This document shows positions 1 to 29,203 of a stretch of 29,203 nucleotides of DNA, piece after piece. The position numbers were made by a program, and so were the translations under genes. Under the pieces are notes generated by a model, which searched no databases, was not told the DNA's origin, and saw only the letters and a list, made by a program, of their open reading frames with translations. The stretch covers positions 1 through 29,203 of IMG/VR virus record IMGVR_UViG_3300025896_000139, one strand, 5' to 3'. The stretch's first letter is position 1. The number at the start of each line of letters is the position of its first letter. The DNA is from a virus.

Positions 1-86
1 CTTCATTGCTTTATCAGTTTAACAACAATAAAACATATGAGATTCGAGATACAGAACCTATACAAAGCTTAGAAAGTTTCTTCTAA
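1..86 (+). CDS. C-terminal end of an unidentified protein (5' truncated)
   Basis: The frame that starts at base 3 is open from the window edge to a TAA at 84-86, followed at once by a second in-frame TAA (87-89). It encodes 27 residues ending in ESLESFF-like sequence (last residues SLESFF). The stop sits just before a rho-independent terminator, as expected for the last gene of a transcription unit. Too little remains to name the protein. Confidence 0.6.
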   Translation, partial: SLLYQFNNNKTYEIRDTEPIQSLESFF

Positions 87-88
87 TA

Positions 89-118
89 AAATGCCCTTCG
101 GGGCATTTGTAGTTTATA
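89..118 (+). terminator. Rho-independent terminator with UUCG loop
   Basis: An 8-bp perfect stem (AAATGCCC at 89-96 with GGGCATTT at 101-108) is closed by a TTCG tetraloop and followed by a T-rich stretch. It lies directly after the stop codon of the truncated upstream gene. Confidence 0.85.
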
Positions 119-156
119 ATAAATAGAATAAGTAAAACTTTATAGATGGAACAATC

Positions 157-972
157 ATGGCAGCTTCAGAAGGCGTAGACTTAGAATGGGCTATAGTAGA
201 TCATGTAAACATGATGAATGGCACTTTAACTTCTCCAACCAAAAAATATTCAACTAAGATCGAACAGCAGGCTAAGAAGTGCGCCGAACATGTATTTGAT
301 TTTGCTGGAAATAAAAAAGTAGAAGCATGGCATTCAGATGACAATACTAATCCATTCCATGTTTCTATTTCTGCAAAACCAGAACCAAAAACTGACGTAG
401 TATTTAAGATTGGTAATACGATATATACTGCTTCAGTTAAAATGGCTGGTCCAGTTCAATTGGCATCTGGACAAGGAGTTAGTACTGCCGAATTATTTGA
501 AGCAGCAGCACAACATCTAAATAATAAAGTAAAGTCTAAAGTTTTAGAATCTATTATACATGAATTAAGAACTATGCCTACTAGACTATTGTCTGAAGGT
601 AATAAGCCTCGAATACTCGGTGAAGGTAAACAAAAAATAATAGATGAATTTATAAAAAATGGTAAAGTCATAAGCGACAAAAGTTATGACGTATGGTTGC
701 AAAATAATAAACCAATGTTAATGACAAAGTTGCTTGATTATGTTGAAAACGATCATGACTTTAAAGTTGCTTTGTTATATGAATCAATGACTGGCGAAAA
801 AACTTTATCAAAATATAAAGGTGCTGTAGCAAACAGTATTATTAGTCCTAAAGGTTTCTATGAAATAGATGGACCATATGTTAATAGCATTTTCTCGCGA
901 GTAAAATTCGATATTAGAGGTAAGTCTAGAAGTGGCATTACAGGCGTGGCTTTTAGAATTGATTTAAATTAA
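157..972 (+). CDS. Conserved hypothetical phage protein, 271 aa
   Basis: I do not recognise this protein with confidence. Around residues 76-108 there is a strand-strand pattern KTDVVFKIGN then ASVKMAGPVQLASGQG. The spacing of an aspartate and a (S)xK element, followed by a QLxSGxG stretch, is reminiscent of the PD-(D/E)xK nuclease core, but the match is weak and no function is claimed. There is no signal peptide or membrane segment. It is the first gene after a terminator. The upstream gap contains TATAATAAATA (115-125), which resembles a late-promoter octamer with extra bases. Codon use is more A/T-rich than in the next gene. The start has only a weak GGA ribosome binding site. Confidence 0.75.
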   Translation: MAASEGVDLEWAIVDHVNMMNGTLTSPTKKYSTKIEQQAKKCAEHVFDFAGNKKVEAWHSDDNTNPFHVSISAKPEPKTDVVFKIGNTIYTASVKMAGPVQLASGQGVSTAELFEAAAQHLNNKVKSKVLESIIHELRTMPTRLLSEGNKPRILGEGKQKIIDEFIKNGKVISDKSYDVWLQNNKPMLMTKLLDYVENDHDFKVALLYESMTGEKTLSKYKGAVANSIISPKGFYEIDGPYVNSIFSRVKFDIRGKSRSGITGVAFRIDLN

Positions 973-985
973 ATTCGCTAGACGG

Positions 986-1014
986 TGTACAATAAATCTA
1001 ATGTGTGGTATAAT
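986..1014 (+). promoter_or_regulatory. Promoter of the TGTACA / TATAAT family
   Basis: TGTACA (986-991), a 17-bp spacer and TATAAT (1009-1014) match the promoter family repeated through this window. The spacer begins ATAAATC rather than the more usual TTAATTCGT. The start codon of the nucleotidyltransferase gene lies 17 bases downstream of the -10 box. Confidence 0.8.
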
Positions 1015-1031
1015 ACTACTATAAAGACAAA

Positions 1032-2261
1032 ATGCTAAACTTAAAAGACTACCTAAAAGAAGAAAAAAACGTTCACATGGAACACATTGAGGACCTAATC
1101 TTCAATGAAGGTGTTACAGGAACTCGTAAAGCAATCAACTTTCTGCAGGACTTACGCGACATGCTCGCCGGTCACAGCAAGACCAAGATCACCGCAACAG
1201 TGAAGTGGGACGGAGCTCCAGCAATCTTCGCTGGCATCGATCCTCGTGATGGAAAATTCTTCGTAGCAAAGAAGGGTATCTTTAACAAGAATCCAAAGGT
1301 CTACAAGACTAACGCTGACATTGATGTTGACTTAAGCGGTGAACTAGCAGCGAAGTTTAAGACAGCTCTGAAAGAATTCTCAAAGCTTGGTATCAAGTCT
1401 GGTGTATATCAAGGTGACTTGATGTTTACCGATGACAAGAAGACTGAGTCTATTGATGACGAGAAGTTCATCACCTTCCATCCAAACACGATCATGTATG
1501 CAGTGCCATATAACTCATTGCTTGGCAAGAAGATTCGTTCAGCTAAGATCGGAGTGATCTGGCATACTACTTACGTCGGTGATTCTTTCGAATCAATGTC
1601 TGCTTCATTCGGCAAGACTATAGTTGATAAGCTCAATGATGTACCATCTATTTGGATGGATGATGCAAACTATAAAGACTATTCTGGTACAGCAACATTT
1701 ACTGATGCTGAAACTAAAGAAGTCACGGCAGTCCTATCCCGCGCAGGTACTCTGTTTAATTCCATTAGCGCTCCGACATTGAATGCAATTAGTAATGACG
1801 AAGACTTGCTTATGGCAGTCAAGACATTCACTAATTCAAAGATTCGTAAGGGTGAATACATCACCAACACTAAAGCTCACGTTAAAGAACTCTATCATTG
1901 GATCCACGATAGATACGAAAAAGAGATTGAAAAGAAAAAGACTCCTGCTGGAAAGAAGACACAGGAAGATATGCGTAAGAAGATCCTAAGTTTCTTTGCG
2001 CACCACGACCAAAATCAAATTGTTGCGATCTTTGATTTGGCAAACCTATTAGTTGAAGCGAAAGCATTGATCATCGGCAAGATGAATCAGGCTGGACATG
2101 TTAGTACATTCCTTAAGACATCGGATGGATTTAAAACAACCGGCGTAGAAGGTTTTGTTGCTATTGATCACCTTACCGGTGGAGCCGTGAAGATCGTTGA
2201 TCGTATGGAATTCAGTAAAGCAAACTTCAGCCCACTCATCATTAAAGGATGGACGAAATGA
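1032..2261 (+). CDS. Ligase-fold nucleotidyltransferase, DUF6267-like, with capsid-targeting-like N-terminus
   Basis: This 409-aa protein carries the signature of covalent nucleotidyltransferases (DNA/RNA ligases and capping enzymes). Motif I is KWDG at residues 58-61, with K58 the probable AMP- or GMP-acceptor. A KKG element follows at 80-82, a GDL element resembling motif III at 128-130, motif IV as EGFV at 373-376, and motif V around K387 (AVKIVDR). The roughly 240 residues between motif III and IV are far more than in DNA ligases and contain long charged helices. Conserved relatives in aquatic T4-like phages are usually left unnamed (DUF6267, from memory). The first ten residues, MLNLKDYLKE, match the T4 capsid-targeting pattern ending L-x-E. 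It has its own promoter and overlaps the next gene by ATGA. Substrate is unknown. Confidence 0.8.
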   Translation: MLNLKDYLKEEKNVHMEHIEDLIFNEGVTGTRKAINFLQDLRDMLAGHSKTKITATVKWDGAPAIFAGIDPRDGKFFVAKKGIFNKNPKVYKTNADIDVDLSGELAAKFKTALKEFSKLGIKSGVYQGDLMFTDDKKTESIDDEKFITFHPNTIMYAVPYNSLLGKKIRSAKIGVIWHTTYVGDSFESMSASFGKTIVDKLNDVPSIWMDDANYKDYSGTATFTDAETKEVTAVLSRAGTLFNSISAPTLNAISNDEDLLMAVKTFTNSKIRKGEYITNTKAHVKELYHWIHDRYEKEIEKKKTPAGKKTQEDMRKKILSFFAHHDQNQIVAIFDLANLLVEAKALIIGKMNQAGHVSTFLKTSDGFKTTGVEGFVAIDHLTGGAVKIVDRMEFSKANFSPLIIKGWTK

Positions 2262-2902
2262 TTACATTTAAAGATTATATCCAAGAAAAACGCGGCCTAT
2301 GGGATAACATCCATGCCAAGAGAAAACGAATTAAAGCTGGATCCGGTGAACACATGCGTAAGCCGGGAAGCAAAGGCGCTCCATCTGAAGCTGATCTAAA
2401 GGCTGCAAATGAAGAAGTTCAAATTGACGAGATCGTAGTAGCATTGGCTCCAATTGATGTTCGCAATCCTAAAAAGACTCCACAGCCACAAAGATACATG
2501 GGCGACATTGTTCCACCGACGAAGCCTCCATCTACAGAAAAGCGTGGAGTCAAAGGACGTCCCGGACAAAGACCAATGCCGACTTATGAAGAAGTTGTGG
2601 CAGAAGACAATACCGCGCCTAGCAAAAAATATCATGTTACAGTTGATCATCATGGTGCAAATAGAGATGTTCCTTTGTATACAAGAACCTATCCAGTTCA
2701 TGCAAAGAGTGAGCATGAAGCCATTGGTACTATTCATAAATTAGTTGGCGGTAGAAACCATCGTGTTGAACATAGTGTTGCAGAAGAGAATACTCAAGGC
2801 GATGAGGGAACCGATAAACTTACCAAGCATCGCAAGAAGCTTACGCCCAATGAATCGCCAGTAACACCCGAACTACTTAAGAATTTCGAAACGTATAAAT
2901 AA
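2258..2902 (+). CDS. Modular phage protein with capsid-targeting-like N-terminus and basic KRKRIKAG motif
   Basis: The 214-aa protein starts at the ATG that overlaps the previous stop codon (ATGA). A start three codons upstream is possible but would hide the N-terminal peptide. Residues 1-10, MITFKDYIQE, closely match the T4 internal-protein targeting peptide. Next comes a basic block (WDNIHAKRKRIKAGSGEHMR, from residue 13) seen in many aquatic T4-like phage proteins, then an EEVQIDE linker (residues 52-58) containing an L/I-x-E site. A proline-rich stretch follows, and finally an alpha/beta module (KKYHVTVDHH to HRVEHSVAEE). Low complexity and the modular layout suggest a processed head-interior protein rather than an enzyme. 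This role is inferred. Confidence 0.75.
   Translation: MITFKDYIQEKRGLWDNIHAKRKRIKAGSGEHMRKPGSKGAPSEADLKAANEEVQIDEIVVALAPIDVRNPKKTPQPQRYMGDIVPPTKPPSTEKRGVKGRPGQRPMPTYEEVVAEDNTAPSKKYHVTVDHHGANRDVPLYTRTYPVHAKSEHEAIGTIHKLVGGRNHRVEHSVAEENTQGDEGTDKLTKHRKKLTPNESPVTPELLKNFETYK
2894..2901 (+). promoter_or_regulatory. T4-like late promoter octamer TATAAATA
   Basis: An exact TATAAATA overlaps the stop codon of the preceding gene. In T4 this octamer is the whole late promoter, recognised by gp55, with transcription starting about ten bases downstream. That would leave a short leader before the ATG at 2932. No TGTACA-type promoter is present here. Confidence 0.6.
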
Positions 2903-2931
2903 ACTATAACAATTTGTATTGATGGAATAAA

Positions 2932-5013
2932 ATGAAAAAACTAAGACAGGTCTTAAAAGAACTGCCATCTAGAAAAGTAGTGTTCGCATTTGGTCGCTTT
3001 CAGCCGCCAACTACAGGCCACGAGTTGCTTGTCAATATAGTAAAAAAGGTCGCCTCTGCTCAGAAGGCCGATCACGTCATCTTCGCTTCACGAACGCATG
3101 ACAAAAAATCCAACCCACTTCCAGTAGATCGTAAGGTATATTACCTTAAGAGAATGTTTCCAAAGACGAACTTCGTCGCAGCGAATGATGACGTACGTAC
3201 GTTCATTGAAGCAGCTAAGATGTTGTCTGGAAAGTACAAGAATCTAGTGATGATCGCCGGGTCGGACAGAGTTCCAGAGTACAAGAAGATCCTTGAGAAG
3301 TACAATGGCGATGTATTCCATTTTGATACAGTTGAAGTGGTATCTGCCGGTGAACGCGACCCAGACGCAGACAGTGCATCGGGTATGTCGGGCACTAAAA
3401 TGAGAGCCGCAGCTGTTGATGGTGACTATAAGAAGTTTAAGACAGGTCTACCAAAATCACTCACTGATCTTGATGGCAGACGTCTCATGAATGAGATTCG
3501 TACTGGCATGGGAATGGAAGTCGTTAAGGAACAAGTTAAGTTTGAAACAAATGATTTGCGTGAAAAGTACTATTCTGGACAAATCTTTAACATTGGCGAA
3601 AAAGTAACCGATGGCCAAAACATCTTTGAAATCATTGATCGTGGTTCTAATTATATCACAGTTGTTAATGAATCCGGCGCCACCAGTAAGAAATGGCTTG
3701 ATGCAGTACAGCCAATCGTAACTGAAGATATTAAACCAGGCTATGCTCCAAAGCAGATAAGCTATAAGGGTTACACCACTAAGAACTTTGATAGATCTGA
3801 AGATGCAGCAAAGGCATTCCAAGATACTATTGAAAGAGATGGCGATCCAGTTGCAATCTTAAATGCTATTAAGGCTACTGACACTTACATGGGTCTCAAT
3901 GATAAGCACTTGACCGGCGAAAAGTTTACAGATCGAGAAAAAGAAACATGGATTGCTGCTCATGAAAAGGCTAGAGAGTCTTTAAATAGAGTTGGAGAAT
4001 TTGCTCATCACCAAGATTATTGGCATACGCACCAGCATGAGCTGGAAGGTACTTTAGTTCATTATGACAAATCTGGTAAAGAAGACATGCGATCAGAAGA
4101 ACATACAGAAAGACTAGAAGAAATGAAATTCTCATCAATAGACAGAATCAAAGTAGCACGCATTATTGCCGGTTCGCTTGGAGTGCCAGATGTAGAAGAA
4201 AAATCTGGCGCAGCAGAAATGGTAAACCAAGGTTTGCGTTTCATTAAGAACAAACACATGACACCAGAAGCTTGGAGTGTTGTTGGCAATATGCTTCAAA
4301 TGGCTACCGATGCCGGAATCAACTATGATCACAACATCGTTAAGGGTAAAGTTGAAGAAGCCGTTATCAATAAAGATGACCATAAAAACGGTGAGTCTGA
4401 TCAAGAAGCAGAGCACTCTGAAAAGCCAGAATCTAGTAAAATTGGTCATAGCTTAGGTGGTACTAGCGATGCTCATCGTAGAATGAAGATCAAGTATGCT
4501 CTCGGTGAAGAGTCTGAGCGGGAAGAACTTGAGGATGAAGGTCTATCAGACGAAGAAATCGATGACATGATCGGTAAGCTTGGCGATGACGATTATCTAG
4601 AGGCTTATGACGACGAAGAACTCGCAGTCATCGATGACGAGACCGGCGAACACATTCATGATCTAAAGGAAGAGGCTCTAATGGAAGTTCTTTCACGTGC
4701 TGAAAGAATTAGAGCTAAGATTAGATTTGCAAGATCAGAAGCAAAACGTGAACGTAAGACTCGCATTGCACTTAAGACAAGATCTACTGGTAAGACTATT
4801 AATGCCAGAGCTAGACGCATGGCTGTTAATATGATGAAGATGAAGATTGCAAAGAAACCTCTCGACAAGTTAAGTGTTGCTGAGAAAGAAAGAATTGAAA
4901 GAACTCTATCGAAAAGAAAAGCTGTGATCAATCGCATTGCAATGAAGATGGCACCAAAGGTACGTAAGATTGAGAACGATAGACTAGTACATAGAACATA
5001 TACAAAGGGTTAA
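2932..5013 (+). CDS. Multidomain protein with N-terminal NadM/cytidylyltransferase-like domain and basic C-terminal module
   Basis: The 693-aa protein opens with a 10-residue peptide MKKLRQVLKE (an L-x-E end, as in capsid-targeting peptides). It continues into a nucleotidyltransferase domain of the HxGH class: GRFQPPTTGH at 21-30 and the C-terminal motif MSGTKMR at 152-158, where ISxTxxR is usual. This suggests NMN adenylyl- or a cytidylyl-transferase activity. Residues about 212-262 form a KOW/SH3-like module (GQIFNIGEKV to KKWLDAVQP). Residues about 400-470 are a helical module common in aquatic phage proteins. A strongly acidic stretch follows. The last 130 residues are very rich in Arg/Lys and may bind DNA or pack in the head. 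It follows a late-type promoter. Substrate is unproven. Confidence 0.85.
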   Translation: MKKLRQVLKELPSRKVVFAFGRFQPPTTGHELLVNIVKKVASAQKADHVIFASRTHDKKSNPLPVDRKVYYLKRMFPKTNFVAANDDVRTFIEAAKMLSGKYKNLVMIAGSDRVPEYKKILEKYNGDVFHFDTVEVVSAGERDPDADSASGMSGTKMRAAAVDGDYKKFKTGLPKSLTDLDGRRLMNEIRTGMGMEVVKEQVKFETNDLREKYYSGQIFNIGEKVTDGQNIFEIIDRGSNYITVVNESGATSKKWLDAVQPIVTEDIKPGYAPKQISYKGYTTKNFDRSEDAAKAFQDTIERDGDPVAILNAIKATDTYMGLNDKHLTGEKFTDREKETWIAAHEKARESLNRVGEFAHHQDYWHTHQHELEGTLVHYDKSGKEDMRSEEHTERLEEMKFSSIDRIKVARIIAGSLGVPDVEEKSGAAEMVNQGLRFIKNKHMTPEAWSVVGNMLQMATDAGINYDHNIVKGKVEEAVINKDDHKNGESDQEAEHSEKPESSKIGHSLGGTSDAHRRMKIKYALGEESEREELEDEGLSDEEIDDMIGKLGDDDYLEAYDDEELAVIDDETGEHIHDLKEEALMEVLSRAERIRAKIRFARSEAKRERKTRIALKTRSTGKTINARARRMAVNMMKMKIAKKPLDKLSVAEKERIERTLSKRKAVINRIAMKMAPKVRKIENDRLVHRTYTKG

Positions 5014-5014
5014 C

Positions 5015-5461
5015 ATGAACGGATTAGTATCAGCATTAAGAATAGCAATGGCGAATACCTTCGTCATGTATTTTAAAACACAGGGATTCCATTGGAACGT
5101 GGAAGGTATTCACTTTAGTCAATACCATAGTTTCTTTGGTGATATCTATGATGATCTATATGGATCTGTAGATGCATTTGCTGAGAACATTAGAAAGCTT
5201 GGAGAGTATGCTCCAAAAAGTCTAGCTGACATGTACAAGTCAACCACTTTAGTTGAGTCTGATATTGTTGGCGACAGCTTGAAAGAAATGCTAAATAGTC
5301 TGCTAACAGATAATACAGAAGTGCTTAATTCATTGAATAGAACCTTCGCACTAGCAAACACCGCAAACGAACAAGGACTAGCAAATTACATTGCAGAACG
5401 TATTGATGCGCACAAGAAACACGAATGGCAAATCCGTTCATCGCTAAAGGGACAAGAATGA
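5015..5461 (+). CDS. Dps-like ferritin (DNA-protection protein)
   Basis: At 148 aa it is a short member of the Dps/ferritin family, which stores iron and shields DNA as a 12-mer cage. The ferroxidase signature is present: H26-W27-N-V-E-G, H38, then D53 and E57 in the D-x-x-A-E pattern followed by IRKLG. These positions correspond to E. coli Dps H51, H63, D78 and E82. The position equivalent to D67 is G42, with an aspartate one residue on, so the metal site may be altered. It lacks the basic N-terminal tail of E. coli Dps. It starts one base after the previous stop and overlaps the next gene by ATGA, so it is translated together with two putative head-interior proteins. It may protect packaged or injected DNA; this is inference. 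Confidence 0.9.
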   Translation: MNGLVSALRIAMANTFVMYFKTQGFHWNVEGIHFSQYHSFFGDIYDDLYGSVDAFAENIRKLGEYAPKSLADMYKSTTLVESDIVGDSLKEMLNSLLTDNTEVLNSLNRTFALANTANEQGLANYIAERIDAHKKHEWQIRSSLKGQE

Positions 5462-6861
5462 GCACACTTAAAGATATTTTAGAACAGCGCGGAATGGGTC
5501 GTGGTCCATGCTGCCCTGGTTGTGGAATGCGCATGAGAATGCAGCAAGGCAATTGTCCTGATTGTGGCGTTAAATATGGATTAGGCATGGGCGCCGCTGA
5601 TGCACCTGGCATGTCTGAAGAAAAAGAAGAAGAACCAACGGCAGACTTTAAATTAGATAAAGCTGGAAGAAAAATCAAAGCATCGAAGATCGTCTTCAAC
5701 CAAGGCGAAGATGATTCAACAAAGAGAGTACAAGAAGATATGAAAACAACATACAAAGATCTCGTTGGTGCATATGCAGCAATGCGCTCAGAATCCCTAC
5801 AGCTTGAAGATGAGATCAATGAAGTCTTGTCTAAGGACGCGGCCGCTGGCGAATGGATCAGTGACTTTGTTCACAGCGATAATCCAAAGTTTGCTGGTAA
5901 GTCTAAAGAGAAGCGTAAACAGATGGCACTAGCAGCTTATTACGCTAAGCAAAAGAATGAAGAAGTTGACGAATCAACAGTGCCTGCACACATGAAGGGT
6001 AAGCAAAAACCATACGTATCTACCATTGGTGCTGACCATGAAGTGCTGGGTAATACTGGTCAAGTTAAAGCAACCTTCACTCGAAAAGAACATGGCAAGG
6101 ACGCAAAAGCAAAGGCTATTGCTCACCTTAAGCAACACTACGATGCTTACATGAAAGAAGAAATTGAACTAACTGAACGTGCTGATCGCGAAGATGACGA
6201 AGGTTATTCTAGAACTAAAGAAGCAGATGACGCGCACAATAGAGCAATCGATGCTGCCGCTGCTAAGAAGAAAGCTGAAGCTGCTAAAAAGACTAATGAA
6301 GAATTAGACGAAGCAGACAAAGAATATAAAATCTCCACAGCTCAAATGGGTCACGCTGGTAAGACGACAATCAAGCACATCAAGAATCCAGACGTTACAC
6401 AACGAATGGCAGCTCATGATGTAAAATCATATGCCGATCGTATTGCTCTATTGAAAGATGCAAAGCGTAAGGGTAACTTAAAGGAAGACGACATGCAAGA
6501 ATCAGCATTCGATTGGAAGAACGCTCCAAGAGAAAAATTCGATAAGACGAAAACAGCTACATATCACGATGTAAAGAAAATCTCTACTGGAACTGTTTAC
6601 ACCAAGCAGTTTGACAAAGATGGTACGTCAAAAGGTACTGGAGATGACGCAGCTAAGAAAGCTGAAGGAGCTGCAAAGCGCGGCCGTGGTCGTCCAAAGA
6701 AAGACAAGTTCGCTGAGTCAGTTGAGATCCTTATGTCTCTATCAGAAGAGCAATTTGACTCGATGATGGAAGATGGCTTTGATGCATTCTTCGAAGCATT
6801 CGAACAAATCGACGAATCGTCTAAAGATGCTCTTAAGACATACGTTAAATCAACAAAATAA
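5458..6861 (+). CDS. Modular phage protein with zinc ribbon, L/I-x-E linkers and an AT-hook
   Basis: The start chosen is the ATG overlapping the Dps stop (467 aa). An ATG 33 bases upstream lies inside dps and lacks support. The N-terminus MSTLKDILEQ resembles the capsid-targeting peptides of its neighbours, although residue 10 is Q, not E. A zinc ribbon follows (C19-P-G-C22 and C33-P-D-C36). Residues about 125-165 are a module (SKDAAAGEWISDF to KRKQMALAAYYAKQ) that recurs in aquatic phage proteins. Further modules are separated by acidic linkers with L/I-x-E sites (LTE 238-240, LDE 283-285, IDE 451-453). An AT-hook-like KRGRGRPKKDK occurs at 407-417. The set suggests a DNA-contacting head-interior protein. 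The function is not known. Confidence 0.8.
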   Translation: MSTLKDILEQRGMGRGPCCPGCGMRMRMQQGNCPDCGVKYGLGMGAADAPGMSEEKEEEPTADFKLDKAGRKIKASKIVFNQGEDDSTKRVQEDMKTTYKDLVGAYAAMRSESLQLEDEINEVLSKDAAAGEWISDFVHSDNPKFAGKSKEKRKQMALAAYYAKQKNEEVDESTVPAHMKGKQKPYVSTIGADHEVLGNTGQVKATFTRKEHGKDAKAKAIAHLKQHYDAYMKEEIELTERADREDDEGYSRTKEADDAHNRAIDAAAAKKKAEAAKKTNEELDEADKEYKISTAQMGHAGKTTIKHIKNPDVTQRMAAHDVKSYADRIALLKDAKRKGNLKEDDMQESAFDWKNAPREKFDKTKTATYHDVKKISTGTVYTKQFDKDGTSKGTGDDAAKKAEGAAKRGRGRPKKDKFAESVEILMSLSEEQFDSMMEDGFDAFFEAFEQIDESSKDALKTYVKSTK

Positions 6862-6877
6862 TTCAAGGAGAATAAAA

Positions 6878-7441
6878 ATGGCACTATGGGGAAAAACCGA
6901 CGCAACAGGCAGTAAGCCTAAGTATCTTAACGCTACTGATGCTGCTAATACAGTATTTGTATCAGTAGAAGAAGCACTTCTAAAGACAAACAAAGACAAG
7001 GGCATTACAGCCGCAGGCTGGTGGTTAGTAACTGAACATAAAGACAACAGTGGTGCAAATCGCTATAATGCTGAATGCTTAGTTGCTATGAGTGTTGCTA
7101 ACGCAGTATCTGGCGACGCAACGGATGACGCTAAGGTAGCAGACGTTGAAGTTACATTGACTATTGGTACTCAACCAGCAGCTCAGACTTCAGTATCCGG
7201 CGTTGCAACATTCGCGGTAGTTGCAACAGCTTCTACTGGAACAGTTACATACCAATGGCAGCGTGCTCTAGCAGCTACGCCAACTCGCTTCACTAACGTA
7301 TCAGGCGCTACATCAGCTTCCCTAGTACTAAGCGGAGTTGTTGCTGGTGACACTGGTAACAAGTATCGCGTTGCTCTAAGTTCTGACTCTGGTGCAGTTA
7401 AGGTTAATTCCGACGCAGCTACACTAACATTCGGTTCTTAA
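6878..7441 (+). CDS. Ig-domain virion structural (decoration-like) protein
   Basis: The start at 6878 is set by a strong AAGGAG ribosome binding site at 6865-6870. Upstream in-frame ATGs lie within the preceding gene. The 187-aa protein begins MALWGKTDATGSKPKY, an N-terminus I recall from virion proteins of cyanophages and other aquatic T4-like phages. Residues about 95-187 form an Ig-like beta-sandwich (TIGTQPAAQTSVSGVATFAV, then TVTYQWQRA, then GNKYRVALSS). This is the type found on phage capsid or tail surfaces, like Hoc, where it aids weak binding to cells or glycans. It is followed directly by a terminator, so it closes the unit that began at the late promoter near 2894. Confidence 0.85.
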   Translation: MALWGKTDATGSKPKYLNATDAANTVFVSVEEALLKTNKDKGITAAGWWLVTEHKDNSGANRYNAECLVAMSVANAVSGDATDDAKVADVEVTLTIGTQPAAQTSVSGVATFAVVATASTGTVTYQWQRALAATPTRFTNVSGATSASLVLSGVVAGDTGNKYRVALSSDSGAVKVNSDAATLTFGS

Positions 7442-7443
7442 TA

Positions 7444-7465
7444 GAAGGGGCTTCGGCCCCTCTTC
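7444..7465 (+). terminator. Rho-independent terminator with UUCG loop
   Basis: GGGGC (7447-7451) pairs with GCCCC (7456-7460) around a TTCG loop, extended by GAA/TTC at the base. It lies immediately after the Ig-domain gene. Confidence 0.85.
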
Positions 7466-7468
7466 AAT

Positions 7469-7840
7469 ATGAAATTAACTGACAGTAATTTTCTTCTATA
7501 TGCAATGCGCCACTATGATAACATACAGTGCCAAACAATAGAAGAGTTTGAAGAAGATTTAAAGAAGCTTCTTTACATTAAGAAGCTTCTTTCTCGTTAT
7601 AAGAATGATAATGATTTAAAAGAAAAATTAATTCTAAACCATATCATAGTATCGTATAATGTATTTGGTGATGCATTTACTAATATGATATTTTTTAAGA
7701 TAGACAAAGAACATTGGCCAGCGTTAACAACATTCTTAGTATGTGTTAACCGTATGCCAGATGTAGTAGAATTCCACGGAATTATGTTGTCGGATATAAC
7801 TCTAGACCAGAACATAATCTCAGCATTAAGAAAGATCTAA
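7469..7840 (+). CDS. Conserved T4-like phage hypothetical, 123 aa
   Basis: This all-alpha looking protein starts MKLTDSNFLLYAMRHYDN and contains FEEDLKKLLYIKKLLSRY and LILNHIIVSYNVFGDA. From memory this family is conserved among T4-like phages of aquatic bacteria and sits beside the next gene, but its function is unknown. It has no signal peptide, membrane segment or catalytic motif that I can see. It follows a terminator with only a short gap, so transcription probably comes by read-through or from a promoter I could not identify. It ends one base before the next start codon, so the two genes are likely co-translated. Confidence 0.85.
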   Translation: MKLTDSNFLLYAMRHYDNIQCQTIEEFEEDLKKLLYIKKLLSRYKNDNDLKEKLILNHIIVSYNVFGDAFTNMIFFKIDKEHWPALTTFLVCVNRMPDVVEFHGIMLSDITLDQNIISALRKI

Positions 7841-7841
7841 A

Positions 7842-8384
7842 ATGATTGATAACCTAATAGCATTCAGAATTCTGTATATGCTCGTTACATCATTCGACAA
7901 GACGGATGCATTTAAACTTGGCATTATCGATGCTGATGGCAACCCTCTTAAAAAGATTAAAGATCTTAAGACATCTGAAGAAAAAGATGCTTATGATATG
8001 TTAGATCGTTTGGTATTCTCGTTGAAGAGATTACTTGGTAAAGTACCAGGCGGTAAGAGCAAGCTAGCAAGTCTAGCTGCAGCGTATTGGTTAGTTAAGG
8101 AGTCCTATGAGACTCAAGAAGTTGTTACTCAAGAACAGCTAAATAGTCTTGTGGATCTAATTGAATCGAATCAGATCGTGTTGAAAGAACAATCTGATAT
8201 TAAAGGTTATCTAAGTCTTACTGAAGACGGTGTTGCCGGCGGGGTTGCTAACGTTGCTGGCGCCGCTACTGCAACCGATAAGCCCGTTGTTAAGTTAAAT
8301 AAAAAGAATAAGCCGGTGTCTGGTATAATTGGTACTCCTAATTACATTGTACGCCGTAACAAAAAAATTACACCGATGGGATGA
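7842..8384 (+). CDS. Conserved T4-like phage hypothetical, 180 aa
   Basis: The helical N-terminal part (MIDNLIAFRILYMLVTSFDKT, then DLKTSEEKDAYDMLDRLVFSL and PGGKSKLASLAAAYWLVKE) resembles a family I recall next to the preceding gene in aquatic T4-like phages. Function is unknown. The C-terminal third is low-complexity, Gly/Ala/Val-rich (about residues 130-145) and ends in a basic tail (VRRNKKITPMG). The start is one base after the previous stop, and the end overlaps the next gene (ATGA at 8381). The fixed pairing with the 123-aa protein suggests a shared structural or morphogenetic role, which is inference only. Confidence 0.85.
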   Translation: MIDNLIAFRILYMLVTSFDKTDAFKLGIIDADGNPLKKIKDLKTSEEKDAYDMLDRLVFSLKRLLGKVPGGKSKLASLAAAYWLVKESYETQEVVTQEQLNSLVDLIESNQIVLKEQSDIKGYLSLTEDGVAGGVANVAGAATATDKPVVKLNKKNKPVSGIIGTPNYIVRRNKKITPMG

Positions 8385-8386
8385 AC

Positions 8387-9475
8387 ATGAAAAACTTTAC
8401 AGAATTTAGCGCAGAATTAGACGAAGCTTCTAATGATTATTTCAAACGTCGTAAAGATGAAGAAGGACGCATTGCAGGAACTAAAGCTCCTGCTAAACGC
8501 ACACCTAAGCAAACTGATTACGAAAAGAAACGTAAAGAACAAAAAGTAACTGAATCTGCTGTTTGTGCACAATGCGATTCAGATCCGTGCATCTGTGATG
8601 ACTCTCATGGATTTGTATCTGAGGCTATCGATAAAGAACATCCAATCGTCAAAGAGTATGATTCGTTAAAGAAAAACCATGACATCAAGTCTCTTAGAGG
8701 TTTGATTAAAGGTCAACATCGTATCGTTGACACTTCTGAATACAAGACAAAAGACCATGCAATCTCTGCATACCTTCGTACTAAGCACGGCGATAAGAAA
8801 GTAGATAAAGCATTTGGGTTTAAAGAAGAAGTCGAACTAGACGAAGCTCATAAGATTGGTTCTCCAGTTGAAGTGATTAAAGGTTCTGGTAAAGGTATAA
8901 AGGGTCACATCGGTGAAATTCGTCATGGTGCTTATAAAGGCGCGCCAAAGACTTATACAGTATTTCATGGAGATAAAGGTGCTATTCAGGTTGGCAAGGA
9001 GCATATCCGTGCAGTTAAAGAAGAAGTTGAATTAGACGAAGCTGCTCAAGGCCATACTATTGAAGCTCACGGAATTCGTGGCATGAAACGTACTGCTTGG
9101 AGAAAAACATTTAAGAGTCACGAACATCTATCGAAATGGGCAGACGCTAATGATAGCGTTGAAGTTCATGCTACTCGTGATTTAGAACAAGCTAAGAAGG
9201 GTAACCTATCTCCAGCTATAAAAGAAGAATCTCAAGCTATGCATAGAGTTGGCGTGACTGTATCTGAGAAGGACCATCCAATGGTCTCTAAGCGTCTAGA
9301 GAAACAACAGAAGTTTGTTAAGGTGTCTGCTGGTAGTAAAGAAGAGGCTGTGACAAAAGCTAAGAAGTTCTACACTAAACAAGGTTATCACGTGCACGGC
9401 GCAGCACACCATTCTATGGTGAGTGAAGAAATTAAGTCTACTTCTATTCCAAGCTTTAAAGAATTCATCGAATAA
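8387..9475 (+). CDS. Modular phage protein with capsid-targeting-like N-terminus and repeated EEVELDEA linkers
   Basis: The ATG at 8387 is preferred because GGGA lies 5 bases upstream. An ATG at 8381 overlaps the previous stop and is also possible. The 362-aa product begins MKNFTEFSAE then LDE, very close to the T4 peptide MKTYQEFIAE. A Cys cluster (C60, C63, C68, C70) may bind zinc. Three separable modules follow, at about 85-145, a KOW-like one at 158-212 (KGSGKGIKGHIGEI), and 225-275. A last alpha/beta module lies at about 286-348 (MHRVGVTVSEKDHPMV onward). The linkers EEVELDEA occur exactly twice (148-154 and 213-219), each with an L-x-E site. The C-terminus SFKEFIE again resembles the targeting peptide. 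Confidence 0.8.
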   Translation: MKNFTEFSAELDEASNDYFKRRKDEEGRIAGTKAPAKRTPKQTDYEKKRKEQKVTESAVCAQCDSDPCICDDSHGFVSEAIDKEHPIVKEYDSLKKNHDIKSLRGLIKGQHRIVDTSEYKTKDHAISAYLRTKHGDKKVDKAFGFKEEVELDEAHKIGSPVEVIKGSGKGIKGHIGEIRHGAYKGAPKTYTVFHGDKGAIQVGKEHIRAVKEEVELDEAAQGHTIEAHGIRGMKRTAWRKTFKSHEHLSKWADANDSVEVHATRDLEQAKKGNLSPAIKEESQAMHRVGVTVSEKDHPMVSKRLEKQQKFVKVSAGSKEEAVTKAKKFYTKQGYHVHGAAHHSMVSEEIKSTSIPSFKEFIE

Positions 9476-9477
9476 TC

Positions 9478-10047
9478 ATGTGGTTACTTAGCTTCCTTCC
9501 AGTCTATGTATTTCACCTACTGACTCTTATTGGAGTCGTGGGTGTTATCGCATGTCTACTTCCAATCCCGTATAAGTCTATAGTTCAAATCATCTCGGTG
9601 ATTGTCCTATCGTTCTCTCTATACATGGAAGGCGGAATCTCTAACCAAGCTGAATGGGAAGCTAAGGTTGCCCAAGTCAAATTAGACATGGCTGTGAAGG
9701 AAACTAAATCTGCGCAAGTGACTACCAAAATAGTTACTAAATACATAAAGCAAATACAAATTGTCAAGGAGAAAGGCGATGTTATCATTAAGCAAATTCC
9801 AATGTACATTACAAAGAACGATGATTCTATGTGCGCTGTGCCTAATGGTTTCGTCTTGCTCCACGACAGTGCCAGTCGCAATGAAGTTCCCGACTCCACC
9901 AGAGTCCCTAATGCAGGCGCCTCCGATGTTAAAATCTCTGAAGTCGCCGGAACAGTCATTGAAAACTACACCACTTATTACCAACTCGCAGAGCAATTGA
10001 AGTCTCTGCAAGATTGGATAAAAGCACAACAACAAATATATAAGTGA
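9478..10047 (+). CDS. i-spanin-like (Rz-like) inner-membrane lysis protein
   Basis: The 189-aa protein has two hydrophobic segments at the N-terminus (about 3-27 and 31-49), then a long charged, coiled-coil-prone region to the C-terminus (AEWEAKVAQV, KETKSAQVTT, YQLAEQLKSLQDWIKAQQQ). Spanins join the inner and outer membranes and destroy the outer membrane in the last step of lysis of Gram-negative hosts. The assignment rests mainly on the o-spanin lipoprotein gene nested in another frame inside it (9779-10000), the classic Rz/Rz1 arrangement. Two hydrophobic segments instead of one is unusual for an i-spanin; the second might be amphipathic or the topology may differ. It follows the preceding gene by two bases. 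Confidence 0.75.
   Translation: MWLLSFLPVYVFHLLTLIGVVGVIACLLPIPYKSIVQIISVIVLSFSLYMEGGISNQAEWEAKVAQVKLDMAVKETKSAQVTTKIVTKYIKQIQIVKEKGDVIIKQIPMYITKNDDSMCAVPNGFVLLHDSASRNEVPDSTRVPNAGASDVKISEVAGTVIENYTTYYQLAEQLKSLQDWIKAQQQIYK
9779..10000 (+). CDS. o-spanin (Rz1-like) lipoprotein nested in the i-spanin gene
   Basis: This 73-aa reading frame lies wholly inside the i-spanin gene in another frame. The ATG at 9779 is preceded by a strong AAGGAG (9766-9771) at 7-base spacing. It has a basic n-region, a hydrophobic core (MILCALCLMV) and a lipobox VSSC, so the mature lipoprotein would begin CSTTVPVAMKFPTPP. The mature part is short and proline-containing, as is typical of Rz1. It should be anchored in the outer membrane and contact the i-spanin across the periplasm during lysis. 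The nested position, signal peptide, lipobox and ribosome binding site together make this a confident call. Confidence 0.85.
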   Translation: MLSLSKFQCTLQRTMILCALCLMVSSCSTTVPVAMKFPTPPESLMQAPPMLKSLKSPEQSLKTTPLITNSQSN

Positions 10048-10054
10048 GTATACG

Positions 10055-10495
10055 ATGGCCGCCGAAATAGAAGTAGAAGTGCTGAAGAGTGTAGTTAAAA
10101 AACTAGACTCTTCACTTGACAAAATAACAGAAGTAAGTAATGTTATCGGCAAGCTTCTAGCTGTGCACGACGAAAGGTTGGGATCTTTGGAAAAAGTAAA
10201 CGATAAACGAGAAGATGAGATTAAAGAACTTCATTCTCGTATTACGACTCAGACTCGCGAGATCTTTGACAAACTTGAACTAATGGAAGCTAGAATTGAG
10301 AGACGTATTAGTGAAGGTAGTGCTACTACATCTTCGCAACACGAAAGAATCAATTCAGAAATGAAAGCGGAGATTCAAAAAATCTCCGAAAGAATTACAC
10401 TGTTAGAAGGATGGCGCTGGTATGTACTTGGTGCGGCCGCAGTAATAGGCTGGATCTTATCTAAGTACGGAGATTTGAGCAACCTTCTAAAATAA
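10055..10495 (+). CDS. Coiled-coil protein with C-terminal membrane anchor (lysis-associated candidate)
   Basis: The 146-aa protein is almost entirely charged coiled coil (residues 1-118; heptad-like EVLKSVVKKLDSSLDKI onward). It ends with one hydrophobic segment (WRWYVLGAAAVIGWIL, about 121-136) and a short tail. The layout resembles XhlA-type phage membrane proteins, in which a coiled coil precedes a LEGWRW-like junction and a C-terminal anchor, and such proteins can help holins. Its position directly after the spanin genes supports a lysis role, but the similarity is to architecture, not to catalytic residues. An alternative is a structural membrane-tethered scaffold. It starts 7 bases after the i-spanin stop. 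Confidence 0.75.
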   Translation: MAAEIEVEVLKSVVKKLDSSLDKITEVSNVIGKLLAVHDERLGSLEKVNDKREDEIKELHSRITTQTREIFDKLELMEARIERRISEGSATTSSQHERINSEMKAEIQKISERITLLEGWRWYVLGAAAVIGWILSKYGDLSNLLK

Positions 10496-10497
10496 TT

Positions 10498-10526
10498 TGT
10501 ACTTCTTTTCCTTGTTGATATATAAT
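10498..10526 (+). promoter_or_regulatory. Promoter of the TGTACA / TATAAT family for thyX-nrdA
   Basis: TGTACT (10498-10503), a 17-bp spacer and TATAAT (10521-10526) precede thyX. The spacer lacks the TTAATTCGT element found in most family members. Confidence 0.7.
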
Positions 10527-10557
10527 GGATTAAGTGAATTTATTAATGGAGAAGTCT

Positions 10558-11238
10558 GTGCAAAGTGTAAAATTAATTTCGTCATCAAAACCTTCAAAAG
10601 AACTCGTCCTAGAAGGTCTTTATGATGTCCAAGAACTCATCGCATATTGCGCTCGAGTATCAAACCCGTCTAACCAGTTGAACACTGGGTCTTCAGACAA
10701 ACTAATCAAGTACCTAATCAAACACCAGCATTGGTCACCACTCGAAATGGTGTCTGCTTGTCTGGAGATTGAAACCACTCGCGACATTGCTCGCCAGATC
10801 CTACGTCATCGTAGCTTCTCATTCCAAGAATTCTCACAACGATACGCTGATCCTACCAAGGATCTATCATTCGTTACACGTGAAGCTCGTCTTCAAGACA
10901 CTAAGAATCGTCAGAACTCGATTGAAACCGACAACCTTGCGCTTCAAGCATTTTGGGAAACTCGACAACAGCGTGTTATCGATGAAAGCAAAGCCGCATA
11001 CGAATGGGCAATTGCTAATGGTATCGCTAAAGAACAAGCTCGGGCCGTTCTACCCGAAGGTTTAACTACATCTCGTATGTATGTTAATGGAACCCTTAGA
11101 TCATGGATTCACTTCATCCAAGTACGGTCAGATGTTGCAACACAGAAGGAGCATCGTTTGATTGCTATTGAATGTGCTAAGATTATCGCTGAGATCTTTC
11201 CTTTGATGAATGAAATATATAGTAACCAAGCAGCATAA
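10558..11238 (+). CDS. thyX: Flavin-dependent thymidylate synthase ThyX
   Basis: The protein makes dTMP from dUMP with FAD, NADPH and methylene-tetrahydrofolate. The ThyX signature RHRxxSxxxxSxR is present as RHRSFSFQEFSQR, with the expected HQHWSPLEM upstream and a C-terminal IxFxxxR-like segment (SWIHFIQVRSD). The GTG at 10558 is chosen because GGAG (10548-10551) lies 6 bases upstream and the product then begins MQSVKLISSSKPSKE. An ATG at 10546 and a GTG at 10534 are in frame but lack a ribosome binding site. The length of 226 aa is normal for phage ThyX. It starts a nucleotide-synthesis operon with nrdA. Confidence 0.96.
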   Translation: MQSVKLISSSKPSKELVLEGLYDVQELIAYCARVSNPSNQLNTGSSDKLIKYLIKHQHWSPLEMVSACLEIETTRDIARQILRHRSFSFQEFSQRYADPTKDLSFVTREARLQDTKNRQNSIETDNLALQAFWETRQQRVIDESKAAYEWAIANGIAKEQARAVLPEGLTTSRMYVNGTLRSWIHFIQVRSDVATQKEHRLIAIECAKIIAEIFPLMNEIYSNQAA

Positions 11239-11249
11239 CAAGGAAAATA

Positions 11250-13037
11250 ATGAATGATGTAATTCATGGTATCAACGTAGACTACTCGCGTGATAGTCTA
11301 TTCGATGAACTCGGTAAGATTAGACTCAAAGAATCTTACATGAAAGATGGTGAAGTGTCACCACAAGAAAGGTTCGCATATGTATCATCGATGTTCGGAA
11401 GCAATCCGGAACATGCACAACGACTATATGAGTACTCCAGTCTTCATTGGCTGTCTTACGCTACTCCCATTCTTTCTTTTGGTCGCAGTAAGCGTGGTCT
11501 CCCTATATCATGTTTTCTTAATTATATCGAAGACACTGCTGAGGGTCTAGTTGACAACCTATCAGAAACTAATTGGCTTAGTATGCTGGGCGGCGGTGTG
11601 GGCATTGGCTTTGGTATTCGTTCCGCTGATGATAAGTCTACAGGTATTATGCCTCACCTTAAGATGTACGATGCATCTTCTCTAGCATATCGTCAAGGAC
11701 GAACTCGCCGTGGTAGCTATGCTGCTTATCTTGACATCTCTCATCCAGACATCATCCCTTTCTTAGAAATGCGAAAGCCTACCGGTGACCAGAACTTACG
11801 TACTCTTAATATGCACCACGGTGTTAATATTCCAGACGCATTCATGGACATCATTGAAAGATGTATGCTTGACCCAGAAGCAGATGATTCGTGGGATCTA
11901 GTAGATCCAGCGAGCAATGACATTCGTGAGACAGTTTCGGCTAAGCACCTATGGCAGCAGTTGCTTGAACTCCGCATGATGACTGGTGAACCTTACCTTC
12001 ACTTTATCGATGAGTCTAATCGTAAGCTTCCACAATGGCTTAAGGATAAAGGTTTAAAGGTACATCAGTCTAACTTATGTTCGGAGATCATTCTCCCAAC
12101 CAACAAAGATCGCACCGCAGTATGCTGTTTGTCATCATTGAACTTGGAGTATTACGATGATTGGAAAGATCACCCAACCTTTCTTCGGGACGTTGCTGAG
12201 ATGCTTGATAACGTCCTACAGTATTTCATTGATAATGCTCCTAATAGCATACAAAGAGCAAGATATAGTGCTCAGCTTGAACGCTCTATCGGTATTGGTG
12301 CTCTCGGCTTTCATGCACTACTCCAGAAGAACAACATTGCATGGGAAAGTGTAGTAGCAAAATCGCTGAACATCAGAATGTTCAAAGGAATTCGGAGCAA
12401 ATTAAATGAAGCGAACCAGAGTTTGGGATTGGAACGAGGCGAAGCGCCTGACGCTAAAGGTACTGGTAATCGTTTTAGTCATCTTATGGCTATCGCTCCC
12501 AATGCTTCTTCTTCCATTCTTATGGGCAACACTTCTCCTTCTGTTGAACCTTATCGTGCCAATGCTTATCGCCAGGATACTCTATCGGGCTCTCACCTAA
12601 ATAAGAACCGATTCCTTGATGCTCTATTGCGTACTAAACTTAAAGATAGTGAAATGCAAGAAGCGTGGTCTAGCATCATGGCAAACGATGGATCAGTCCA
12701 ACACTTGGCAGTCTTGACTGAACAAGAAAAAGAAGTCTTTAAGACTGCTATGGAGATTGATCAACGTTGGGTTATTGAACACGCTGCTGATCGTCAAGAG
12801 TTCATTGATCAAGCTCAGTCTATCAATGTATTCTTTAGGCCAGATAGTCATGTTAAGTATATCCATACCGTTCACTTCCTTGCATGGAAAAAGAAACTTA
12901 AGACATTGTACTACTGCCGTTCTGAAAAGATTGGTAAAGCAGACAAGGTGTCTAAGAAGGTTGAACGTGAGATCATTAAAGAACTAGACATGCGATCTAT
13001 TGCTGAGGGCAATGATTGTATCGCGTGTGAAGGGTAA
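11250..13037 (+). CDS. nrdA: Class I ribonucleoside-diphosphate reductase, large subunit
   Basis: NrdA reduces ribonucleotides to deoxyribonucleotides with the radical-generating NrdB. Seen directly are the active-site N275-L-C277-S-E279, the paired cysteines C88 and C292 or C293, the adjacent tyrosines of the radical path (TLYYCRS near the C-terminus) and a C-terminal CIAC thiol pair for re-reduction by thioredoxin. The 595-aa length is short. The protein begins directly in the catalytic region and lacks the ATP-cone that lets dATP shut off bacterial NrdA. An AAGGA site precedes the start. A thioredoxin gene lies just downstream and nrdB lies about 2.5 kb away, separated by five genes. Confidence 0.97.
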   Translation: MNDVIHGINVDYSRDSLFDELGKIRLKESYMKDGEVSPQERFAYVSSMFGSNPEHAQRLYEYSSLHWLSYATPILSFGRSKRGLPISCFLNYIEDTAEGLVDNLSETNWLSMLGGGVGIGFGIRSADDKSTGIMPHLKMYDASSLAYRQGRTRRGSYAAYLDISHPDIIPFLEMRKPTGDQNLRTLNMHHGVNIPDAFMDIIERCMLDPEADDSWDLVDPASNDIRETVSAKHLWQQLLELRMMTGEPYLHFIDESNRKLPQWLKDKGLKVHQSNLCSEIILPTNKDRTAVCCLSSLNLEYYDDWKDHPTFLRDVAEMLDNVLQYFIDNAPNSIQRARYSAQLERSIGIGALGFHALLQKNNIAWESVVAKSLNIRMFKGIRSKLNEANQSLGLERGEAPDAKGTGNRFSHLMAIAPNASSSILMGNTSPSVEPYRANAYRQDTLSGSHLNKNRFLDALLRTKLKDSEMQEAWSSIMANDGSVQHLAVLTEQEKEVFKTAMEIDQRWVIEHAADRQEFIDQAQSINVFFRPDSHVKYIHTVHFLAWKKKLKTLYYCRSEKIGKADKVSKKVEREIIKELDMRSIAEGNDCIACEG

Positions 13038-13040
13038 TAT

Positions 13041-13190
13041 ATGTGGAAGCTCTGGGCAAAAGCTCTAGGCGAAAAGGCATCAAGCAACGATAGAGAAGCG
13101 GACCGTATAGCATATATTAGAACACTTATAGTAATGGTGTATGTTATCACAAACTTCTTTATTGTTGCAGGCGTAATTAGACATTGGTAA
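13041..13190 (+). CDS. Small conserved membrane protein, 49 aa
   Basis: A short frame between nrdA and the thioredoxin gene starts MWKLWAKALGEKASSNDREAD and has one transmembrane segment (about TLIVMVYVITNFFIVAGVI). From memory, similar small proteins with MWKLWxxALGxxA openings and an IxRTLIV...TNFF core occur in T4-like phages, often near nrd genes. The start is 3 bases after the nrdA stop, and the stop is 3 bases before the next start, so it is translationally embedded in the operon. Function is unknown. Confidence 0.8.
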   Translation: MWKLWAKALGEKASSNDREADRIAYIRTLIVMVYVITNFFIVAGVIRHW

Positions 13191-13193
13191 AGT

Positions 13194-13451
13194 ATGAAAC
13201 AAATATTAAAATTTAGCGCATCATGGTGCAGTCCATGCAAAACATTATCGAATGTTATTAAGAGCTCTGGAGATCTAGGTGTTACTATCACTGAAGTTGA
13301 CATCGATGAGCAATTAGATCTTGCTACACAGTATAGCATTAGATCAGTTCCAACAATGGTTATGTTGGAAAGTGGACATGAAATAAAGCGTATGACCGGC
13401 GCTATGACATCACAACAACTGAAGGACTTCGTAGAATATGAAACCATTTAA
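13194..13451 (+). CDS. Thioredoxin / glutaredoxin-like redox protein
   Basis: This 85-aa thioredoxin-fold protein has the redox motif W11-C12-S-P-C15 and a cis-proline segment (RSVPTMVML). It is shorter than E. coli thioredoxin (about 108 aa), like T4 NrdC and other phage thioredoxins. Its likely task is to re-reduce the C-terminal CIAC thiols of the phage ribonucleotide reductase encoded just upstream. It ends by overlapping the start of the next gene by 14 bases. Confidence 0.93.
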   Translation: MKQILKFSASWCSPCKTLSNVIKSSGDLGVTITEVDIDEQLDLATQYSIRSVPTMVMLESGHEIKRMTGAMTSQQLKDFVEYETI

Positions 13452-13881
13452 ACTATTGGCAGTTCTACTACTCTCAGCATGTTCTATTGGATTCGCTGCA
13501 GACAAAGTAGAGTCAAAACTATATGACTGGAAAGTAGAAAAAGTACTCGATGGAGACACCGTGAAGTTTCAAGTGGGGTTCCTACCTCCTGAAATCAAAC
13601 CGTTCTTATCAGTACGAGTGAATGGAGTTGATACTCCAGAAAAGAAGCCACGCAACAAGTGTGATAAAGAAGACGTACTAGCTCAGAAGGCTAGCAAGTT
13701 TACTAAGGACGCAGTTGCCGGAGCGAAGTCTATTAAGGTTACTATCGATGGATGGGACAAATATGGTGGACGAATTCTTGGTGATGTTATTCTTGATGGT
13801 AAGAGCCTATCCACTATGTTGATTCAAAGTGGCAACGCTCGTGAATATCATGGAGAAGCGAAACAAAGTTGGTGTAACTAA
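13438..13881 (+). CDS. Exported staphylococcal-nuclease-like (SNase) protein, possible lipoprotein
   Basis: The 147-aa protein has a classic export signal (MKPFKLLAVLLLSACSIGFAA). It contains both a lipobox (LSAC, residues 12-15) and a possible signal-peptidase I site after GFAA. The mature part is an SNase domain: VLDGDTVKFQ, then RVNGVDTPEKK with the Arg and acidic residues of the active site, then KYGGRILGDVILDGKSLS with the second catalytic Arg. Such nucleases cut DNA and RNA with calcium. Exported from the host cytoplasm, it could degrade periplasmic DNA, block superinfecting DNA, or supply nucleotides. It overlaps the thioredoxin gene and is followed by a terminator. Confidence 0.9.
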   Translation: MKPFKLLAVLLLSACSIGFAADKVESKLYDWKVEKVLDGDTVKFQVGFLPPEIKPFLSVRVNGVDTPEKKPRNKCDKEDVLAQKASKFTKDAVAGAKSIKVTIDGWDKYGGRILGDVILDGKSLSTMLIQSGNAREYHGEAKQSWCN

Positions 13882-13884
13882 CTA

Positions 13885-13906
13885 TCGGGGCTTCGGCCCT
13901 TGTTAA
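13885..13906 (+). terminator. Rho-independent terminator with UUCG loop
   Basis: GGGGC (13887-13891) pairs with GCCCT (13896-13900) around TTCG, followed by TGTT. It closes the thyX-nrdA-SNase operon. Confidence 0.75.
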
Positions 13907-13919
13907 TCGTAACTAGCTT

Positions 13920-13955
13920 AAAGTATTACACGTAGTACTTTAAAGTAGGTATGAT
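13920..13955 (+). promoter_or_regulatory. Short hairpin and possible weak promoter before the homospermidine synthase gene
   Basis: AAAGTA (13920-13925) pairs with TACTTT (13936-13941), forming a small hairpin. A TATGAT (13950-13955) preceded by GG could act as an extended -10 box for the next gene, but no convincing -35 box is present. The family promoter TGTACA is absent here. Confidence 0.3.
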
Positions 13956-13983
13956 TATTTTTCTTATTAGCATAAGGACAATA

Positions 13984-15417
13984 ATGAAAGCTATAAAACC
14001 GTTTAAACAGTTTGCACTATCAAAAAGCAAACTTACTAATTATGATAAGAAGATATTGATCATCGGCTACGGAAGCGTAGGCCAAGCAATATTAGAATTG
14101 ACCTTGAGACACATCGCATCAAATCCCGCTAACGTTACAGTCATAGAGAAGGACAACAATAAAGCTGTCCTCACTAAACGACATGGTAGCACAATCAAGT
14201 ATGCTAGAGCTAACATAGTACGAGGCAATCTCGCGTCTACGTTAAAGAAGTATCTTGAGCCGGGTGGATTCCTAATCGACGTTAGTTGTAACATCGACGT
14301 TGATGCTATCATGCAATGGTGTTGGGAGAACGATGTAATGTACATCAATACTTCTCTCGAACGATGGGCAGATGAAGTAGACGAAACAATTCCGGTTCTT
14401 GCTAATCGTACTCTGTATTCTACTCATAATGAAGTAAGAGCTTTTGCTTCTAAATACCCCAATGCATCTACTGCTATAGTAACCCACGGTGCTAATCCAG
14501 GACTAGTGACTCACCTCACTAAACGCGCACTATTGAAGTTAGCTGAAGAGCGTGGCGAAGAAGTTGAAGTGCCAACAGATCGTCAAGGTTGGGCTTTGCT
14601 CATGAAAGATCTTGGTGTTAAGGTTATCCACATTGCAGAACGTGATACACAGATTCTAGATAAGCCAAAGGAAAAGAATGAATTTGTAAACACATGGAGT
14701 TGCGAAGGATTCTGGGCTGAAGGTAGAGCACCTGCTGAAATGGGATGGGGAACACATGAGAACAAGAATCCTGAAGGTGGAAAGACTCAAGGAAGCTCAG
14801 CATATCTTATGGCACCGGGCATTTCAGTTCTAATGAAATCATGGGTGCCAAAGGGTGGACAATACAATGGATTCTGTGTTCAGCATAGCGAATCCATTAC
14901 GATGAGCGAATACTTCACCACAAAGGATAAGAAGTTTAGACCTTCGATCTATTACGTCTATCAGCCATGTGATGCCGCTATTGCATCAGTACATGAACTT
15001 CGTGGTAGAGAGTTAGACATGCAGGTTAAATATCGTATCGCAAAGGATGAGATCATCAGTGGTATCGATGAATTGGGAGTCCTACTGATAGGTGAGAAGT
15101 TCTGTGCTTGGCATGGATCTCAATTGAGTATCGATGAAGCAAGAAAGTTGATACCCGGTGAGAGCGCCACATCCGTACAAGTTGTATCGTCTATGTTAGG
15201 CGCTATCATCTGGGCTATAGAGAATCCACGAATGGGGTACGTCGAACCGGAGGCTATCCCGTATGAATATATACTACACTATGCGGATCCTTATTTAGGA
15301 CCAGTTCCATTCGTAATGTCTGACTGGTCTCCCAATAAAGATACGAATAGTTTATTTTATCGAGAGTATGATGCATCTAACCCATGTTCATACGAAAATT
15401 ACAGAGTATGGACTTAA
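13984..15417 (+). CDS. Homospermidine synthase (saccharopine-dehydrogenase-like)
   Basis: The enzyme joins putrescine (or spermidine) units with NAD to give homospermidine. Seen are the N-terminal Rossmann motif GYGSVG (28-33), VTVIEKDN after the second strand, DVSCNIDVDAIMQWC and THGANPGLVTH. The family-specific NTWSCEGFWAEGRAP and AEMGWGTHE, with the tryptophan that shapes the active site, are also present. At 477 aa the length matches bacterial homospermidine synthases. The ATG at 13984 is chosen because AAGGA lies just upstream; an ATG at 13951 is in frame but has no site. It sits between two ribonucleotide reductase genes. The product could neutralise packaged DNA or alter host polyamines; both are inference. 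Confidence 0.93.
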   Translation: MKAIKPFKQFALSKSKLTNYDKKILIIGYGSVGQAILELTLRHIASNPANVTVIEKDNNKAVLTKRHGSTIKYARANIVRGNLASTLKKYLEPGGFLIDVSCNIDVDAIMQWCWENDVMYINTSLERWADEVDETIPVLANRTLYSTHNEVRAFASKYPNASTAIVTHGANPGLVTHLTKRALLKLAEERGEEVEVPTDRQGWALLMKDLGVKVIHIAERDTQILDKPKEKNEFVNTWSCEGFWAEGRAPAEMGWGTHENKNPEGGKTQGSSAYLMAPGISVLMKSWVPKGGQYNGFCVQHSESITMSEYFTTKDKKFRPSIYYVYQPCDAAIASVHELRGRELDMQVKYRIAKDEIISGIDELGVLLIGEKFCAWHGSQLSIDEARKLIPGESATSVQVVSSMLGAIIWAIENPRMGYVEPEAIPYEYILHYADPYLGPVPFVMSDWSPNKDTNSLFYREYDASNPCSYENYRVWT

Positions 15418-15451
15418 ATAATAATTCTAAATTTTGCCAGAATTATTATTT
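15416..15451 (+). promoter_or_regulatory. 13-bp perfect inverted repeat at the end of the homospermidine synthase gene
   Basis: AAATAATAATTCT (15416-15428) is perfectly repeated in reverse complement at 15439-15451, around a 10-base loop. It overlaps the TAA stop. It may end or stabilise the upstream transcript. The stem is AT-rich and its 3' arm ends in a T-rich run, so it may act as a weak terminator. Confidence 0.6.
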
Positions 15452-15478
15452 AAGTCAATCAAAACAAAGATTGGACTT
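15452..15478 (+). promoter_or_regulatory. Hairpin over the nrdB leader that can mask an upstream start
   Basis: AAGTCAATC (15452-15460) pairs with GATTGGACTT (15469-15478) with a single bulged G. The 3' arm includes the GGA that would serve the ATG at 15482. If formed, translation would be pushed to the ATG at 15506, which has its own AAGG site. This is a prediction from pairing only. Confidence 0.4.
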
Positions 15479-15505
15479 ATAATGATTAAACCAAAAGGCA
15501 AAAAA

Positions 15506-16495
15506 ATGACAAAGTCACAACATAATCTGCTGTCTGAACGCAATTCGTTCAAACCGTTCAACTATCCCTGGGCCTATGACGCCTGGCTTAAACATGAACA
15601 ATCGCATTGGCTTCATACTGAAGTACCTATGGCAGAAGATGTAAAAGACTGGAAAAAGAAGTTGAGTATTCCAGAGAAGCAATTCCTGACTCACATCTTT
15701 AGATTCTTTACACAAGGTGATATTGACGTTGCTGGTGGATATGTTAAGAACTACCTTCCATATTTCCCTCAACCAGAAGTACGTATGATGTTGCTTGGCT
15801 TTGCTGCTCGTGAAGCATTGCACATTGCTGCGTACTCTCACCTGATTGAAACGCTTGGTCTGCCTGATACTACCTACAATGAATTCTTAGAGTACGCTGA
15901 AATGAAAGAGAAACACGATTATGTGCTTGATCTATCGGCTCAGAACACCACTAAGGAAAACACAGCAAAACACATTGCCGTGTTTTCAGCGTTCACCGAA
16001 GGTATGCAATTATTCTCCTCATTCATTATGTTATTGAACTTCCCTCGTCATGGTAAGATGAAAGGCATGGGACAGATCGTTACATGGTCTATCGTCGATG
16101 AAACGATGCACACCGAAGGAATGGTTAAACTTTTCCGTGAATATATAAAAGAGAACTCGGAGATTTGGAACGACCAACTCAAAGGGGAACTATACACTAT
16201 TGCTGAACGCATGGTGGAACTTGAAGATAAGTTTATTGATCTAGCTTTTGCGCTTGGCGGTATGCAGGATTTATCTGCTATTGATGTCAAGACATACATT
16301 CGCTATATCACTGATCGTCGTCTCATTAGTCTTGGACTAAAGGGTATCTTTAAGGTTAAGAAGAATCCATTGCCGTGGGTTGAAGAAATGATCAACGCAC
16401 CTATTCATGGAAACTTCTTTGAAAATCGAGTCACTGATTACGCCAAAGGCGCACTTGGTGGTACCTGGAATGACGTATGGGGAAAGGCAGCATAA
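15506..16495 (+). CDS. nrdB: Class I ribonucleoside-diphosphate reductase, small (radical) subunit
   Basis: NrdB houses the di-metal site and tyrosyl radical that drives NrdA. The ligand set is visible: D72/D74 (QGDIDVA), E103 and H106 (REALH), E165 (FTEG), E199 and H202 (DETMH). Y110, seven residues after E103, sits at the radical position. The ATG at 15506 has AAGG seven bases upstream (329 aa). An ATG at 15482 adds eight residues and is the main alternative, but its ribosome binding site lies in a hairpin. It lies apart from nrdA, and its stop overlaps the next start by one base (TAATG). Confidence 0.96.
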   Translation: MTKSQHNLLSERNSFKPFNYPWAYDAWLKHEQSHWLHTEVPMAEDVKDWKKKLSIPEKQFLTHIFRFFTQGDIDVAGGYVKNYLPYFPQPEVRMMLLGFAAREALHIAAYSHLIETLGLPDTTYNEFLEYAEMKEKHDYVLDLSAQNTTKENTAKHIAVFSAFTEGMQLFSSFIMLLNFPRHGKMKGMGQIVTWSIVDETMHTEGMVKLFREYIKENSEIWNDQLKGELYTIAERMVELEDKFIDLAFALGGMQDLSAIDVKTYIRYITDRRLISLGLKGIFKVKKNPLPWVEEMINAPIHGNFFENRVTDYAKGALGGTWNDVWGKAA

Positions 16496-16650
16496 TGGCA
16501 ACTAGCAGATTATTCGAGTGCTCACAGTGTGGTGCTTTTGGTAAAATTACATTAAAGAGTGAAGAACATGAAAAGTCTTCAATCGCTTGCTGCCCGGTTT
16601 GTGCAGCTGATATAACTGAGGATGAAAAATATGACGACGAAGAAGATTGA
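16495..16650 (+). CDS. Small zinc-ribbon protein, 51 aa
   Basis: The frame starts at an ATG overlapping the nrdB stop (TAATG). It encodes MATSRLFECSQCGAFGKI, then CCPVCAADI and an acidic tail. Two CxxC knuckles (C9/C12 and C33/C36) form a probable zinc ribbon. Similar tiny zinc-ribbon proteins accompany nrdB in aquatic T4-like phages, from memory. Function is unknown; it may contact nucleic acid or a protein partner. Confidence 0.85.
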   Translation: MATSRLFECSQCGAFGKITLKSEEHEKSSIACCPVCAADITEDEKYDDEED

Positions 16651-16924
16651 TAAGATTATTATCTACTACAAAGATGGAACATTCGAAGAAGTTAAAACTG
16701 GCGTTCATGATATGGCGGATAAACAAAATTCGCCTCCTGTTAACCCAATTGGCAAACAAGATGTGAATAAGTATCCACCGCTATATTATCCACCCGGTGT
16801 GCGTGGATGGGAGCTTCCTTACACTGTGACATGCGGCGATACGTCTATGAATAAATATACCATTGCAACTAATGGTAATGGTTATGTGGACGTTTCAAGA
16901 AACAGTGGTAGAGAATTTACCTGA
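16631..16924 (+). CDS. Hypothetical protein, 97 aa
   Basis: No family is recognised. The ATG at 16631 is favoured because GAGG lies about nine bases upstream; an in-frame ATG at 16622 directly abuts that site. The N-terminal part (TKKIDKIIIYYKDGTFEEVK) looks like a beta-hairpin, followed by a Pro/Tyr-rich middle (YPPLYYPPGVRGWELP). The gene overlaps the zinc-ribbon gene and runs into the GIY-YIG-like gene, in keeping with the dense packing here. Confidence 0.7.
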   Translation: MTTKKIDKIIIYYKDGTFEEVKTGVHDMADKQNSPPVNPIGKQDVNKYPPLYYPPGVRGWELPYTVTCGDTSMNKYTIATNGNGYVDVSRNSGREFT

Positions 16925-17309
16925 AGACTGCGTTGGTTTTGTTTATTTAATTACGAACAAAACCAACGATAGAAAGTATGTCGGTAAGAAATTAGCGAAG
17001 TTCTCTAAGACTACGTATAAAACCGTGGTCTTAAAAAACGGCACTAAGAAAAAGAAGAAGATCAAGTCGAAGATTGACTCTGATTGGATAACCTACTATG
17101 GTTCTAGCATAGAGCTCAGCAAGGATATAGCGTTACTCGGTGAGGACAACTTCACTCGGGAGATTCTATTCTATTGTAAGTCTAAAGCAGAATGTTCATA
17201 CATCGAAGCTAGGGAGCAATTCACCCGGCGAGTACTCGAATCCACTGAGTACTATAATGGACAGATATCAGTGAGAGTCCACGGCTCTCACATCATAGGA
17301 AAAATATGA
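16884..17309 (+). CDS. GIY-YIG-like nuclease-fold protein
   Basis: The first motif of the GIY-YIG fold appears as GFVYLITNK (from residue 18) and KYVGKK (32-37), where GIY and YIG are usual. Later TYYGSSIELSKDIALLGEDNFTREIL follows the pattern of GIY-YIG nucleases of phages. The closing part (AECSYIEAREQFTRRVL and YYNGQI) matches a family I recall as conserved in T4-like phages. The nearly canonical tyrosines and arginine suggest an active or recently active nuclease. It may be a fixed phage gene rather than a mobile homing enzyme. Several in-frame ATGs (16863-16884) are possible starts, all inside the previous gene. The stop overlaps the next start (ATGA). Confidence 0.7.
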   Translation: MWTFQETVVENLPEDCVGFVYLITNKTNDRKYVGKKLAKFSKTTYKTVVLKNGTKKKKKIKSKIDSDWITYYGSSIELSKDIALLGEDNFTREILFYCKSKAECSYIEAREQFTRRVLESTEYYNGQISVRVHGSHIIGKI

Positions 17310-18211
17310 CATATATGTTATTTTTATCGGCTATAGCTTTATCAAGCGTCGCCGCTTATTATTCAATCATGGGATTGGTCGCGATCTTCTCAGGCGCAGT
17401 GACGTCTATCGCGGTCATGGGAGGAGTTCTAGAAGTTTCTAAATTAGTCGTAACATCATGGCTCTATAGAAACTGGACAGAGACGCCGAGGTTACTAAAG
17501 GCTTACTTTATTACGGCGATTGTAGTGCTTATGCTTATAACAAGCATGGGCATATTCGGATACCTATCTAAGGCTCACTTAGAACAAGGCATGTCATCAG
17601 GTAATGCATCTGCAGAAGTAGCATTACTTGATGAGAAAATCATCATTCAAAAGGAAAATATAAATGCAGCTCGTAAAACGCTTACTCAATTGGATTCACA
17701 AGTCGACGCAACCCTCAATCGGAGTACTGACACCGCCGGAGCCCTCAGTTCCAGTTCTATTAGAAGAGGTCAGACCAAAGAGCGAACCCGTCTCATCGAA
17801 GAGATCGGCACCAGCCAAAAAGAGATCGCCAGACTCAACGAAGAGCGAGCCCCCAAAGCGACGGAACTTCGCAAAGTCGAAGCCGAAGTCGGTCCAATCA
17901 AATACATCGCAGCCTTAATCTACGATGATAGTCAGGACACCAACACATTAGAAAAAGCCGTAAGGGTTATCATTCTAATGTTGGTGTTCGTCTTCGACCC
18001 CCTCGCAGTCTTGATGTTTATCGCAGTCAATCAATCTGTATCTCATAATATACAAAAGGTGGAAAATGTACAACATGAGATACAGATTAAAGAAGACGTT
18101 ATTGAAGATGATAAGAACATTCATGTAAACAGTGAAGCGTTTGCTAGAGATCAATTCACTATTGAAAAATGGTCAACACTTGATAAACACTTACATAAGC
18201 AAGTAAGTTGA
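17306..18211 (+). CDS. Multi-pass membrane protein with central coiled coil
   Basis: The 301-aa protein has hydrophobic segments at about 3-22, 24-45 and 68-88, a long coiled coil at about 105-195, and a fourth hydrophobic segment at about 222-243 (VIILMLVFVFDPLAVLMFIA). The architecture resembles DUF4407-type membrane proteins, and a similar protein is conserved in aquatic T4-like phages, from memory. Function is unknown. From about 17690 to 17930 its codons turn strongly to C at the third position, unlike the rest of the gene. That segment coincides with the nested frame described separately. The start overlaps the previous stop (ATGA). Confidence 0.8.
   Translation: MTYMLFLSAIALSSVAAYYSIMGLVAIFSGAVTSIAVMGGVLEVSKLVVTSWLYRNWTETPRLLKAYFITAIVVLMLITSMGIFGYLSKAHLEQGMSSGNASAEVALLDEKIIIQKENINAARKTLTQLDSQVDATLNRSTDTAGALSSSSIRRGQTKERTRLIEEIGTSQKEIARLNEERAPKATELRKVEAEVGPIKYIAALIYDDSQDTNTLEKAVRVIILMLVFVFDPLAVLMFIAVNQSVSHNIQKVENVQHEIQIKEDVIEDDKNIHVNSEAFARDQFTIEKWSTLDKHLHKQVS
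17664..17918 (+). CDS. Candidate nested gene: proline/lysine-rich 84-aa protein
   Basis: In another frame inside the membrane-protein gene, an ATG at 17664 is preceded by AAGGA (17651-17655) and opens an 84-codon frame. The product has an amphipathic start (MQLVKRLLNWIHK), then a Pro-rich segment (VLTPPEPSVPVLLEE), then a basic Ser/Pro/Lys tail (SAPAKKRSPDSTKSEPPKRR). The main frame shows a codon-usage shift over the same interval, which is expected when two frames are selected together. No family is recognised. It could still be an accidental by-product of a C-rich insert. Confidence 0.4.
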   Translation: MQLVKRLLNWIHKSTQPSIGVLTPPEPSVPVLLEEVRPKSEPVSSKRSAPAKKRSPDSTKSEPPKRRNFAKSKPKSVQSNTSQP

Positions 18212-18221
18212 TTAAATTTAT

Positions 18222-18250
18222 TGTACACTGACATACCGCAATGGTATAAT
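18222..18250 (+). promoter_or_regulatory. Promoter of the TGTACA / TATAAT family (upstream of a tandem pair)
   Basis: TGTACA (18222-18227), a 17-bp spacer and TATAAT (18245-18250). The spacer does not carry TTAATTCGT. The sequence TGTACACTGA here is mirrored as TCAGTGTACA at 18267-18276. Confidence 0.7.
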
Positions 18251-18270
18251 AGAACTCTGTTCCCTATCAG

Positions 18271-18299
18271 TGTACATTAATTCGTTAGTGTGTTATAAT
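18271..18299 (+). promoter_or_regulatory. Promoter of the TGTACA / TATAAT family (downstream of a tandem pair)
   Basis: TGTACA (18271-18276) followed by TTAATTCGT, a 17-bp spacer in total, and TATAAT (18294-18299). Only 5 bases separate the -10 box from the ATG at 18305. Confidence 0.85.
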
Positions 18300-18304
18300 C
18301 AACT

Positions 18305-18916
18305 ATGACATTCTCCATAGCCGAAAAAACAAAGATCATGAGACTCAAGTCAGAATTGACTGCGCAGTTCTCAGTTAAGATGTCTGCAATCACAGACAAT
18401 CTATTCCAAGCTCAAGTCCGTGAGAACTGCATCATCACTGGTGGAGCTATAGCATCTTGCTTTCATAGTGAGAAGATCAATGACTTTGATCTATATGCTA
18501 AAAATCAAATATCACTAAACGCTCTTAAGACATACATCCTTGAGTCAATGAAGGCTGACATCAAAGAGATGAAGTCATATGATCTTGAAGACTCATATGA
18601 CCTAATCCCTCAAGCTAAGACTCATATGATCACCAACAACGCAGTAACGTTGAAGGGTGACTTACAATTCATCTATCTTGGCACTGCTGATGAATGCAGA
18701 CTTAAGTTTGACTTCGTACACTGCATGCCCTGGTTTGACATCAAGACTCAGAAGCTCTACATCTCCAGAGATCAATACGACGCCATTGCCACTAAACGTC
18801 TGTATGTCAATCCTCTAGGAGAACCAGCAAAGTTTAGACGAATAGACAAATACACTAAGCGTAGTTGGACAATCGAACACGCACTATATGAACAAGCTAG
18901 AAAGGAATTCGAATGA
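18305..18916 (+). CDS. Nucleotidyltransferase-fold protein (pol-beta-like)
   Basis: The 203-aa protein has the hallmark of the polymerase-beta superfamily of nucleotidyltransferases: a glycine pair in TGGAIAS (45-51) followed by NDFDLY (59-64) supplying the two metal-binding acids. A third candidate acid lies in LKFDFVHCMP. Phage relatives are usually called putative nucleotidyltransferase, without a known substrate; tRNA, protein or nucleotide targets are all possible. The ATG lies so close to its promoter that the transcript may be leaderless; an internal ATG at 18338 is an alternative. It overlaps the next gene by ATGA. Confidence 0.85.
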   Translation: MTFSIAEKTKIMRLKSELTAQFSVKMSAITDNLFQAQVRENCIITGGAIASCFHSEKINDFDLYAKNQISLNALKTYILESMKADIKEMKSYDLEDSYDLIPQAKTHMITNNAVTLKGDLQFIYLGTADECRLKFDFVHCMPWFDIKTQKLYISRDQYDAIATKRLYVNPLGEPAKFRRIDKYTKRSWTIEHALYEQARKEFE

Positions 18917-19104
18917 GTGGACCAGGATTTATCGCGCATGAAGAAGATCAGATCTGTGAACTATGTGGAGCTGAAGATGAATGTCGTCCTTATGGACCTA
19001 AGTACGAGCAGATTTGCTTTGACTGTGGCATGAAGAACGAAGAACTCACTAAGCAACGCATGGTTGAACACATCTTTAGTGAAACTAAAAGCCCTGTACA
19101 TTAA
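18913..19104 (+). CDS. Small zinc-ribbon protein, 63 aa
   Basis: Two CxxC pairs (ICELCGAEDEC and ICFDCGMK) form a probable zinc ribbon with a helical tail. The function is unknown. It overlaps the nucleotidyltransferase gene by ATGA, so the pair is probably co-translated. Its last codons, GTA CAT TAA, are part of the next promoter, so the final residues V-H and the stop codon come from promoter sequence. Confidence 0.8.
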   Translation: MSGPGFIAHEEDQICELCGAEDECRPYGPKYEQICFDCGMKNEELTKQRMVEHIFSETKSPVH

Positions 19105-19123
19105 TTCGTTTTAGTGATATAAT
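19095..19123 (+). promoter_or_regulatory. Promoter of the TGTACA / TATAAT family for the AAA+ ATPase operon
   Basis: TGTACA (19095-19100), TTAATTCGT at the start of a 17-bp spacer, and TATAAT (19118-19123). It overlaps the 3' end of the zinc-ribbon gene. Confidence 0.85.
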
Positions 19124-19150
19124 TATCTCATACCAACAAACTTCTATATT

Positions 19151-20212
19151 ATGACTTACTTTATTCGCAACGGTAACCAATTCGACGTGTCAGCAGATGC
19201 AGCACTCGACATTCGAGACACTCTACCTGTTGGCAACTACATTGTTAAAGAACGCCCAATGGGTGGACCTCTCTTCCTTGAGATGGTGGATAGCTTCAAG
19301 CCTCTGAAGAAACTGTATGGCAACACTACTCGTCACGCTGGTCGTATCATCAATACGTACCGTGATCGTGGTACTTCAACCGGTGTGCTATTGAACGGTG
19401 AAAAGGGTTCTGGTAAGACTCTATTAGCTCGTCAGTTGTCTATCGAGTGCGCTGCACTTGACATTCCCACTATCATCATCAACGCACCTTGGACTGGCGA
19501 TAAGTTCAACAAGTTCATGCAGGACATCTCACAAGAGTGTATGGTTCTGTTCGATGAGTTCGAGAAGGTGTATGATTCCGATGAGCAGGAAGTCATCTTG
19601 ACTCTGTTGGATGGCGTATTCCCTTCAAGCAAGTTGTTTGTATTGACTTGCAATGATAAGTGGCGCATCGACTCTCATATGCGCAATCGTCCTGGTCGTA
19701 TCTTCTACATGTTGGACTTCAAGGGATTGGAAGCAGACTTCATCGCTGAATACTGTGAGGACAACCTAAAGAACAAATCTCACATCGAGAAAGTTTGTCA
19801 GGTTGGTGCTATGTTCGCACAGTTCAACTTTGACATGCTGAAGGCGTTGATTGAGGAAATGAATCGCTACGACGAGACTCCACAGGAAGCACTGTCTATG
19901 TTGAACGCTAAGCCCGAGTTTGCCGGTGAGAGCCGCTTCAAGGTTGAACTGCGAAATGCTGGTAAGATGCTTGATAAACAAGATTGTGAACCTGATCGTT
20001 GGAGTGGTAATCCTCTTACTACTAACACTATCCATGCATCATATGATACTGATCCAGCTGATGATGATTCTACGTACAAATACCTTCAATTCACTACTGA
20101 AGACTTGGTTCAAGTGTTGCCAAAGGAAGGTCGCTTTGTTTACAAACAAGGCGATGTTGAGCTTACGTTGATTCGTGAGCAAGAGAAGACATTCCATTGG
20201 GATGCTTTCTAA
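19151..20212 (+). CDS. AAA+ ATPase
   Basis: The 353-aa protein has a full AAA+ core: Walker A GEKGSGKT (83-90), Walker B VLFDE (132-136), sensor 1 LTCND (165-169) and an arginine-finger-like NRPGR (179-183). An N-terminal extension of about 55 residues and a C-terminal beta-rich tail (about 290-353) probably hold the partner. Phage relatives are annotated only as AAA ATPase. It is not the sliding-clamp loader gp44 in any way I can see, because no clamp-loader motifs or neighbours are present. It is the first gene of an operon with a small membrane protein and an SPFH lipoprotein, which suggests a membrane-associated chaperone or remodelling task. This is inference. Confidence 0.9.
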   Translation: MTYFIRNGNQFDVSADAALDIRDTLPVGNYIVKERPMGGPLFLEMVDSFKPLKKLYGNTTRHAGRIINTYRDRGTSTGVLLNGEKGSGKTLLARQLSIECAALDIPTIIINAPWTGDKFNKFMQDISQECMVLFDEFEKVYDSDEQEVILTLLDGVFPSSKLFVLTCNDKWRIDSHMRNRPGRIFYMLDFKGLEADFIAEYCEDNLKNKSHIEKVCQVGAMFAQFNFDMLKALIEEMNRYDETPQEALSMLNAKPEFAGESRFKVELRNAGKMLDKQDCEPDRWSGNPLTTNTIHASYDTDPADDDSTYKYLQFTTEDLVQVLPKEGRFVYKQGDVELTLIREQEKTFHWDAF

Positions 20213-20214
20213 TC

Positions 20215-20391
20215 ATGGTTAAGATGCTTGCTATTTTTGTTCTATTGGCAATCGTAGTGATGATTGGTATCACTCTATTCCAAAATACGACTGGTAAAGA
20301 AAAATTAGCTTTTCTAAAAGTCGTATGGTATGGTCTTCTGTGTTCTGCCATTTCGGTTGGTATTCTTTCTGTTATTGTTTTATTATTTTAA
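20215..20391 (+). CDS. Small membrane protein, 58 aa
   Basis: Two hydrophobic segments (about 4-20 and 37-57) are joined by a short polar loop (QNTTGKEKLAF). The start is the ATG two bases after the ATPase stop; an in-frame ATG at 20197 lies inside the ATPase gene. No family is recognised. Its place between the ATPase and the SPFH lipoprotein suggests the three act together at the inner membrane. Confidence 0.7.
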   Translation: MVKMLAIFVLLAIVVMIGITLFQNTTGKEKLAFLKVVWYGLLCSAISVGILSVIVLLF

Positions 20392-20398
20392 GGTTTAT

Positions 20399-21196
20399 AT
20401 GAAATCGTTAGTTAAAATTGTTATGTTGGTCGCTGCTTTGGTTTCACTACAAGCATGTACTCGGATTGAAACGGGTGAAGTTGGTGTTCGTCTTAATGCG
20501 AGCAAACAGGTTGAAGGCGCTGAGTTGCAACCAGGTGGTTTCTATCAAACGCTGGTTGGTTCGGTGATCACCTTTCCAGTCAAAGATCTTTCAATCAATA
20601 TTGAAAATAAGTCTCCAATGGCATCTGATAATTCTGCGCTAGCTGACTTTGATATGACTGTTGTGTATGCAATCAATCCAACATCTGCTGCTGAATTATA
20701 TTCTACAAAATCACGCTCATTCCATGCTGAGAATAAAGGTGATATCTATCTGATGTATAACTACATGACTACGCTAGCAAACAATGCTGTATATAAAGTT
20801 GTTCGTCAATACAAATCTTTAGAAGTTGCCGATAACCGTGCTAAGATTGAAGTTAAAATTCGTGAAGCAGTTCATGAACAACTGAAAGCTGAAAACCTCG
20901 ACACAGCATTGTCTCTGACTGTAGTGCAAGTTCGTTCTATTCTTCCTAATGCTGAAATCTTGAAGTCTGCTACTGAATATGTTAAGGCTCAAAACGAATT
21001 GAAGATCAAGGAAACTGAAGTTCAAATCGCTAAGAAAGAATCTGAACGTATGGCTGCACTGTCGGCAAACTCTGGAACTTCTATTGCATACATGCAAGCT
21101 CAGGCTGCTATGAAGATTGCGGAAGGTATTGCAAATGGCAAGGTTAACACTATCGTGGTTCCAATGGACTTCAAAGGTATCGTAAACGTTAAATAA
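20399..21196 (+). CDS. SPFH/prohibitin-like lipoprotein
   Basis: The start at 20399 follows AAGG and gives a lipoprotein signal (MKSLVKIVMLVAALVSLQAC) with the lipobox LQAC. The 265-aa product then has an SPFH (Band 7) domain: RIETGEVGVRLN, FPVKDLSINIENKSPMASDN, the ALADFDMTVVYAINP strand, and a long coiled coil (EYVKAQNELKIKETEVQIAKK). SPFH proteins such as HflK/HflC form membrane cages that restrain the FtsH protease. Related prohibitin-like genes are known in some T4-like phages. A lipid anchor instead of a transmembrane helix would place it on the periplasmic side. It ends in a terminator. Confidence 0.88.
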   Translation: MKSLVKIVMLVAALVSLQACTRIETGEVGVRLNASKQVEGAELQPGGFYQTLVGSVITFPVKDLSINIENKSPMASDNSALADFDMTVVYAINPTSAAELYSTKSRSFHAENKGDIYLMYNYMTTLANNAVYKVVRQYKSLEVADNRAKIEVKIREAVHEQLKAENLDTALSLTVVQVRSILPNAEILKSATEYVKAQNELKIKETEVQIAKKESERMAALSANSGTSIAYMQAQAAMKIAEGIANGKVNTIVVPMDFKGIVNVK

Positions 21197-21198
21197 AC

Positions 21199-21220
21199 AA
21201 AGGCCTTCGGGCCTTTACTT
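21199..21220 (+). terminator. Rho-independent terminator with UUCG loop
   Basis: AAAGGCC (21199-21205) pairs perfectly with GGCCTTT (21210-21216) around TTCG, followed by ACTTTT. The 3' arm overlaps the -35 box of the next promoter. Confidence 0.9.
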
Positions 21221-21242
21221 TTATTCGTCTATATGATATAAT
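21214..21242 (+). promoter_or_regulatory. Promoter of the TGTACA / TATAAT family, variant -35, overlapping a terminator
   Basis: TTTACT (21214-21219), a 17-bp spacer containing TTTATTCGT, and TATAAT (21237-21242). The -35 box is made from the terminator's 3' arm. Five bases separate the -10 box from the ATG at 21248. Confidence 0.75.
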
Positions 21243-21247
21243 ACATT

Positions 21248-21802
21248 ATGAACTATATTACAAGCGATATCCACTTTGGACATACTAACATTATGTCCTT
21301 TTGTCCCGTTTCACGAGCCTTCGGTGAAGGTGATGCTGTTAAGATGGATGAAGAAATCATTCGTCGTTGGAACTCTGTTGTTAGACCAGAAGACCATACC
21401 TACATCCTCGGTGACGTTGCATTCTGCAATGCTCAAAAGGCCGTGAGTCATCTTAAAAGACTTAATGGCTCAAAGACACTTATCGTTGGTAACCATGATA
21501 GCAAGCTCGTGAAGAACGAAGAATTCCGTGCTGAGTTTGTCAACATCTATGACTATCACACTATTCAAGTGAATGAAACTAAAGTCATTATGTTTCATTA
21601 CCCTATTGCTGAATGGGACCAAATGCATCGAGGCGCTGTGCACTTTCATGGACACCTTCATGGTGGCGTAAGCGGAATGGAAGCATATCGCTGTATTGAC
21701 GTTGGCATGGATAGCTATAACTGCTATCCTTGGCATTTAAACACTGCGATCGACCAAGCGCTTAAAGGCCGCATCAAAGGTCATCATCAGAAAGGTATCT
21801 AA
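21248..21802 (+). CDS. Calcineurin-like metallophosphoesterase
   Basis: The 184-aa protein has all metal-binding motifs of this family: SDIHFGH (6-12), GDVAF (55-59), GNHD (81-84), H117 in FHYP, and HGHLHG (134-139). The first motif starts at residue 6, so the ATG at 21248 must be the true start. Substrate is not set by sequence; phage members include protein phosphatases and RNA 2',3'-phosphatases. It is followed one base after its stop by a P-loop kinase, a pairing that recalls RNA end-healing enzymes. Its mRNA is predicted to be leaderless. Confidence 0.92.
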   Translation: MNYITSDIHFGHTNIMSFCPVSRAFGEGDAVKMDEEIIRRWNSVVRPEDHTYILGDVAFCNAQKAVSHLKRLNGSKTLIVGNHDSKLVKNEEFRAEFVNIYDYHTIQVNETKVIMFHYPIAEWDQMHRGAVHFHGHLHGGVSGMEAYRCIDVGMDSYNCYPWHLNTAIDQALKGRIKGHHQKGI

Positions 21803-21803
21803 T

Positions 21804-22268
21804 ATGCCAATATGCTATCAGTTAGTTGGAGTGCCGGGTGCAGGTAAGTCTACATGGGTTAAGAATCAAACTCACTTGCTAGGACTTACTATTGTGTCTA
21901 CTGATTATTGGGTTGAGCAATATGCAAAGAGCCAAGACATGACATATTCTGATGTGTTTGAGGTTGCAATGCCTTATGCTATAGAACAGATGTTAGAACA
22001 AGTTAGATTAGCATCAAAGTATAATCACAGCATAGTATGGGACCAGACTTCAACTACTATTGCAAGTCGTAAGAAAAAGTTCAATATGTTGCCTAACTAT
22101 GATCACCTTGCTGTGGTGTTTATTACACCACTTCGTAGCGAACTTGACGTCCGTCTAAGTGGTCGTCCAGGCAAACACGTTCCAAAGAATGTCGTAGACT
22201 CTATGATCGCAGGCTTTGAAATGCCAACGTTGCAAGAAGGATTTAAAGAAATCCTGATTGTACATTAA
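21804..22268 (+). CDS. P-loop kinase, polynucleotide-kinase-like
   Basis: The 154-aa protein has a P-loop GVPGAGKST (9-17), STDYW (32-36), and DQTSTTIASRKKK, the lid-like Arg/Lys pattern of 5'-polynucleotide kinases such as the N-terminal half of T4 PseT. It lacks the C-terminal phosphatase domain of PseT, and a separate metallophosphoesterase is encoded just upstream. The likely action is transfer of phosphate from ATP to a nucleic-acid or nucleotide 5'-OH. Another small-molecule substrate cannot be ruled out. Its final codons GTA CAT TAA lie inside the next promoter. Confidence 0.8.
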   Translation: MPICYQLVGVPGAGKSTWVKNQTHLLGLTIVSTDYWVEQYAKSQDMTYSDVFEVAMPYAIEQMLEQVRLASKYNHSIVWDQTSTTIASRKKKFNMLPNYDHLAVVFITPLRSELDVRLSGRPGKHVPKNVVDSMIAGFEMPTLQEGFKEILIVH

Positions 22269-22287
22269 ATCGTCTTTGTTTTATAAT
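22259..22287 (+). promoter_or_regulatory. Promoter of the TGTACA / TATAAT family
   Basis: TGTACA (22259-22264), TTAAATCGT at the start of a 17-bp spacer, and TATAAT (22282-22287). It overlaps the end of the kinase gene. Confidence 0.85.
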
Positions 22288-22305
22288 TGATTTTTAAGGT
22301 AACCT

Positions 22306-22533
22306 ATGCAAGGAGATAAACCAGTGGCAGCACTATTCAGAGCCAAGATTGAACCCCAGGACGTGATGACAATCACGAAATTTACAACTCTCAAGGAGGG
22401 ATGGATGATTAAGTCAGATTTTGATCAAAGCTTAGGATACGTTGCAGTCAAGGTATTTCCAACTGAAGCATCTGCTAAAGCATCGTCTGATGGAGTTACT
22501 CCAATTAAAGTGAAAGTAGAGTGGCAACTATGA
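22306..22533 (+). CDS. Hypothetical protein, 75 aa
   Basis: Unrecognised small protein, beta-rich in appearance (ALFRAKIEPQDVMTI, then IKVKVEWQL). Two starts compete. The ATG at 22306 has AAGG six bases upstream. A GTG at 22324 is preceded by a perfect AAGGAGAT (22310-22317) and would give a 69-aa protein beginning after KPV. The gene overlaps the next by ATGA. Confidence 0.7.
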   Translation: MQGDKPVAALFRAKIEPQDVMTITKFTTLKEGWMIKSDFDQSLGYVAVKVFPTEASAKASSDGVTPIKVKVEWQL

Positions 22534-22742
22534 ACATCGATTATAATGACTTTTATAGACTTCGTGTAGATGTCTATAAGAACGCAGAAGATTTATTTCA
22601 ACTTGTGTTAGAACGAGTAGACATCAATCAAGATCCTGCTGCTAAAGCATTCACCGAATCTAAGCAGGAATATTTCTTTAACAAACAACAACTGAAGGAC
22701 TTCGTTGAATATATCAATGAAGCAACACGTGATAACATCTAA
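22530..22742 (+). CDS. Hypothetical protein, 70 aa
   Basis: Unrecognised, acidic, helical protein (MNIDYNDFYRLRVDVYKNAE to QLKDFVEYINEATRDNI). The start is the ATG overlapping the preceding stop (ATGA). It overlaps the start of the next gene by about 26 bases. No motif is visible. Confidence 0.7.
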   Translation: MNIDYNDFYRLRVDVYKNAEDLFQLVLERVDINQDPAAKAFTESKQEYFFNKQQLKDFVEYINEATRDNI

Positions 22743-23061
22743 CTCTCCCATCGACTTCTCAAGTATCGCAACAGCATCTGGTGGTACTGATTCCTACACT
22801 AACACTCCTGAATTTAAGGACTGGCTTGTGAATCTTTTGTCTGATGGTAAACCAACTACCGTCACTTTCACAAAGAAAGATGGTACATTACGTGTTATGA
22901 AATGTACACGCAATCCTGAACTGATCCCCGTCGAGCATCAACCCTCAAGCGAATCTACTCGTAAAGCATCTACAACTAGTGTTACTGCCTTCGATGTGGA
23001 TAAACAAGAGTGGCGCTCATTCCTTCCTGAAAACATTACACACATTAATTATGAATTCTAA
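22717..23061 (+). CDS. WYL_2-like, Sm/SH3-barrel phage protein
   Basis: The protein contains the pattern typical of the phage WYL_2 (Sm-like SH3 barrel) family: VTFTKKDGTLRVMKCTRNPELIP, here broken by position as VTFTKKDGTLRVM at the core. It ends with TAFDVDKQEWRSFLPENITHI, seen as the DxxxxxWRSF motif. Such proteins are common in T4-like phages and are thought to bind nucleic acid or regulate expression, but without proof. The ATG at 22717 is used; a GTG at 22726 is also possible. About 114 aa. It overlaps both neighbours. Confidence 0.8.
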   Translation: MKQHVITSNSPIDFSSIATASGGTDSYTNTPEFKDWLVNLLSDGKPTTVTFTKKDGTLRVMKCTRNPELIPVEHQPSSESTRKASTTSVTAFDVDKQEWRSFLPENITHINYEF

Positions 23062-23239
23062 TCTTACCGCTATTGCTCTAATCGCACTTATTGTTGCCAT
23101 CGTTGTATTTGGGCCTTGGGTTACTATCTGGGCGCTGAACACTCTATTCCCTCTGTTGGCAATTCCATTTAATCTTGCAACATGGTTTGCAGTTATTTGG
23201 ATTGGTGCATTCTTTCAAGTTAAAGTGAAGACTAAATAA
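23051..23239 (+). CDS. Small conserved membrane protein, 62 aa
   Basis: Two hydrophobic segments (about 5-30 and 38-56) with FGPWVTIWALNTLF and a short basic end (KVKTK). A similar short protein with a GPWxTIWALNTLF core occurs in aquatic T4-like phages, from memory. Function is unknown. Its start lies inside the end of the WYL_2-like gene, and its stop overlaps the start of dsbA by one base (TAATG). Confidence 0.8.
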   Translation: MNSNLTAIALIALIVAIVVFGPWVTIWALNTLFPLLAIPFNLATWFAVIWIGAFFQVKVKTK

Positions 23240-23502
23240 TGACACAAATTTCTAGCCCCGCAGATCGCGTTAAGATCAAGAAGATGCTTGGAGAGATCTC
23301 CGACTCGTACACTCGTATGGCTGCTGAACGCGACCTCATCAAGGAGACCATCAAGGAGATGGCCGATGACTTTGAGCTTCCAAAGCGTACGCTCAATAAG
23401 ATGGCAAAGACCTATTACAAGCAGTCTTTCTTCAAGGACAGCGCTGATCATGAAGAGTTCGAAAGCCTGTATCAGACCATCGTAGAGCTAAAAACTCCTT
23501 AA
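23239..23502 (+). CDS. dsbA: DsbA-like double-stranded-DNA-binding late transcription protein
   Basis: At 87 aa it matches the length of T4 DsbA (89 aa) and shares its helical pattern: ERDLIKETIKEMADDFELPKR, given here as ERDLIKETIKEM then FELPKRTLNKMAKTYYKQ, and a C-terminal EEFESLYQTIV. T4 DsbA binds DNA near late promoters and helps late transcription. In T4 it lies next to rnh; here rnh is one gene away, which supports the call. This is unrelated to the disulphide enzyme DsbA. It overlaps the preceding gene by one base. Confidence 0.75.
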   Translation: MTQISSPADRVKIKKMLGEISDSYTRMAAERDLIKETIKEMADDFELPKRTLNKMAKTYYKQSFFKDSADHEEFESLYQTIVELKTP

Positions 23503-23520
23503 AAATGCTGCGCATAGCTA

Positions 23521-23549
23521 TGTACTTTAATTCGTTTATGGTATATAAT
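23521..23549 (+). promoter_or_regulatory. Promoter of the TGTACA / TATAAT family for the rnh operon
   Basis: TGTACT (23521-23526), TTAATTCGT at the start of a 17-bp spacer, and TATAAT (23544-23549). A GGAG ribosome binding site follows before the ATG at 23574. Confidence 0.85.
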
Positions 23550-23573
23550 AGATCATAATCTGGAGAAAAGTAC

Positions 23574-24812
23574 ATGGCTACTACAAAAGCAAAACCCGTT
23601 AAAGAAGTAAAAGTGGCATCTGTCGTGCCCGTAGCGCCTATTGTCAAGGCAGCACCAAAGGAAGTGAAAATGCTTCCAAGCGAAAAGCGAGCTCTCAAGC
23701 GCCGTGAAGTCGCAGCAAAAGCCGAGCAAGTCTTTGGTACTGGCAAAGGCAGTGCCGAACCTAAGATCAATCCTATGACATATACGATTGATCTTATGCA
23801 TGCATTGAATTATTACAATGCAGCATATGATAGCAAAGACAAGCGTAAGTGGGTGATGGCCTATGTTGGCAAAGCACACGCCAATGATTTCGATGCTCTG
23901 TCTGACTATCACTTCAATTCTGTCGGCACAATCATCCGTATGAAAATGCGTGATGTATTCCTTGAGCCTAAAGAACTTGAATTCATCGAAACTAAATTGC
24001 AAGAACTTCGCGAATTGTCTGCATCAGGCGGCATCAGCACTTCATCGCTTAAAGGTGGTCCTAAGGTCAAAGTCGATAAGCCAGTCGTATCGATCCAAGA
24101 TCGTGTTGCAGAAAGTGCATCTAAACACATCGGTGAAATCAATGGTATGATTGATGAGTTCATCCTCAATGATACTGAACTCGATGTAGCATCATATCTT
24201 ACGAGTAATGATGTTAGCCCAGCAGTGAGTAAGCTTATTCCACCTGCATTCACTCGAATGATCGCTGAACTTAAAGAAGCAATCAAAGGTGAAGATAAGG
24301 AATTGGTTGAAGGCTATTCATTCCTTAAGAAAATCAAGCTTAAGAAACTTCTAAAGTCTTATGAAAGCATTGCCGATGCATGCAGTCAACAAGTTGTTAG
24401 CGCTAAAGCAATTAAGAAGCCCACAGTTCGAGTGATCAAAGAAAAGCCTGCATCAGTGATTGCTAATAAAGTTAAGTTCATGCGTGAATTCCCTGAGCTT
24501 GGTTTGAAATCGGTCATGCCAGCGACAATCGTTGGTGCATCCGAAGCATGGATTTACAACACTAAGTACAAGAAGATTCAAGTCTATCGTTCACTTGGTA
24601 ATGACAAGCTTTCCATCAAAGGTACCACCATCATTAACTATGAAGTAGCATCCTCTGATTCAAAGACTGTTCGTAAACCTGAAACTGTTAAGCTCTTTGC
24701 AGCAATGGCTAAAAAGACTATCGCAGCAGAGTATAAAGCTCTAACCACTAAGGTTGCAGCTGTTAACGGTCGTATCAATGAAGATTCTATTATTCTTAAG
24801 GTGTTCGCATGA
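23574..24812 (+). CDS. Conserved phage hypothetical, 412 aa
   Basis: No function is recognised. The N-terminal 50 residues are low-complexity, basic and Ala/Pro/Val-rich (a flexible tail). Residues about 66-140 form a helical domain (MTYTIDLMHALNYYNAAYDSKDKRKWVMAYV-like, core YYNAAYDSKDKRKW). The C-terminal part (about 300-412) is a beta-rich domain with FPELGLKSVMPATIVGA, EAWIYNTKYKKIQVY and LSIKGTTIINYE, which I recall in other aquatic T4-like phages. Its place between dsbA and rnh, and the shared ATGA junction with rnh, suggest a role in replication or transcription. Confidence 0.85.
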   Translation: MATTKAKPVKEVKVASVVPVAPIVKAAPKEVKMLPSEKRALKRREVAAKAEQVFGTGKGSAEPKINPMTYTIDLMHALNYYNAAYDSKDKRKWVMAYVGKAHANDFDALSDYHFNSVGTIIRMKMRDVFLEPKELEFIETKLQELRELSASGGISTSSLKGGPKVKVDKPVVSIQDRVAESASKHIGEINGMIDEFILNDTELDVASYLTSNDVSPAVSKLIPPAFTRMIAELKEAIKGEDKELVEGYSFLKKIKLKKLLKSYESIADACSQQVVSAKAIKKPTVRVIKEKPASVIANKVKFMREFPELGLKSVMPATIVGASEAWIYNTKYKKIQVYRSLGNDKLSIKGTTIINYEVASSDSKTVRKPETVKLFAAMAKKTIAAEYKALTTKVAAVNGRINEDSIILKVFA

Positions 24813-25675
24813 TTTTAATTGATTATTCAGCAGTCTGTGTTGCAGCAATTCTTGCTTTCTCTGCTGATCTTAAACGTGGTTCTGAGAACGAAAAGAAAGA
24901 TCTCATTCGCCATGTAGCACTGTCCTCTATTCGTTCTTATAAAAAGAAGTATGGCAAGGAATTCGGCGAAATCGTTATTGCGTGTGATGGTCGTCATTAC
25001 TGGCGCCGTGAAGTGTTTCAATACTACAAAGGCAATCGTAAGAAAGCACGTGAAGCATCTGACATTGATTGGAGTTTGATCTTCAATACGTTGTCTGAGA
25101 TTCGTGATGATCTCGTTGCTCACTTTCCGTATAAGGTAATCCATATCGATCGTGCCGAAGGCGATGATGTCATTGCTGTGATCACTGAGTCTACCCAAGA
25201 ATTTGGTCAGTTTGAACCAGTGATGATCGTATCATCTGACAATGACTTCGTTCAGTTGCAGGAATATGATAACGTAAAGCAATTTAGTCCTATGACTAAG
25301 AAATTAATTGCAGTAAATAAGAAGCAACTTCATGAGAAGCTTATCACTCACGTAGTGAAAGCCGGCGACGATGGTATTCCTAACATCCTATCTGCTGACG
25401 ATGTCTTTATGACTGGAACTCGTCAGACTTCTGTAAGTGCTAAACGTCTCGCTGAGTTTATTGAAATTGGTATCGATGCATGCCGCAATGATCTTGAGCG
25501 TGCTCGTTGGCAGCGCAATTATGTTATGACTAGTTTCAAATGTATTCCTGAAGACATTAAGGAATCCATCCTCACCGCATACGCCGTCAAAGCTACAGGT
25601 GATAAGAACTCGATCATGAATTATCTTATTAAAAACAAGTGCCGACAACTGTTGGACACAATAGAGGACTTTTAA
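24809..25675 (+). CDS. rnh: T4-type RNase H (5'-3' exonuclease, FEN-like)
   Basis: The enzyme removes RNA primers and flaps during lagging-strand synthesis. Visible motifs are D5 near the N-terminus, ACDGRHYWRRE with D60, the positively charged YYKGNRKKAR (72-81), EGDD (117-120), SSDNDF (142-147) and KAGDDGIPNI. All are typical of T4 RNase H and FEN/PIN-type nucleases. At 288 aa it is close to T4 RNase H (305 aa). It overlaps the preceding gene by ATGA and the next by one base. It presumably works with the DNA ligase encoded 0.7 kb downstream. Confidence 0.94.
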   Translation: MILIDYSAVCVAAILAFSADLKRGSENEKKDLIRHVALSSIRSYKKKYGKEFGEIVIACDGRHYWRREVFQYYKGNRKKAREASDIDWSLIFNTLSEIRDDLVAHFPYKVIHIDRAEGDDVIAVITESTQEFGQFEPVMIVSSDNDFVQLQEYDNVKQFSPMTKKLIAVNKKQLHEKLITHVVKAGDDGIPNILSADDVFMTGTRQTSVSAKRLAEFIEIGIDACRNDLERARWQRNYVMTSFKCIPEDIKESILTAYAVKATGDKNSIMNYLIKNKCRQLLDTIEDF

Positions 25676-26124
25676 TGTTTAAACACATTCCCGAAATTCT
25701 TGAAGAGTGTAACAAAGACGTAACTCTTTTTGCGAATTATAAAAACAATGCAGGTCTAAAGTTTATCTTTGAGCACGCATTCATTCCTGAAAAGAAGTTC
25801 ATCTTGCCTGAAGGAGAGCCTCCATTCAAACCGGATTCAGCTCCTATTGGTATGACTCCGTGTAACTTCACCCAGGAAACTAAGAAGCTATATGTGTTCA
25901 CTGCAGCACGTTCGGATCTCAAAGCTCTACGCCGTGAGACACTCTTCATCCAATTACTTGAAAATATTCACCCATCTGAAGCAAAAGTTTTACTTGCTGT
26001 AAAAGACCAGAAGCTAAATAAGCTATATAAGAATATCACTGCAAAGGTTGCAGCGGAATATGGTTTCATTACTCTACCAGTAAAGCAAAAACAAGATGGG
26101 GAATCAACACCAAAAAAATCTTAA
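25675..26124 (+). CDS. Conserved T4-like phage hypothetical, DUF6433-like
   Basis: The start is the ATG overlapping the rnh stop (TAATG), giving 149 aa. The protein has the pattern I recall for DUF6433 proteins of aquatic T4-like phages: LKFIFEHAF, LPEGEPPF, KLYVFTAA, LRRETLFIQLLENIHPSEAK and LYKNITAKVAAEYGF. Function is unknown, but the family is usually found among replication genes, as here. The stop lies inside the next gene. Confidence 0.8.
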   Translation: MFKHIPEILEECNKDVTLFANYKNNAGLKFIFEHAFIPEKKFILPEGEPPFKPDSAPIGMTPCNFTQETKKLYVFTAARSDLKALRRETLFIQLLENIHPSEAKVLLAVKDQKLNKLYKNITAKVAAEYGFITLPVKQKQDGESTPKKS

Positions 26125-26305
26125 AGTCATTCTTTCGAAACCGCAAAGGGAACTCGCTGAATGGCTGGCAGATCTACCCGACGATGAAATCGTCTACATT
26201 GATTGGCTTCTTGAGGAAGCTGAAACTGCGTTGGACGAAATTCTTCTAGACCACGTTGGGTTAGAAGAAGCCAACGCAATCATTAAAGAAATTCAAGCAC
26301 TTTAG
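26096..26305 (+). CDS. Hypothetical protein, 69 aa
   Basis: Unrecognised acidic helical protein (QRELAEWLADLPDDEIVYID, then WLLEEAETALDEILLDHV). It starts inside the end of the DUF6433-like gene, and its TAG stop lies three bases before the next promoter. No motif is visible. Confidence 0.65.
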   Translation: MGNQHQKNLKVILSKPQRELAEWLADLPDDEIVYIDWLLEEAETALDEILLDHVGLEEANAIIKEIQAL

Positions 26306-26308
26306 CGG

Positions 26309-26337
26309 TGTACATTAATTCGTCATCGTGATATAAT
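26309..26337 (+). promoter_or_regulatory. Promoter of the TGTACA / TATAAT family for DNA ligase
   Basis: TGTACA (26309-26314), TTAATTCGT at the start of a 17-bp spacer, and TATAAT (26332-26337). Six bases separate the -10 box from the ligase ATG. Confidence 0.88.
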
Positions 26338-26343
26338 AATCTT

Positions 26344-27630
26344 ATGATATTACAAATCCTTAATGAATTAGCCGCTACTTCCTCTCGCCTTGAGAAGGAA
26401 GCGATCATCAAACGTGAGAAGGACAACATGCTTTTGAAGCGTGTTTACTTTCTTGCGTATGATCCGTTCACACAATTTTACCAACGTAAGATCCCCGAGT
26501 ACACACCTAACAAAGGTGAAGGTATCTCTCTGGAGTTTGCAATGGATTCTATTGGAGATCTATCTAAGCGAATCGTCACTGGCAACGCTGGCATTGCTCA
26601 CTTGAAGTCTAACCTTGAAGCACTGAACATTAATGATGCTCTCGTTCTTGAGCGTATCATCGGTAAAGACCTCAAGTGCGGTGCTTCTGATTCAACGGCT
26701 AACAAAATCTGGCCAGGTCTTGTTCATGACTATCCATGTATGCTTGCAGCAGGGTATGATGAGAAGCTTGTAGCTAAGATGCATTGGCCTGCGATGGCTC
26801 AGTTAAAGATGGACGGTATGCGCTTCAACGCTATCGTTAAGGATGGCAAGTGTGAGTTCCGTACTCGTAATGGCAAAGAAGTAAACTTGCTTGGTAACCT
26901 TGAGACTGAATTCATCGCTCTTGCAAAAGGCGAGAGCACAGTCTTCGATGGTGAGTTAGTTGTACTTAGTGAAGATGGAATGTCTTACCTCGATCGTCAG
27001 ACTGGTAATGGCATCCTAAATAAAGCAGTCAAGGGTACTATTACACCTAAAGACGCCAACCAAGTAAGTGCAACATTGTGGGACTTAATTCCGTATGACG
27101 ACTTTCAAAATAGCATTTCAAAGCATGCTTATAAAAATCGCTTTGCACTTCTTGAGGCTATGCATTTGGATAGCGGCAAGATTCGGATCGTCTCTAACCA
27201 GGTTGTCGCGAATCTTGAGGAAGCAAGAACTCTCTTTGAACGTTACCTTGCTGAAGGTCAAGAAGGGATTATCCTAAAGGATCCAATGGGTCTATGGGAG
27301 AACAAACGTTCTCGTGGTCAGATCAAGTTCAAAGGTGAACTCGAGTGTGATCTAAAGATCGTTGGTATCCAAGAAGGAACTGGCAAGTACGTTGGCATGG
27401 TGGGTGCATACATCTGCGAGTCAGAAGATGGTATCCTTAAGGTTGACGTAGGCTCAGGCTTCAAAGATCATCAACGTACTATTGATCAGAGCGTCATCGG
27501 TAAGGTGATTGCTGTGAAGTACAACGCACGCATTAAGAATCGTCAAGGTGGAGACTCCCTCTTCCTTCCTATCTTCTTAGAAGTACGTGAAGATAAAATA
27601 GTTGCAGATAATGCAAATAAAATCCAATAA
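26344..27630 (+). CDS. ATP-dependent DNA ligase, T4 gp30-like
   Basis: The 428-aa enzyme seals nicks after primer removal. Motif I is K155-M-D-G, with K155 the AMP-acceptor. FDGELVV is motif III, EGIILKD motif IV and the IKFKGELECDLKIVG region motif V. The N-terminus MILQILNELA aligns with T4 gp30 (MILKILNEIA) from residue 1, so the start is secure. KDLKCGAS and KIWPGL also match gp30. It is about 60 residues shorter than gp30 (487 aa). With the -10 box six bases upstream and no Shine-Dalgarno site, its mRNA should be leaderless. Confidence 0.96.
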   Translation: MILQILNELAATSSRLEKEAIIKREKDNMLLKRVYFLAYDPFTQFYQRKIPEYTPNKGEGISLEFAMDSIGDLSKRIVTGNAGIAHLKSNLEALNINDALVLERIIGKDLKCGASDSTANKIWPGLVHDYPCMLAAGYDEKLVAKMHWPAMAQLKMDGMRFNAIVKDGKCEFRTRNGKEVNLLGNLETEFIALAKGESTVFDGELVVLSEDGMSYLDRQTGNGILNKAVKGTITPKDANQVSATLWDLIPYDDFQNSISKHAYKNRFALLEAMHLDSGKIRIVSNQVVANLEEARTLFERYLAEGQEGIILKDPMGLWENKRSRGQIKFKGELECDLKIVGIQEGTGKYVGMVGAYICESEDGILKVDVGSGFKDHQRTIDQSVIGKVIAVKYNARIKNRQGGDSLFLPIFLEVREDKIVADNANKIQ

Positions 27631-27647
27631 TGCGTTTGAAACGTATA

Positions 27648-27655
27648 TATAAGTA
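27648..27655 (+). promoter_or_regulatory. Possible T4-like late promoter (TATAAGTA)
   Basis: TATAAGTA differs by one base from the T4 late consensus TATAAATA. It lies about 20 bases before the short frame at 27674, which has an AAAGAG ribosome binding site. Its use as a promoter is inferred. Confidence 0.4.
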
Positions 27656-27673
27656 ATACAACAAAAGAGTAAC

Positions 27674-27772
27674 ATGTCTTCATCTCTCATTTCCTATTGC
27701 GCTACGATACTTAATGGTCTAAATGATCAGAGTATTGCGCGTCCGTTTACATCAGAAGGATGGAGCGGCTAG
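27674..27772 (+). CDS. Short frame, possible 32-aa leader peptide
   Basis: An ATG with an upstream AAAGAG opens 32 codons (MSSSLISYCATILNGLNDQ, ending WSG). It lies between DNA ligase and the tRNA region, behind a possible late promoter. No family is recognised. Its TAG stop forms the beginning of a sequence that can pair with the following terminator stem, so it may be a regulatory leader rather than a functional protein. Confidence 0.4.
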   Translation: MSSSLISYCATILNGLNDQSIARPFTSEGWSG

Positions 27773-27802
27773 GGCTTAGAGGTAGATTACACACATACAC
27801 TC

Positions 27803-27834
27803 AAAGCCCTAATGTAAAAGTTAGGGCTTTTTTA
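27803..27834 (+). terminator. Rho-independent terminator with possible competing hairpin
   Basis: AAAGCCCTAA (27803-27812) pairs perfectly with TTAGGGCTTT (27821-27830), followed by TTT. The same 5' arm can instead pair with TAGGGCTT at 27770-27777, which would prevent the terminator. Confidence 0.85.
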
Positions 27835-27843
27835 CTTTTATGG

Positions 27844-27872
27844 TGTACATTAAATCGTTGGTGTGATACAAT
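27844..27872 (+). promoter_or_regulatory. Promoter of the TGTACA / TATAAT family for the tRNA cluster
   Basis: TGTACA (27844-27849), TTAAATCGT at the start of a 17-bp spacer, and TACAAT (27867-27872). It stands 65 bases before the first tRNA. The gap 27873-27937 holds only an AT-rich leader. Confidence 0.8.
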
Positions 27873-27937
27873 ACATCTATCAACTGGTTAATCTTAATCA
27901 GTACAGAATTTCTTTAACAATTCAGGTTTCTTTATGT

Positions 27938-28013
27938 AGGGGAGTAGCCTAGTGGCCTAAGGCAACGGTCTTTGAAATCGTCATCGTTGGTTCGAATCCA
28001 ACCTCCTCTGCCA
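27938..28013 (+). tRNA. tRNA-Gln (anticodon TTG)
   Basis: A full 76-nt cloverleaf: acceptor AGGGGAG with CTCCTCT, D arm GCC/GGC, anticodon stem ACGGT/ATCGT with loop CTTTGAA (anticodon TTG), T arm GTTGG TTCGAAT CCAAC, discriminator G and encoded CCA. It would read CAA codons, which are common in the genes here. Confidence 0.93.
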
Positions 28014-28093
28014 TCATATAAAAGCGCATTAGTTCTTAGGGTTGTTCCGAAGATAATTATCTCCAGTGGAGTCCTAGTGTGTTCCTATATGAT
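28013..28093 (+). ncRNA. Candidate structured RNA between tRNA-Gln and tRNA-Ser
   Basis: ATCATATA (28013-28020) is perfectly complementary to TATATGAT (28086-28093). After a symmetric 3x3 internal loop, GCGCATTAG (28024-28032) pairs with CTAGTGTGT (28074-28082) as nine contiguous pairs including G-U. Inside are small hairpins such as CTCC/GGAG (28061-28071). It has no T-arm and no CCA, so it is not a tRNA I can recognise. Confidence 0.45.
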
Positions 28094-28098
28094 TTTAT

Positions 28099-28188
28099 GG
28101 AACGGTCCTATAATGGTATTAGAGCAGATTGCTAATCTGTCGCTCGGCGTAATCCGGGTTCTCGGTTCGAGTCCGAGTCGTTCCGCCA
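28099..28188 (+). tRNA. tRNA-Ser (anticodon GCT)
   Basis: A 90-nt class II tRNA: acceptor GGAACGG with TCGTTCC, anticodon stem GCAGA/TCTGT with loop TTGCTAA (anticodon GCT), a long variable arm, T arm CTCGG TTCGAGT CCGAG, discriminator G and encoded CCA. It would read AGC/AGU codons. Confidence 0.93.
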
Positions 28189-28195
28189 AACACGT

Positions 28196-28272
28196 GCGTT
28201 GGTAGCTTAGTGGCCTAAAGCAGGGTACTCATAATGCCTTGATCGAGGGTTCGACTCCCTCTCAACGCACCA
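28196..28272 (+). tRNA. tRNA-Met-like (anticodon CAT)
   Basis: A 77-nt cloverleaf: acceptor GCGTTGG with TCAACGC, D arm GCTT/AAGC, anticodon stem GGGTA/TGCCT with loop CTCATAA (anticodon CAT), T arm GAGGG TTCGACT CCCTC, discriminator A and encoded CCA. The paired first position argues against an initiator. It could be elongator Met, or Ile2 if the C is changed to lysidine. Confidence 0.9.
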
Positions 28273-28302
28273 ATTTTTATGGAGATTAAGTAAGGAGTTA
28301 TT

Positions 28303-28863
28303 ATGTCTAACGTACTAGCATTAGATGCTTCAGGTTTACCACGGAAGTGGATCAACTATGAAGATGCAATCTCATATTTTGCAAAAGATATGGTTGTTTG
28401 GACTTTAGGAGAAACTGTAGCTACCTTTAGAGGTGGTATGCAGAATGACGGTACAATGTCTGTACTTGAAACTCCATCGATCATTGCTGTACGTGGTAAA
28501 GGTTTCTCTATGGAGAAGGCTGGCACAGTAGCTCTGACCAATAAGATCTTGTTTGCTCGTGATAAGAACGTATGTGCTTATTGTGGACAGACTTTTGGTA
28601 ACCATCATCTTTCTCGTGATCACATCCATCCTGTCTCTAAAGGCGGTGAAGATGTTTGGACCAACGTGGTAAGTGCATGTGTAAAGTGTAACACTCACAA
28701 AGGAGCTAAGCTTCTAAAGGAATGTAAGCTTGAACTCTTGTACGTACCGTATACTCCAAATCATTACGAAAATATGATTTTACAAAACAGAAACGTACTT
28801 GCTGACCAGATGCAATACCTCATGAGTGGTGTTCCAAAGCACAGCAGGATCCTATTAAATTAA
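28303..28863 (+). CDS. HNH endonuclease
   Basis: The 186-aa protein has a C-terminal HNH domain with two zinc knuckles (CAYCG and CVKCN) around the catalytic LSRDHIHPVSKGG and the asparagine in WTNVV. The N-terminal part (VLALDASGLPRKWINYEDAI) matches a bacterial and phage HNH family whose members begin this way. A strong AAGGAG site precedes the ATG. It lies between two phage tRNA genes, a common home for free-standing phage nucleases, and its stop is one base before tRNA-Cys. A homing role is possible but not shown. Confidence 0.93.
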   Translation: MSNVLALDASGLPRKWINYEDAISYFAKDMVVWTLGETVATFRGGMQNDGTMSVLETPSIIAVRGKGFSMEKAGTVALTNKILFARDKNVCAYCGQTFGNHHLSRDHIHPVSKGGEDVWTNVVSACVKCNTHKGAKLLKECKLELLYVPYTPNHYENMILQNRNVLADQMQYLMSGVPKHSRILLN

Positions 28864-28864
28864 C

Positions 28865-28942
28865 GTACAGGTGCCCGAGAGGTCCAAGGGAACTGATTGC
28901 AAACCAGTAAAACCGTGAGTTCAAATCTCACTCTGTACTCCA
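28865..28942 (+). tRNA. tRNA-Cys (anticodon GCA)
   Basis: A 78-nt cloverleaf: acceptor GTACAGG with TCTGTAC, D arm CCC/GGG, anticodon loop TTGCAAA (anticodon GCA), T arm GTGAG TTCAAAT CTCAC, and encoded CCA. The discriminator is U73, the key identity base for tRNA-Cys. The last pair of the anticodon stem (A31-C39) is a mismatch. Confidence 0.9.
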
Positions 28943-29093
28943 AATGGTCATTTTAGGGCCTAAACACCCTATATGAATCAACAACTTAGACACTTCAAAG
29001 TGACGTACGTTCATACTTCTAGTCTGGATGTATGGATACCCACTTGATGGTTTCTATGACACCTGATGCACCGTAAAAAAGTGCATAAAACGG
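28943..29093. other. Spacer between tRNA-Cys and the next promoter
   Basis: No convincing gene is seen. It holds a short hairpin (TGCAC at 29067-29071 with GTGCA at 29081-29085, around an A-rich loop) and a 24-codon frame from 28973 without a ribosome binding site. Confidence 0.5.
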
Positions 29094-29122
29094 TGTACAT
29101 TAATTAGAAGATGTGGTATAAT
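29094..29122 (+). promoter_or_regulatory. Promoter of the TGTACA / TATAAT family
   Basis: TGTACA (29094-29099), a 17-bp spacer starting TTAATTAG, and TATAAT (29117-29122), ahead of the gene that leaves the window. Confidence 0.85.
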
Positions 29123-29149
29123 TGATCTATCAAAACAAAGGATAGAAAA

Positions 29150-29203
29150 ATGGCTCGCAAATCTAAAGACATCGTTACTGTAGTTGATGGCGTTAAGATG
29201 ACA
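29150..29203 (+). CDS. N-terminal start of an unidentified protein (3' truncated)
   Basis: An ATG preceded by AAGGAT (29138-29143) opens a frame of 18 codons (MARKSKDIVTVVDGVKMT) to the window edge. Its promoter lies 27 bases upstream. Too little is present to name it. Confidence 0.75.
   Translation, partial: MARKSKDIVTVVDGVKMT

Follow-up and report, generated by a model that had tools for sequence, protein, structure and literature searches.

A candidate T4-like internal-head-protein cassette marked by probable N-terminal capsid-targeting peptides in a marine-type phage

The window (the whole 29,203-nt stretch of DNA analysed) belongs to a marine-type, T4-like phage related to Kyanoviridae and their allies, and very probably contains the internal-head-protein cassette of this phage, encoding proteins that would be capsid-targeted, processed and injected; cleavage, injection and function are inferred. 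Sequence comparison shows the tag, its conserved columns, its restriction to the cassette, the presence of gp21 in relatives and the synteny of the region. The best reading is that this cassette system is widespread in Kyanoviridae-like phages. The relevant features are listed below, with a caret marking each candidate cleavage position.

1032..1061, plus strand: CTS-like decapeptide MLNLKDYLKE, site L-K-E^E; E10 shared by all 35 homologues
1032..2261, plus strand: DUF6267 protein, probable covalent nucleotidyltransferase; PF19782, E 1.6e-107; invariant motif residues, weak ligase fold matches
2258..2287, plus strand: CTS-like decapeptide MITFKDYIQE, site I-Q-E^K
2258..2902, plus strand: modular cassette protein 1; whole-segment differences among orthologues
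2411..2431, plus strand: internal candidate cleavage site EEVQIDE^I
2894..2901, plus strand: TATAAATA, T4-type late-promoter-like box, ~30 bases ahead of the ORF starting at 2932
2932..2961, plus strand: CTS-like decapeptide MKKLRQVLKE, site L-K-E^L; E10 in 28/30 homologues
2932..5013, plus strand: protein with the NMN/NaMN adenylyltransferase fold ("cytidyltransferase") and a long C-terminal extension; phrog_3041, E 7.5e-74; Foldseek NadD; orthologues reported in virions
5015..5461, plus strand: Dps/ferritin-like protein, untagged neighbour; PF00210, E 4.8e-22
5458..5484, plus strand: CTS-like peptide MSTLKDILE, site I-L-E^Q (register 7-9); E9 retained in relatives
5458..6861, plus strand: modular cassette protein 2; segment gain, loss and movement between close relatives
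6157..6177, plus strand: internal candidate cleavage site EEIELTE^R
6292..6312, plus strand: internal candidate cleavage site TNEELDE^A
6796..6816, plus strand: internal candidate cleavage site AFEQIDE^S
6878..7441, plus strand: head-associated protein (phrog_613 "head protein"), adjoining the cassette
8387..8425, plus strand: CTS-like peptide MKNFTEFSAELDE, site L-D-E^A (residues 11-13)
8387..9475, plus strand: modular cassette protein 3; phrog_26930, E 1.9e-29; module-sized partial homologues
8825..8845, plus strand: internal candidate cleavage site EEVELDE^A
9020..9040, plus strand: internal candidate cleavage site EEVELDE^A

As claimed in a preliminary description of this DNA, five ORFs (1032-2261, 2258-2902, 2932-5013, 5458-6861, and 8387-9475) start with MLNLKDYLKE, MITFKDYIQE, MKKLRQVLKE, MSTLKDILEQ, and MKNFTEFSAE, respectively, and the start MKTYQEFIAE that it ascribed to T4 internal proteins is indeed that of ipII and ipIII. 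It had also placed L/I-x-E at exactly residues 8-10 in three of the five proteins, and an LDE directly after MKNFTEFSAE; both were found, the latter at residues 11-13 of the 8387 protein, which together with the 5458 protein (I-L-E at residues 7-9) shows a shifted register. When the 32 curated window ORFs were scanned for L/I-x-E inside residues 7-13, exactly the five tagged ones were recovered, the background rate being 8.3% (118/1422) in a sample of six complete genomes and one 130-kb relative. A strict rule was fixed on CTS residues 4, 7, 8, and 10 from published T4 genetics, which assign targeting to residues 4 and 7 and processing to residues 8 and 10 (PMC9026906). In the T4 genome this rule matched only ipII, ipIII, and gp61.1, and in seven related sequences it was restricted to the cassette, being met by 11 of 66 cassette genes and none of the 1205 other genes. 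With a looser pattern, set beforehand and applied to 79 IMG/VR loci with DUF6267 itself left out, 86/381 cassette genes were matched vs. 27/574 flanking genes (p = 9e-17); the fit of these 27 background genes counts against the capsid-cargo reading. A broader regular expression also matched non-cassette genes, such as 25639-26124 (MFKHIPEILEE, internal start), which were assigned to background, and a query made from an invented consensus peptide gave no matches. Also against that reading, the textbook tag is absent from several cassette proteins and from some phages (HTVC008M, S-PM2).

The tag is common to unrelated families of one syntenic cassette (HAD, NMNAT-like, DUF6267, and several unknown). 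Position 4 is F, L, or Y and position 7 is Y, F, L, V, or I in nearly all homologues. Glu10, which in both the DUF6267 and the NMNAT-like proteins lies beyond the fold in a tail of low confidence, is invariant in 35 homologues of the former and present in 28 of 30 of the latter. These conserved columns are those to which T4 genetics assigned targeting (4 and 7) and processing (8 and 10). Peptidase_S77, the gp21-type protease, was detected in all 14 relatives checked that have records >100 kb (9/9 relatives and 5/5 named phages), and the gp23 prosegments examined in relatives end in L-x-E. The 29-kb window ends short of the head genes, and evidence for gp21 comes from relatives only. Late expression of the cassette is the best reading: a late-promoter-like box is enriched upstream of orthologues of the NMNAT-like gene at 2932 (35/95, compared with 51/1126 untagged genes), although the lone TATAAATA in the window is by itself not above chance.

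Among the tagged proteins, the NadM-like nucleotidyltransferase of the preliminary description proved well founded as an NMNAT-like protein. The 2932-5013 product carries GRFQPPTTGH and SGMSGTKMR, motifs of the (H/T)xGH and SxTxxR type found in Rossmann nucleotidylyltransferases, and matches NadD in Foldseek (E 9.4e-6, prob 1.00), which strongly supports an NMN/NaMN adenylyltransferase fold, with substrate and activity not shown. The ligase-fold nucleotidyltransferase, in turn, received only weak support. DUF6267 contains KWDG, QGD, EGFV, and K387, among which are the KxDG, EG, and K nucleotidyltransferase motifs, and K58, D60, G61, E373, G374, and K387 are invariant in 35 sequences; the fold matches, however, are weak, with DNA ligases as best hits in the PDB (E 0.07-0.2) and RNA ligases ranking after homologues in BFVD (E 0.035), and its profile did not significantly match that of the window's DNA ligase. 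DUF6267 is a probable ligase-type nucleotidyltransferase. Tagged genes upstream of DUF6267, suspected by eye to be PD-(D/E)xK nucleases, were not supported as such by Pfam or PHROGs. The Dps that had been placed among the tagged genes is a ferritin-family protein encoded there (E 5e-22), but its N-terminus, MNGLVSALRI, lacks a tag, and it was consequently ruled out as tagged cargo.

In published virion mass spectrometry, tagged orthologues of the 2932-5013 enzyme were detected in four phages by four studies, namely S-SM1 (T4-GC190), S-SCSM1 (ORF91), S-CREM2 (ORF154), and S-SZBM1 (S-SZBM1_140), along with several cassette neighbours. The untagged S-PM2 and S-SZBM1_141 proteins were not detected; this comparison is small (4 vs. 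2). S-SZBM1_136, syntenic with the head-associated protein at 6878-7441, is a virion protein, and some cassette proteins without a clear tag were also detected in virions (S-CREM2 155 and 160; S-SCSM1 89, 92, and 93), so that entry into heads may also be possible by other means. All virion evidence concerns orthologues in cyanophages, with none for the window phage or its close relatives. The S-CBWM1 NMNAT was considered as a further case, but the search used found no homologue.

The authors of these proteomes named co-purification as a possibility themselves, and the detections could reflect contamination by abundant infected-cell enzymes, the N-terminal likeness being due to shared ancestry or to a recombining 5' gene end. 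The fusion of DUF6267 and NMNAT-like domains in S-PM2, which indicates a linked history of both genes, fits this explanation. It nevertheless appears very improbable, given that the tagged families are unrelated, that their conserved columns match the T4 targeting and processing columns exactly, and that detection recurs across phages, studies, and neighbours. Degradation of the tagged proteins by gp21 as scaffold-like parts of the prohead core, leaving only fragments and nothing useful to inject, is also unlikely, if less so. T4 gp22 and gp67 are reduced to small residual peptides (PMC9026906), the modular proteins contain many candidate sites, and their virion coverage by mass spectrometry is only 10-15%; yet a disposable scaffold needs no conserved enzymes with intact catalytic motifs, and the NMNAT-like enzyme is still reported in mature virions of relatives.

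The modular proteins pose a separate question. L/I-D-E sites recur inside them (KEEVELDE^A, VEQIDE^L), near module boundaries and often with Ala next. Neither these sites nor the wide occurrence of the system appeared in the preliminary description. Internal sites counted in a fixed -2 to +5 gene window were not enriched over neighbours, because modular proteins occur outside that window too; a hexapeptide-context test was used in its place, and in it words of the KEEVELDE and VEQIDE type recurred more than any other hexapeptides across non-homologous contexts. In a masked-HSP module-boundary test, internal sites were doubled relative to random positions, but a random-mask control lowered this to about 1.4-1.7-fold, so that the test offers only modest support. 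It is possible, though less likely than not, that the modular proteins are head-packed polyproteins, which gp21 would cut at internal L/I-D-E into small, swappable modules; injected alongside the enzymes, these would form a combinatorial first-strike kit to counter host defences. It is quite conceivable, on the other hand, that the repeats are flexible acidic linkers, or repeated DNA favouring module shuffling via recombination, rather than cleavage sites: close relatives gain or lose segments at these places, and repeated coding sequence alone would favour shuffling without a protease. Less easily accommodated by this explanation are the convergence of the words, in otherwise non-homologous contexts, on L/I-D-E (often plus Ala), a gp21-type site, and the L-x-E^A or similar end of the gp23 prosegment in the same phages.

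The capsid-targeting interpretation of the preliminary description is upheld by the conserved columns, the unrelated tagged families, gp21 and gp23 in relatives, and the virion detection of orthologues, with cleavage and injection inferred. Most likely, the tag loads the neighbouring protein set into the head, and delivery to the host with the DNA is inferred. The N-terminal peptide would bind the prohead core via residues 4 and 7, and the gp21-type protease of the phage would then cleave after the Glu of L/I-x-E, leaving mature cargo free in the head alongside the DNA and able to enter the host at infection. This putative cargo would comprise the NMN/NaMN adenylyltransferase-fold enzyme, the probable ligase-type nucleotidyltransferase, and the modular proteins with extra internal L/I-D-E sites; its job may be immediate host takeover or counter-defence before phage gene expression, for example NAD supply or nucleic-acid end repair.

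An NMNAT-like enzyme has repeatedly been found in cyanophage virions by proteomics that, in the parts available, left cargo vs. contamination undecided, and the tag offers a mechanism. It also provides a sequence rule by which injected proteins can be predicted in abundant phages of marine and fresh waters from their genomes, and suggests that NAD and nucleic-acid enzymes reach the host with the DNA, ahead of any phage gene expression. Given the internal sites, polyproteins whose modules can be exchanged may also be among what is injected.

As in T4 IPI, IPII, IPIII, and Alt, the tag occupies the first ten residues, of which 4 and 7 are hydrophobic, 8 is I/L, and 10 is Glu, and the system shares with T4 internal proteins a gp21-family protease (in relatives of the window phage), a late-promoter-like box, and a variable cargo set. 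However, whereas T4 cargo consists of small basic proteins and an ADP-ribosyltransferase, that of the window type comprises NMNAT-like, ligase-like, HAD phosphatase-like, and modular proteins, whose genes, unlike those of T4, are grouped between replication and RNR genes. Another parallel is the cyanophage virion NMNAT/cytidylyltransferase, an orthologous enzyme in a syntenic cassette, with the tag on both window and virion-detected proteins, although the window enzyme differs in its C-terminal extension of ~430 residues; the accessible parts of the cyanophage papers propose neither a tag nor a head-entry route and leave co-purification open. The ejection proteins of SPN3US and phiKZ-type phages belong to giant phages and differ in their A/S-x-E motif and mostly long propeptides (>100 residues), but they too are head proteins processed after Glu, several of which are ejected into the host.

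The gene block bearing the candidate capsid-targeting peptides occupies bases 157-9475 of the window, a virus record of 29,203 bases; beyond the block lie genes for ThyX, RNR and DNA metabolism. All five N-terminal peptides listed in the preliminary description were found exactly as given in the window ORFs, which encode a DUF6267 protein (1032-2261), an NMNAT-like enzyme (2932-5013) and modular proteins 1-3 (2258-2902, 5458-6861 and 8387-9475). As also claimed, the gp21-type cleavage motif L/I-x-E falls at residues 8-10 in three of the five, and the 8387 protein carries L-D-E at residues 11-13; in the 5458 protein the site is I-L-E, at residues 7-9. These five are alone among 32 curated window ORFs in having L/I-x-E within residues 7-13, against a background of 118 of 1422 genes (8.3%) in other genomes of like kind, although this comparison was devised after the peptides were known and other tests weigh more. 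The 8387-9475 protein ends in SFKEFIE (window 9452-9472), akin to its own N-terminal tag; T4 Alt also undergoes C-terminal processing (PMC9026906).

In T4 targeting sequences, targeting depends mainly on residues 4 and 7, and processing on 8 and 10 (reviewed in PMC9026906). A strict rule fixed from these residues (M..[FYL]..[FYLI][ILV].E, ATG starts) retrieved 3 of 270 T4 ORFs: ipII, ipIII and gp61.1. The only one besides the two internal proteins, gp61.1 (NC_000866 18966-19130), is a 54-residue hypothetical protein beginning MKTFKEFIKE. Across seven sequences (the window, a 130-kb relative, Melnitz, C48C1, HTVC008M, DLP_6 and S-SM1), the rule was met by 11 of 66 genes of the syntenic cassette but by none of 1205 others (p = 3e-15). 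This p-value is optimistic, because cassette limits were drawn by synteny after an initial look and homologous genes recur between genomes; even so, at the sequence level the rule is specific to cassette genes. A looser pattern, set earlier, was applied to 79 IMG/VR loci retrieved via DUF6267, with DUF6267 left out and duplicates dropped, and matched 86 of 381 cassette neighbours versus 27 of 574 farther genes (odds ratio 5.9, p = 9e-17); DUF6267 itself matched in 70 of 77. Tagged genes span unrelated families, including NMNAT-like enzymes, a HAD phosphatase (L108) matching polynucleotide-kinase families, modular proteins and several without any match. The tag set is real, and the proposal of a T4-like capsid-targeted cargo is well supported. 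About 4 kb upstream of its cassette, C48C1 encodes a 205-residue protein with the tag-like start MKFKTYLNE (OQ984149 57293-57910), so tagged cargo may also occur elsewhere.

All 35 DUF6267 proteins compared have Glu10; I/L occupies position 8 in 34 of them, F/L position 4 in 33 and Y/F position 7 in 32, with positions 2, 3, 6 and 9 variable. E10 is retained in 28 of 30 NMNAT-like proteins. In predicted structures of both, the first 8-16 residues lie outside the fold, among the least certain parts.

The N-domain of 2932-5013 has, on its predicted model, an NMN/NaMN adenylyltransferase fold (Foldseek against NadD, E 9.4e-6), with the substrate untested. DUF6267 is probably ligase-type: KWDG, QGD, EGFV and a late Lys are invariant, the pattern expected of covalent nucleotidyltransferases, but fold matches to ligases are weak and profile comparison failed to support this identity. 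The two domains are fused within phrog_455, as in S-PM2, suggesting that they presumably act together. The relative HTVC008M contributes two further proteins, one P-loop kinase-like and the other an NT5C-like phosphatase. An immediate role in NAD supply or in repairing nucleic-acid ends would fit the cargo, but this remains a rather doubtful guess.

Three further window genes deserve mention. A saccharopine dehydrogenase-type gene (13951-15417; PF03435 and PF16653, E about 1e-21; no PHROGs match) is unusually placed amid phage nucleotide genes. The PHROGs label 'NAD synthetase' for 16863-17309 is misleading, since Pfam identifies a SegE-type GIY-YIG endonuclease (E 8.6e-32). A lipoprotein-like SPFH/Band 7 protein is encoded at 20330-21196 (PF01145, E 3.7e-18; phrog_200).

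Published virion analyses bear on packaging. NMNAT-type proteins were detected in S-SM1 ('citidylyltransferase' T4-GC190, not detected earlier in S-PM2; PMC3037559), S-SCSM1 (ORF91; PMC9602691), S-CREM2 (ORF154, with ORFs 155, 156 and 160; PMC10665884) and S-SZBM1 (_140, with adjoining _139 and head protein _136; PMC9146016). Their N-termini are tagged: MKKFSAFLNEA (SSM1_190), MKSFLQFLKEA, MKNFSSFLTEA and MRFRQFIIEA, respectively. The S-SCSM1 record also labels ORFs 89, 90, 92, 93, 95 and 97 of the block as virion proteins. The untagged S-SZBM1 DUF6267 protein _141 (MAKNTHLEH) was not detected (PMC9146016), and the fused S-PM2 protein is likewise untagged (MATQNKHLEH). Tagged versions were thus found and untagged ones not, a contrast of four against two that is suggestive but falls short of proof; co-purification is not excluded in two of the papers. 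No paper that the searches turned up connects these proteins with a targeting sequence. S-CREM2 ORF156 (L046:5013-5723) has a marginal NTP_transf_2 (polymerase-beta-type nucleotidyltransferase) match.

Similar sites recur inside the proteins. Loci were selected through DUF6267 or through NMNAT-like genes. Of all hexapeptides in them, EEVELD (16), EVELDE (14), KEEVEL (13) and VEQIDE (10) recurred in the most non-homologous contexts, converging on L/I-D-E, often with Ala next; no hexapeptide exceeded 3 total occurrences in shuffled proteins. In modular proteins 1-3, close relatives of the window show whole segments gained, lost or moved at such places. Homology breaks are modestly commoner there than at randomly masked places (1.4-1.7 times). 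Tentatively, these could be gp21 sites cutting polyproteins; with equal reserve, they could be acidic linkers at recombination points. The choice between sites and linkers is undecided. Separate parts of phrog_26930 (698 residues) match the tagged protein L110 (261 residues) and modular protein 3, which suggests that a domain of enzyme size has been fused to the modules in nature.

Among NMNAT-like genes, 35 of 95 have the T4-type late box TATAAATA upstream, no more than about 80 bases away, as do 15 of 189 other tagged genes and 51 of 1126 untagged genes. The window copy is:

2894-2901, late box TATAAATA

The window is too short to reveal gp21, but Peptidase_S77 is present in 9/9 IMG/VR relatives (records over 100 kb) and 5/5 named phages; the former include the 130-kb relative, with 88% identity in the NMNAT-like domain. 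Operation like the T4 CTS/gp21 internal-protein system is well supported, and use of that system is very probable; for assigning this phage to it, a protease gene of its own, data from its virions and mapped N-termini are still missing. With cleavage points placed by homology, the head protein gp23 of these phages has prosegments ending in L-x-E (FLSE|A, ALFE|A, ALNE|I and LLSE|T), as does that of T4 gp23 (FLTE|A).
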